Below are positions 1 through 53,444 of a stretch of DNA of 53,444 bases, piece after piece. The notes under the pieces are model-generated. The model had not been told where the DNA came from. It did not search any database and saw nothing but the letters and a program-made list of their open reading frames with translations. Made by a program: the position numbers and the translations under genes. Each line of letters opens with the position of its first letter. Position 1 is the first letter of the stretch. This stretch comes from an uncultured Eubacterium sp. (lineage in GTDB: Bacteria > Bacillota > Clostridia > Oscillospirales > Acutalibacteraceae): positions 1-53,444 of the forward strand of contig CALWVQ010000006.1 in NCBI GenBank assembly GCA_944385025.1, given 5' to 3'.

Positions 1-1526
1 GCAGTAAGGAGTTCTCGCTCGTTATCCTCTTTATCGATAATAGAAGAAATGTTGCCGTTTTTATTAAGACGAACAACATATTTTTCATTTTCCATTGTGT
101 CGTCAGTAATAGAAAGGTGATTTTCAAGCTGGCAAGGCTCATTTGACTCTCGAACGTCAAATACTTTAAAGCCAAGGCTCTCAACCTCTGCAACAAAAAG
201 GAGCTCTAAAGCACCGTCATCAAGCTTTACAGACTGACTTCTCATTTCTCTGCCCTTGTCGTCATAAACGCGGACATAAGAACTTTTTACTCCGCTAAGT
301 CTTGCTTTCACAAGAGATGTACGTTTACACTCAACGCTGTTATAAACCATTATCGGCGTGCCTGTGCAAAAATCAGTTTTCGCCATTGCTGAAAGTGAGC
401 AAAGATAAGCTTCCATCTCTCCTGTAAACTGATTCATTGACATTGCATAATCATTCCAAGAACGCCTGTAAGCACGCTGAACTGATGTGCCGGGGGTGTC
501 ATCGTGAAACTGATGAGCAATAGCTCTTTTCCAGCATTTTTCAAGAACTGCCTCATTATAGTCGGCAGTGCCGAAATAATTTGCCATTACGCCTGCACGT
601 TCCGCCATATCGCCCAGTTCCTGACATTTGGCATTCCAGCGCTTACCTATAGCTCGTGAGGTATATCCGCCAACGCCGTGATTTTGCATAACAAGCTCGT
701 TATTCCAAACAGGCAGTTTATCCTTAACCTCCTGGGGCAGTTCATTTTCAATATCGTGATAAATTTGGTCAGCACTTGCTGCAATAACTTCAATATCGCT
801 TGAGTCGTTTTTCTTGATTTCTTCTTCAACAAACTTAACTGATTTTTCCTCGGGAGCGCCGCCTCTGTCGCCGATACCGTGGAACATATAAGTCCAGTCA
901 AGTCCGTATTTTTCGTTTTCTTTAAGCTTTTTTTGAACAAAGTTCCAATTACGGAGCCTTGTCAAAGTAAAATAATAATCGTGAGGATTACAGCTTGCGT
1001 ATATTTCCTTGCCGTCAACGCCTTTCCACTTTCCGATGTCAAAAGGAACTCCGTAAGCGCTGCCCCAAGCAAGCTTTTGAGTGGTAAAACCTTTTAAGTT
1101 TGCGTGGTGTGCGATACTCGGCAAAGCCCAGCCGAAACCGAAGCAATCGGGAAGATAAATATCAACGCTTCTCTTGCCGAACTTTTCATCAAAATAGGAA
1201 TTTCCGAAAAGAATATTTCTGAAAAGAGCCTCAGGAGAAGGACAGTTAGTATCTCCGTTTTCAAAGGCTGAACCGCAAACATTCCATCTACCCTGTTTGA
1301 TATACTCCTTCATCTGCTCAAAAAGTTCGGGATAATATTCCTCCATAAGTTCGTATCTGTATGAACCCTCAAAGGAAAAAGTATAAGTAGGATACTTTTT
1401 GAAAAGAGCAAAATTGTCCACAAGAGTATCATAAATATACCTGCTTACCGTAGTTTCAAAATCCCATGACCATATAGTGTCAAGGTGAGAGGTTGCAACT
1501 GTATAGATGCGTTTTTTATTTGCCAT
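1..1526 (-). CDS. Alpha-mannosidase, GH38 family (C-terminus cut by window edge)
   Basis: Glycoside hydrolase family 38 enzyme, expected to hydrolyse alpha-mannosides with a zinc ion in the active site. The frame is open to base 1, so only the first 508 residues are visible. Seen: an N-terminal metal motif HLDT (H14, D16), the nucleophile context PDCFGFG (D127), and HQFHDDTPGTS near residue 340, all hallmarks of GH38. Translation begins at the ATG at 1524-1526, preceded by GAGG. No signal peptide is visible, so it is probably cytoplasmic and acts on imported oligosaccharides. It lies 18 bp downstream of leuS and is probably co-transcribed with it, although functionally unrelated. Family is secure; the exact linkage cleaved is unknown. 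Confidence 0.93.
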   Translation of the reverse strand, partial: MANKKRIYTVATSHLDTIWSWDFETTVSRYIYDTLVDNFALFKKYPTYTFSFEGSYRYELMEEYYPELFEQMKEYIKQGRWNVCGSAFENGDTNCPSPEALFRNILFGNSYFDEKFGKRSVDIYLPDCFGFGWALPSIAHHANLKGFTTQKLAWGSAYGVPFDIGKWKGVDGKEIYASCNPHDYYFTLTRLRNWNFVQKKLKENEKYGLDWTYMFHGIGDRGGAPEEKSVKFVEEEIKKNDSSDIEVIAASADQIYHDIENELPQEVKDKLPVWNNELVMQNHGVGGYTSRAIGKRWNAKCQELGDMAERAGVMANYFGTADYNEAVLEKCWKRAIAHQFHDDTPGTSVQRAYRRSWNDYAMSMNQFTGEMEAYLCSLSAMAKTDFCTGTPIMVYNSVECKRTSLVKARLSGVKSSYVRVYDDKGREMRSQSVKLDDGALELLFVAEVESLGFKVFDVRESNEPCQLENHLSITDDTMENEKYVVRLNKNGNISSIIDKEDNERELLT

Positions 1527-1544
1527 AATCCTATCCTCACAAAA

Positions 1545-3953
1545 TTATAATGCTACTATATTTACAAGCTTTCCGGGAACGTAAATTTCCTTTTTAATCT
1601 CCTTGCCTTCAAGAACCTGTGCCATTTTTTCGTCCTTTTTAGCAAGTTCTATTGCCTCTTCTTTTGTAATATCGGCAGGTACTGTTACACGTGAACGAAC
1701 TTTGCCCATATACTGAAGAACAATCTCAATAGTATTATCCTTTGTCTTTTCCTCGTCGTATTCAGGCCACTTTGCCTCGTTTACCATACCGCCGAAATTC
1801 ATAACTTCCCACATTTCCTCGGTAACGTGAGGAGCAAAAGGATTGAGAAGAATTGTAAGTGTTTTAAGCTCTGCCTTATTAACGCCTTTTGCGTACATTT
1901 CGTTAACAAGAGTCATCATAGCGGCAATAGCAGTATTGCATTTAAGATTGTCAATATCCTCGGTAACTTTCTTAATTGTTTTGTGCATAAGGCTTTCAAG
2001 TTCGGGTGAATAATCGTCGCCCTCTTTTACAACCTCCTGCAAGTTCCAGAATCTCTCTATAAATCTCTTGCATCCCTTGATAGAATCACTGTTCCAAGGG
2101 GCAGCTTTTTCAAAGTCGCCGATGAACATTTCGTAAAGACGCATTGTATCAGCACCGTACTGGTCAACGATTTCGTCAGGATTTACCACGTTACCGCGGG
2201 ATTTAGACATTTTCTCGCCGTTTTCACCTAAAATCATACCGTGAGAAGTACGTTTTGCATAAGGCTCCTTTGTAGGAACTACGCCAATATCGTAAAGGAA
2301 TTTATGCCAGAAACGTGAATAAAGCAGGTGAAGAGTGGTATGTTCCATACCTCCGTTATACCAGTCAACAGGTCCCCAGTACTTAACTGCCTCGGGTGAT
2401 ACAAGAGCGTTATCGTTATGAGGATCCATATATCTGAGGAAATACCAAGAAGAACCTGCCCACTGCGGCATAGTATCTGTTTCTCTCTTTGCAGGCTTGC
2501 CGCAATGAGGACAGGTTGTGTTTACCCAGTCGGTCATTTTAGCAAGGGGTGACTCGCCTGTATCGGTAGGCTCATAGCTGTCAACCATAGGAAGTCTTAA
2601 AGGAAGTTCGCTTTCAGGAACAGGAACATAACCGCAGTCCTCGCACTTAACAATCGGAATTGGCTCGCCCCAGTATCTCTGGCGGGAGAATACCCAGTCA
2701 CGAAGTTTAAAGTTTACTTTCTGATGGCCTTTGCCCTCTTTAGTAAGCCACTCTGTAATAGCAGTTTTTGCCTCTTCCACAGTCATACCCGTAAGGAATG
2801 AAGAGTTAACAAGCTTTCCTGTATAGCAGTCAGTAAACGCCTCGTTTTCAACGCCTACCTTTGAGCCTGCAACAACTTCGATAATGGGGAGATTAAATTT
2901 CTTTGCAAACTCCCAGTCACGTGTATCGTGAGCAGGAACAGCCATAATAGCGCCTGTGCCGTATGAAGTAAGTACATAGTCTGAAATAAAGATAGGAATT
3001 TCAGTATCGTTTACAGGATTAATTCCCTTTACACCCTGAAGCATTACGCCTGTTTTATCCTTATTAAGCTCTGTACGCTCAAAGTCAGATTTATGAGCAG
3101 CCTCCTCCTGATACTTACGGATTTCATCAAGGTTGGTAAGCTTATCAGCCCACTTTTCGATAAGAGGATGTTCAGGCGAAATAACCATATAAGTAGCGCC
3201 GAAAAGAGTATCGGGACGGGTGGTATAAACAGTAAGGGTATCGCCCAAAGTTGTACCGAAATCAACTTCTGCACCTGTTGATCTGCCTATCCAGTTTTTC
3301 TGCTGAACCTTAACTCTGTCGATAAAATCAAGGTCGTCTAAATCGTCAACAAGTCTTTGTGCATACTCTGTGATTTTAAGCATCCACTGGCTTTGATTTT
3401 TTCTGATAACCTCGCTGCCGCAGCGCTCGCAAACGCCGTTTACAACCTCTTCGTTAGCAAGAACGCACTTACAGGATGTGCACCAGTTTACAGCCATTTC
3501 TTTCTTATATGCAAGACCTTTTTTGAAAAGCTGAAGGAATATCCACTGGGTCCATTTATAATAAGACGGGTCGGTAGTATTTATCTCTCTTGTCCAGTCA
3601 AATGAAAAGCCAAGTGCCTGAAGCTGCGCTTTAAAATGAGCAACATTTTTCTTTGTTACCTCTTCAGGATGAATGTGATTTTTAATGGCAAAGTTCTCGG
3701 TAGGGAGACCGAAAGCGTCCCAGCCCATAGGATAAAGAACATTATAGCCCTGTAATCTCTTTTTACGGGCAACTATGTCAAGAGCTGTGTATGAACGAGG
3801 GTGACCTACGTGAAGACCCTGTCCTGACGGATAAGGGAATTCTACAAGACAATAGAATTTCGGCAGAGAATAATCGTCCTTAGCCGCAAAGGTATTTTGG
3901 CTGTACCAGACGTTTTGCCACTTTGTTTCAATCTTTTTAAAATTATAATCCAT
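1545..3953 (-). CDS. leuS: Leucyl-tRNA synthetase
   Basis: Class I synthetase that charges tRNA-Leu. The 802-residue length is normal for the bacterial type. Seen: HIGH-type motif HVGHP (residues 48-52), a Cys4 zinc-binding segment around residues 160-178 (CTSC ... CERC), the CP1 editing domain with [10 protein letters not shown] and [12 protein letters not shown], and KMSKS at 581-585. The ATG is preceded by GGAGG. It follows rsfS by 3 bp, placing it in the long minus-strand housekeeping run. No T-box leader is present because it lacks its own upstream region. Confidence 0.98.
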
Positions 3954-3956
3954 ATC

Positions 3957-4310
3957 TTAATCCTCCAAATATTTTGTAATATCTATTTTCTCGCCATCTT
4001 CCCACAAGCGCTCAAGCTGATAAAAATCACGCTGGTCCTTGTAGAAAATATGGATAACTACCGAATTATAATCAAGGCAAACCCAAGGGGTATTTCTGCC
4101 CTCAATATGATGAGGAGTAAGTCCGTTTTGCTCAAGCTGATACTCCACCTCGTCTGCAAGCGCCTTTACCTGTGTTGAGCTTGTACCTGTGGCGATAACA
4201 AAATAATCTGCAATTATGGTTAAATCGGTTATGCCGATAACCTCAATGTTTTCGCCTTTTTTCTTATCAAGCGTTTTAACCGCTGTTTTTACAATTTCAA
4301 GTGCTTCCAT
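3957..4310 (-). CDS. rsfS: Ribosomal silencing factor RsfS (Iojap family)
   Basis: RsfS/YbeB binds ribosomal protein uL14 on the 50S subunit and blocks subunit joining when nutrients are scarce. The 117-residue protein shows the family core, including DLTIIADYFVIATGTSSTQV and the later HIEG ... WVCLDYNSVVIHIF block. It starts one base after the yqeK stop codon and ends 3 bp before leuS. The nadD-yqeK-rsfS order is the usual one in Bacillota. Confidence 0.96.
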   Translation of the reverse strand: MEALEIVKTAVKTLDKKKGENIEVIGITDLTIIADYFVIATGTSSTQVKALADEVEYQLEQNGLTPHHIEGRNTPWVCLDYNSVVIHIFYKDQRDFYQLERLWEDGEKIDITKYLED

Positions 4311-4898
4311 TTAATTACCCTTTTCCTTAATAAAAAATGTTTCTAAAATCCAGTTATATGCCTCAACAGTTTGAGGATGCAAAAGATTATACTTTTTAAC
4401 GTTATGTTTTATTGTATAACCCGTTGCATAAAGCATACCTCTTTCTTTGCTTATGTCGGCTTCTGCTCTGATATTATCAATATCCTTGTAATCCCTGTCG
4501 TCAGATATGAAATCGGCAAGATAAATTATCTGCTCCATAAGGCTCATATCCGCTTTACCTGTGGTGTGATACCTTATTGCATTTAATATTTCTTCATCTT
4601 CTATTCCAAGCTCAACCTTTGCAAAAGCGGCTCCCGAAATCTGATGATAAAACTTTAGCTGACTCTTTTCAAAATCTGTTATTTCAAACCCTGCTCTTTT
4701 AATCAGCTCAAGCTGTTCAAGAGGCGGCGTTTCTTTGGTGGCATCGTGAAGAATACCTGCAACCTCTGCTTTTTCTTCATCTGCGCCGTATCTTTTTGCA
4801 AGTTTTTTGGCGCACTGTGAAACACACACAGAATGGTGAAATCTGTAATCCCCCATTCTTTTTCTGACAACAGATGTTAAATATTCAATATCATACAC
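4311..4898 (-). CDS. yqeK: HD-domain Ap4A hydrolase YqeK
   Basis: YqeK-type HD phosphohydrolase; characterised members cut diadenosine tetraphosphate symmetrically to two ADP. The 195-residue protein has the early histidines of the RFHHSVCV segment, the HD pair in GILHDATKE, and LADFISDDRDY further on, as in the family. The start is a GTG at 4896-4898, 8 nt after GAGGG, and overlaps the end of nadD by 8 bp, which suggests translational coupling. It lies between nadD and rsfS as in many Firmicutes. Confidence 0.93.
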   Translation of the reverse strand: MYDIEYLTSVVRKRMGDYRFHHSVCVSQCAKKLAKRYGADEEKAEVAGILHDATKETPPLEQLELIKRAGFEITDFEKSQLKFYHQISGAAFAKVELGIEDEEILNAIRYHTTGKADMSLMEQIIYLADFISDDRDYKDIDNIRAEADISKERGMLYATGYTIKHNVKKYNLLHPQTVEAYNWILETFFIKEKGN

Positions 4899-5496
4899 TG
4901 TAAAGACCCTCTTTAACTATATATTCATACACGCCGTCAGGCAATAAATCCGACACATTAGTTTTATTTTTGATATTGTCCCTCACTTCGCTGGAGCTTA
5001 ATTTAAGCACCGGAACGTCAAGCAAAAAGAATCTGTCTTTTTTCAAACCTTCAAGTTCATTTGAAAATTCAAGTATTTTTCTTCTTTCGTTTTCATCTTC
5101 TCTTGCACAGGTACAGAGTGTGACTTTTTCAAGTATTTCACGCCACCTGTACCACTTGTTAAAGGATAAAAACTGATCAGCGCCGATTATCAGGTAAAAT
5201 TCATCATTAGGATAAATTTTTTCAAGCTGTTCTAACGTGTCGTACGTATAGGATTTTCCCTGTCTTTTAAACTCAATATCCGTAATTTCAAAATAAGGCT
5301 TACCTTTAACGGCAATATTCAGCATATCAAGGCGCGCTTTTTCAGGCGCAAGATACTCTGACGTTTTATGCGGCGGAACAGCAGTAGGAACAAAAAGGAG
5401 TTTGTCAAGGGAGAGCTTATGAAAATAGTTTTGTGCAAGCTGAATATGCCCCTTATGAACAGGATTAAATGCCCCGCCGAAAATTCCTATCTTCAT
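4891..5496 (-). CDS. nadD: Nicotinate-nucleotide adenylyltransferase
   Basis: Joins nicotinate mononucleotide and ATP to give deamido-NAD in NAD biosynthesis. At 201 residues it has the nucleotidyltransferase signature GGAFNPVHKGH with the HxGH motif at residues 14-17, and the C-terminal SSSEVRDNI that corresponds to the ISSTxIR motif. The ATG follows the yhbY stop directly and has GAGGA upstream; the 3' end overlaps yqeK by 8 bp. Confidence 0.97.
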   Translation of the reverse strand: MKIGIFGGAFNPVHKGHIQLAQNYFHKLSLDKLLFVPTAVPPHKTSEYLAPEKARLDMLNIAVKGKPYFEITDIEFKRQGKSYTYDTLEQLEKIYPNDEFYLIIGADQFLSFNKWYRWREILEKVTLCTCAREDENERRKILEFSNELEGLKKDRFFLLDVPVLKLSSSEVRDNIKNKTNVSDLLPDGVYEYIVKEGLYSV

Positions 5497-5922
5497 TTAT
5501 CTTCCTCTGTATTTCGGTCTGTCATAAACAGCGTAAGGATTTTTTGCCTCTTTCTCTCTCTGTCTTTGGCGTTTACCTTTAATTTTTACCTTTTTCTTTG
5601 CAGTAGCTTTAGCAGTACCCGAACCTCTTTTTTTCTTTTTCTCTGCAATACGTTCCTCGTCTGCCTCACGGTATAGAACAATTATTCCGCCTATCACCTG
5701 TATAACATCTGCAGACAAAGCATCGGCAAGTTCATTTGCCAACTCTTTGGGAGTTTTAGGTGAAGTTTCAAGGTGTACTCTGATTTTAATAAGTTCTCTT
5801 GCGTCAAGGGTGTCGTCAATCTGTGTTATGAGATTATCGCTGATACCCTCTTTACCTATCTGGATTATTGGCTCTAAAGGATTTGCCTTTGCTCTTAACT
5901 GCGCTCTTTCCTTTGATGTCAT
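5497..5922 (-). CDS. yhbY: YhbY/CRS1-YhbY RNA-binding protein with basic tail
   Basis: CRM-domain protein associated with 50S ribosome assembly in bacteria. Residues 1 to about 97 match YhbY, including the region with IIQIGKEGISDN and the GGIIVLYRE strand at the end of the fold. Residues 98-141 form a lysine/arginine-rich tail absent from the usual ~97-residue YhbY, probably disordered and RNA-contacting. Its ATG overlaps the rdgB stop (ATGA). Confidence 0.92.
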   Translation of the reverse strand: MTSKERAQLRAKANPLEPIIQIGKEGISDNLITQIDDTLDARELIKIRVHLETSPKTPKELANELADALSADVIQVIGGIIVLYREADEERIAEKKKKRGSGTAKATAKKKVKIKGKRQRQREKEAKNPYAVYDRPKYRGR

Positions 5923-6506
5923 ATAACTTTCTCCAATTCCTTTGTTAATAATCTTAAAGCCTTACCTCTGTGGCTGATTTTGTCTTTTTCCTCTGCCGTA
6001 TATCTGCCGAAGGCTTTGCCGTCTACAAGAAACAGCGGGTCGTATCCAAAACCCTCGTTGCCGTCTCTTTCAAAGCCGATATGGCCGTAACATTCGCCGC
6101 GTACTACAATTTCCTTGCCGTCGGGGAAAGTACAGCAGATTGCACATACATAGTAGCCTGTTCTCTTTTCCATAGGGACACCCTCAAGTTTTTCAAGAAG
6201 AAGGTCGTTATTTTTTTCATCGTTGCCGTGTTCACCGGCAAAACGTGCTGAAAAAATACCGGGAGCGCCGTTGAGATAATCAACGCAAAGTCCTGAATCG
6301 TCGGCAATAGCAGGCATATTTGTAGCCTTGCAGGCGGCTCTTGCCTTAATTTTTGCATTATCCTCAAAGGTTTCGCCGTCTTCCTCCACCTCTTCAAGAG
6401 TTATGCCAAGCATTTTGGCAGTTACCACGTTAATGCCGAGGGGTGATAAAATTCTCTGCATTTCTGCCAGTTTTTTCATATTATTTGTTGCAAGAATGAA
6501 ATCCAT
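5919..6506 (-). CDS. rdgB: XTP/dITP diphosphatase (RdgB/HAM1)
   Basis: House-cleaning pyrophosphatase that removes non-canonical purine nucleotides (ITP, dITP, XTP). Seen: N-terminal LATNNMKKL, catalytic [15 protein letters not shown], and SHRGKAL near the C-terminus. The frame opens at 6530, but the ATG at 6504-6506 is chosen because AGGAGA lies 10 nt upstream and the protein then begins at the family start MDFILATNN. This gives 195 residues and avoids overlap with ftsY. Confidence 0.96.
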
Positions 6507-6507
6507 T

Positions 6508-7482
6508 TTATTTGTTCTCCTCGTCCTCAAATGAAATAAATGAAGCTATTTCCTTATCGTCGTCAGGCACTTTTGCATCAAAAAGTGCAGAAGCAAATGC
6601 GTCAGCGTCAAAGGGCTGCAAGTCCTCAATTTTTTCACCCACGCCTACAAATTTAACAGGAACATCAAGTTCGTTATTGATAGCAAGAACTACGCCGCCC
6701 TTTGCAGTTCCGTCCATCTTTGTAAGAATGATACCCGTAATACCTGCGGCGTCCTTAAAGTCTTTTGCCTGATTTACAGCGTTTTGACCCGTTGTTGCGT
6801 CAAGAACCAAAAGGACCTCTTTAGAAGCGTCGGGCAACTCCCTTTCAATAACGCGTGAAATTTTGTTGAGCTCATCCATAAGGTTTTTCTTATTATGAAG
6901 TCTGCCTGCGGTATCAATTATAATTACGTCTGCATTTCTTGCCTTGCCTGCCTGAATGGTATCGTAAACTACTGCGGCAGGGTCAGAACCCTCGCTGTGT
7001 TTGATAAGGTCAACCTCGGCTCTGTCTGCCCAAACCTGAAGCTGTTCGATAGCGGCAGCACGGAAAGTATCAGCTGCGCCCAAAACAACCTTTCTGTTCT
7101 GCTGTTTAAGTCTTAAAGCAAGTTTGCCGATTGTTGTAGTTTTACCTACTCCGTTTACACCGATAACAAGGATAACCGACGGCTTTGAGCGAAGTCTTAA
7201 ATAACTGCCGCCCCAAACAATACCGGAAACAATATCTTTCATTGTTTCTCTTACCTGCTTTACGTCAGTAATTTTGTCGTTTTCAATTTTTGTTTTAAGA
7301 TCACGGATTATTCTTTCAGCCGTTGGCATTCCCACGTCGCCCATAATGAGAATTTCCTCAAGCTCGTCAAAAAGCTCGTCGGTAATTTTGTCATAGCTGT
7401 CCATAACCTCGTCCATTTGGGCGGTTATACCTTCGTCTCTCGTCTTTTTAAGACCTTTTTTAAATATTGAAAAAATACCCAT
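6508..7482 (-). CDS. ftsY: Signal recognition particle receptor FtsY
   Basis: GTPase that docks SRP-bound ribosomes at the membrane for co-translational insertion. The 324-residue protein has a short N domain rather than a long acidic A domain. Seen: G1 loop GVNGVGKTT (108-116), [23 protein letters not shown] (G3), [10 protein letters not shown] (G4) and the closing [13 protein letters not shown]. It starts 16 bp after smc, the standard Firmicutes rnc-smc-ftsY order. Confidence 0.98.
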
Positions 7483-7498
7483 AATTTATCCTTTCGTT

Positions 7499-10400
7499 TT
7501 AATCCTCAAGTCCCATTTGTGCGGCAAGCTCGGCTGTTTGCAGTTCAATTAGCTTTGATACACCCTTTTCCTGCATTGTTACGCCGTAAAGCACATCTGC
7601 CTCCTCCATTGTACCTCGTCTGTGTGTAATGGAAATAAACTGTGTTTTGTCAGTCATCTTTCGCATATATTTTGCAAATCTCTCTACGTTTACGTCGTCA
7701 AGAGCCGCCTCTGCCTCGTCATAAATACAAAACGGTGCCGGTTGTACTTTTAGCACGCTGAAAAGAAGCGCCATTGCGGCAAGCGACTTTTCTCCGCCGG
7801 AAAACAGATTGATATTTTGTACTGACTTGCCCGGTGGCTGTATTTTAATTTCAATAGGACTTTCAAGGCAGTTGTCAGGCTGTTCGAGAATAATCTCGCC
7901 CTTTCCGCCGCCGAAGAAATCGGCAAAGGAAACCTTGAATTCCTCGTTAATCTTATTAAATTTCTCAAGGAACTTTTCACTCATTGAGGCAGTTAAATCC
8001 TCAATAATCTTCATAAGTTCACGTTTTGACTTTTCAATATCGTCAATCTGGTCCTTAAGAAACTCGTATCTTTCGGATACTTCCTTGTATTCCTCAATAG
8101 CGCCAACGTTTATTGAGCCTAAATTTTTGATTGCAACTTTAATTTCGTGAAGGCGTTTTTTAGCCTGTGTAATATCGCCTATTTCGATATTAAGAGCCTC
8201 CGCCTCACGTTTTGTAAGTTCATACTGCTCAAAGAGCATATCGTTAAGTTCGTCATACTCCTTGCGCATTGCAATTTTTCTTTCGTCAAGACGAACAAGC
8301 TCGCCTGAAAGTTTTTCTCTCTCCTGCGCTTTGTTGCGCTCAAGCATTCTCAAATCGGTTGAACGCTTTTCAAGGGCGTCACGCTGTGAAATATGTTCTG
8401 ACACATCTGCATCTGAACTTTTTGCCTTATCTCGCAAAGCCTGCGCCTGAGCCTTTACGTCATTAATTGAGGCAAGAAGATTATTATTTCTGTCCTCAAT
8501 AATCTTGATTTCTTCCTCAATAGACTTAACTCTGTCACTCTGTGTGCTTTTTCTAAGTTCAAGCTCTTCAATTGAAAGCTTGGCGCTTTCGCAATCCTTG
8601 GCAAGAGTAACAAGCTCAAGGTTGATTTCCTCACTCTTTTGCCTGTACTGTTCTCTTTTCTCAATTAAGTCCTGTGCATTGCCTGTGGCGGATTTCAGTT
8701 CTTCTTCTGTCTTGGAAATCTGCATTTCCACTTGGCTAATCTCCACCTGACTGTCTGCATTTATTTTTTCAAATTCAGCAATGCGGGCGCTTGCATTTTC
8801 TTTTTCGCTTAACAGACTGTTCTTTCGTGAAATTAAGGTTTCAAGCTTTTCTGTAATAAGCTTATCCTCACCCTGTGCTCTGATAAGCTCCTCTTTAGCC
8901 TGCTGCAAATCCGCCTGTGCCGTTTGAAGCTTTGCCGCCTCGTAATTTGCCTCTTCAAGAGCAGTTTTATACTCCCCTTTAAGCTTCGCAACCTTCTCTT
9001 CAAGAACATTTGCCTGTGTGTTAAGCTCCTCAATCATATTTCCTCGGGAAAGTATACCTGCACCCTTTGACTGCGAGCCGCCTGTCATTGAACCGCCTGC
9101 GTTAATCACCTGGCCGTCAACTGTTACGATTTTAAATCTGTTTGAATATCTTTTCGCAATTCCTATTGCACAGTCAATATCCTCAACAATTACGACTCTG
9201 CCCAAAAGGTTTGAAATAATGTCCTTATATTCCTTTTTGCATTCGACCAAATCAGAGGCTATTGCCACAAATCCCAAATTATCGTCGAGATTTTTTTCAT
9301 CAAGACTGCGTGGCTTAATTGCCGATATAGGCAGGAAAGTTGCTCTGCCCAAGTGATTGTTTTTAAGATAGTAAATGGCGCGTTTTGCGTCTGCCTCGTT
9401 AGTGGTAACAATATTCTGCATAGCGGCGCCCAATGCAACCTCAACTGCCACAGAATACTCGTTATCTACGCTTATAAGCTGTGACAAAGGGCCGTGAATA
9501 CCCGAAAGCGCTTTACTCTGCGCCTGTTTCATAACAGACTTAACAGCGCCTGAATAACCCTCCATATTTTTTTCAAGGTCGGAAAGCATACGAGCCTTTG
9601 ACTGTTTCTGCGAAAGCTCAAGGCTTGTCTTTTCAAGCTCTGCTTTTACTTTGTCTGCCGCTTTTGTCTTATTATCAAGTCTTATCTGATAACCTGTAAG
9701 AGAGTTGTTATTCTCGTCAATTCGCTCCTGCAAGCCGTTAAGAATATCAAGACTTTCCTTTTTCTGCTCCTGCGCCGTTTGTGTTTCCTGCTGGCACTGA
9801 AGCACGCTTTCATCAACTACGCCCTGACGTGATTTAATCTCCTCTATTGAGGACAAAGCCTGTGAGCATTTTACCCTGTAATCAGAAAGTTCAAGAGTAA
9901 GTGACGATATTTTCTGGTTAAGTTCAACGGAAAGTCTTGAGTACTCCTCGTTAGAAGAAACAAGCTTTTCCATTTCTTCGGCAACTGATTTTAGCTGTGC
10001 TTTCTTATCTTCTATTTTCTTTTGGCTTTCTGCAACGAACAGCTTTTTTTCGTCAATCTGACTGTCAATGGAAACATTTGCGCTGTCTGCATCGCCGATG
10101 TCGTTTTTAAGTCTTTCAATAGTTTCATTATTATGGTTGAGAGTAGTTTCAAGAACGCCTGCCTCGCCGTCTTTTCGAAGTGCTTCCTCTTCAAAGGCTT
10201 TGGCACCCACTCTCATCTGCTCTATTTCCGTATTAATTGAGGCGGTTTTTTCAAGAATTTCCTCAATTTCGTCTTCAATGTTTTTAAGTTCCTTTTCACA
10301 AACCTCATAAGATGCGTTTGTAGCGTCGATTTTATGCTCCTGCTCGCGCAGTTCGTTTGTAAAACGATTAATTTTATTAATCCAAACGCCGATTTCGAGA

Positions 10401-11071
10401 GTTTTCTTTTCGCCTGAAAGTTCTAAAAACTGCGCCGCTTTTTCGCTTTGCTTTTTAAGAGGACCTACACGGTTTTCAAGCTCCCCTAAAATATCAAGAA
10501 GTCTTACAAGATTTTCCTGTGCCTGATCAAGACGGCGTGTTGCATCTGTTCTTTTATGACGGAACAGAGATATACCTGCCGCTTCTTCAAAAAGTTCGCG
10601 TCTGTCCTCATTTTTCTGTGAAATGATAGAATCGATTTTGCCCTGACCTACCATAGAATAACCGTCAGAGCCTAATCCTGTATCCATAAACAGCTCGTGA
10701 ATATCTCTTCTTCTTACGTTTTCGCCGTCAATTTTATATTCGCTTTCGCCTGAACGGTAGTAACGTCTTGTAACGGTAACAATTTCCCCCTTGTCTTTAA
10801 GGGTATGGTCGCTGTTGTCAAGAGTCAGTTGAACCTGTGCAAAACCCAGAGCATTTCTTGAAGAGGTACCGCCGAAAATAACGTCCTCCATTTTTGAACC
10901 GCGCAGAGACTTTGTGCTGGTTTCGCCGAGAACCCAACGTACTGCGTCTGATATATTACTTTTACCTGAACCGTTTGGTCCTACAACTGCGGTAATGCCC
11001 TTACCGAAATTAAGTTCAGTTCTATCGGGAAAAGATTTAAATCCCTGCATTTCAAGTGTTCTTAAAACCAT
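7499..11071 (-). CDS. smc: Chromosome segregation ATPase SMC
   Basis: Condensin-type SMC that loops DNA with ScpA and ScpB (not in this window). At 1190 residues it has the full plan: Walker A GPNGSGKSN (31-39), long coiled coil, hinge at roughly 525-670 ending in glycine-rich AGGSMTGGS, second coiled coil, ABC signature FSGGEKS (about 1090) and Walker B with CIYDEAEAALDD. The ATG overlaps the stop of the preceding radical SAM gene (TAATG). Confidence 0.98.
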   Translation of the reverse strand: MVLRTLEMQGFKSFPDRTELNFGKGITAVVGPNGSGKSNISDAVRWVLGETSTKSLRGSKMEDVIFGGTSSRNALGFAQVQLTLDNSDHTLKDKGEIVTVTRRYYRSGESEYKIDGENVRRRDIHELFMDTGLGSDGYSMVGQGKIDSIISQKNEDRRELFEEAAGISLFRHKRTDATRRLDQAQENLVRLLDILGELENRVGPLKKQSEKAAQFLELSGEKKTLEIGVWINKINRFTNELREQEHKIDATNASYEVCEKELKNIEDEIEEILEKTASINTEIEQMRVGAKAFEEEALRKDGEAGVLETTLNHNNETIERLKNDIGDADSANVSIDSQIDEKKLFVAESQKKIEDKKAQLKSVAEEMEKLVSSNEEYSRLSVELNQKISSLTLELSDYRVKCSQALSSIEEIKSRQGVVDESVLQCQQETQTAQEQKKESLDILNGLQERIDENNNSLTGYQIRLDNKTKAADKVKAELEKTSLELSQKQSKARMLSDLEKNMEGYSGAVKSVMKQAQSKALSGIHGPLSQLISVDNEYSVAVEVALGAAMQNIVTTNEADAKRAIYYLKNNHLGRATFLPISAIKPRSLDEKNLDDNLGFVAIASDLVECKKEYKDIISNLLGRVVIVEDIDCAIGIAKRYSNRFKIVTVDGQVINAGGSMTGGSQSKGAGILSRGNMIEELNTQANVLEEKVAKLKGEYKTALEEANYEAAKLQTAQADLQQAKEELIRAQGEDKLITEKLETLISRKNSLLSEKENASARIAEFEKINADSQVEISQVEMQISKTEEELKSATGNAQDLIEKREQYRQKSEEINLELVTLAKDCESAKLSIEELELRKSTQSDRVKSIEEEIKIIEDRNNNLLASINDVKAQAQALRDKAKSSDADVSEHISQRDALEKRSTDLRMLERNKAQEREKLSGELVRLDERKIAMRKEYDELNDMLFEQYELTKREAEALNIEIGDITQAKKRLHEIKVAIKNLGSINVGAIEEYKEVSERYEFLKDQIDDIEKSKRELMKIIEDLTASMSEKFLEKFNKINEEFKVSFADFFGGGKGEIILEQPDNCLESPIEIKIQPPGKSVQNINLFSGGEKSLAAMALLFSVLKVQPAPFCIYDEAEAALDDVNVERFAKYMRKMTDKTQFISITHRRGTMEEADVLYGVTMQEKGVSKLIELQTAELAAQMGLED

Positions 11072-12042
11072 TATTTTATCCTCAATTCGTCAACAGCCAT
11101 GCCGTTGTCGGTAATTATTTTCACGTTATAGCCTCTCTCCATAAGGAGATAGATATTGCTCTTGTTATTGCCCTTTAGCTTGGACAGTGAACGGGGATTA
11201 ACAAAGATCTGATAGTCCCCTTCAGGAAGAGCAAGAATTTTATTTAACATAATTTTAGATTTAACAAGCTCGCCGAAACTGTCGTGAAAGCCTCCTGCAA
11301 GCATATTTTTCTTAATATCTTCGCTGGAGTGAAGTCCCAAACGAATAATCTTTATACCTGCGTTTTCAAACATAGGCACAAGAATTGAAACAAGCTCTGC
11401 CGACTCTTCGGCGTTAAGAGGCTTGTATTCTTCTTTTTCATAAAGTTCTGCAAGATATGTATCCTTTAACACTACTGTTGGATAGATACGCAGTGTGTCA
11501 GGCTTAATATCAATAATCTTTTTTGCCGTTTCAATGGCTTTTTCCTGTGTGTCCTTATAAAGACCTGTCATCATTTGAAGCCCAAGTTCAAAGCCGTATG
11601 ATTTTATTAAGCTTGAGGCGTTTACAACGTCCTGTGCAGTATGACCTCTGCGGTTTGCTTCAAGCACCTCATCGTCCATACTCTGTGCGCCGAGTTCAAT
11701 ACTTGTTACGCCGTAATTTTTAAGTACATCAAGGATTTCTTCATCAGTACAGTCAGGGCGGGTGGAAATTCTTATTCCTTTTACGCTGCCGTTTTTAACA
11801 TATTCATATGCGCTTTGAAGCAGCTCAATCATATAATCTCTTTCAACAGCGGTAAAAGAGCCGCCGAAAAAGGCGATTTCGTATTCATAATTTTTTCTTT
11901 TTAAAGCAGTTTCAACTGCGTCTTTAACCGTTTGTGCCGTCGGCTGTTCCTGCCTGCCTGTTATTGTTTTCTGGTTGCAAAACGAACAGGCGCACGGGCA
12001 ACCCAAATGAGGCACAAATATGCTTATATTTCCTTTTTTCAT
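11071..12042 (-). CDS. Elp3-like radical SAM protein
   Basis: Radical SAM enzyme with the CX3CX2C iron-sulfur motif at C15, C19 and C22 (GCPCACSFCNQ), then FFGGSFTAV and ELGAQSMDDEVL blocks that resemble the Elp3/YhcC group. The 323-residue length leaves no room for a GNAT acetyltransferase domain, so it is not a full Elp3. It sits between rnc and smc with 4-bp and 1-bp junctions, as in many Clostridia. A tRNA- or rRNA-modification role is an inference from the family; the substrate is unknown. Confidence 0.88.
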   Translation of the reverse strand: MKKGNISIFVPHLGCPCACSFCNQKTITGRQEQPTAQTVKDAVETALKRKNYEYEIAFFGGSFTAVERDYMIELLQSAYEYVKNGSVKGIRISTRPDCTDEEILDVLKNYGVTSIELGAQSMDDEVLEANRRGHTAQDVVNASSLIKSYGFELGLQMMTGLYKDTQEKAIETAKKIIDIKPDTLRIYPTVVLKDTYLAELYEKEEYKPLNAEESAELVSILVPMFENAGIKIIRLGLHSSEDIKKNMLAGGFHDSFGELVKSKIMLNKILALPEGDYQIFVNPRSLSKLKGNNKSNIYLLMERGYNVKIITDNGMAVDELRIK

Positions 12043-12710
12043 AGTCCCATTAATTTAAGCGCTTCCTTGGCAGCCTCCTGCTCTGCGCTTTTTTTTGATT
12101 TTCCCTTTCCTCTGCCGATTACATTTGAATTCAGGTGAACCTCCGCCTCAAACACTTTGTCGTGGTCAGGTCCGCTTTCTCCTACCAGCACATAGGTGAT
12201 AGTTTGGTCGGGATTTTGCTGAATTACCTCCTGCAAGGTGGATTTATAATCAGAGGTGGTGGCTCTGTGGCTTTCAACGTTTGCCGTTAAAAATTTTAAA
12301 ACAAATTTTTCGGCGTTTTCCATCCCACCGTCAAGATAAATGGCGGCAATAAGCGCCTCGAATGCATTTTCAAGTATTGATGAACGGTCAGCGCCGCCGC
12401 TTAAAGCCTCCCCTTTTCCGAGAAAAATATATTCACCTAAATGAATTTCACGGGCAAACTCCGAAAGACTTTCGGTACAAACCAAGGAGGCTCTTATCTT
12501 TGTAAGTTCTCCTTCAGGCATATCGGGATAATGCTTAAACAGAAAGTGAGCTGAAATTATTGAAAGCACAGCGTCACCCAAAAACTCCAGTCTTTCGTTG
12601 CACTTATACTTATGGTGCTTTTCGTTTGCAAAGGAGGAATGAGTAAGCGCCTCCATAAGCAAATCACGATTTTTAAATTTGTAGTCAATCCTTTTTTCAA
12701 GAGATTCCAT
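12039..12710 (-). CDS. rnc: Ribonuclease III
   Basis: Double-strand-specific endoribonuclease for rRNA precursor and regulatory RNA processing. Seen: signature NERLEFLGDAVL with the catalytic acidic residues, the second acidic site in ENAFEALIAAIYLDGG, and a C-terminal double-stranded RNA-binding domain (from about residue 150, ending GKSKKSAEQEAAKEAL). The frame opens at 12722, but the ATG at 12710 has a better-spaced GG-rich ribosome site; either overlaps the plsX end. Confidence 0.97.
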   Translation of the reverse strand: MESLEKRIDYKFKNRDLLMEALTHSSFANEKHHKYKCNERLEFLGDAVLSIISAHFLFKHYPDMPEGELTKIRASLVCTESLSEFAREIHLGEYIFLGKGEALSGGADRSSILENAFEALIAAIYLDGGMENAEKFVLKFLTANVESHRATTSDYKSTLQEVIQQNPDQTITYVLVGESGPDHDKVFEAEVHLNSNVIGRGKGKSKKSAEQEAAKEALKLMGL

Positions 12711-13719
12711 TACACAACTCATCCTTTGTCATATCGCTGTTTAATGCTTTTTCAATTTCATCAATAAGATTTGTTTCGATAAACCAAACTGCCTGTTTAA
12801 TGGCGTTTTTAAATGTTCTTGCATCGGCAGAGCCGTGAGCCTTAATAACAGGCTTTTTTACTCCCAGCATAACTGCGCCGCCGTACTCCTTATAGTCAAA
12901 CTGTTTTTTCATCTCGTCAATACCGCTTTTTACTCCCAAATAAGAAAGCTTTGATATTGCATTTTTCATAAAGGCGTCTTTGATACCGTTCATAAGTACT
13001 TTTGCAACGCCCTCATAGGTTTTGAGAATAAGATTTCCGGAGAATCCGTCTGCCACAACTACGTCGGCATCGCCGAAAGGTATCTGCCTGCCTTCAATAT
13101 TGCCCACAAAATTATAAACGGCATTTTTCATAAGAGCATAAGCCTCTTTTACGGTAGAAGTACCTTTTGTCTCTTCCTCACCAATGTTAGCAAGGGCAAC
13201 TTTAGGATTGTCATATTTCATAATGTGACGCATATACAAATCGCCCATCAAACCAAACTGATAAAGAAATTCCGCACGGCATTCGCTGTTAGCGCCGCAG
13301 TCCATAAGTAGTATAGGCTTTTTTGCACTGGGCATAACAGATGCGATTGCAGGGCGCTTTATTCCTTTAATTCTTTTTGTAATAAGGGTTGAGCCAACGG
13401 TTACTGCCGCTGTACTTCCGGCGCTTACAAAAGCGTCGCCCTTACCCTCGTTAAGAGCCTTAAAACCTACTGCCATTGATGAGTCGGACTTTTCCTTCAG
13501 TACGACTTTGGCATCATCGTGCATTGTAATAACTGATTGAGCGTTAATAATTTGAGAATTTTTAATGTCAATAGAATTTTCCTCAACGCACTTATTAATT
13601 TTACTTTCATCCCCTACAAATACAATGTCAACACCGTACTCATTTGCAGCAAGCATTGAGCCTTTAATAATCTCTACAGGGGCATTATCTCCGCCAAAGG
13701 CATCTACTAAAATTTTCAT
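12697..13719 (-). CDS. plsX: Phosphate acyltransferase PlsX
   Basis: Converts acyl-ACP and phosphate to acyl-phosphate, the donor for PlsY in phospholipid synthesis. The 340-residue protein begins with VDAFGGDNAPVEIIKG and has the later GDADVVVADGFSGN block diagnostic of PlsX. Its ATG overlaps the trmFO stop (TAATG). fapR, fabD and acpP, often next to plsX, are absent here. Confidence 0.97.
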   Translation of the reverse strand: MKILVDAFGGDNAPVEIIKGSMLAANEYGVDIVFVGDESKINKCVEENSIDIKNSQIINAQSVITMHDDAKVVLKEKSDSSMAVGFKALNEGKGDAFVSAGSTAAVTVGSTLITKRIKGIKRPAIASVMPSAKKPILLMDCGANSECRAEFLYQFGLMGDLYMRHIMKYDNPKVALANIGEEETKGTSTVKEAYALMKNAVYNFVGNIEGRQIPFGDADVVVADGFSGNLILKTYEGVAKVLMNGIKDAFMKNAISKLSYLGVKSGIDEMKKQFDYKEYGGAVMLGVKKPVIKAHGSADARTFKNAIKQAVWFIETNLIDEIEKALNSDMTKDELCNGIS

Positions 13720-15017
13720 TACAATTTCTCCATCGACGCTTTAAGAGAGTTTAACGCTCTTTCTGACAGCGCCATATAACGTTCTTTTTTGTCTTTTATT
13801 TTCGGTTCAATGGGAGGAAGCACGCCGAAATTTGCGCCCATTGGCTGAAAATTCTTTACGCTTTCATCACTTATATATTCGCTTAGAGCACCAAGCATTG
13901 TAAGATTTTCGGGAACAAAACTTTCCTGCCCGCGTGCTTTTCTCACAGCGTTTATTCCTGCTAAAATTCCTGAGCCTGCCGACTCCATATAGCCCTCAAC
14001 ACCTGTTATCTGACCTGCAAAAAACACATTGTCTTTTTCACGCAGGCTGAAATCGCTGTTCAAAAGTTTTGGAGAGTTGAGAAAAGAGTTTCTGTGCATA
14101 ACGCCGTATCTTACAAACTCTGCATTTTCAAGACCCGGTATCATTTGAAACACTCTTTTTTGCTCGCCGAATTTCAAGTTGGTTTGAAAGCCTACAAGAT
14201 TAAACATTGAGCCTTTTGCGTTCTCGCGCCTTAACTGAACGCAAGCCCAAGGACGATGATTAGTTCTTGGGTCAACAAGTCCCACGGGCTTCATTGGGCC
14301 GAATCTTGGAGCATCAAGCCCTCTTTTTGCAAGCTTTTCAATAGGCATACATCCCTCATATACATCAAAGTCGTGGACGATTGCGCCTTGAGCATTAACA
14401 AGTTCATTTATAAAATTCTCATACTCGTCCTTTGTAAAGGGACAATTAATATAATCATTTTCACCGCCGCGGTTGTATCTTGAAGCGGCAAACGCTTTGC
14501 TCATATCAATGCTTTCGGCGGTTACAATAGGTGCTGCCGCATCGTAAAACGAAAGATACTCGCCCACAAGGGACTTGATGTTTTCCGCCAACTCCCCGTC
14601 TGTAAGCGGTCCTGTTGCCACAATGGTTATTGTATCATCACTGCAATCAATGTTGCTTACAACTCGGTTAACCATATTAATATTTTTATGCGCTTTTATT
14701 CTGTCAGTAATATTTTTTGAAAAAATATCTCTGTCAACTGCCAAAGCACCGCCTGCAGGAACTGCACACTCTCTTGCCACAGGAACCGTGAGAGAACCCA
14801 GCATAAACATTTCCTCTTTAAGAAGTCCCGCCGCACTGTCAATCCTTGAGGCTTTAAGAGAATTAGAACAAACAAGTTCCGCAAACAAATCTGTTTTGTG
14901 AGCAGGTGTTCGTTTAATCCCTTTCATTTCGTAAAGGTCCACTTGGAAGCCTGCATTTGCAATCTGCCACGCAGCCTCAACTCCCGCAAGACCTGCTCCT
15001 ATAACTTTAAATTTCAT
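13719..15017 (-). CDS. trmFO: tRNA (uracil-54-C5)-methyltransferase, folate-dependent TrmFO
   Basis: Flavoprotein that makes ribothymidine at tRNA position 54 with methylenetetrahydrofolate. The 432-residue protein starts with the FAD dinucleotide motif GAGLAGVEAA and contains the TrmFO blocks LVCSNSLK, GCMPIEKLA and FAGQITGVEGYMESAGSG. It follows topA by 6 bp, a pairing common in Bacillota. Confidence 0.97.
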   Translation of the reverse strand: MKFKVIGAGLAGVEAAWQIANAGFQVDLYEMKGIKRTPAHKTDLFAELVCSNSLKASRIDSAAGLLKEEMFMLGSLTVPVARECAVPAGGALAVDRDIFSKNITDRIKAHKNINMVNRVVSNIDCSDDTITIVATGPLTDGELAENIKSLVGEYLSFYDAAAPIVTAESIDMSKAFAASRYNRGGENDYINCPFTKDEYENFINELVNAQGAIVHDFDVYEGCMPIEKLAKRGLDAPRFGPMKPVGLVDPRTNHRPWACVQLRRENAKGSMFNLVGFQTNLKFGEQKRVFQMIPGLENAEFVRYGVMHRNSFLNSPKLLNSDFSLREKDNVFFAGQITGVEGYMESAGSGILAGINAVRKARGQESFVPENLTMLGALSEYISDESVKNFQPMGANFGVLPPIEPKIKDKKERYMALSERALNSLKASMEKL

Positions 15018-15023
15018 AGCTGA

Positions 15024-17123
15024 TTATTCTTCTGTTTTCTTACTTCTTGGTACGGGCTTTGTAAATCCGCAGCCCTCTGTATCGGGACAATAGAGTACGT
15101 TACCCTTTCTTCTGAACAGCGACTTGCCGCACTTAGGACAAACTTCCTCTGACGGTAAGTCCCACGTCATAAATTTACAATCGGGATAATTAGAGCAGCC
15201 GTAGAAAGAAGTACCCTTTTTCGTTTTCTTTTCAATAACGTCGCCGCCGCATTCAGGGCATTTTGCCTTTGTTTTAAACACAAGCGGTTTAGTATTCTTA
15301 CATTCCGGATAACCGGGACAGGCAAGGAATTTACCGAATCTTCCCACCTTGACTACCATATTACGTCCGCATTTTTCGCAAACTACGTCGGTTTCTTCTT
15401 CGGTAAGTTTAATTTTTACGCCCTGCATATCTGCCTTTGCCTTTTCAAGCGGTTCTTCAAACTCATCGTAATATCTTCTGATCATTTCCTTGTAGTCTTT
15501 TTCGCCGCTGTCAATTTTATCAAGGTCGGTTTCCATTTTTGAGGTATACTTTACGTCCACAATATTAGGCAATCTTTCTTCAAGAAGCTTTGTTACTGCC
15601 TCGCCGAGTTCGGTAGGTACAAACTGCTTGCCTTCTCTCTTAACATACTCACGGTTAAGAATTGTTGAGGTTATTGTAACGTAAGTTGACGGTCTGCCTA
15701 CACCGTTTTCCTCAAGAGCTTTTGTAAGGGAAGCCTCCGTATATCTTGCTGGCGGCTGGGTAAAATGCTGATTGCCCAAAATACTCTTAAGTTTAAGAAC
15801 GTCGCCCTGTTTCATTGGCGGAAGAGGTGATGCATCGTCTCTCTTTTCTTCATCGCCTTTTTCCTCATAAAGAACCGTAAAGCCGTCGAATTTCACTGTA
15901 TATCCCGTAGCATTGAAAACATAGTCTTTTGCGGTAATTTCAATCTTCATTGTTTCCTGCATACAGGACTCCATAAGAGATGCAATAAAACGTTCCCAAA
16001 TAAGCTTATAAATTTTATACTGGTCAGAAGAAAGATAAGCCTTGATTTCGTCAGGAGTTACATTTGGCATTGTAGGTCTTATAGCCTCGTGACCGTCTTG
16101 GATATTGCTTTTTGATTTGTAATATCTCGGTTTTTTAGGAAGATATTTTTCGCCGTAAGTATCAGCGATATATTTATTACCTGCGTTTCTTGCCTCGTCT
16201 GAAATACGAAGGGAGTCAGTTCTCATATAAGTGATAAGACCCACTGTACCCAAAGAGCCGGCATCCACGCCTTCATAAAGCTCCTGGGCGGCTTTCATTG
16301 TTCTTCTGGCTTGGAATGACAGTCTGCGTGACGCTTCCTGCTGGAGAGTTGATGTTGTAAATGGTGGCGTAGGATTTTTCTTTCTTGTACCTTTTTTAAC
16401 ATCGGTTACAACATATTCTGCCCCTTCCAAATCGGAAAGAATTTTATCGCTTTGCTCTTTATTTGTCACCTTGATTTTTTCGCCGTCTTTGCTGTAAAGA
16501 GCCGCTGAAAAAGTTTTTCTTTCGGGAGGATTAGTAAATTTGGCGTCTATTGACCAATATTCCTCAGGCTTAAAGGCTCTGATCTCCTCTTCTCTGTCAA
16601 CTACAAGACGAAGGGCGACAGACTGCACTCTTCCTGCTGAAAGTCCTCTTCTGATTTTCTGTGAAATAAAGGGCGAAAGCTTATAGCCGATAAGACGATC
16701 CAAAATTCGTCTTGCCTGCTGTGCATTAACAAAATCAATGTCGATTGCACGAGGCTCTGCCATACCGCTTTTAACACCGTTTTTAGTAATTTCGTTGAAT
16801 GTTACTCTGTTTTTTTCGTTCATATCAAGGCCAAGCAGAGTTGCCAAATGCCACGAAATAGCTTCTCCCTCACGGTCGGGGTCAGTTGCAAGATAAACGT
16901 AATCTGACGCATCTGCCTTTTTCTTCAAATCTTTTACAAAGTTTTCCTTACCCTTGATAACGGCATATTTAGGCTCAAAGTCGTTGGCAATATCAACGCT
17001 CAGCCTTGCAGCAGGCAAATCCCTGACGTGACCCATTGAGGCAACAACATCATATCCTTTGCCCAGATAACCTTTAATATTTTTTGCCTTTGCAGGCGAC
17101 TCAACTATTACTAATTTTGACAT
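15024..17123 (-). CDS. topA: DNA topoisomerase I
   Basis: Type IA topoisomerase that relaxes negative supercoils. The ATG at 17121-17123 is chosen over the frame opening at 17192: AGGAA lies upstream and the protein begins with the family start MSKLVIVESPAKAK, giving 699 residues. Seen: TOPRIM with DPDREGEA, active-site tyrosine Y299 in ITYMRTDS, and three C-terminal zinc ribbons (CEKCG ... CPGYPEC; CPECG ... CSNYPDC; CPKCG ... CPDTEGC). Confidence 0.98.
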   Translation of the reverse strand: MSKLVIVESPAKAKNIKGYLGKGYDVVASMGHVRDLPAARLSVDIANDFEPKYAVIKGKENFVKDLKKKADASDYVYLATDPDREGEAISWHLATLLGLDMNEKNRVTFNEITKNGVKSGMAEPRAIDIDFVNAQQARRILDRLIGYKLSPFISQKIRRGLSAGRVQSVALRLVVDREEEIRAFKPEEYWSIDAKFTNPPERKTFSAALYSKDGEKIKVTNKEQSDKILSDLEGAEYVVTDVKKGTRKKNPTPPFTTSTLQQEASRRLSFQARRTMKAAQELYEGVDAGSLGTVGLITYMRTDSLRISDEARNAGNKYIADTYGEKYLPKKPRYYKSKSNIQDGHEAIRPTMPNVTPDEIKAYLSSDQYKIYKLIWERFIASLMESCMQETMKIEITAKDYVFNATGYTVKFDGFTVLYEEKGDEEKRDDASPLPPMKQGDVLKLKSILGNQHFTQPPARYTEASLTKALEENGVGRPSTYVTITSTILNREYVKREGKQFVPTELGEAVTKLLEERLPNIVDVKYTSKMETDLDKIDSGEKDYKEMIRRYYDEFEEPLEKAKADMQGVKIKLTEEETDVVCEKCGRNMVVKVGRFGKFLACPGYPECKNTKPLVFKTKAKCPECGGDVIEKKTKKGTSFYGCSNYPDCKFMTWDLPSEEVCPKCGKSLFRRKGNVLYCPDTEGCGFTKPVPRSKKTEE

Positions 17124-17136
17124 TTCAAAATTCCTT

Positions 17137-18342
17137 TCAGGATAATTTAAATCTTTTGCCTGTGGCGCTTTTAACAAGGTCAAGCACCTCAAGCTGTATC
17201 AAGGCTGACGACACTTTTGCAGGCGTCATACCTGTTTTTTCAATAATGTTGTCAATATGCACAAACTGTTCTGACAAAGAATTATAAACAGCTTTCATAT
17301 CTGCATTTAAACTGCGAGCTTTATCCTCTCTGTTCAAACGTTTCTCCCTTCCCTTTTCAAGATTATCAAAGGAAAGTTTATCTTCGCAAGGCTCTACATT
17401 TGCGCTTTTGTCCTTATCGTCCGCCATAAGCTGTGACATAGTTCGAGCTTTTGACAAATCCACTGTATCAAACCTTTGTGCATAAACAGAAATAATATGC
17501 GCCGGATTTGTTGCTACCATCGCGCCGTCGTCAATAAGTTTATTTGTTCCTGCAAAATCCTCCGATAGCACCGACGCAGGAATTGCAAAAACATCCCTGC
17601 CTTGTTCGTTAGCAAAATTAGCAGTAATAAGGCTTCCGCTTTTCACTCCCGCCTCGACCACCAGCACGCCTAAAGACAAACCGCTTATAATTCTGTTTCT
17701 CATTGGAAATGTAGTTCTGCTTGCACGGGTAAACGGCGGATATGCAGTTACAAGCGCACCGTTTTTCTTAATTTCATCTCTTAACTGCTTATTTTCACTA
17801 AGATAGCTTGCACCAAGTCCACATCCAAGAACCGCAATAGTCTTTCCCCCTGCAGCAAGAGCTCCTTTATGGGCATAAGTATCCACGCCCAATGCTCCGC
17901 CGCTGACAACTACTGCGCCGCATTCAGTAATACCTCTGCTCATCAGGTGAGTTGCTTTTACTGCATACTCACTTGCCTTTCGTGTGCCAACAACAGCAAT
18001 AGTAACAAGGCTGTCAATATCAGGCAGTTCGCCGTCAACATAAAGCACACAGGGAGGGTTATAAATCTCCCTTAATCTTTGAGGATATTTTTCGTCCTCA
18101 TAATCTATTATCTGCCAGTTATTGTTTTGACAGGCATATATTATTTCATCAACAGAATTAATATCTGTTGTTTCAAGCTTATTTATTTGCTTTTGGGTTA
18201 AATTAGGACTCATCTTCCACTCAATAATATTTGCATCATAAAGAGCTTTAACAGAAGAAAAATCCTCAAGGATATGTTTTATGTAAGCGCCCTCGCCCAA
18301 AGCCTTTTGCAGCCACAGCCAATATCGCAAGTTTTCGCTCAT
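17137..18342 (-). CDS. dprA: DNA-processing protein DprA
   Basis: Binds incoming single-stranded DNA and loads RecA during natural transformation. Seen: Rossmann-fold core with VGTRKASEYA, SGGALGVDTYAHKGAL and an NRIISGLS block, and a C-terminal winged helix (about 345-401). The start at 18342 is preferred because its ATG overlaps the upstream stop as ATGA with GGGAG upstream. Length is 401 residues. Presence of dprA alone does not show that the cell is competent. Confidence 0.95.
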   Translation of the reverse strand: MSENLRYWLWLQKALGEGAYIKHILEDFSSVKALYDANIIEWKMSPNLTQKQINKLETTDINSVDEIIYACQNNNWQIIDYEDEKYPQRLREIYNPPCVLYVDGELPDIDSLVTIAVVGTRKASEYAVKATHLMSRGITECGAVVVSGGALGVDTYAHKGALAAGGKTIAVLGCGLGASYLSENKQLRDEIKKNGALVTAYPPFTRASRTTFPMRNRIISGLSLGVLVVEAGVKSGSLITANFANEQGRDVFAIPASVLSEDFAGTNKLIDDGAMVATNPAHIISVYAQRFDTVDLSKARTMSQLMADDKDKSANVEPCEDKLSFDNLEKGREKRLNREDKARSLNADMKAVYNSLSEQFVHIDNIIEKTGMTPAKVSSALIQLEVLDLVKSATGKRFKLS

Positions 18343-19121
18343 CTCAGCATCTCCCACATAGTTATTGCCGCCGCAACAGAAGCGTTTAGGCTTTCTGCGT
18401 TTCCAAGCATTTTTATCGTAACAAGTTTATCGCAGCACTCTTTAATCTGCTGACTTATACCGTTTGCCTCGTTGCCGATAATACACATACTCTTTTGAGA
18501 AAAATCAATATCAGTAATAGGCTCGGCGTTTTTATCGGGAGATGTGCCGTATATCCTGACGCCCTGATTTGACTGTTCTTTTAAAAAGCTTTCAAGATTT
18601 TCACATCTTAAAAGGTTTACCCTGAGCATTGAACCCATAGAAGCTCTTAATGCTTTTGGATTGTAAATATCGCATCCGCCGCCGACAATTACGCGGTCAA
18701 CTCCAAGCGCCTCGGCAGTTCGGACTATTGCACCGAGATTAGACGGGTCCTGAATATTATCAAGGGCTATTTGCGCATTTAAAGCTTTAGCGTTTGCGGC
18801 TTTGTCATCAGCTTTTATTTTACAAACTGCAAACACGCCCTGTGAATTTTGAGTTTCGCCGATTTTGTCCGCAATATCTGATGATACGAGAAATGATTTC
18901 TCCGCTTTTGCAATCATTTTGCCGCACTGCTCACAATATTTATCCATTATCTGCTGTGTTGCAACAAAATACTTAACCTCATAAAAAGAATTAAGAACAT
19001 CAAAAACAAGCCTTGCCCCTTCAAGTACAAACAAGCCTTGGGCTTTACGCTCCTTGGACGAGGTAAGTAGTTTTTTAATGTTCTTTACCAAATCATTATT
19101 TTTACCTGTGATTTTTTCCAT
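18339..19121 (-). CDS. TrmH/SpoU-family RNA 2'-O-methyltransferase
   Basis: SPOUT methyltransferase with the trefoil-knot motifs DNIQDPSNLGAIVRTAEA, IIGNEANGIS and LNASVAAAI, plus an N-terminal substrate-binding domain of about 100 residues. It resembles YsgA/RlmB-type rRNA methylases, but the target nucleotide cannot be told. Start at ATG 19121 with GGAG 7 nt upstream; a TTG four codons earlier lies next to the ribosome site and is less likely. It is the first gene of the long minus-strand run. Confidence 0.9.
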   Translation of the reverse strand: MEKITGKNNDLVKNIKKLLTSSKERKAQGLFVLEGARLVFDVLNSFYEVKYFVATQQIMDKYCEQCGKMIAKAEKSFLVSSDIADKIGETQNSQGVFAVCKIKADDKAANAKALNAQIALDNIQDPSNLGAIVRTAEALGVDRVIVGGGCDIYNPKALRASMGSMLRVNLLRCENLESFLKEQSNQGVRIYGTSPDKNAEPITDIDFSQKSMCIIGNEANGISQQIKECCDKLVTIKMLGNAESLNASVAAAITMWEMLR

Positions 19122-19197
19122 ACACAACTCCAAGAAAGTGTGCCAATAATTTACATTCGTTTAAAGAAATCACTGACTGTATTATTAATTTTATATT

Positions 19198-19226
19198 ATA
19201 TTACATTATATGGCGCAATTTTTCAA
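19198..19226 (-). promoter_or_regulatory. Predicted sigma-A promoter of the 16-gene run
   Basis: TTGAAA at 19221-19226 and TAATAT at 19198-19203 with a 17-bp spacer, downstream of the rplT terminator and 77 bp before the TrmH-type gene. The interval is AT-rich and other TATAAT-like boxes occur in it, so the precise box is uncertain. Confidence 0.5.
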
Positions 19227-19248
19227 TAGGTAAATCAATAAAAATTAA

Positions 19249-19278
19249 AAAGGACATATTCATTTGAATATGTCCTTT
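19249..19278 (-). terminator. Rho-independent terminator after rplT
   Basis: A 13-bp perfect stem with a 4-nt loop followed on the minus strand by a TTAATTTTT run, 11 bp after the rplT stop. It closes the infC-rpmI-rplT operon. Confidence 0.9.
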
Positions 19279-19289
19279 ATCTTCTTCAA

Positions 19290-19643
19290 TTATAATGCAG
19301 ACTTTGCAGTTTCAACAAGTGTTGCAAATGCAGTTGGGTCAGAAATAGCAATCTCTGAAAGCATCTTTCTGTTAAGGTCAACGCCTGCCTTTTTAAGACC
19401 GTTCATAAATGTTGAATAGTTTGTGCCGTTTGCCTTACAAGCTGCAGAAATACGAGTGATCCAAATTCTTCTGAAATCTCTCTTCTTCTGCTTTCTGCCG
19501 ATATATGCATACTGACCGCTCTTCATTACAGCCTGTTTAGCTGTTTTGAAAAGACGATGCTTTCCGCCGTAATAACCTTTTGCTGCTTTTAATACTTTCT
19601 TTCTTCTCTTGCGTGTGGCCATAGCGCCCTTAATTCTTGCCAT
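19290..19643 (-). CDS. rplT: 50S ribosomal protein bL20
   Basis: Large-subunit assembly protein and, in Firmicutes, autogenous repressor of its own operon. The 117-residue protein shows the L20 pattern: basic N-terminus [25 protein letters not shown] and the [11 protein letters not shown] block. Third gene of infC-rpmI-rplT, followed by a strong terminator. Confidence 0.98.
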
Positions 19644-19689
19644 AATTATATACCTCCGTGTTTAGTAATTGCCTAAAAGCAAATAATTC

Positions 19690-19887
19690 TTATTTGTAAG
19701 GGATAAGTCTCTTGCACTGCTTCTGGTTTGTAACATCAGCAACTGCAGTCTTGCGAAGATTTCTCTTGCGCTTTGTTGACTTCTTTGTAAGAATGTGTGA
19801 AGTATAAGCATGAGCACGCTTTACCTTGCCGCTTTTTGTTGTCTTGAAACGCTTTTTAGCGCCGCTGTGTGTCTTAATTTTAGGCAT
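19690..19887 (-). CDS. rpmI: 50S ribosomal protein bL35
   Basis: Small basic large-subunit protein of 65 residues. [15 protein letters not shown] is the canonical bL35 start, and [15 protein letters not shown] follows. It lies 20 bp after infC and 46 bp before rplT with clear GGAG-type ribosome sites. Confidence 0.98.
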
Positions 19888-19907
19888 AATAATTCCTCCG
19901 TTTATGA

Positions 19908-20426
19908 TTACTTACTTGCTTTTGGTGACAGGAACATAAGTATCTGTCTGCCTTCAAGCTTCGGTGCTTTATCAATATTTGCCTCTTCCTCAAGAGCAGA
20001 TGCAAATCTTTGCATGTTTTCAACACCCAGTTCGGAATGAGCCATCATACGACCCTTAAGTCTAATAGAAACCTTAAGCTTATGGCCCGATGCAAGAAAC
20101 TTTTTAGCCTGATTAACCTTAGTGTTGAAATCGCCGACATCAATGGTTACAGAAAGCCTGATTTCTTTAGTTTCAATCTGCTTCTGATTTTTGCGATTTT
20201 CCTTTTCACGCTTTGCCTGCTCATAACGATACTTTGAATAGTCCATTATTTTGCAGACAGGCGGCTTTGCCTGAGGAGCGATTTTAACAAGGTCAAGATC
20301 GTTATCTTCTGCAATCTTGAGAGCCTCTTTTGCACTCATAATACCAAGCTGCTCACCGTCGGCGGAAATTACTCGCAATTCCTTGTCTTTAATTTCATCA
20401 TTAATTTGCTGAGCTTCCTTGCTGAT
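19908..20426 (-). CDS. infC: Translation initiation factor IF-3, probable AUC start
   Basis: Keeps 30S and 50S subunits apart and proofreads start codons. N domain with [13 protein letters not shown] and [10 protein letters not shown], then a basic linker and the C domain with EIRLSVTI and [17 protein letters not shown]. The longest frame opens at a GTG (20433-20435), but that GTG is itself part of the ribosome-binding sequence AGAGGTG. Six bases further on is ATC (20424-20426), in ideal position, giving 172 residues that begin with [14 protein letters not shown]-3 rejects non-standard start codons, and AUU or AUC starts are known for infC in other bacteria as an autoregulatory device, so ATC is taken as the likely start. 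Protein identity is certain; the start is inferred. Confidence 0.93.
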
Positions 20427-20435
20427 AAAAAACAC

Positions 20436-20557
20436 CTCTTAAAAAATTAATAACAAATAAAGTGCGAACGCAAAACGCCCGCACTTCAATAATTACCATT
20501 AATTATTGCCCTTTTCGCTTAGCTTGAGGGGAGAACGGCTGCGTTCTTCTTTGTTGT
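20436..20557 (-). promoter_or_regulatory. Structured infC leader (L20-leader type)
   Basis: About 120 nt of untranslated RNA between the promoter and infC. It contains an 11-bp hairpin at 20460-20486 (two G-U pairs, 5-nt loop) with U-rich sequence after it, and an upstream AT-rich stem pairing AATAATTA with TAATTATT across ATGG. In Bacillus the leader of this operon folds into an L20-bound attenuator. The position and hairpin fit that role, but I could not test homology to the family model. Confidence 0.6.
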
Positions 20558-20563
20558 GGCAAT

Positions 20564-20592
20564 ATACTACCACACTCACAAGCCTTTGTCAA
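20564..20592 (-). promoter_or_regulatory. Sigma-A promoter of infC-rpmI-rplT
   Basis: TTGACA (20587-20592), 17-bp spacer, TAGTAT (20564-20569). The best-scoring promoter in the window by eye. It begins only 9 bp after the mltG stop, with no terminator between, so mltG transcripts may read into the leader. Confidence 0.85.
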
Positions 20593-20600
20593 GGGGTATT

Positions 20601-21650
20601 TTAATTATTTGTATTAGTTGAGCCCAGCTTTGCCCACTGTGCCGAAAAATCCTCATAACTGTCGGTAAAATAAAAATCAGCGCCGTTATTATATGAGAAG
20701 AAATACATATAATCCGTATCGTTATGATTAACAACTGCGTCGATATTAGCAACTCCCGGATTGCATATAGGACCTCTTGGTAAAGCAGAACACTTATATG
20801 TGTTATACGAGGTTACCACAGCATCGTCAAATCCTGCCTCCCTTAAAAGATTACCGTAATCAATAGTTACGTCGCTTTGAAGTTTCTGAGGTTTATTTAA
20901 TCTGTTTATAAACACCGACGCAATATTTTCTGCAACACCCTGACCCAAGGTTTCTTTTTCAACTACTGAAGCAAGAGTAACAAGTTCATAAAGGGTCATA
21001 TTATTTGACTGACAATAATTATTCCAACTGTCAGTAATCCTTGACTCAAAAGCATAAAGCATTTGGTCAACAATATCCTTTGCATTTGAATTTTCAGCAA
21101 AATCGTATGTTGCAGGGAACAAAAATCCCTCAAGCTGATATGCCACGTTTTCAGTGTTTATATCCTTTAAGAAATCGTAATCATAACCGTCTGCCGATTT
21201 GCAGGCGTCCAAAAACTCCGTCTCGCCGCAAACGCCGTTTTCGTCAAGGGTTTTTGCTATGTCAAACACATTATAACCCTCGGGTATACATACGGACACA
21301 GTCTTATGGGAAACATCGGGATTTTGAAGTTTTTGAGCAATTTCCTCATAACTCATAGTACTGTCGAAATTATATTCGCCGTTAATATAGACAAAATCCG
21401 GATAATGCTTGTCCATCCAGTTATACCAAATAGTTGCGCTTTGAATAATATCATTTGCCTGAAGCATTTGTCCGACGTCATACTGAAAATCGGTTTTTTC
21501 TATTTCTATTGTTGCCTGCGCCTCTCTAAATCGGATACCGTTTACCTCTCTGTCAACATAAACGTAGCCGAAAATACCTGCAAGAATAACAATCAGCACG
21601 CCGAAGATTATCACTATTGTAACAAGCGCTTTATTCCCTTTTTTAGCCAT
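20601..21650 (-). CDS. mltG: Endolytic murein transglycosylase MltG
   Basis: Cuts nascent glycan strands of peptidoglycan and is thought to end their synthesis. The 349-residue protein has one N-terminal transmembrane helix (about residues 8-30) and an extracellular YceG domain with the LASVVEKET catalytic-glutamate motif, LQSDVTIDYG and ALPRGPICNPG. Start ATG has AAAGGAG upstream and overlaps the GNAT gene by 8 bp. Confidence 0.95.
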   Translation of the reverse strand: MAKKGNKALVTIVIIFGVLIVILAGIFGYVYVDREVNGIRFREAQATIEIEKTDFQYDVGQMLQANDIIQSATIWYNWMDKHYPDFVYINGEYNFDSTMSYEEIAQKLQNPDVSHKTVSVCIPEGYNVFDIAKTLDENGVCGETEFLDACKSADGYDYDFLKDINTENVAYQLEGFLFPATYDFAENSNAKDIVDQMLYAFESRITDSWNNYCQSNNMTLYELVTLASVVEKETLGQGVAENIASVFINRLNKPQKLQSDVTIDYGNLLREAGFDDAVVTSYNTYKCSALPRGPICNPGVANIDAVVNHNDTDYMYFFSYNNGADFYFTDSYEDFSAQWAKLGSTNTNN

Positions 21651-22083
21651 TATTTTCTCCTTTTAGCATCATCGGAATATGAGGCAGTCCCCTGTCGGTT
21701 ATTTCAGCGCCGATAACCTTGAAACCAAGCTTTTGGTAAAAAGGTACGGCATAATTTTGAGCGTCAACATACACGGTTTCAGCGCCCTTTTCAAAGGCTT
21801 TTTCGCAGACTGCCTTAACAATGTCTGCGCCTAAACCCTGCCCTCTGTATTCCTTTAAAATTGCAATCCTGCCTATTTTATATCCCTTTTCTGTAAGGAC
21901 GACACGAGCCGTTCCCACAGCCTTATTGTCGCGGTATAAAAGAGCAAACAAAGATGAGTCGTCGTAGCGGTCAAACTCACTTTCACCGTCTGCCCCCTGC
22001 TCAACCGTAAAAACACAGGTGCGTATACTTTTTACAGTTTCGTATTCGCTGTCATTACAGGTGATAAATTTAATTTCAGTCAT
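21643..22083 (-). CDS. GNAT-family N-acetyltransferase
   Basis: A 146-residue acetyltransferase of the ElaA-like group. The acetyl-CoA site is seen in RIAILKEYRGQGLGADIVKAV, followed by VPFYQKLGFKVIG. Substrate unknown. It overlaps pyk upstream and mltG downstream by 8 bp each, so translation is probably coupled, but neither neighbour suggests a substrate. Confidence 0.9.
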   Translation of the reverse strand: MTEIKFITCNDSEYETVKSIRTCVFTVEQGADGESEFDRYDDSSLFALLYRDNKAVGTARVVLTEKGYKIGRIAILKEYRGQGLGADIVKAVCEKAFEKGAETVYVDAQNYAVPFYQKLGFKVIGAEITDRGLPHIPMMLKGENNG

Positions 22084-23518
22084 TTATTTCGTGAACCTTT
22101 AAAAGATTTGTTGTGCCTGAAATACCAAGAGGTATACCTGCAGTAATTACAACAATATCGCCTTTTTTCACAAGTCCGGATTTAAGGGACACGTCTACTG
22201 CGTGGTCAAAAAGTTCATCAGTATTATTTTTAAGCTGACACATAACAGGAGTTACACCCCAGCTTAAACTAAGCTGACGCCAAACCTTTTCGTCTGTTGT
22301 TGCGCCGATAATATTTGTCTGCGGTCTGTATTTAGAAATCATACGCGCTGTTGTACCGCTTTTTGTAACAGTGATAATAGCTGAGGCAGAAAGGTCATGA
22401 GCGGTGGTTACGGTAGCGTGGCCTATTGCCGAGGTAATATTTTTAGCGCCGCTTTGAGGATAAAAATTATTAAATCGCTTTTCATAATCAATATCCTGTT
22501 CAGTGGTGTTTGCAATATATGTCATTGTTCTTACAGCTTCAACAGGGTGCTTGCCTACTGCTGATTCACCTGAAAGCATAATTGCACTGGTGCCGTCGTA
22601 GATTGCGTTGGCAACATCGGTAATTTCAGCTCTTGTGGGACGTGGATTTGTGATCATCGACTCCAACATCTGAGTTGCAGTTACAACGATTTTACCTGCG
22701 TCATAAACCTTATGAATAATCATTTTCTGAATTGCAGGGATTTTTTGGAAATCAATTTCAACACCCATATCGCCTCTGGCAACCATAATACCGTCAGAAG
22801 CGGCAATAATGCCGTCTATATTATCAACGCCCTGTGCATTCTCAATTTTAGCTATAATTTTAACATTTTTCCAGCCGATTGCCTCAACGTAATTACGCAA
22901 AATTGTAATATCGGTAGCGCTTCGCACAAAAGAGGCAGCTATAAAGTCAAAATCATTTTTTGCGCCGAATTTTAAGTCCTCCATATCTCTTGCGGAAAGA
23001 TACGGCATTTTAAGTTCTACTCCCGGCACATTCACGCCCTTATGATTGGTCAAAAGTCCGCCGTCGATAACAGTACACTCAATTTCCTTACCCTTGATTT
23101 TATCAACTTTCATTGACACAAGTCCGTCGTTGATAAGAATAGTTTTTCCCACGGAAATATCACTTGGCAATCCTTCATAGTTAACAAAACACTTATCCTT
23201 TGTGCCAAGACATTCCTGTGTTGTAAGGGTAAACTTATCCCCTGTCTTGATTTCAACTCCGTTTTCGTCTTCAAAATCACCTAATCTGACTTCCGGTCCT
23301 TTTGTGTCAAGCAGAGTGGCAACAGGCAAATTCAATTTTTTTCTTATTGAAATGACTTCATCAAGCCTTTTTTTATGGTCTTCATATGAACCGTGGCTGA
23401 AATTAAACCTTGCCACGTTCATACCCGCAAGCATCATACTTTCAAGCACATTTGGGTCGTCGGTAGCAGGTCCTAAAGTGCAGATTATTTTAGTTTTTTT
23501 ATTGGTCAATTTATTCAT
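22076..23518 (-). CDS. pyk: Pyruvate kinase
   Basis: Last ATP-yielding step of glycolysis, phosphoenolpyruvate to pyruvate. ATG at 23516-23518 is chosen (GGAG upstream, protein begins MNKLTNKKTKIICTLGPATD) over the frame opening at 23587, giving 480 residues. Seen: KIENAQGVDNIDGI, metal-site MVARGDMGVEI and TRAEITDVANAI. It lacks the extra PEP-utiliser-like C-terminal domain of Bacillus-type enzymes. Confidence 0.98.
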   Translation of the reverse strand: MNKLTNKKTKIICTLGPATDDPNVLESMMLAGMNVARFNFSHGSYEDHKKRLDEVISIRKKLNLPVATLLDTKGPEVRLGDFEDENGVEIKTGDKFTLTTQECLGTKDKCFVNYEGLPSDISVGKTILINDGLVSMKVDKIKGKEIECTVIDGGLLTNHKGVNVPGVELKMPYLSARDMEDLKFGAKNDFDFIAASFVRSATDITILRNYVEAIGWKNVKIIAKIENAQGVDNIDGIIAASDGIMVARGDMGVEIDFQKIPAIQKMIIHKVYDAGKIVVTATQMLESMITNPRPTRAEITDVANAIYDGTSAIMLSGESAVGKHPVEAVRTMTYIANTTEQDIDYEKRFNNFYPQSGAKNITSAIGHATVTTAHDLSASAIITVTKSGTTARMISKYRPQTNIIGATTDEKVWRQLSLSWGVTPVMCQLKNNTDELFDHAVDVSLKSGLVKKGDIVVITAGIPLGISGTTNLLKVHEIND

Positions 23519-23575
23519 AATATGCTCCGTAGATATAACAACAAAATAGAGGCAATCAAAAATCTTGCCACTATA

Positions 23576-23603
23576 ATAATACCACAAAAAACTTAAAATG
23601 CAA
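23576..23603 (-). promoter_or_regulatory. Predicted promoter of pyk-GNAT-mltG
   Basis: TTGCAT (23598-23603), 16-bp spacer, TATTAT (23576-23581), directly after the terminator of the neighbouring operon and 57 bp before the pyk ATG. Confidence 0.65.
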
Positions 23604-23604
23604 C

Positions 23605-23640
23605 ATAAAAAAGAGCTTGTTTAAAACAAGCTCTTTTAAA
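23605..23640 (-). terminator. Terminator of the SCP2/transketolase operon
   Basis: A near-perfect inverted repeat of about 11-12 bp (AAGAGCTTGTTT paired with its complement) followed on the minus strand by six T. It ends the five-gene operon and separates it from pyk. Confidence 0.88.
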
Positions 23641-23680
23641 TTTTTGTTTATTTGACAAAATAAGGCAATTTACACCGTTT

Positions 23681-24478
23681 TTATTTAGCCAAATCACCTA
23701 CAAGCATCATATAGTCGCCTATCTGAACACCAAATTCAGGAGCGCCCTCCATAATAAGCTGTCTGTCAGCAGTCATCTGGAACATATCACCTGTACCAAG
23801 AAGAATTTTGAGAGCAGACGTTGCGCAGTCGAATTTCATACAGAAAAACGGTTTTGAACGCTTATACTCTCCTCTTCCGGCACGTGATTTACCTGCTTTA
23901 ACTCTCATATAAGCAGTACATTCGGGATGACCCTCAACAGCCCACTGATAGCATCTGTCAGGGCTTTTAAGAGCCCATTCGTGAACAGCAGGATGACCCA
24001 TTTTATTAAGCTGTGAGATACCTGATGAAAGCAGATAGAAATACAACTTACAAAGCAAAAGAGAAAGTTCTTCGTCATTCTCCGGGGGTTCTGCTATGCT
24101 GAGAAGAGACGACATTTTAAGCAGAACCTGCATAAACTTCAAAAACTTGCCGAAAGACTTTATCTTCATTTTCGGCAATTTAGACATATCGCCTTTCATA
24201 AAGGCATTCATTTTTTCCATTGAGGAAAAAGCAAGTTCAGCGTCAATCTTCTCCTGTCCCAAATACTCGCCCAGTTTTACTGACCACTCGCCGTTTTCAA
24301 CTATAAAGTGAACAGCCTCTTTGTCCTCGGCGTTTACCATTGCGGAAACCTGATAAATAGCGTTTACGCCCTCAAATTTCTTTTTAAGTTCAGGAACATC
24401 TGTGGCGATAGTTTTCATAAGAGGCAGCGCCGCCGCCATAAATATTTTGTTGGTATAACGAGTTTCGTCACTTGCCAT
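23681..24478 (-). CDS. SCP2-like protein (second of two in operon)
   Basis: Unnamed 265-residue protein without signal peptide or membrane helix. Two segments resemble the SCP2 sterol-carrier fold: residues about 35-110, with AELAFSSMEKMNAFMKGD followed by KMKIKSFGKFLKFM, and the C-terminal 60, with FFCMKFDCATSALKILLG and LIMEGAPEFGVQIGDYM. Between them is a mostly helical stretch. SCP2 domains bind lipids or other hydrophobic molecules; whether this one does is inference. It is the last gene of the operon, 40 bp after the transketolase C half, with AAAGGAG before its ATG, and resembles the first gene of the operon in layout, so the two are probably diverged paralogues. Confidence 0.6.
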   Translation of the reverse strand: MASDETRYTNKIFMAAALPLMKTIATDVPELKKKFEGVNAIYQVSAMVNAEDKEAVHFIVENGEWSVKLGEYLGQEKIDAELAFSSMEKMNAFMKGDMSKLPKMKIKSFGKFLKFMQVLLKMSSLLSIAEPPENDEELSLLLCKLYFYLLSSGISQLNKMGHPAVHEWALKSPDRCYQWAVEGHPECTAYMRVKAGKSRAGRGEYKRSKPFFCMKFDCATSALKILLGTGDMFQMTADRQLIMEGAPEFGVQIGDYMMLVGDLAK

Positions 24479-24518
24479 AATTTATACTCCTTTCTTGTGT
24501 GAGATAAAAATCAAACAG

Positions 24519-25529
24519 TTAGAACTCATCGTCCCAAGCGTCGTCAGCCTCAAAATCAGCGTGCATCATTTCTTCAATAGTTTCCATAATGCCGTTAGCG
24601 TCAATTTTAGCCATAGCAAGCAAATCTTCCTGCAAACCGATAGTTGAAAATGCGTTTTGATGACCCAGCATTTTGAATGCACAGGCTTTACCGGAACTTG
24701 CAACAACTTCAGCAACTGCCGAACCGAGACCGCCCATTACCTCGTGGTCTTCAGCGGTGATAATTCTTCTTGTGTCCATAACGGCGGAAAGAATAGCCTC
24801 TTCGTCAATAGGCTTAATTGTGTGCATATTAAGAACGCGAACCTTTAAGCCTGCGTCAGCCTCCGCCATTCTTGCAGCCTGCATAGCTTCAAATACGCAA
24901 GAACCACAGGCAATGATAGTAATATCAGTACCCTCATTCATAACGGTAGCCTTTTTGTAATCGAACTTACAGTCGTCTACATTCTTATAGATAACCTGGT
25001 CAAAACCACGGTTAATTCTGATATACACAGGGCCCTCAATATCATAAGCTGCTTTAACAGCGTGATATGTTTCAGAGCCGTCGCAGGGACAGATAACAGT
25101 CATATTAGGAAGAGCTCTCATACAAGCCATATCAATAAGTGAATGGTGGGTTGAGCCTGCCTGACCGAAAGAAGTACCTGCGTGAGTTGCAATAATTTTA
25201 ACAGGAACGTTTTGATAGCAAATATCAGTATGTATCTGATCAAGTGAACGAGCCGCTGTAAATATAGCAAAAGTGGAAGCAAAAGGAACAAGGCCGTTTT
25301 TAGCCATACCTGCCGCTACGCCGAAAAGGTTTTGCTCTGCAATACCAACGTTAAAAAATCTGTCAGGAAACTGCTGTCCGAACATACCGATTTTTGTTGA
25401 TTTAGCAAGGTCGGCTGTAAGAGCAACAACATCCTTATGCTCCTCGCCAAGCTCACAAAGTGCAATACCGTAGCACTCTGCTGTTGAAAGCTTTGTTGTA
25501 TCTGTCATTGTATATGTCATTCCGCCCAT
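24519..25529 (-). CDS. Transketolase-family protein, C-terminal half
   Basis: Pyrimidine-binding and C-terminal domains of a split thiamine-diphosphate transketolase. The catalytic glutamate is E65 in VGIAEQN, and THAGTSFGQAGSTHHSLID and YIRINRG follow as in the family. It ends in an acidic tail (DAWDDEF). The ATG has GGAGG 7 nt upstream and lies 2 bp after the N-half stop, so the two are surely translated together as a heteromer. Context with an aminotransferase argues for a dedicated reaction rather than, or besides, the pentose phosphate pathway. Confidence 0.92.
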   Translation of the reverse strand: MGGMTYTMTDTTKLSTAECYGIALCELGEEHKDVVALTADLAKSTKIGMFGQQFPDRFFNVGIAEQNLFGVAAGMAKNGLVPFASTFAIFTAARSLDQIHTDICYQNVPVKIIATHAGTSFGQAGSTHHSLIDMACMRALPNMTVICPCDGSETYHAVKAAYDIEGPVYIRINRGFDQVIYKNVDDCKFDYKKATVMNEGTDITIIACGSCVFEAMQAARMAEADAGLKVRVLNMHTIKPIDEEAILSAVMDTRRIITAEDHEVMGGLGSAVAEVVASSGKACAFKMLGHQNAFSTIGLQEDLLAMAKIDANGIMETIEEMMHADFEADDAWDDEF

Positions 25530-25531
25530 AA

Positions 25532-26425
25532 TTAAGCCTCCTTTTCTGCACGCTGGCAGCGCTCTGCATAATATTTGTCAAGGCTTGCGTAAGCCTGTTT
25601 AACCATTTCTTCATCAAGAGAGCCGTAATGCCAGAGATAATTATCTTTCATAAAGTCTACGCCTTCACCCTTGAAGGTGTCCATAACGATTGCAGTAGGC
25701 TTATCTCCGCCGTCCTGATGATTTTTGATAGAAGCTTCGATAGCGTCGTTAAGCTCCTTCATATTGTGGCCGTCAACACGGATAACGTTAAATCCGAACG
25801 CCTCAAATTTCTTGTCAACAGGCTCAACCTTCATTTCGTCGTCAACCCTGCCGTCAATCATACACTTGTTAACGTCGGCAATTACAACTACGTTTGAAAG
25901 CTTAAACTGTGCGGCACTCATTGCAGCCTCCCAGTTAGAACCCTCGTTAAGCTCACCGTCGCCTGTTACAACATAGTTCATATAGTCGATGCCGTTTACC
26001 CTGCCTGCAAGAGCAAAGCCAACTGCCAGTGAAATACCGTGACCTAACGAACCTGTTGAGCAGTCAATACCCCTAACCTTGTTGCAGTCCAAGTGCATAC
26101 CGATTTTAGCGCCTGTAAGATTAAAGATTTTAAGCTCGTCGATAGGCATAAAACCGTAATCACAAATAACAGGTGCATAACCTACTGCGGCGTGACCCTT
26201 TGAAAGAACAAAACGATCCCTGTCGGGCAAATCAGGATTGTTCACATCGAGCTTCATAAAACGGTGATAGAGAATGGTCATAACGTCCATTGCACTCATT
26301 GCACCGCCAAGGTGACCTGAACCGCCCCAAACTGCTGTTTGGATAGTAAGTCGTCTTAACTCGTCTGCCTTTTTTTCGAGGCGAAGCCATTCTTCCTTGT
26401 CAAACGGCTTGTAATTAGCTGGCAT
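25532..26425 (-). CDS. Transketolase-family protein, N-terminal half
   Basis: Diphosphate-binding domain of a split transketolase, 297 residues. Seen: SGHLGGAMS (about 36-44), LSKGHAAVG, GSLGHGISLAVG and the thiamine-diphosphate motif GDGE (155-158) with the asparagine of DVNK near 186. Split enzymes of this type include sugar transketolases and enzymes of special pathways, so the substrate cannot be read from the sequence. It follows the aminotransferase by 27 bp. Confidence 0.93.
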   Translation of the reverse strand: MPANYKPFDKEEWLRLEKKADELRRLTIQTAVWGGSGHLGGAMSAMDVMTILYHRFMKLDVNNPDLPDRDRFVLSKGHAAVGYAPVICDYGFMPIDELKIFNLTGAKIGMHLDCNKVRGIDCSTGSLGHGISLAVGFALAGRVNGIDYMNYVVTGDGELNEGSNWEAAMSAAQFKLSNVVVIADVNKCMIDGRVDDEMKVEPVDKKFEAFGFNVIRVDGHNMKELNDAIEASIKNHQDGGDKPTAIVMDTFKGEGVDFMKDNYLWHYGSLDEEMVKQAYASLDKYYAERCQRAEKEA

Positions 26426-26452
26426 AAAATTTTCCCCCTTAAAATTATGTAT

Positions 26453-27724
26453 TTATTTTAAACCAAGCTCAGGATGGTTTTTGGCAACTACTCCAAAAGC
26501 GTCCTCAGCAATATCTACTGCAAGCTTAACGTCCTCGTCAGTAATAGCAGCGTTAATAAAGTGGTTGTGGTGAGATGAAAGGAAAAGACCTCTTGAAACG
26601 CACTCTGCAATCCACTCCTGATGAAGCATAAGACTGTCATCGTTGGCAATTCTCAAGTAAAACAGTGCCGGTTCACCTGAAACAACGAGATTGAATCCGT
26701 GCTCTGCGCCTGCTTTTTTAAGTCCGTCAGTCAGCTCTGTACCAATCTTTCTGAACATTGTAGGAATATCAAGCTTTTTCATTTTTGGTATACAAGCAAG
26801 ACAAGCTGCAAAAGGCTCTGCGCTCATCCAGTATGAACCTGTATAAACAACGGAAGAAGCGGTATTCTTCATATGTTCCTGACCGCAGACAGCTGACATA
26901 TTGTAACCGTTTGCAAGAGCTTTACAGAAGCAGATAAGGTCTGCCTTAAAGCCGTAGTAATGGTCAGAGCCTGCTATATCAAGTCTAAATCCTGTTCTTA
27001 CGTCGTCAATAATAAGAACTATACCTTTTTCGTCACAGAATTTACGAACTTTTGCCCACTGCTCCTTGGTAGCGCACTCATTATCTTTAAAGTTTCCGTG
27101 GTCATAAGGCTGGGCAATAAGTCCTGCCACGTCTCCGCCGCAGGCGTCATAAGCCTCCTGCATAGCATCCATATCAAACCAAGGAACTACGATATTGTTT
27201 TGAACGTCTTCAGGTGTAATACCGGGATAGTCAACCTTTTGTGCCCATTGGAAATCGCCGTGGTAATAACCCTTGAAGAACATAATCTTTTTCTTACCTG
27301 TATGGGCACGGGCGCACATTACGCTGAAAGTGGTTGCGTCAGAACCGTTTTTCATAAAGAATGCCCAATCGGCTGAAGCAACAGTATCTTTTAAAAGCTC
27401 GGCGCACTCAACCATCTTATAAGAAGGAGAAGTGGTACAGTTACCTGTTTTAAGCTGTTCTATGGCTGCGGCGTCAACATCTTCATCGCAATAGCCGAGA
27501 ACATTAGGACCATATGCGCACATAAGGTCAAGGTATTTATTGCCGTCCACGTCCCAAAAATATGTACCTTTGGCTTTCTGCGACATTAAAGGCCATTTTG
27601 TAATCGGAAGGAAAAGTCCCTCTGACGGTCCGAGATGACCGTAAACGCCTGACGGAATGGCGTTAAGCGCTCTTGAAAACCATTCCTGTGATTTTTCGTG
27701 TTTATATTCAGGAAATTTACTCAT
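26453..27724 (-). CDS. Class III aminotransferase, glutamate-1-semialdehyde-aminomutase-like
   Basis: PLP-dependent fold-type I enzyme of 423 residues. Seen: phosphate-site NGSDATTFSVMCARAHTG, FKGYYHG, IIDDVRTGFR (aspartate where most family members have glutamate in DEV), and the PLP lysine K268 in CFCKALANGYN. Start ATG at 27724 has AGGAGG 9 nt upstream, so the frame opening at 27787 is rejected. No other tetrapyrrole gene is nearby, and it sits between an SCP2-like gene and a split transketolase. It probably transaminates an aldehyde or ketone specific to this operon. Confidence 0.88.
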   Translation of the reverse strand: MSKFPEYKHEKSQEWFSRALNAIPSGVYGHLGPSEGLFLPITKWPLMSQKAKGTYFWDVDGNKYLDLMCAYGPNVLGYCDEDVDAAAIEQLKTGNCTTSPSYKMVECAELLKDTVASADWAFFMKNGSDATTFSVMCARAHTGKKKIMFFKGYYHGDFQWAQKVDYPGITPEDVQNNIVVPWFDMDAMQEAYDACGGDVAGLIAQPYDHGNFKDNECATKEQWAKVRKFCDEKGIVLIIDDVRTGFRLDIAGSDHYYGFKADLICFCKALANGYNMSAVCGQEHMKNTASSVVYTGSYWMSAEPFAACLACIPKMKKLDIPTMFRKIGTELTDGLKKAGAEHGFNLVVSGEPALFYLRIANDDSLMLHQEWIAECVSRGLFLSSHHNHFINAAITDEDVKLAVDIAEDAFGVVAKNHPELGLK

Positions 27725-27737
27725 ACTAATGTTCCTC

Positions 27738-28502
27738 CTAACCCAAGTAAACGGCAACTCTGTCAAGAATACGGTTAATGTTATCAACCATTGAAATCAT
27801 ACCTGACATATAAATATTGCCGGCGCAAAGTTCAGCCATTGTAGACGCTGTTCCCGTAAACAGACCGTAAGCAAGGTCAATAGTTTTAAACTCCATAATT
27901 GCACGGGGAGATTCGGGAATTTCCTTGATTGTTTCAAACTGATTGTTACGAACGCGAATGGTAGCATAACAAACATCGGTAATTCCGATTTTTACATCGC
28001 CGTCTACTGTATAGAGAGCCGACTGCTTTGAAATAGAATCCGAATTGGCAAGAGCCGAAATAGCGCCTGCTATCGTATAGAAAGTAAGAATAGTTGAAAG
28101 TTCAAAAAACTCTCTGTTTTTCAAATCTTCTTCGCTCGGTCTGAGCAAACTTGCAAGTCTGTTGGTAAGTTTGGTAAACGGACCAAGCAGGAATGACAGC
28201 ACTTGGGCAACGCCCTTTACAGGTACGCCCGGTTTGCTTTCGTCAATAAGTGCATTAAATTTTTCCGGACTTGCAAAATTCATTTTACAGGTACAGCCAT
28301 AACTACCCTCTGACACAGTACATCCGTCCTTTGAAAAATGGAAGGTACAACAAGGGCCGCCAGCCACGTCAAAGCAAAGTGAAACCGGCTTCTTCAGGCC
28401 GCTGCATATAGCCTTTGCCTCCTTATCAAGCTCACAAAGCTTTTCAAGAGTAGAAAGAACGCCGTACATATTTACATAAGCCATAGCTTTTGCTTCTTTC
28501 AA
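27738..28502 (-). CDS. SCP2-like protein (first of two in operon)
   Basis: Unnamed 254-residue soluble protein starting at a TTG (28500-28502) with a perfect AAGGAGG 7 nt upstream; the next ATG is too far from it. Residues about 40-120 look like an SCP2 domain, with FHFSKDGCTVSEGSYGC and FASPEKFNALID, and the last 50 repeat the pattern (AIMEFKTIDLAYGLFTG, then AGNIYMSGMISMVDNIN). It is rich in cysteine near residues 45-70 (PCC, CTC), which could bind metal. Lipid binding is inferred from fold resemblance only. First gene after a strong promoter. Confidence 0.6.
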   Translation of the reverse strand: MKEAKAMAYVNMYGVLSTLEKLCELDKEAKAICSGLKKPVSLCFDVAGGPCCTFHFSKDGCTVSEGSYGCTCKMNFASPEKFNALIDESKPGVPVKGVAQVLSFLLGPFTKLTNRLASLLRPSEEDLKNREFFELSTILTFYTIAGAISALANSDSISKQSALYTVDGDVKIGITDVCYATIRVRNNQFETIKEIPESPRAIMEFKTIDLAYGLFTGTASTMAELCAGNIYMSGMISMVDNINRILDRVAVYLG

Positions 28503-28550
28503 AATAATTCCTCCTTAACGTTACGTTTTTGTTAAAAATAACACAAAGTC

Positions 28551-28579
28551 ATTATAGCATACATATAAGTTTATATCAA
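28551..28579 (-). promoter_or_regulatory. Strong promoter of the SCP2/aminotransferase/transketolase operon
   Basis: TTGATA (28574-28579), 17-bp spacer, consensus TATAAT (28551-28556) preceded by TGC, an extended minus-10 element. It lies 48 bp before the TTG start, right after the trpS terminator. Confidence 0.85.
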
Positions 28580-28589
28580 TATTGTATAA

Positions 28590-28631
28590 GAAAAAAATAA
28601 AAAAATAAAGGACTGAAAATAACAGTCCTTT
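28590..28631 (-). terminator. Terminator after trpS
   Basis: Stem AAAGGACTG with its complement and a 7-nt loop (28607-28631), followed on the minus strand by TATTTTTTTATTTTTTT. It ends the glyA-trpS operon. Confidence 0.92.
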
Positions 28632-28638
28632 AAATTGT

Positions 28639-29652
28639 TTATTTCATCATAAACCCTATTTTTTTCATAGCTTTGTCCAGAGTTCTCTGTGATACTCTTT
28701 GTGCAAGCTGTGCGCCTGCAGTCCACTTTTCCTCAAGATAAGCCTTATCTGACATAAATTCTTTGAACTTTTTCTGCACAGGTTCTAATTCATTGACAAC
28801 AGCCTCGCCGACTGCTTTTTTGAAGTCGCCGTAACCCTTTCCTGCAAATTCAGCCTCTATTTCGTCATAATCCTTGCCTGTAACAGCGGAATATATAGTC
28901 ATAAGATTGTTAATTCCGTCCTTACCCTCGGCATAACGCACGCTCATTTCACTGTCAGTTACAGCGCTTTTAAATTTTTTCATAATAACGCTTGGCTCAT
29001 CAGTAAGGTAAACGGTACCTTTCGGATTAGGATCAGACTTACTCATTTTTCTGGTGGGGTCTGCAAGACTCATTACTCTTGCTCCGCTTTTTGGAATATA
29101 AGGTTCTGGAACAGTAAATACATTACCGTAAATACCGTTAAAGCGTTCAGCAATATCCCTTGTAATCTCAAGGTGCTGTTTTTGATCCTGACCCACAGGA
29201 ACAATATCTGCCTGATAAAGAAGAATATCGGCAGCCATAAGACAGGGATAAGTAAACAAACCTGAATTTACATTGTCGGCGTGTTGCTGTGATTTATCCT
29301 TAAACTGCGTCATTCTGCTTAATTCGCCGAACATTGTATAACAATTCAAAATCCAGCCAAGCTGCGAGTGCTGCGGCACATGGGATTGAATGAAAAGAAT
29401 ACTTTTTTCAGGGTCAAGCCCTATTGAAAGCAAAAGAGCATACAATTCAAGCGTCTGCTGGCGAAGCTTTTTTGGATCCTGACGAACTGTTATCGAGTGT
29501 AAATCCGCAATACCGAATATAGTGTCAAAATCATCTTGAAATTTCGGCCAGCCTTTCATTGCACCCAAATAATTTCCCAATGTGGGTATAGATGTGGGCT
29601 GAATTAACGACAAACTTCTTTTTTTACGTTCTTGTTTGATTTCTTCGGACAT
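28639..29652 (-). CDS. trpS: Tryptophanyl-tRNA synthetase
   Basis: Class I synthetase charging tRNA-Trp. Seen: HIGH-type TLGNYLGAMKGW, DLHSITV, GQDQKQHLEI, and KMSKSDPNPKG. ATG at 29652 is preferred because GGAG lies 9 nt upstream; the frame also opens at 29667, overlapping the previous stop as TAATG. Length is then 337 residues. No T-box leader, as it is an internal operon gene. Confidence 0.97.
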   Translation of the reverse strand: MSEEIKQERKKRSLSLIQPTSIPTLGNYLGAMKGWPKFQDDFDTIFGIADLHSITVRQDPKKLRQQTLELYALLLSIGLDPEKSILFIQSHVPQHSQLGWILNCYTMFGELSRMTQFKDKSQQHADNVNSGLFTYPCLMAADILLYQADIVPVGQDQKQHLEITRDIAERFNGIYGNVFTVPEPYIPKSGARVMSLADPTRKMSKSDPNPKGTVYLTDEPSVIMKKFKSAVTDSEMSVRYAEGKDGINNLMTIYSAVTGKDYDEIEAEFAGKGYGDFKKAVGEAVVNELEPVQKKFKEFMSDKAYLEEKWTAGAQLAQRVSQRTLDKAMKKIGFMMK

Positions 29653-29666
29653 TTCATATTTCTCCA

Positions 29667-30854
29667 TTACTTATATTCTTTTGCAACTTCTCCCAAGAGC
29701 TTTACGCCTTTTACAATACCCTCATCGGTGGGAGTAGAAAAATTAAGTCTTATATACTGACTCTTATCGGTATCATTCATTAAAAATGCATTACCTGGTA
29801 CAACTGCAACCTTTTTATCAACGGCTTTTTTTACAAATTCAAGCATATCTACATTGTCGGGAAGTCTGCACCAAATAAACAGTCCGCCCTGCGGCTTGAC
29901 ATACTGGACAAAGTCACCCAGTTCTCTGTCTATACAGTCGCACATTAAGTTGAGTTTTTTACGGTAAATTCCCTGAATTTTTTTGATGTGAGCATCAACA
30001 TCATAATCTTTGAACCACTGATCAACAATCATCTGATTTAAGCAGGGCGTATGTACGTCGGACGCCTGTTTGCCAACCGTCATCTTTGCTATCAGCTTTT
30101 TGTGAGCTACACAGTAAGCCACACGCAAACCGGGAGAAAGAATTTTTGAAAACGAACCTGCATAAACAACAAGTCCTTTTGTATCCATTGACTTGATTGT
30201 GGGCAGGCTTTCGCCTTCTGTTCTCAAATCGCCGTAAGGGTTATCCTCAAGGATTATAACCCCGAATTTTTCAGCTATTTCATAAAGTCTTTGTCTTTTT
30301 TTCAGGGACATGGTTGTACCTGACGGATTCTGAAAATTAGGTATAGTGTAGATAAACTTAACGTTTTCGGTTTCTTCAAGTACCTTTTCAAGAGCGTCAA
30401 CATCCATGCCGTCCGCCTCAACAGGAACGCCTTTCAGTTTGCAGCCGTATGAACGAAAACAATTAAGAGAACCGATAAAAGACGGCTCCTCGCAAACAAC
30501 TACGTCCCCCTCGTTACAAATAACCTTTGTAAGCAAATCGGTTACCTGCGTTGCGCCGGAAGTTATAATGATTTCATCATAATCCCTGCCGATTTTTTCT
30601 TTTCTTCCAAGCCATTGCATAACAGTATCACGCAGAGGCTGATATCCCTCTGACACTCCGTACTGCAAAGCGTCAATAGGTCTTTTTTCAAGAATATCCT
30701 TTGCTATGGCGCGCACCTCGTCAACAGGAAATGCGTCAGGTGCAGGATTGCCTGCTGCAAGAGGTATTATAGCAGGGTCAGAAGTCGCCTTGAGTATTTC
30801 TCTGATAGCGCTGGGCTGAAGAGAAGATATTTTGTTTGAAAACGTAAATTCCAT
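29667..30854 (-). CDS. Class I/II PLP-dependent aminotransferase
   Basis: 395-residue fold-type I aminotransferase of the group that includes 2-aminoadipate/aromatic aminotransferases and MocR C-domains. Seen: IIPLAAGNPAPDAFP, QYGVSEGYQPLRD, IPNFQNPSG, and the PLP lysine in YAGSFSKILSPGLR. No DNA-binding domain. Substrate not determined; multi-substrate amino acid transamination is likely. It lies between a wall-polymer gene and trpS, overlapping trpS. Confidence 0.92.
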   Translation of the reverse strand: MEFTFSNKISSLQPSAIREILKATSDPAIIPLAAGNPAPDAFPVDEVRAIAKDILEKRPIDALQYGVSEGYQPLRDTVMQWLGRKEKIGRDYDEIIITSGATQVTDLLTKVICNEGDVVVCEEPSFIGSLNCFRSYGCKLKGVPVEADGMDVDALEKVLEETENVKFIYTIPNFQNPSGTTMSLKKRQRLYEIAEKFGVIILEDNPYGDLRTEGESLPTIKSMDTKGLVVYAGSFSKILSPGLRVAYCVAHKKLIAKMTVGKQASDVHTPCLNQMIVDQWFKDYDVDAHIKKIQGIYRKKLNLMCDCIDRELGDFVQYVKPQGGLFIWCRLPDNVDMLEFVKKAVDKKVAVVPGNAFLMNDTDKSQYIRLNFSTPTDEGIVKGVKLLGEVAKEYK

Positions 30855-30867
30855 TATTTCACTGCCT

Positions 30868-33800
30868 TTAGATAATTTTATCTTTCTTTAAAAATTTGAG
30901 TAATCTCTCTGTGTTTTTACCGTCGTGGTAAGTAACAATTTCACGGTATTTTTTGATATTTTCAGCGCTTTGAGGATTATCATAATTATCTTTGATTGAC
31001 TCCATTAAGCCGTCAGTGTTATAAAAATAATCCCCGTAAACATTTTCTTCATTAAGCATCAGCTTTGTGGAAGGACCGTACTGCGACATACAGTAATCTT
31101 TTTCCTCCCAGTAGAAAATAACCCTTGTTCCTCGGTAGAAAGCGTCATATGCAATAGAAGAATAGTCGGTTATCAGCACTCTTGCCTGTTTCAGTATATC
31201 GTCATATCTAACGCCTAATGTAACCTTTTGAGCGATTTCACCGTCAATATGATTCAGCTCATTAACAATAAGAGGGTGCGGAAGGACAATAACCTTATCC
31301 CTTAAATCTTTAGGAACACTCTTATATATTTTCATTATCATCTTGTAATAACCGGTGCTTTCAAAATCATCCCGCGCAAGGTTAATTTCCCACGGCCTCC
31401 ACGTAGGCATAATTACAATTTTATCTGCATCTTCATTAAGTGTATTTCTGTCAAATTTCGGAAGTCCGCAAATATACAAATCGCTGGGCTCGTGGTTGCC
31501 GAGATCTGTGAAATGGTCAGCTTCCGCCTGAGAAGACACAACAACCCTGTATTTTCCCTTTAGATTTTTACGTTTAAACATTCCTCTTGACTCGCTGTCC
31601 AGAGAAACCATATACATTACTCCGTGCTGGAGAAAAACGTAATTTTTATTCGGATCAGCCACTTTCATAAGTGCAAGCTTATTAAAAGTTTTGAGGTCGA
31701 TTGCATGAACAAGCGCCTCGGTGCCGATAAACGACTTTGCTTTAAAGAAGTAGAGATAATGCTTAAATGTGTTTTTATACAGAATGTTATTCCTATATTT
31801 CGGAGCTATTCTGTCGATATACTCATAATTTTTATCTATGATAAAATACGCATTTTTGTAGCCGCTGTCAATCAGCTTCTCAAAAGTTACGCTGGCGCTT
31901 TCCTCATATTTTGAAGAATTCTTTTCGTAAAGCAAAACCAGCTTATTTGCTTTTTTGCCAAACCAAAACAATGATGCGACAAATGCAATCATTTGCAAAA
32001 ATCTTTTTGAAAATCTATCTGACACGTTGCTTGAACGAACATAAACATTTAGTCTGTTTTTCTTTGACTGTCTGAAAATCGCAACAGTATCCGTTTCATC
32101 ATCAATAGTTAAAGGTCCTCTTAAACCGAAAAACAAATTCAAAAAGACTGAATTATAAATAATATGACAGGGAACAATACAGCCTAAATCATTTTTATAG
32201 TTGAGGGCAACCTGATTTGTGGCAGGCATATCCACAACATCCTTTACGGGAATTGTGAACATATATATTCCCCTGTGTTTTCTTGCATTTCGTGAAGTGA
32301 AAGCAAAAAAGCGTGGTTTGTATTTATTGTCCCCCACCGTCAGATAAGTATCTTTTAAACGTACTTTGTTAACGGTCTTAAGGCTGAACATACTTAAGCA
32401 TACAAGATTTCTGCTTTTTCCTTTTTTCATAGAAAAATAGAGAGGAAAAATATTTTTCATTCTTGAATTGCGCCTGTAAGTAATATCCGCAAAGCCATCC
32501 TCATTCAACTTTTTAAAAAGTGTATCTTCTTTTTCTCCGAATTCATAGGATTTAAAACCATTGGCTTTTTCTAATTTTTTAACAAAACGGATTGTTTTTT
32601 CGTTTCTGTCGGAATTACAAATAAATTTGCCGTGGTTTACAAACTCTTTTTCTCCGGTCATTTTTGTAAGAATTCCGCCTATGAGCATATTAGAGCATGA
32701 AAAATCTACCACTTTAACAGGTTTAACGGAATAGAACAGCCTATTTTTTTCTCTTTCAAAAAAGTTATCAAGAGTTTTGTTCGTTTTAGGATACATAAAT
32801 GCTCTTGCTAACGAAAGTTCAATAAGTTCCTTTGCCCTAAACTGAAAAGCAGTTACCGTACCTAACGTAGAAATGTCGTCATCAAGAGAAAGTATAAACT
32901 CTTTTTTCTCTTTGTTTAAATTTCTTCTGTAAGCGATAACATAATCATATCCGGGATTTTCTTTTATATAAGCTTTAATATTTTCAAATTGAGATGCAGG
33001 CATTGACCCCGCATAAATAAGACATATATTTTCGGTGTTGTTCTTCTGTTCAAAAGAATAATAACTGCTGTTTCCGGTTGTCATAAGTTCAAACAAAAGC
33101 TCGCAGGACTTTTCACATCCTTTGGGGCAGTATTTTTCAATAAAATCGCTGTAAGAACCCACCGGGGTTTTCATTTCCCTGATAACTCCGTCAACATCGC
33201 TGACAATAGGAAACGGCAATTCGTCAAAAGAAATGTATATTCCCCTTGTGTTAAGATACTTTTCCTTATCATAAGCAAAAAGTATGATTTTCTTTTCAGT
33301 TACCGCATAATCAAAAAATACGCTTGAATAGTCAGTAACAAGACCGTCGCACGCATTAAGAATTTCATACGTGTCATAGTCGCCGGAAAAGTAGTCAATA
33401 TGTTTATACTTTGAACAATCAATATTGCTTGCCAGCAAAAAATGAAGATTTACCAGCAAAACGGTGTCATCATCAAGCTTTTTATCAAATTCCTTAAGAA
33501 TGTCATTAGTAACTGATAGCTGATATTTGGTGTCAGCAGTTCTTCCGGTTCCGCGCCAAGTCGGCATATATGCAAAAAGTTTTTTGCCCTCATAACCCAA
33601 TTTCTTTTTCATTTCTGACGCTTGATTTTTATCATAAAAAATATAGTTACGGGGATAATTTGCAATAATAGATTTATTGCTGAAGATATGTTTCAAATCA
33701 TAGTCATTCATAAACACATCTTTAGTGAAATCATTTGGGAAAAGAGCATAATCGCTCATAAGATAATTTTTCTGAATGTTGGCAAGTGAGGCAAGGTTAG

Positions 33801-34233
33801 ACTTGTCGCTTTTGCCTAAAGTCTTCAGCGGGGTACCGTGCCAAGTGTTTAGAAAGACCTGCTCCTCCCTCTTATTAAAATACGGTGGGAACGAGTTGTC
33901 TGTCATAAGATATTTTGCAGTGGCAAGATATTTTGTATACTGTTTTGAGTCACGAACCGACAGAATCACCTTGTCAAAGCCATAAAAAGCCATTCGTTTT
34001 TTTGCTTTATCTATGGTATCTTGTGTAACGACAAAAACTGCCTTATACTCACTCCAACGAGGATTTGAACAAATCTCATTAAGCATAGAAAACATATTTC
34101 CGTTGATATTTGTTCCCTGTCCGCCTTCCAAAAGCACAAGTTTTTCATCTATTTCATTTTTACAGTAACTAATATATTCAGTCTGTAAATTTTTTCCGAC
34201 TTTTTTTACTCTGTTCAGTATTTTTTTTATCAC
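30868..34233 (-). CDS. Tandem CDP-glycerol-type glycerophosphotransferase (TagF-like, two catalytic domains)
   Basis: A 1121-residue protein related to TagB/TagF enzymes that add glycerol- or ribitol-phosphate units from CDP-linked donors to teichoic acids or similar surface polymers. Domain 1 (about 30-390) has NTWHGTPLKTLG, MPTWRGTGR and GLVTDYSSVFFDYA. The middle (about 400-780) is mixed and includes a beta-rich stretch. Domain 2 (about 800-1115) has FLQHGVMYM (from 867), MPTWRPWE and VLITDYSSIAYDAF (from 1019). Both domains keep the histidine and DYSS motifs, so both may be active. There is no signal peptide; the family is peripheral on the inner membrane face. Lower GC than its flanks by eye. 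The acceptor polymer is unknown because other tag/tar genes are absent here. Confidence 0.87.
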   Translation of the reverse strand: MIKKILNRVKKVGKNLQTEYISYCKNEIDEKLVLLEGGQGTNINGNMFSMLNEICSNPRWSEYKAVFVVTQDTIDKAKKRMAFYGFDKVILSVRDSKQYTKYLATAKYLMTDNSFPPYFNKREEQVFLNTWHGTPLKTLGKSDKSNLASLANIQKNYLMSDYALFPNDFTKDVFMNDYDLKHIFSNKSIIANYPRNYIFYDKNQASEMKKKLGYEGKKLFAYMPTWRGTGRTADTKYQLSVTNDILKEFDKKLDDDTVLLVNLHFLLASNIDCSKYKHIDYFSGDYDTYEILNACDGLVTDYSSVFFDYAVTEKKIILFAYDKEKYLNTRGIYISFDELPFPIVSDVDGVIREMKTPVGSYSDFIEKYCPKGCEKSCELLFELMTTGNSSYYSFEQKNNTENICLIYAGSMPASQFENIKAYIKENPGYDYVIAYRRNLNKEKKEFILSLDDDISTLGTVTAFQFRAKELIELSLARAFMYPKTNKTLDNFFEREKNRLFYSVKPVKVVDFSCSNMLIGGILTKMTGEKEFVNHGKFICNSDRNEKTIRFVKKLEKANGFKSYEFGEKEDTLFKKLNEDGFADITYRRNSRMKNIFPLYFSMKKGKSRNLVCLSMFSLKTVNKVRLKDTYLTVGDNKYKPRFFAFTSRNARKHRGIYMFTIPVKDVVDMPATNQVALNYKNDLGCIVPCHIIYNSVFLNLFFGLRGPLTIDDETDTVAIFRQSKKNRLNVYVRSSNVSDRFSKRFLQMIAFVASLFWFGKKANKLVLLYEKNSSKYEESASVTFEKLIDSGYKNAYFIIDKNYEYIDRIAPKYRNNILYKNTFKHYLYFFKAKSFIGTEALVHAIDLKTFNKLALMKVADPNKNYVFLQHGVMYMVSLDSESRGMFKRKNLKGKYRVVVSSQAEADHFTDLGNHEPSDLYICGLPKFDRNTLNEDADKIVIMPTWRPWEINLARDDFESTGYYKMIMKIYKSVPKDLRDKVIVLPHPLIVNELNHIDGEIAQKVTLGVRYDDILKQARVLITDYSSIAYDAFYRGTRVIFYWEEKDYCMSQYGPSTKLMLNEENVYGDYFYNTDGLMESIKDNYDNPQSAENIKKYREIVTYHDGKNTERLLKFLKKDKII

Positions 34234-34250
34234 AGTTTATACCTCTGACA

Positions 34251-35363
34251 TTATTCTTTGACAATCGAAATAAATTTTGCCAATATTTCGGTGTTATTAG
34301 AATTTGTGTTTTCCACATATTTTGACTTAAAGGCGTAAAGCATATTCAAATCATAGGCTTTTTCCTTAATTGCTATACAAAGCTCTTTTGCATCCTCAAA
34401 GGTTGCTGACGGCATTTCCGCCTTTAAATCCACGTTAAGTCCTCTTTCTTTTTCGTACTGGACATAATCGGGCACAAAAAAGTAAGTTGGTTTCATAAGA
34501 GCGCTTGCTTCAAATGCGCAGGCAGAATAGTCCGTTATAACGCAATCGGCAACCTTGAGCAAATCGTACGTTGAAAATTCGCCGTTATAGCTGTATTTCT
34601 TATCTTTTTTGATTTTAGAAAACAGTGGATGAGGGCTGATAATCAGTTGATAATTAAGCGGCATATCCTCAAACTCTACTTTAAGTTCATTTGCCACAAA
34701 AGCTTCCCTGTCTCTGAAAGTGGGAAGATAAAGCACTATCTTCTTTTGGCTTAACTCGGGATTTAACTCATAAAACCGCTGTGAAGAGCCCGTATCCGAC
34801 ATAAGTTCGTCAACTCTTGGCAAAGAGCAGATTTTTATGTTTGACGAATTACAGCCAAACGCCTCCATATAAAACTTTGCAGTAGCTTTACTGGGGGCAA
34901 GAACGTAATCATAATTTTCGTGCATACACATAGCACGGCTTAAATTCTCGTCTCTGCCCTCTTTTGTACCGATACTCTGCAAGCCGAATTTCTTTATTGC
35001 TCCTAAGGCGTGCCACATTTGGATTACTTTCAAGTCGCTTTTATGCTTTAAGCAGGATACTGTAATTGAATAAGTGTCCAAAATTGCTACTTTGGAAGTA
35101 GATAGGTAATACATATCCCCTATCACGCCGAAACAGTATTTAATCTTATCAAAGAAACCCGAGGGTATCATACGCAGTCTGAAAACCTGCTGGGTATCGG
35201 GACAAATTTTATTAAGTTCTTTTTCAAGCAGAAGCATATCAATACTTTTGTCGTTACTCTGTCTTGAAAGGTAAACAATTCTGTTTTGCGTCTTAGCAAG
35301 CTTGAGAGGTGCATAAAGCACCTTCAAGCCTATCTTTAAAATCGTAATCAGAAATACTTTCAT
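34251..35363 (-). CDS. CDP-glycerol-type glycerophosphotransferase (TagB-like)
   Basis: Single-domain 370-residue relative of TagB. Seen: a hydrophobic amphipathic N-terminus, MWHALGAIKKFG (the WHG-type histidine), YLPTFRDRE, SPHPLF and VITDYSACAFEA. TagB-type enzymes add the first phosphoglycerol to the linkage unit, so with the tandem enzyme downstream (17 bp gap) it could prime a polymer that the latter extends. This division of labour is inference. It starts 9 bp after glyA. Confidence 0.87.
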   Translation of the reverse strand: MKVFLITILKIGLKVLYAPLKLAKTQNRIVYLSRQSNDKSIDMLLLEKELNKICPDTQQVFRLRMIPSGFFDKIKYCFGVIGDMYYLSTSKVAILDTYSITVSCLKHKSDLKVIQMWHALGAIKKFGLQSIGTKEGRDENLSRAMCMHENYDYVLAPSKATAKFYMEAFGCNSSNIKICSLPRVDELMSDTGSSQRFYELNPELSQKKIVLYLPTFRDREAFVANELKVEFEDMPLNYQLIISPHPLFSKIKKDKKYSYNGEFSTYDLLKVADCVITDYSACAFEASALMKPTYFFVPDYVQYEKERGLNVDLKAEMPSATFEDAKELCIAIKEKAYDLNMLYAFKSKYVENTNSNNTEILAKFISIVKE

Positions 35364-35372
35364 ACTCTTAAT

Positions 35373-36626
35373 TTACTCATAAAGCGGGTATTTAGCACAA
35401 ATTTCTGCAACACCCTTCAAAATTTCATCTTTTTTATTATCAAAATCAGTAACTGCAAGGTAAATATACTCTGCAATCTTATCCATATCATCTGTGTTAA
35501 GACCTCTTGTTGTAGCGGCAGGAGTGCCGATACGAACGCCAGAAGTAACAAACGGAGAAAGAGGCTCGTTTGGAACTGTATTCTTGTTAAGAGTGATATG
35601 TACCTCATCAAGACGATGCTCAAGCTCTTTACCTGTTACGCCTGTGCCGCGAAGGTCAAGAAGGCAGAGATGGTTGTCTGTACCGCCTGAAACAAGGTTA
35701 AGTCCTCTCTTTGTAAGACCCTCTGCAAGAGCCTTTGCGTTTTCAATAACTCTCTTCTGATATTCTTTAAATTCAGGCTTTAAAGCCTCGCCGAAGCAAA
35801 CAGCCTTACCTGCGATAACGTGCATAAGAGGACCGCCCTGTGTGCCGGGGAATACTGCTGAATTAAGTTTCTTTGCAAGGTACTCGTTATTGCAAAGAAT
35901 AAGTCCGCCGCGCGGTCCGCGAAGAGTTTTATGAGTTGTGGTAGTTACAACGTCAGCATATGGGATTGGTGACTGATGAAGTCCTGCAGCAACAAGACCT
36001 GCGATATGAGCCATATCCACCATAAACATTGCACCGTTTGCGTGAGAAATGTCTGCCATTGTTTTGAAGTCAATCTCTCTCGGATAAGCAGAAGCGCCGG
36101 CTACAACTAATTTAGGTTTAACTTTATTTACCTGCTTTGCAAATTCTTTGTAGTCAATAAATCCGTTATCGTCAACGCCGTAAGGAACAAAGTTGAAATA
36201 CTTACCGCTGATATTTGCAGGTGAGCCGTGAGTAAGGTGGCCGCCGTTATCAAGGCTCATACCCATTACAGTATCACCTGGTTTAAGAAGAGCAAGATAC
36301 ACGGCAGTATTAGCCTGTGCGCCTGAATGTGGCTGAACGTTTGCAAAATTACAGCCAAACACCTCGCAAGCTCTTTTAATAGCAATTTCCTCAACAATAT
36401 CAACATACTGACAGCCGCCGTAATATCTCTTTGACGGCAGTCCCTCTGCGTATTTATTAGTAAGCACTGAACCCATTGCTGCCATTACCTGCGGTGAAAC
36501 AAGGTTTTCAGAAGCTATAAGTTCAATATTTTCTCTCTGTCTTTTAAGTTCAAGAGCCATTGCGTCAGCAACCTCTTTATCGGTCTCTGCAACCTTTGCG
36601 ATTGAGTCATAGTAGTCAGGAAACAT
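35373..36626 (-). CDS. glyA: Serine hydroxymethyltransferase
   Basis: Interconverts serine and glycine with tetrahydrofolate, the main source of one-carbon units. ATG at 36626 is chosen (GGAGG 8 nt upstream; the 36674 opening lies inside the promoter), giving 417 residues. Seen: [20 protein letters not shown], and PLP lysine K233 in [14 protein letters not shown]. First gene of the glyA/TagB/TagF/aminotransferase/trpS operon. Confidence 0.98.
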
Positions 36627-36662
36627 ATGTCCTACCTCCAAAACATAAAATTTTACCCGTAT

Positions 36663-36691
36663 ATAATACCACAAATACAGATATTACACAA
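36663..36691 (-). promoter_or_regulatory. Predicted glyA operon promoter
   Basis: TTGTGT (36686-36691), 17-bp spacer, TATTAT (36663-36668), 37 bp before the glyA ATG. No glycine riboswitch or other folded leader is visible in the short 5' region. Confidence 0.7.
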
Positions 36692-36742
36692 CATTTATTT
36701 ATATTATTTTATATAGTTAATGGGTCAATGTGCCTTTTCCCC

Positions 36743-36771
36743 TTGAAAGATTTGATAATATGTGATAAAAT
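36743..36771 (+). promoter_or_regulatory. Predicted yebC promoter
   Basis: TTGAAA (36743-36748), 17-bp spacer, TAAAAT (36766-36771) on the plus strand, divergent from the glyA promoter; the two share a 183-bp intergenic region. Confidence 0.75.
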
Positions 36772-36809
36772 CTTTAAGTTATTAAGGATTTGGATTAAGG
36801 AGTGACAAT

Positions 36810-37553
36810 ATGAGCGGACATAACAAATGGAGCACCATTAAGAGAAAAAAGGGTGCAAATGACGCTGCAAGAGCAAAAATCTTCACTAAAATCGGACGTG
36901 AGCTTGCCGTAGCAGTTAAAAACGGCGGTCCCGACCCTAACAACAATGCAAAACTTCGCGACGTTATAGCAAAAGCAAAGCAGAACAACGTGCCTAACGA
37001 TAATATTGACAGAATGCTTAAAAAAGCTGCCGGCGAGGGCGACGGAGCTAACTACGAAGAAATCGTTTACGAGGGATATGGTCCTTCAGGCGTTGCGGTA
37101 GTAGTTGAGACTCTGACAGACAACAGAAACAGAACTGCGTCGGAAGTTCGCCACTACTTTGACAAAGCAGGCGGAAATATGGGTACACCCGGTTCTGTAA
37201 CATTTATGTTCGGCAGAGAGGGCGTTATCGTAATTGAAAAGGAAGACGTTGACGAAGATCAGCTTATGATGGACGCTCTTGAAAGCGGCGCAACTGATTT
37301 TCTTACAGACGATGAGGATATTTTTGAAATCAGAACAGACGCAAACGACGTGGGCGTTATCCGCGACGAGCTTGAAGCGAAGGGATACAAAATCATTTCT
37401 TCTGAGCCTGCTTACATTCCTCAAACTTACACAAGACTTGAAAGCGAAGAGGATATGAAAAATATGGCAAGAATGATTGAAATGTTTGAAGAAAATGACG
37501 ACGTTCAAAACATTTGGCACAACTGGGAAAATGAAAGCGATTACGAAGGATAA
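36810..37553 (+). CDS. yebC: YebC/PmpR-family protein
   Basis: Widely conserved 247-residue protein, long annotated as a transcriptional regulator; recent work points to a role in relieving ribosomes stalled on proline-rich sequences. Seen: N-terminal SGHNKWSTIKRKKGANDAARAKIFTK reduced here to its key SGHNKWSTIK block, NVPNDNIDRMLKKAAGEGDG, and YEGYGPSGVAVVVETLTDN. AAGGAG precedes the ATG. Monocistronic, with its own promoter and a shared terminator. In other bacteria it is near ruvC; not here. Confidence 0.95.
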   Translation: MSGHNKWSTIKRKKGANDAARAKIFTKIGRELAVAVKNGGPDPNNNAKLRDVIAKAKQNNVPNDNIDRMLKKAAGEGDGANYEEIVYEGYGPSGVAVVVETLTDNRNRTASEVRHYFDKAGGNMGTPGSVTFMFGREGVIVIEKEDVDEDQLMMDALESGATDFLTDDEDIFEIRTDANDVGVIRDELEAKGYKIISSEPAYIPQTYTRLESEEDMKNMARMIEMFEENDDVQNIWHNWENESDYEG

Positions 37554-37584
37554 CAACATAAAGTAACACTTAATAAAACAACAA

Positions 37585-37609
37585 AAGGCTGGTACAATGT
37601 ACCAGCCTT
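37585..37609. terminator. Bidirectional terminator between yebC and nupQ
   Basis: An 11-bp perfect stem (AAGGCTGGTAC) with a 3-nt loop. The T tract is better on the minus strand (TTTTGTTGTTTT), so it mainly serves the nucleoside transporter operon, while also lying just after yebC. Confidence 0.8.
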
Positions 37610-37626
37610 AAATTTATATATTGATT

Positions 37627-38625
37627 TTATCTTTCTTCACGGAAATATGACAGTCCAAGTGACGCAGGACCCATATTTTCTTTCTTTTCCTTAACGCTTA
37701 CAAATATCAAAACAAGTATTGTTACCACATAGGGCAGCATTTTGAAAAGCTCCTGTGTACGAAGGGCAAGACCGGGTATAAACAAATATACGATATAAAG
37801 TCCGCCGAAAACAATAGAGCCGAGAATACCAAGATTTGGTCGCCACACGGCAAAAATAACAAGAGCGATTGCAAGCCATCCTCTGTCGCCGAAGCCCTCG
37901 TTTGACCATACGCCGCAGGCATAGTCCATAACATAGTAAAGACCGCCGAGACCTGCGATAACGCTGCCGATACAAGTTGCAAGATACTTTGATTTTGAAA
38001 CGCTTATACCTGCTGCGTCTGCGGTTGCAGGATTTTCGCCTACTGCACGAAGATGAAGTCCCCCTCTTGTACGGTTAAGGAAGATACTGCAGGCAATGGC
38101 AATAATAATTCCGAGATAGGCAAGAAAACCGTATGACAGGAAAATCTTACCGAAATCGCCTGTTGTTTCTGCAATTGGTAAAGTTTTTCTGAAGAAATTA
38201 CTTGTAGTGGTAAGGGCAACTGAAGGAACGTCGGCGCCAGTAATTTTGATAAGAGAGCCGCCGAAGAAGTTACCGAAGCCCACACCGAAGGTAGTAATGG
38301 CAAGACCTGTTACGTTTTGATTTGCCCTTAACGTTACAGTTAAGAAACAGTAAATCAAACCTACCAAGGCAGAACCGATTATCGTACTCAAAAGAGGTAT
38401 CATAACAGCAAGAAAGCCGTTAGCATCCGCAGGAGATTCCAATGAGTTTTCATACATAAAAGCACCAATAACTCCGCTGATACCGCCTACGTACATAATA
38501 CCGGGAATACCAAGATTAAGGTTACCCGATTTTTCCGTTAATATTTCACCTGTGGAGCCGTAAAGAAGAGGTATACCCTGCATAACGGCTCTTTGAAGGA
38601 AAGTAACTACTGTTGCTGAAATCAT
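37627..38625 (-). CDS. nupQ: Nucleoside ABC transporter permease NupQ-like
   Basis: One of two membrane subunits of a BMP-type nucleoside importer. 332 residues with about eight to ten hydrophobic helices and the family motif GEILTEKSGNLNLGIPGIM near the N-terminus. Last gene of xpt-bmp-nupO-nupP-nupQ; starts one base after the nupP stop. Gene name follows the B. subtilis nupNOPQ guanosine system by organisation; actual substrate is not proven. Confidence 0.88.
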   Translation of the reverse strand: MISATVVTFLQRAVMQGIPLLYGSTGEILTEKSGNLNLGIPGIMYVGGISGVIGAFMYENSLESPADANGFLAVMIPLLSTIIGSALVGLIYCFLTVTLRANQNVTGLAITTFGVGFGNFFGGSLIKITGADVPSVALTTTSNFFRKTLPIAETTGDFGKIFLSYGFLAYLGIIIAIACSIFLNRTRGGLHLRAVGENPATADAAGISVSKSKYLATCIGSVIAGLGGLYYVMDYACGVWSNEGFGDRGWLAIALVIFAVWRPNLGILGSIVFGGLYIVYLFIPGLALRTQELFKMLPYVVTILVLIFVSVKEKKENMGPASLGLSYFREER

Positions 38626-39732
38626 TTATTTTACCTCCTTCTTTGTTTTGTGAAATTTCACTTGATAGTTGATGAAAAATTCACTTCCTATGATAAAGAA
38701 GAGAATTATACCTGTGATAATGTCAGAAAAAGACTCGTTGAGACCGAAAACAGTGGAAATCTCGCTTGCTCCCTTTTGGAAGAACACCAAAAGGAATGAG
38801 GTTAAAATCATATAAAGGGGATTAAACTTTGCAAGCCACGACACCATAATTGCCGTAAATCCTCTGTTGTCAGCCGTTGTTGTTGCTATGGTATGATTTG
38901 TACCGCCTACAAGGAGCAAGCCTGCTATACCGCACACTGCACCTGAAAGAAGCATTGTTCTGATAATAACTTTTTTAACGTTAATTCCGATATATCTTGC
39001 AGTATTCTCGCTTTCACCTACAACTGCAATCTCGTAACCGTGCTTGCTGTATTTTAGATAAATATACATTCCCACGGTAATAACAAGAACGATAATTATG
39101 TTGAGAAGATACTCATACTCTCCTAATGACGGGAACCAACCGGCGTGTGTGCTTTGGTTAATGATACCGATTTTGCCTGAACCCTTTGGATTTTCCCAAT
39201 ACATTACAAAATAAGAAACAAGCTGAATACCAACATAGTTCATCATAAGGGTAAAAAGTGTTTCGTTTGTGTTGTACTTTGCTTTAAATATAGCTGGGAT
39301 AACTGCCCAAACTGCACCTGCCACAATGCTGGCAATAATCATTACGATTATTAAAAGCGCATTAGGAATTTTATCGCCCAGCAAAATCATACAAGCTGCT
39401 GTTGCAAGTCCGCCAACAAGAACCTGTCCCTCGCCTCCGATATTCCAAAATCTCATTTTGAAAGCAGGTGTAATGGCAAGAGATACACACAAGAGCATTG
39501 CAAGACTTTGCAGCAAATTCCAAACTCGTCTTGAAGTCCCAAACGCACCCTTAATCATCGTACCGTAAACACTGAAAGGATTTTCGTGTGTTAAAACCAT
39601 TGTAAGCATAGCGCAAACGACAAGTGCCAGCAGAACTGAAATAATCCTTACAAGCCACGCATTGAGAGGAGGAATACTTGTTCTTTTTACAATATGAAAC
39701 TTTGGTTCGTGAGCCGTAGTTTTATTACTCAT
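38626..39732 (-). CDS. nupP: Nucleoside ABC transporter permease NupP-like
   Basis: Second permease subunit, 368 residues with multiple transmembrane helices after a ~25-residue cytoplasmic N-terminus. Seen: FKMRFWNIGGEGQVLVGG, NETLFTLMMNYVG and SENTARYIGINVKK, which mark the BMP-associated permease family. Overlaps nupO by 8 bp and abuts nupQ, so the three are tightly coupled. Confidence 0.9.
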   Translation of the reverse strand: MSNKTTAHEPKFHIVKRTSIPPLNAWLVRIISVLLALVVCAMLTMVLTHENPFSVYGTMIKGAFGTSRRVWNLLQSLAMLLCVSLAITPAFKMRFWNIGGEGQVLVGGLATAACMILLGDKIPNALLIIVMIIASIVAGAVWAVIPAIFKAKYNTNETLFTLMMNYVGIQLVSYFVMYWENPKGSGKIGIINQSTHAGWFPSLGEYEYLLNIIIVLVITVGMYIYLKYSKHGYEIAVVGESENTARYIGINVKKVIIRTMLLSGAVCGIAGLLLVGGTNHTIATTTADNRGFTAIMVSWLAKFNPLYMILTSFLLVFFQKGASEISTVFGLNESFSDIITGIILFFIIGSEFFINYQVKFHKTKKEVK

Positions 39733-41266
39733 TGTTATCCTCCTTTTGTGTTATGCTTTTAGTCATAAGCAAACCAATCTGCTCTTTTTCAGCGGTTTTA
39801 CCGTCGACTATACCTGTAATTTTTCCTGAATTGATTACCATTATTCTGTCGCAGAGCTGAACAAGAACGTCCAAATCCTCACCAACAAATATTACGCAGG
39901 TGCCCTGCTCTTTCTGCTTTGTAAGGAGATCGTAGATAATATAAGAAGAGTTGATATCAAGTCCCCTTACGGGATATGCCACCATAAGCACCTTGGGGTT
40001 TGAGGCGATTTCCCTGCCTACGAGAACTTTTTGAACGTTACCGCCTGAAAGACGTCTTACAGGAGTTGATGCGCTGGGAGTAACAACCTCAAGCTGTTTA
40101 ATAACATTTTCTGCAAGCTCTCTTGATTCTTTTCTGTCAAGAAATGCAGAATTGCCCTTTTTATAACTGCGAAGCATCATATTGTCTACAATGTCCATAT
40201 TGCCAACGAGTCCCATTCCCAATCTGTCCTCGGGAACAAATGAAAGGGCAACGCCCAATTTGCGTATTGCTCGCGGCGATTTGCCAACAAGCTGCTGCTC
40301 CTCACCGTCGATTTTATAAATGATTGAAGAATCGCCTGTGGGCTTTTGAAGACCTGCGATTGATTCCAAAAGTTCCTTTTGACCGCAACCTGAAATACCC
40401 GCAATACCCAGAATTTCTCCGCTGTATGCCGTAAAGTTTACGTCGGTTAAAAGATTTTTACCCTCACGGCTTTTTACTGTAAGGTTTTCAACAACAAGTC
40501 TTTCTTTTGGATTGACAGGGTCTTTTCTTTCGATATTAAGTTCCACCTTGGCACCTACCATCATTTCGGTAAGGGACTGCTCTGTTGCGTCAGCAGTATT
40601 AACGGTGCCAACATATTCGCCTTTGCGAAGAGTTGTTACTCTGTCGCTGATTTCAAGCACCTCGTGGAGTTTATGTGTAATTATGATAATTGATTTATTA
40701 TCTTCACGCATACGGCGAAGAACATCAAATAATTTTCGAGTTTCCTGTGGTGTTAATACAGCGGTAGGCTCATCAAGAATAAGAATATCCGCACCTCTGT
40801 ATAATACCTTGATAATTTCAACTGTCTGTTTTTCGGATACAGACATTTCATAGATTTTTTTGTTAAGGTCAATAGAAAATCCGTATTTTTCCGTGATTTC
40901 CTTAACTTTTTTTTCAGTTTCTTTCAGACTGAATTTCTTTTCATCTTTAATACCCAAAACTATATTTTGGGTAGCATTAAAAACATCAACAAGCTTAAAG
41001 TGCTGATGTATCATACCTATTTTGTATTTATAGGCATCACGAGGAGATTTGATTACAACCTCCTTACCGTCAACAAAAATCTGGCCCTCGTCAGGAAAAT
41101 AAATTCCCGACACCATATTCATAAGAGTAGTTTTTCCCGAGCCGTTCTCTCCGAGAATAGCAAGTATTTCACCTCTGCGCACCTGCAGATTTACGTCTTT
41201 ATTCGCAACAATATTACCGAAAGTTTTTGTAATGCCCTTTAATTCAACAGCAAAAGTTTCGCTCAT
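39725..41266 (-). CDS. nupO: Nucleoside ABC transporter ATP-binding protein NupO-like
   Basis: Double ATPase subunit, 513 residues from the ATG at 41266 (AAGGAGG 6 nt upstream; the frame opens earlier at 41314). First domain: Walker A GENGSGKTT, signature region SVSEKQTVEI, Walker B LILDEPTAVLTP. Second domain: degenerate Walker A GISGCGQKE, intact signature RLSGGNVQKV and VAYPVRGLDI in place of a normal Walker B. The weakened second site is usual in RbsA/NupO-type proteins. Confidence 0.93.
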   Translation of the reverse strand: MSETFAVELKGITKTFGNIVANKDVNLQVRRGEILAILGENGSGKTTLMNMVSGIYFPDEGQIFVDGKEVVIKSPRDAYKYKIGMIHQHFKLVDVFNATQNIVLGIKDEKKFSLKETEKKVKEITEKYGFSIDLNKKIYEMSVSEKQTVEIIKVLYRGADILILDEPTAVLTPQETRKLFDVLRRMREDNKSIIIITHKLHEVLEISDRVTTLRKGEYVGTVNTADATEQSLTEMMVGAKVELNIERKDPVNPKERLVVENLTVKSREGKNLLTDVNFTAYSGEILGIAGISGCGQKELLESIAGLQKPTGDSSIIYKIDGEEQQLVGKSPRAIRKLGVALSFVPEDRLGMGLVGNMDIVDNMMLRSYKKGNSAFLDRKESRELAENVIKQLEVVTPSASTPVRRLSGGNVQKVLVGREIASNPKVLMVAYPVRGLDINSSYIIYDLLTKQKEQGTCVIFVGEDLDVLVQLCDRIMVINSGKITGIVDGKTAEKEQIGLLMTKSITQKEDNNE

Positions 41267-41290
41267 TGCTAACCTCCTTAAAAGATTATA

Positions 41291-41316
41291 CCGTGCCTGC
41301 AAAAAAGCAGGCACGG
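41291..41316 (-). promoter_or_regulatory. Intercistronic hairpin between bmp and nupO
   Basis: Perfect 10-bp GC-rich stem (CCGTGCCTGC) with a six-T loop on the minus strand, 45 bp after the bmp stop. There is only a weak T tract after it (TATAATCTTTT), so it probably acts as a leaky terminator or RNA stabiliser that leaves more binding protein than transporter. Confidence 0.75.
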
Positions 41317-41360
41317 ATAAAGATTATTTTAGAGTTCTCCCCTACTGACTGATACTGTAA

Positions 41361-42626
41361 TCAGAACTTTGTATCAAGAAGGTTGATACCGTCAATCTGA
41401 ATATCAAAGTAAGGAGCTGAACGGTATTCTGACTCGTGGAAGTAGCCGTCTGCTACTGCCTCTGTATCAGCAGTATAGTTTGCATCTGTGTCAACGTCAG
41501 CCATATAGCTTGTAAGGTGACCGTCTGCATCTACCTTTGCGTTTACATTAGTGCTGTCAGTAACAGTTACTGTAAATGTTGAAGTATCAAATACGTGAAG
41601 TGTACCTGCCTTCATTTCCTCAACAGCCTTGTCGATAGCTTCCTGAGTGCCTGCTGCAGCAGCCTGCTCGTTTACATCTGTAAGAACAACTGAACCTGTT
41701 GTAAGGTCACCTGTCCAGTCGTGAGCAATTTCAGTTCCGTCCATAACAGCTTTGATTGCATACTCAAAGTATGGAGCCCAGTCAATTCTTGAAGATACGA
41801 TAAATGTATTTGGACAAGCGCTTACTGTGCTGCCGTTGTATGAAACGTTAGGAACGCCTGCAGCCTCGCAAGCTGTAGGAGCACCCATTGAGTCAGCGTG
41901 CTGGCTGATAAGAACACATCCGTTAGAGATAAGCTTGTTAGCAGCCTCTTTTTCGGCTGTTTCATCATACCAAGAACCTGTGAATGATACTTCCATTGTT
42001 ACTGATGGGCAAACTGAACGAGCGCCGAGGAAGAATGAGGTATAACCTGAAATAACCTCTGCGTAAGTATAAGCGCCTACGTAACCCATTTTAGCCTGAT
42101 CCTCGGTTATCTTACCGTCGGCAATCATTTCGTTAAGCTTCATACCAGCTGCGATACCTGCAAGATATCTGCCCTCATAGATAGAAGCAAATGCGTTGTG
42201 ATAGTTAGGAAGGTTTTCTGTATGAGCCTTTGTTCCTGTTGCATGGCAGAACTGAACATCAGGATAAGCCTTTGCAGCCTCAATGATATAGTCCTCGTGA
42301 CCGAAGCTGTCTGCAAAAATAAAGTCACAGCCCTGATCTACAAGGTCATCGCAAGCTTCGCGGCAAGTCTGGTCCTCAGGAATGTTTGTCTTTTTGATAA
42401 CATTCTCCGGAGCTATGCCGAGAGTTTCACAAGCCTCATCTGCTGCTGTGATAAAGTTTTTGTCATAGGTTGAGTTTTCATCGTGTAAGAAAATAAATCC
42501 TACTTTGATGTCTGTTGTCTGTGCTGCACTGTCATTTTCAGTATTATCGCTTGAACAACCTGCAAAGCAAGCTACTACAAGAAGAACTGAAAGAATAATT
42601 GCAACAATTTTTTTTGTGAGTTTCAT
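41361..42626 (-). CDS. BMP-family substrate-binding lipoprotein
   Basis: Extracellular nucleoside-binding protein of the transporter. ATG at 42626 with GGAGG 6 nt upstream gives 421 residues starting MKLTKKIVAIIL, a lipoprotein signal with two possible lipid cysteines (VVAC or FAGC, about residues 21-25). The mature part shows the BMP fold: KVGFIFLHDENSTYDKNF, CDFIFADSFGHED, MGYVGAYTYAEVISGY, and SQHADSMGAP. Purine nucleoside uptake is inferred from the fold and the xpt neighbour. Confidence 0.92.
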   Translation of the reverse strand: MKLTKKIVAIILSVLLVVACFAGCSSDNTENDSAAQTTDIKVGFIFLHDENSTYDKNFITAADEACETLGIAPENVIKKTNIPEDQTCREACDDLVDQGCDFIFADSFGHEDYIIEAAKAYPDVQFCHATGTKAHTENLPNYHNAFASIYEGRYLAGIAAGMKLNEMIADGKITEDQAKMGYVGAYTYAEVISGYTSFFLGARSVCPSVTMEVSFTGSWYDETAEKEAANKLISNGCVLISQHADSMGAPTACEAAGVPNVSYNGSTVSACPNTFIVSSRIDWAPYFEYAIKAVMDGTEIAHDWTGDLTTGSVVLTDVNEQAAAAGTQEAIDKAVEEMKAGTLHVFDTSTFTVTVTDSTNVNAKVDADGHLTSYMADVDTDANYTADTEAVADGYFHESEYRSAPYFDIQIDGINLLDTKF

Positions 42627-42685
42627 TTCTTTCCTCCGTAAAAAAATATTTATTAAAAGGCTCACGCCCAATAACCGAATAAAAA

Positions 42686-43264
42686 TCAGTCTCTGAAAAA
42701 GACTTGTCCAGTTTTGCTATCCATACTCTCAACAATGGCGAGGGACTGAACGTTAACGCCCTGTGCTCTTAGCTTATCGCCGCCGTGCTGAAAACCTTTT
42801 TCAATAACAACGCCGCAGCCTACAACGGTAGCCCCGCTGTCTTTGACAAGAGAAATAAGTCCGTCAAGTGCATTTCCGATTGCAAGAAAATCGTCAACAA
42901 TAAGGACTTTATCATCTTTGCCTAAAAACCTTTTAGAAACGATAATATCATAAGTTGTAGAGTGGGTAAAACTTTCAACTTTAGACGTATAAACGTCCCC
43001 GGCAATATTTTTTGTCTTTGTTTTTTTGGCAAATACCAAAGGACAGCCAAACTCTTGTGCCACAAGAGCACCGATAGCAATGCCGGAAGCTTCAATGGTA
43101 AGAATTTTGTTAATCTCGCAATTATTGAAAAGCCTGTGAAATTCCTTTGCTACCTGGCGCATAAAAGGAATATCTATACGGTGATTTAAAAAACCGTCAA
43201 CTTTAAGAATATTGCCCTCGTATACTTCGCCTTCGTCTAATATTTTTTGCTTTAACAAATCCAT
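42686..43264 (-). CDS. xpt: Xanthine phosphoribosyltransferase
   Basis: Salvages xanthine to XMP with PRPP. Seen: MDLLKQKILDEGEV at the start, KVDGFLNHRIDI, TIEASGIAIG and the PRPP loop VLIVDDFLAIGNA; 192 residues, as B. subtilis Xpt. ATG at 43264 is chosen by alignment with the family; its ribosome site (GGCGG) is weak and a GTG six codons earlier (43282) is possible. First gene of the nucleoside uptake operon, 59 bp before bmp. Confidence 0.95.
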   Translation of the reverse strand: MDLLKQKILDEGEVYEGNILKVDGFLNHRIDIPFMRQVAKEFHRLFNNCEINKILTIEASGIAIGALVAQEFGCPLVFAKKTKTKNIAGDVYTSKVESFTHSTTYDIIVSKRFLGKDDKVLIVDDFLAIGNALDGLISLVKDSGATVVGCGVVIEKGFQHGGDKLRAQGVNVQSLAIVESMDSKTGQVFFRD

Positions 43265-43296
43265 AAAAAAACATACCGCCACTATAATTTGTGTAT

Positions 43297-43325
43297 ATAA
43301 TATTACGTATCTTTATATTTATCAA
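43297..43325 (-). promoter_or_regulatory. Predicted xpt operon promoter
   Basis: TTGATA (43320-43325), 17-bp spacer, TATTAT (43297-43302), leaving only about 25-30 nt of leader before xpt. That is too short for a purine riboswitch, unlike B. subtilis xpt. Confidence 0.75.
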
Positions 43326-43386
43326 TATTTTTTACAATTTTGACACCAAATTTTAATATTTGACCAAAAGTACTGCCTTTCAAACA

Positions 43387-43415
43387 TAGACACAAGGATG
43401 AAAGTGTGGTATGAT
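43387..43415 (+). promoter_or_regulatory. Predicted promoter of the small membrane protein / DUF523 pair
   Basis: TAGACA (43387-43392), 17-bp spacer, TATGAT (43410-43415) on the plus strand. Transcription would begin near 43422, just upstream of the ribosome site of the small gene. Confidence 0.55.
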
Positions 43416-43431
43416 TTTATCAGGTGATTAT

Positions 43432-43617
43432 ATGAACAACAAGAAAATTGCAATAATAGTTTCTGTGTTTATACTGGCATTATTTATCTTAATAGGATTT
43501 ATGGGAATAATGGGTAAAATCCCTCTTTTAGGAAAACCCATTGCCTTCATTACTTCAATAATCATAATTTTGTTCGTATTAGGTTTTATTACTGTCATAG
43601 CAAAAAGGAGAAAATAG
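43432..43617 (+). CDS. Small membrane protein of unknown function
   Basis: I do not recognise this 61-residue protein. It has a short lysine-rich cytoplasmic start (MNNKKIAI), two hydrophobic helices (about 6-26 and 33-56) separated by GKIPLLGKP, and a positive C-terminus (AKRRK), so both ends should face the cytoplasm. ATG at 43432 is preferred over 43411 because AGGTG lies 6 nt upstream and the earlier ATG is inside the promoter. It lies 4 bp before the DUF523 gene, so they form one transcript. Confidence 0.65.
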   Translation: MNNKKIAIIVSVFILALFILIGFMGIMGKIPLLGKPIAFITSIIIILFVLGFITVIAKRRK

Positions 43618-43621
43618 ACAA

Positions 43622-44071
43622 ATGAAAATAGCTGTAAGCGCCTGTTTGTTGGGAGAAAACTGCAAATATAACGGCGGAAATAACAAGTGTGACGAGATAA
43701 TAAAATTAGGTGAAAAGTACACTCTTATACCCATTTGCCCCGAATGCTTTGCAGGGCTTAAAATACCCAGACTGCCCAGCGAAATAAAAAACGGCAGGGT
43801 TTATTCGAAAGAGGGCAAAGACTTAACGGAAGAATTTAATGACGGAGCTGAAAAAGCACTGTACGTTGCACAGGAAAGCGGATGTCAGGTTGCAATACTT
43901 AAAGAGAGAAGTCCAAGCTGCGGCTTCGGCAAAATTTATGACGGCACTTTCAGCGGCAATTTAGTTGAGGGAAACGGTATAGCCGCCCAGCTTTTATACG
44001 ATAACGGTATAACCATTATAGGCGAAAGTCAGTTAAAAAAACTTGATATGATTTTGGAAAGCATTTTATAA
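43622..44071 (+). CDS. DUF523 / TudS-family protein
   Basis: 149-residue cysteine-rich protein of the DUF523 family, which includes the iron-sulfur enzyme TudS that removes sulfur from 2-thiouracil. Seen: SACLLGENCKYNGG (C8), PICPECFAGLKIPRLP (C39, C42) and ERSPSCGFGK (C100). Three conserved cysteines at C8, C39 and C100 would fit a [4Fe-4S] cluster with one open iron. A desulfidase role is inference from the family. Divergent from the purine salvage operon. Confidence 0.85.
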   Translation: MKIAVSACLLGENCKYNGGNNKCDEIIKLGEKYTLIPICPECFAGLKIPRLPSEIKNGRVYSKEGKDLTEEFNDGAEKALYVAQESGCQVAILKERSPSCGFGKIYDGTFSGNLVEGNGIAAQLLYDNGITIIGESQLKKLDMILESIL

Positions 44072-44112
44072 CCAACATTATTTCAATAATTACGCAATCA
44101 CGGTAAAGCAAG

Positions 44113-44141
44113 AAAAAGGTCGGAGCAATCCGACCTTTTTT
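44113..44141. terminator. Bidirectional terminator between DUF523 gene and atpC
   Basis: Stem AAAAAGGTCGGA with complement and a GCAA tetraloop, T tracts on both strands (six T on plus, five on minus). It ends both convergent operons. Confidence 0.92.
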
Positions 44142-44561
44142 CTATATTTTCAAGTTATGACGATTTTTAATTTTAAGACGCTCCATCGCCCTTGCCAAGT
44201 TAGCCTGTGAATGATAATACTCAAGCTGGGACTGTTTCTGTCTGAGTTCCTCTTCGGCTCGCATTTTTGCCTCCTGCGCACGGCGTTCGTCGATTTCCTC
44301 GGGAAGTTCGGCAGAAATGCACACAAGAGTGGCAACATTGTCAAGAAACTCAAGAAAACCGTTGCCCACAAAGGCGTCTATGGTATTTCCGTCTTTATCA
44401 ACAATTTTCATTTCGCCCTCGTCGATGGGCAAAACACAGTTTTCGTGGTGGGCAAGAAATCCCTCAAGCCCTCTGTCAACGTGTGGAACAACCAAAGACT
44501 GCGCCTCGCCGTCAAAAAATATTTTGTTTGACGCAATTATAGTAAGTTTAAAGGTATTCAT
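44142..44561 (-). CDS. atpC: F-type ATP synthase epsilon subunit
   Basis: Central-stalk subunit of F1 that links gamma to the c-ring and can inhibit hydrolysis. 139 residues: N-terminal beta sandwich with FFDGEAQSLVVPHVDRGLEGFLAHHE and C-terminal helical hairpin from about residue 90. Last gene of the atp operon, 11 bp after atpD. Confidence 0.96.
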   Translation of the reverse strand: MNTFKLTIIASNKIFFDGEAQSLVVPHVDRGLEGFLAHHENCVLPIDEGEMKIVDKDGNTIDAFVGNGFLEFLDNVATLVCISAELPEEIDERRAQEAKMRAEEELRQKQSQLEYYHSQANLARAMERLKIKNRHNLKI

Positions 44562-44572
44562 AAAATCACCTG

Positions 44573-46857
<2,285 letters not shown>

Positions 46858-46865
<8 letters not shown>

Positions 46866-48885
46866 TGTTTACCTTCTTATAATTATCTACTGCGCTTATA
46901 ATCTGTTCCTTAATATCGTCGTCAAGAACCTTATCCTTTTCAATAGCTGCACTGATTTGAGGATAAGTAGAATTGATATACTCAAGCATATCCGTTTGAT
47001 ATTTCTTGATTTCGTCCACAGGAACATCCACAAACTTTCTGTTAGTAGCGGCAACAAGAGTCACTACCATATCTGTTAAAGACAAAGGATGATTACGGGG
47101 CTGTTTCAAAAGCTCCATAAGTCCCTTTCCGTATACAAGGTTTGCTTTTGTTTCTTCATCAAGGTCAGACGCAAACTGGGTGAACACTTCCATCTCCCTG
47201 TACTGTGCCAAGTCGATACGAAGTGAACCCGCTGCCTTTTTCATAGCTTTGGTCTGTGCGGCGCCGCCTACACGTGATACTGAAAGTCCTACGTTTACGG
47301 CGGGACGCATACCGCTGAAGAACAAGTCGCTTTCAAGGAATATCTGACCGTCCGTAATTGAAATTACGTTTGTAGGAATATAAGCAGATACGTCGCCGTC
47401 TTGTGTTTCAATAATAGGCAATGCTGTAATCGAACCGCCGCCCAACTCATCGCTCAGCTTACTTGAGCGTTCAAGCAAACGTGAGTGAAGATAGAAAACG
47501 TCGCCAGGATAAGCCTCACGGCCCGGACTTCTTTCAAGAAGAAGTGAAAGGGCACGGTAAGCTACTGCGTGTTTGCTTAAATCATCGTATACAATAAGGC
47601 AGTCCCTGCCCTGATACATAAAGTGCTCTGCAAGCGCTGTTGCAGAATAAGGTGAAATGTACTGAAGAGAAGCAGGGTCGGAGGCAGTAGCGCACACAAC
47701 GATGGTATATTCCATTGCTCCTGCTTTTTCAAGGGTATTAACAAGTTTTGCAACGCTGGATGCTTTCTGACCGATTGCATTGTAAATACAAATAACGCCC
47801 TTGCCTTTTTGGTTCAAAATTGTATCTACAGCGATAGCCGTTTTACCTGTCTGTCTGTCGCCGATGATAAGTTCTCTCTGTCCTCTTCCTATCGGGAACA
47901 TAGAGTCTATAGACAAAATACCTGTTGCCATAGGAGTATCAACGCTCTTACGGTCAACGATTGAAGGAGCACTTTGTTCAACAGGACGATAGTCCTCAGC
48001 CTTAATATCCCCTTTGCCGTCAATAGGCTCGCCGAGAGAGTTTACGATTCTTCCTATAAATGCCTCGCCGACAGGAATACCCGCTTTTTTGTTAGTTCTC
48101 TTAACTCTTGTACCCTGATGTATTCCAACATCAGAACCGAATAGAATAACGCCGATTTGGTTTTTCTTAATATCCTGCACCATTCCCTTTACGCCGTTTT
48201 CAAAAACAACGATTTCGCCGTACATAGCGTGGTCAAGTCCGTGAATTGTGGCAATACTGTCGCCTACACGAACAACGGTGCCGATCTGCTCGCCGTCTGT
48301 TCTGTATTCAAAATCCTTAATATCCTGCTTTAAGACAGCTATAACATTGCCGCTGTCAACGTTACTCTCACGAGCGGTTTTCATTACTTGGCTTTTGATT
48401 TTATCAAGCTTGCTTTTAAGACTGAAGTCATATTCCCTGCCTGAAACACGAACAATAAAACCGCCTATAAGCTCTTTATCCTCAACAATTTCAACATTTG
48501 CCTTGCTGGCATTTTCCTCTTTGCAGATAAACTCCTTGATACCTTCAAGCTGTTTTTCATCAGGAGGAGTTACGCAGTAAATAACTGCGTCGGCTACATT
48601 GCTTTGCTTGTCAAGAACGTGGATATACTCTGTAACAATATCCTCAAGGGCATCAATCCTGCAGTCTTTTGACAAATCAAATATAACCTTTTTTACTGAC
48701 GGGGCAAACAAGTCATCAACAACTTTTTCCTTCTCCGCAGGCGTGATATTGGGGTTGTCAAGAGTGTCTACAAGTTCGCTGCTTGATTTAACTATTCTTA
48801 AAGCATCCTCAAGTGATGACACACTGGTTTGTGAAGCAAGCAGTGCGTCAATGTATTTACTAAAACTACTGCTCACTGCTGTCAC
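46858..48885 (-). CDS. Fused F-type ATP synthase delta-alpha subunit
   Basis: One continuous 675-codon frame that joins delta (AtpH) to alpha (AtpA). Residues 1 to about 168 are a whole delta/OSCP subunit: N-terminal helical domain (SSFSKYIDALLASQ) and C-terminal domain ending KELIGGFIVRVSGREYDFS then KSKLDKIKSQVM. From about 175 a whole alpha subunit follows: AVLKQDIKDF, IGTVVRVGDSIATIHGLDHA, Walker A GDRQTGKT (342-349), IYNAIGQKASSV and the ALSLLLERSPGREAYPGD region. Linker is only about 6-10 residues, near base 48370, with no stop, frameshift or obvious internal ribosome site. Start is GTG at 48885, or GTG at 48876 with AAGG better spaced; both overlap atpF. Normal stoichiometry is one delta to three alpha, so the fusion is structurally odd. 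Confidence 0.95.
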
Positions 48886-49357
48886 TACCTTCGTTTAAAA
48901 ATTTATCGTAAATTTCGCTGTCAGTTTGGGCAGACACTTTTTCGCCGATAATTTTTTCTGCAGTTTCCATTGCAAGCTGGGCAATATCCTCTTTAACGGC
49001 AAGTCTTGCCTTTTCGCTTTCAATACGGCTTGAACGCTTAGCGTCCTCTTTAAGCTTATCTGCCTCTGTTTCAGCTCTTTTTACTATCTTGTTATATTCG
49101 TTTTTAGCATCGGCTCTTGCCTGTGCTATAATTTCTTTTTTCTCATTTTCAACGCCTGAAAGCTGTGACTTATAATTGTCGTACAGCTCCTGTGCGCTTT
49201 TCTCTTTTTCCTCTGCTTCCTTAAACTGACTGTCTATCATTTCTTTACGCTTTGCAAGCACTTTTTTGATTGGCTTGAAAAGGAAAAGTCTCATAAGGAC
49301 AAACAGAATTATCAGGTTAATCAGAGACCAGAGAATGTTTATGTCAAAATTAAGCAT
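48866..49357 (-). CDS. atpF: F-type ATP synthase b subunit
   Basis: Peripheral-stalk subunit: one N-terminal membrane helix (about 7-27, LWSLINLIILFVLMRLFLF) then a long charged helix that dimerises and binds delta. 163 residues, 38 bp after atpE, overlapping the fused delta-alpha gene by up to 20 bp. Not fused to delta, unlike the b-delta fusion of mycobacteria. Confidence 0.95.
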   Translation of the reverse strand: MLNFDINILWSLINLIILFVLMRLFLFKPIKKVLAKRKEMIDSQFKEAEEKEKSAQELYDNYKSQLSGVENEKKEIIAQARADAKNEYNKIVKRAETEADKLKEDAKRSSRIESEKARLAVKEDIAQLAMETAEKIIGEKVSAQTDSEIYDKFLNEGSDSSEQ

Positions 49358-49395
49358 TCAACCAATCCTTCTTTCAACTTAATAACCGTCAGTTC

Positions 49396-49629
<234 letters not shown>

Positions 49630-49654
49630 TTAAATTACTTTTAATTTATTGAAA

Positions 49655-50443
49655 TCAGGCAACCTGACTTTTGTGTTTTCTGTTTACTTTTTTTATTTTC
49701 TTTTTTTGTTTGTCGGTAGTTTCTTCTTCGCCCTCAAAAGCTTCCTGTATATAAAGTGATGTGAGGAAAACGAAAATATACGCCTGCAAAAGTCCGTCGA
49801 ACAAATCGAAATACAGACTGAATGCCACAGGCACTACCACAGGAACGTAAATCTTTATAAGCTCCATAATAGTGAAAGCTGCAAGGACGTTACCGAAAAG
49901 TCGCATACAAAGTGAAAGAGGTTTTGTAAACACCTCAAGTATGTTAATCGGAGTTATTATCCAAATAGGCTTTGTAAACGCCTTTATTCTTCCAAAAAAG
50001 CCCTTATCCTTAAAGGAACAATACTCAACGATAACTATACTTGTAAGCGCTAACACGAGAGTAACCTGCATACTTTTTGTAGGGGGTTTAAACTCGAAGA
50101 AAATCTCGCCGAAAATGCCCACTGTATTTGACGCCGCAAGGTAAAGCGCTACCGTCATAAGCCACGGTATTACAAACTCACCCTTTTCGCCCACAATACC
50201 TTTAAAAAATCCGTAAGATTTTTCGTAGGCAAGCTCAACTAACTGCTGACGCTTTGAAATCTCGCCGGAAACTTTAAAGTTTCTTGTAAGGAGTATTGCC
50301 GCCACAGTCAGCGCTGCAATGATTATCCACGATATAACAGTAGCTTCGTCAAAACCAATGTGAAACGAACCCACGTCAAACCCGAACACTTCATTGATAT
50401 TCAGCTTTTCTGTCAGCTCTTTTTGAAGATCAATCTTCATCAT
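49655..50443 (-). CDS. atpB: F-type ATP synthase a subunit
   Basis: Membrane stator subunit forming the ion half-channels. Seen: multiple transmembrane helices and the essential arginine in SLCMRLFGNVLAAFTIMELI. The frame is open from 50545, but that lies upstream of the promoter; the first usable ATG is at 50441-50443 (262 residues; a second ATG follows directly). A GGAGGTG sits 21 nt upstream, unusually far. First gene of the operon; atpI is absent. Confidence 0.94.
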   Translation of the reverse strand: MMKIDLQKELTEKLNINEVFGFDVGSFHIGFDEATVISWIIIAALTVAAILLTRNFKVSGEISKRQQLVELAYEKSYGFFKGIVGEKGEFVIPWLMTVALYLAASNTVGIFGEIFFEFKPPTKSMQVTLVLALTSIVIVEYCSFKDKGFFGRIKAFTKPIWIITPINILEVFTKPLSLCMRLFGNVLAAFTIMELIKIYVPVVVPVAFSLYFDLFDGLLQAYIFVFLTSLYIQEAFEGEEETTDKQKKKIKKVNRKHKSQVA

Positions 50444-50464
50444 AATAGGATCAACCGTTGAAAT

Positions 50465-50471
50465 CACCTCC
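50465..50471 (-). promoter_or_regulatory. Distant ribosome-binding site of atpB
   Basis: GGAGGTG on the minus strand, 21 nt before the first ATG of atpB. An out-of-frame TTG 12 nt after it would open a four-codon frame whose TGA overlaps the atpB ATG, so coupled initiation is conceivable. A GTG inside the motif is in frame with atpB but too close to act with it. Confidence 0.45.
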
Positions 50472-50489
50472 GTTTGTCTGTATGCCTTG

Positions 50490-50518
50490 ATTATAAACCA
50501 AAAGAAATCAAAAAGCAA
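50490..50518 (-). promoter_or_regulatory. Promoter of the ATP synthase operon
   Basis: TTGCTT (50513-50518), 17-bp spacer, consensus TATAAT (50490-50495). Transcription would start near 50483, inside the long open frame before atpB, which supports the shorter atpB start. Confidence 0.8.
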
Positions 50519-50613
50519 ATTGCAAAGTGAAACAAAAAAGTACACTTTTATCCACTTTTTTTGTTGTTTTTTACTGTTGGCAAAAAATAAGGCAAAAAAA
50601 GAGTTTATAGATG

Positions 50614-50642
50614 TTTACTTATTTTAGTTTTTCGTATATAAT
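50614..50642 (+). promoter_or_regulatory. Promoter of proS-galE
   Basis: TTTACT (50614-50619), 17-bp spacer, TATAAT (50637-50642) on the plus strand, 41 bp before proS and divergent from the atp promoter. The ~95 bp between the two promoters is AT-rich with no further feature seen. Confidence 0.75.
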
Positions 50643-50683
50643 ATAGAAAATTACAAGTTATTACATTTTTGAGGAGTATATAT

Positions 50684-52126
50684 ATGGCAAAGGACCAGAA
50701 AAAAATGGTGGACGCAATAACCTCAATGGATGAGGATTTTGCAAAATGGTACACCGACGTGTGCAAAAAGGCTGAACTTATCTCATACACAAGCGTAAAA
50801 GGATGTATGGTAATCAGACCTTACGGCTACGCAATTTGGGAAAATATTCAAAAAATTCTTGACGGTATGTTCAAGGAAACGGGACACGAAAACGTATGTA
50901 TGCCTATGTTTATCCCTGAAAGCCTTTTACAAAAAGAGGCAGACCACGTTGAAGGCTTTGCGCCGGAATGCGCTTGGGTTACCTACGGCGGAAACGAAAA
51001 GCTTGAGGAAAGACTTTGCGTAAGACCTACTTCGGAAACTCTTTTCTGCGAACACTTTAAAGAAATTGTTCACTCCCACAGAGATTTACCCAAACTTTAT
51101 AATCAGTGGGTATCTGTTGTAAGGTGGGAAAAGACTACAAGACCGTTTCTTCGTTCACGTGAGTTCTTATGGCAGGAGGGGCACACTCTTCACGCTACTG
51201 CCCAAGAAGCTATTGAAGAAACTGAAAGAATGCTTAACATTTACTCAAAATTCTGTGAAGAATACCTTGCAATGCCTGTTGTTAAAGGTATGAAAACCGA
51301 CAGCGACAAGTTTGCAGGCGCAGAGCGCACCTACTGTATTGAAGCGCTTATGCACGACGGTAAAGCTTTGCAGGCAGGCACAAGACACTATTTCGGCGAC
51401 GGCTTTGCAAAAGCATTTGAGATTCAGTATTCAAATAATGAAAACCAGCTTACTTACCCGCACCAGACATCTTGGGGCGTTACAACAAGACTTATCGGCG
51501 CTATAATTATGACCCACGGCGACGACAACGGACTTGTTCTTCCCCCTGCTGTTGCACCTGTTCAGGTTATGGTAATTCCTATTGCTCACCATAAGGAAGG
51601 GGTTCTCGACAAGGCAAGAGAAATTACTGAGGAATTGAAAAAAGTCTGCCGTGCAAAAATTGACGACAGCAACAACTCACCGGGCTGGAAATTTGCCGAA
51701 TATGAAATGAAGGGCGTTCCGGTAAGAGTTGAAATAGGTCCTAAAGATATTGAAAACAACCAGTGCGTTGTTGTTACAAGACACAACAGAGAAAAAACAA
51801 TAGTTTCTCTTGATGACATTGCAACGGTAATCCCTCAGAAACTCAAGGAAGTACACGACGGAATTTACCAAAAGGCTCTTGAAAACAGAGAGAGAAGAAC
51901 ATACAAGTGCAAAACTATGGACGAAATCACAAAAGCGCTTGAAGAAAACGGCGACGGTTTTGTAAAAGCAATGTGGTGCGGCGACGAGGAATGTGAGGAC
52001 AAGGTAAAAGAAATCACAGGCGTTGGATCACGCTGTATCCCCTTTGAGCAGGAAGAAATCGGCGACAAATGCGTATGCTGCGGCAAGCCTGCTAAAAAAA
52101 TGCTTTATTGGGGCAAAGCTTATTAA
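50684..52126 (+). CDS. proS: Prolyl-tRNA synthetase, type 3 (archaeal/eukaryotic-like)
   Basis: Class II synthetase charging tRNA-Pro. Seen: motif 2 region RPTSETLF and [33 protein letters not shown] (motif 3), anticodon-binding domain, and the C-terminal domain ending [18 protein letters not shown] with its terminal tyrosine. No INS editing domain, as expected for this type. ATG at 50684 has GAGGAG 7 nt upstream; 480 residues. Its own promoter lies upstream, without a T-box leader. Confidence 0.97.
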
Positions 52127-52154
52127 TGTAAACTAATTTAAGGAGTGATATATT

Positions 52155-53171
52155 ATGTCAGTTTTAGTTACAGGCGGTTTAGGTTATATCGGATCTCATA
52201 CCTGCGTTGAGCTTATCAATTCAGGCGCAGAGATTGTGGTAGTTGATAACCTTTACAACTGCAAGAAAAGCTCTTATGACAGAATCAAGGCTCTTGTAGG
52301 CAAGGACTTTAAGTTCTATCAGTGCGACATTCGTGATGCAAAGGGTATGAGCGAAATTTTTGAAAAAGAAAATATAGACTCTGTAATTCACTTTGCAGGA
52401 CTTAAAGCGGTTGGCGAAAGCGTTGAAAAGCCGCTTGAATATTTTGACAATAACGTAAACGGCACCCTTGTGCTTCTTGATGTTATGAGAAAGCACGGAT
52501 GCAAAAAAATCGTATTCTCTTCTTCTGCAACAGTTTACGGAATGAACAACGTTTCACCTCTTACAGAAGATATGGAGGTTGGCGGAGTTACCAATCCTTA
52601 CGGCAGAACAAAGTATATGATTGAGTGCATACTTAAAGACTTATACACCAGCGATAATGAATGGGCAGTCTGCCTTCTTCGTTATTTCAATCCTATCGGC
52701 GCTCACAAAAGCGGTACTATGGGTGAGGACCCTAACGGCATTCCAAATAACCTTATGCCATACATAACACAGGTTGCTATCGGTAAAAGAGAATGCCTGG
52801 GAGTATTCGGCAACGACTATGACACTCACGACGGCACAGGCGTAAGAGATTACATTCACGTTGTGGATCTTGCTCTCGGTCATCTCAAGGCTGTAGAGAA
52901 GATTGAAAAAGAAAACGGACTTTTCATTTACAATTTAGGCACAGGCACAGGATACTCTGTTCTTGATGTTGTTAAGGCTTTTGAAAAAGCATCAGGAAAG
53001 AAAATTCCTTACGTAATTAAGCCAAGAAGAGCCGGTGACATAGCTACCTGTTACTCAGACCCAAGCAAAGCTCTTAAAGAGTTAGGCTGGAAGGCTGAAA
53101 GAGGACTTGAGGAAATGTGTGAGGACAGCTGGAGATGGCAGAGCCAAAATCCCGACGGTTATCCCGATTAA
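52155..53171 (+). CDS. galE: UDP-glucose 4-epimerase
   Basis: Interconverts UDP-glucose and UDP-galactose with bound NAD. 338 residues of the extended short-chain dehydrogenase fold: GGLGYIGSH (7-15), [26 protein letters not shown] and the catalytic YGRTK. AAGGAG precedes the ATG, 28 bp after proS; probably co-transcribed, though unrelated in function. It could supply UDP-galactose for surface glycans. Confidence 0.97.
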
Positions 53172-53186
53172 TAATATCAAACACAG

Positions 53187-53221
53187 AAAAAGGACTTGTT
53201 CAATATGAACAAGTCCTTTTT
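53187..53221. terminator. Bidirectional terminator after galE
   Basis: A 15-bp perfect stem (AAAAAGGACTTGTTC and complement), loop AATAT, with T tracts on both strands. It ends proS-galE and also the minus-strand gene at the right edge. Confidence 0.93.
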
Positions 53222-53234
53222 AGTTTGCCAAATT

Positions 53235-53444
53235 TTAATTTCTTTGACTGTTGTCAGAGAATTCTGCGGCATCTGAATTTGTCAGCTTTTTATACATAAC
53301 ATCATTGACATACATTACTGTATCATCATCTTTTTCGATATAAACCCGTTTCTCTATATCAATGTAACCTACAAACTTTGTATGGCGCTCTGCCACGTCA
53401 CCTGTTGCCATATAGATACCGTCGTTATAAAGCACACACATTTC
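53235..53444 (-). CDS. Unknown protein, C-terminal fragment at window edge
   Basis: The frame is open through the last base (codon GAA before the first visible ATG at 53441), so the visible ~70 residues are probably the end of a longer protein. The sequence is hydrophilic, with a beta-rich stretch TKFVGYIDIEKRVYIEKDDD and a polar tail. No family recognised. A good terminator follows its stop, which supports it being a real gene. Confidence 0.5.
   Translation of the reverse strand, partial: EMCVLYNDGIYMATGDVAERHTKFVGYIDIEKRVYIEKDDDTVMYVNDVMYKKLTNSDAAEFSDNSQRN

Follow-up and report, generated by a model that had tools for sequence, protein, structure and literature searches.

Fusion of the ATP synthase delta and alpha subunits in Clostridia and other Bacillota: conservation, graded architectures and possible consequences for the number of peripheral stalks

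Introduction

In an uncultured Eubacterium sp., the delta and alpha subunits of the F-type ATP synthase are encoded by a single gene, and this fusion is real, conserved in the genus and evolving as one reading frame. Each alpha most likely carries its own delta docking site and, by analogy with an engineered enzyme described below, more than one b2-a stalk may bind.

In the textbook F-ATPase, three alphas go with a single delta, a single stalk and a single a subunit, and the N-terminal domain (NTD) of delta normally caps the alpha3beta3 crown. The puzzle raised by a sequence-only reading of the locus, i.e. how an F1 with three alphas would deal with three deltas, is a genuine one.

The fused gene and its operon

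The window, i.e. the whole stretch of DNA that was analysed (53,444 nucleotides of contig CALWVQ010000006.1, assembly GCA_944385025.1), includes an F-ATPase operon on the minus strand in the order a-c-b-[delta-alpha]-gamma-beta-epsilon, with the following features:

46858..48885, minus strand: gene for the fused delta-alpha subunit, atpH and atpA sharing one frame; starts with GTG and encodes 675 aa
48604..48885, minus strand: delta N-terminal six-helix domain, residues 1-94 (predicted structure)
48367..48603, minus strand: delta C-terminal domain (CTD), residues 95-173, b-docking (Pfam OSCP to residue 166, and predicted structure)
48355..48366, minus strand: linker, residues 174-177, from the last delta helix to the alpha N-terminal helix (predicted structure, pLDDT about 50)
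48382..48384, minus strand: in-frame ATG close to the junction (Met168), not conserved among relatives
46873..48354, minus strand: alpha subunit part, residues 178-671, with the P-loop GDRQTGKT and the SRVGG arginine intact
48866..49357, minus strand: b subunit, 163 aa, with a C-terminal YDKFL segment
49396..49617, minus strand: c subunit, 73 aa
49655..50545, minus strand: a subunit, ORF of 296 aa
45975..46865, minus strand: gamma subunit, 296 aa
44573..46006, minus strand: beta subunit ORF, the listed start being the first possible one
44142..44561, minus strand: epsilon subunit, 139 aa

The fused ORF of 675 aa has no internal stop; its first 20 bp are shared with the end of the b gene, and a GAAGG word closely precedes the start. 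In Pfam, OSCP (PF00213) was matched at residues 23-166 (84.8 bits against a cut-off of 22.3, profile positions 24-171), while the alpha/beta N-terminal, nucleotide-binding and C-terminal domains lie within residues 200-668; in NCBIfam, atpA (TIGR00962) was matched at residues 178-671 with 757.3 bits (cut-off 484.45). The GDRQTGKT P-loop is invariant across 43 aligned proteins, and the fused gene is the sole OSCP match in the source genome, which is 97.8% complete. Two other identities were considered for the protein: membership of the N-ATPase alpha family (TIGR03324) failed, with 598.6 bits below the cut-off of 750.5, and a mycobacterial-type b-delta fusion was ruled out, b being encoded by a separate gene.

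In the predicted structure, the helices of the delta NTD run from 9-17 to 77-94, with pLDDT mostly of 76-87, and the delta CTD is made up of strands 97-104, 128-135, 143-147 and 150-153 and of helix 156-173. This last delta helix ends at residue 173 and the alpha N-terminal helix covers 178-196; model confidence is low over the short join, and much of the alpha nucleotide-binding part lies below pLDDT 50. The single-chain models of the source protein and of a short fusion (L104) are weak as a whole, with mean pLDDT values of 70.0 and 68.3, respectively, and the assembly is outside their reach; their delta parts are convincing. The sequence-only reading had described a full delta running in frame into a full alpha, across a short linker, in an otherwise normal operon. 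The first point is borne out by the ORF and by the Pfam and NCBIfam matches, the second agrees with the predicted limits of the two helices, and the third with the finding that a, c, b, gamma, beta and epsilon adjoin the fused gene.

Conservation in the genus and evolution of the junction

The fused protein was matched in 78 of the 80 genomes of the genus, including two (G017 and G024) with weak matches at 25-28% identity. Seventy of the 78 matched loci were fetched, the eight other genomes containing only alpha or delta pieces (G035, G038, G045, G056, G069 and G070) or the two weak matches. Of the fetched loci, 68 had 400 aa or more in the alpha core and were classed, L070 and L071 being dropped. 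The classed loci comprise 59 full fusions, 7 short fusions (delta CTD and alpha) and 2 loci with separate genes. A search of the genus with PF00213 gave one match each in 73 of the 80 genomes: 68 are located in fused frames, two are free deltas of 176 aa (G002 and G052) and three are fragments (G035, G045 and G069), of which those of G035 and G045 continue from delta into alpha. Moreover, an open frame of the same kind is found in isolate genomes, such as those of Oribacterium sinus DSM 17245 and Clostridium fessum SNUG30386.

The evolution of the junction was followed in 30 pairs of distinct full-fusion genes with no shared member, covering a total of 1005 codons. Changes at codon positions 1, 2 and 3 amounted to 218, 165 and 465, respectively, and the codons with a single change were synonymous in 254 cases and non-synonymous in 109, when about 21% synonymous would be expected at random; in the strict first 14 junction codons the corresponding counts were 96 and 56. 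Since codon changes are mostly synonymous and at the third position, the junction is read as protein.

Separate genes were found in two loci of the genus, L062 and L064, where an in-frame stop followed directly by an ATG lies between delta and alpha and which are nested inside fused relatives, and also in L282 and L283, from the same family as the source. The existence of relatives with separate atpH and atpA, which the earlier reading had considered as evidence against the fusion, has thus been confirmed (2 of the 68 genus loci, plus L282 and L283), but it does not imply an error: beside the large fused majority in the genus, these loci are to be understood as evolutionary change. Furthermore, the fusion is not indispensable, since two members of the genus and close relatives have separate genes.

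Spread, classes and origins

The fetched loci were searched with our own profile HMMs, built for alpha, for b and for the two delta domains (NTD and CTD). The 296 locus records correspond to 274 distinct genes, the repeats including L001, which is the source gene, and 21 groups with identical cores. The distinct genes were divided into 101 full delta-alpha fusions, 63 short fusions, 23 triple fusions (b-like part, delta CTD and alpha) and 87 separate genes, in a set that was gathered around fusions and gives no frequency estimate; median lengths are 674 aa for full, 597 aa for short and 736 aa for triple fusions. A fusion was called full on the basis of a delta-NTD match or of more than 70 residues ahead of the delta CTD match. 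The borderline L204 and L222, with about 70 residues and no NTD match, were called short, as was L237, where the first start codon appears only after 95 open codons. By eye, L150, with an out-of-frame extension, and L221, with a chance extension, were assigned to the separate genes and L226 to the short fusions. Alpha ORFs that scored less than 450 bits or had fewer than 400 aa in the core (L070, L071, L188 and L230 among them) were left unclassed.

Fusions were found across Clostridia and other Bacillota. The 80 named loci comprise 44 full fusions, 3 short fusions and 33 with separate genes; the full form is present in Parablautia sp. Marseille-Q6255 and Caproiciproducens galactitolivorans YR-4, as well as in the O. 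sinus and C. fessum isolates mentioned above, and in many Lachnospiraceae MAGs, and the listed loci of Mediterraneibacter, Faecalicatena and Enterocloster have separate genes. Frequencies were obtained from partly overlapping samples by means of an alpha-only query and open frames of more than 565 aa without a stop, frames that their sequence showed to be due to chance being removed and the undecided G1048 and G485 not being counted. In these samples, fusions were detected in 14 of 48 alpha-bearing genomes of the source's own family (160 searched; 14 of 14 sequence-checked), 25 of 69 in its order (157 searched; 22 checked), 22 of 100 in the class (157 searched; 20 checked) and 11 of 138 in the phylum (159 searched; 10 checked).

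Some particular arrangements were also observed. L160 (3536-5884, plus strand) is a full fusion of 782 aa with two tandem delta NTDs before the CTD, and in L233 (G563) an alpha frame of 681 aa has two tandem delta CTDs ahead of alpha. Two F-ATPase alphas, one fused and the other separate or differently fused, coexist in G226 (L152/L153), G849 (L202/L278), G557 and G808.

On an alpha tree of 159 rows, which predates L282-L301 and leaves them out, the fused and separate states require 15 changes; for the label 'separate', 8 changes or more are forced by starred branches. As far as can be judged from the sequences, the delta-alpha fusion is likely to have had several origins. L285 is likely a fresh fusion, in which a full delta of the ordinary type continues into an alpha that still has its own initiator-like methionine, and internal initiation at this methionine is still conceivable. 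Within the genus, L062 pairs with a fused row at 99/95 support in a tree of 63 rows, the alpha starts of L062 and L064 resemble those of ordinary separate alphas, and the separate L282 branches beside the source's half of the genus (91/94, not starred). L062 and L064 may represent a re-split, a retained ancestral state or recombination; likewise, the history of the genus may comprise a single fusion that was later split, more than one fusion event, or recombination.

Short fusions and the fate of the delta N-terminal domain

The NTD-less loci of the genus (L059/L061, L065-L067 and L068/L069) are each nested among full fusions. In the 63-row tree the NTD-loss label requires 5 changes, at least 4 of them forced by starred branches and one (L158/L159) placed outside the genus, and across the 159-row tree it requires 15, 10 of them forced. 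The predicted structure of L104 keeps the CTD fold, with strands 26-33, 57-64, 72-76 and 79-82 and helix 85-103. Wherever b was identified in a short fusion, the start of the fused gene lies in a range from 119 bases ahead of the b stop to 30 bases beyond it, and a search for free NTD ORFs upstream of the short and triple fusions gave none. When 45 genomes with short or triple fusions were searched for OSCP, 44 were matched (G238 gave no match), and in 40 of these 44 every match is in the fused gene; an additional free delta of 178-181 aa is present in G327, G557, G808 and G738, the first three of which also have a second, separate alpha. A split delta, with a free NTD elsewhere in the operon, was considered for G967, G976, G226 and G395, where OSCP matches reach upstream through stops, and was rejected, the upstream stretches inspected being the b gene, with no free NTD ORF.

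In several short-fusion operons (L155-L158 and L164-L166), the c ORFs are 123-151 aa long and have a signal-peptide-like N-terminal extension.

In full fusions, the NTD does not appear to be clearly decaying. The ratio of NTD to CTD tree length is 1.69 in the fusions of the genus and 1.39 in other full fusions, compared with 1.45 for the separate deltas as a whole and 1.31 for those of L085-L151, and the NTD rate relative to alpha is 3.63 and 3.22 in full fusions as against 3.33 in separate deltas. In pairwise comparisons, the NTD lagged the CTD more in full fusions than in separate genes in all four identity bins, these pairs not being independent. A relaxed constraint on the NTD after fusion is not claimed, the tree-length ratios being mixed. 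Since full fusions and separate deltas show much the same NTD evolution, a continuing role of this domain is favoured, which speaks somewhat against several stalks in the source protein.

Triple fusions

The third architecture is exemplified by three fusions of 736 aa:

L170:2574-4784, minus strand: triple fusion, 736 aa
L153:2901-5111, minus strand: triple fusion, 736 aa
L171:2333-4543, minus strand: triple fusion, 736 aa

L170-like proteins begin with a b-like transmembrane helix and a coiled coil (PF00430 at residues 3-95, E 9.9e-07), followed by the delta CTD (PF00213 at residues 152-230, E 2e-12) and then by a full alpha; PF00430 exceeds its cut-off in L170 and L153 but not in L171. The triple fusions form one clade, with a support of 100, and are spread over four families (f1, f19, f20 and f21) of the order. 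They are the only alpha in 17 of the 22 genomes concerned, a second alpha being present in 5. A separate b gene was found upstream in 20 of the 20 loci examined, its median length being 141 aa, compared with 161 aa for full and 165 aa for short fusions. The YDxFL-like tail of b is present in 100/101 full fusions, 48/62 short fusions and 58/84 separate genes, and in 0/23 triple fusions. Since a b-like anchor is carried by what is usually the only alpha, three membrane-anchored alphas per F1 are to be expected, and to judge by this domain order the triple-fusion F1 should contain them unless the chain is cut.

Relation to known systems

The delta-alpha fusion as such is already known in its short form, so that the statement of the sequence-only reading that there was no established case does not stand. 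In Ueno et al. (2025, PMC12229609), an engineered Bacillus PS3 FoF1, delta-DeltaN-alpha, is described in which the delta NTD was deleted and the CTD fused to alpha, while Acidaminococcus fermentans and two UniProt entries are cited as natural short fusions. In that paper, the delta NTD, lying on the pseudo-threefold axis, is argued to limit the stalks to one; the engineered enzyme, expressed in the E. coli strain DK8, which has no atp genes, carried as many as three b2 stalks and three a subunits, with a mean of about 2 by gel, showed an H+/ATP ratio of 5.8 versus 3.0 and synthesized ATP at about half the pmf. The cryo-EM average of 1.26 stalks per molecule was attributed by the authors to grid loss, and they guessed from few sequences that nature may use the delta-alpha fusion too (PMC12229609).

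Residues 97-665 of the source chain align with chain I of PDB 9jc1, the solved structure of this engineered fusion, with a one-residue gap at the junction, the source linker being one residue longer; this alignment upholds the earlier view that the join is spatially plausible. In Foldseek, 9jc1_I also ranked first for the short-form model (TM 0.43-0.46), the alpha nucleotide-binding part of which is largely below pLDDT 50; the ranking lends slight support, since so much of the modelled alpha has such values. The PS3 and A. fermentans forms share with the source a delta CTD and an alpha in a single chain with a short linker, whereas the source keeps the whole delta NTD, which was removed in the engineered design and is said to be lacking in A. 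fermentans.

A different fusion, b-delta, has been described for Gordonia and some mycobacteria as a 'Rosetta Stone' case (PMC5709465; PDB 7jg5, chain d). The common feature is that delta is fused to another stator subunit of the same operon, and the triple fusion found here likewise joins a b-like part to delta. However, alpha is separate in the b-delta systems. In the source, delta is joined to alpha, of which each F1 has three copies, and the triple fusion unites a b-like part, the delta CTD and alpha in one chain. In the literature searched, with subscription papers and preprints outside the scope, neither a full-length delta-alpha fusion nor a b-delta-alpha triple fusion was found, nor were the genus-wide conservation, the wide spread, the several likely origins or the repeated NTD loss.

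Number of stalks

In the proposed mechanism, one polypeptide would act as both delta and alpha, its delta being the only one found in the genome. The three alphas per F1 would bring three delta CTDs, each beside its own alpha N-helix, and the F1 head would offer three b docking sites because each of the three alphas carries a delta CTD. In the full fusion of the source, three NTD copies would compete for one axial site; one of them would cap the axis, while b2 may still bind at the CTD docking sites of the remaining alphas, and the stalks could number from one to three. The earlier reading had listed three deltas, or two of them displaced, cleaved or never made, but had omitted that extra docking sites might recruit extra b2-a stalks. 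A delta-alpha chain with three CTD docking sites, one NTD on the axis and possible extra stalks is the best explanation at hand, and we hold it to be evenly poised between right and wrong.

Several findings point towards additional stalks: the sole OSCP of the genome is the fused one, the NTD has been lost repeatedly, and the b tail is kept in all but one of the full fusions. Moreover, the anatomy of the short fusions is the one that recruited several stalks in the engineered enzyme of Ueno et al., and the lineages without the NTD, as well as those with a b-like anchor, look like further steps toward fixed multi-stalk enzymes. On the other hand, the source NTD, the domain argued in PMC12229609 to limit the stalks, is intact, and b and a are ordinary single operon genes.

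The latter points would fit a single-stalk enzyme with one delta NTD on the axis, one b2-a stalk and the other two deltas idle, in which the fusion merely guarantees the presence and firm attachment of delta. The retention of the NTD in 59 of the 68 genus loci, its rate relative to alpha, similar to that of separate deltas, and the ordinary appearance of b and a as single operon genes are in favour of such an enzyme. However, the NTD-less lineages still keep the CTD on alpha, the triple fusion anchors an alpha that is mostly the only one and can hardly be called idle cargo, and the engineered short fusion did recruit extra stalks (PMC12229609). Idle deltas, the main rival of the multi-stalk reading, are a real possibility, though on balance a doubtful one.

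It is improbable that a mixture of fused chain and free alpha is produced, by proteolysis or internal initiation, with one alpha per F1 carrying delta. Start codons (ATG, GTG or TTG) were sought in an interval that opens 20 codons ahead of where the delta CTD match ends and closes at the alpha core, L226 being left out of the counts. Such a mixture could make use of the in-frame Met168 at the source junction and of the ATG found in this interval in 57 of 101 full fusions; starts with a Shine-Dalgarno-like word were present in 15/101 full, 14/62 short and 5/23 triple fusions, the first figure being somewhat above the 8/101 of a control interval inside alpha. However, 65 of 87 separate alpha genes have such a start by the same rule, Met168 has no Shine-Dalgarno-like word upstream, and the interval contains no start codon at all in 26/101 full, 9/62 short and 3/23 triple fusions (distinct genes). 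Since these fusions have a junction without a start codon, alpha cannot generally be made by internal initiation.

Finally, an artefact, in which a missed stop or an assembly indel joins two normal genes, could invoke the junction stops of L062 and L064 but deserves practically no credence, being already refuted, as the sequences of relatives indicate, by the recurrence of the open frame in 59 of 68 genus loci and in isolate genomes and by the coding-type evolution of the linker itself.

Implications

On a wider scale, multi-stalk F-type ATP synthases may be natural and fairly common in anaerobic Bacillota, with several delta-alpha origins, an NTD-keeping form in the source and a monophyletic triple-fusion branch with three anchored alphas; this is a tentative proposal, to which we assign slightly less than an even chance. 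V/A-type ATPases have two or three peripheral stalks. If several stalks are also present here, one would dock per non-catalytic subunit, as in those enzymes, but in an operon built of F-type subunits, and the triple-fusion enzyme would be V-ATPase-like in plan with F-type parts only.

As shown by Ueno et al. (2025, PMC12229609), the one-stalk rule is broken, and H+/ATP doubled, by a designed delta-alpha fusion. Natural forms are graded, from the full fusion to those in which the NTD is lost or a b-like part is added. Since these fusions are conserved, widespread, graded and present in cultured isolates, the evolution of the ion-to-ATP ratio via the number of stalks would become directly testable.
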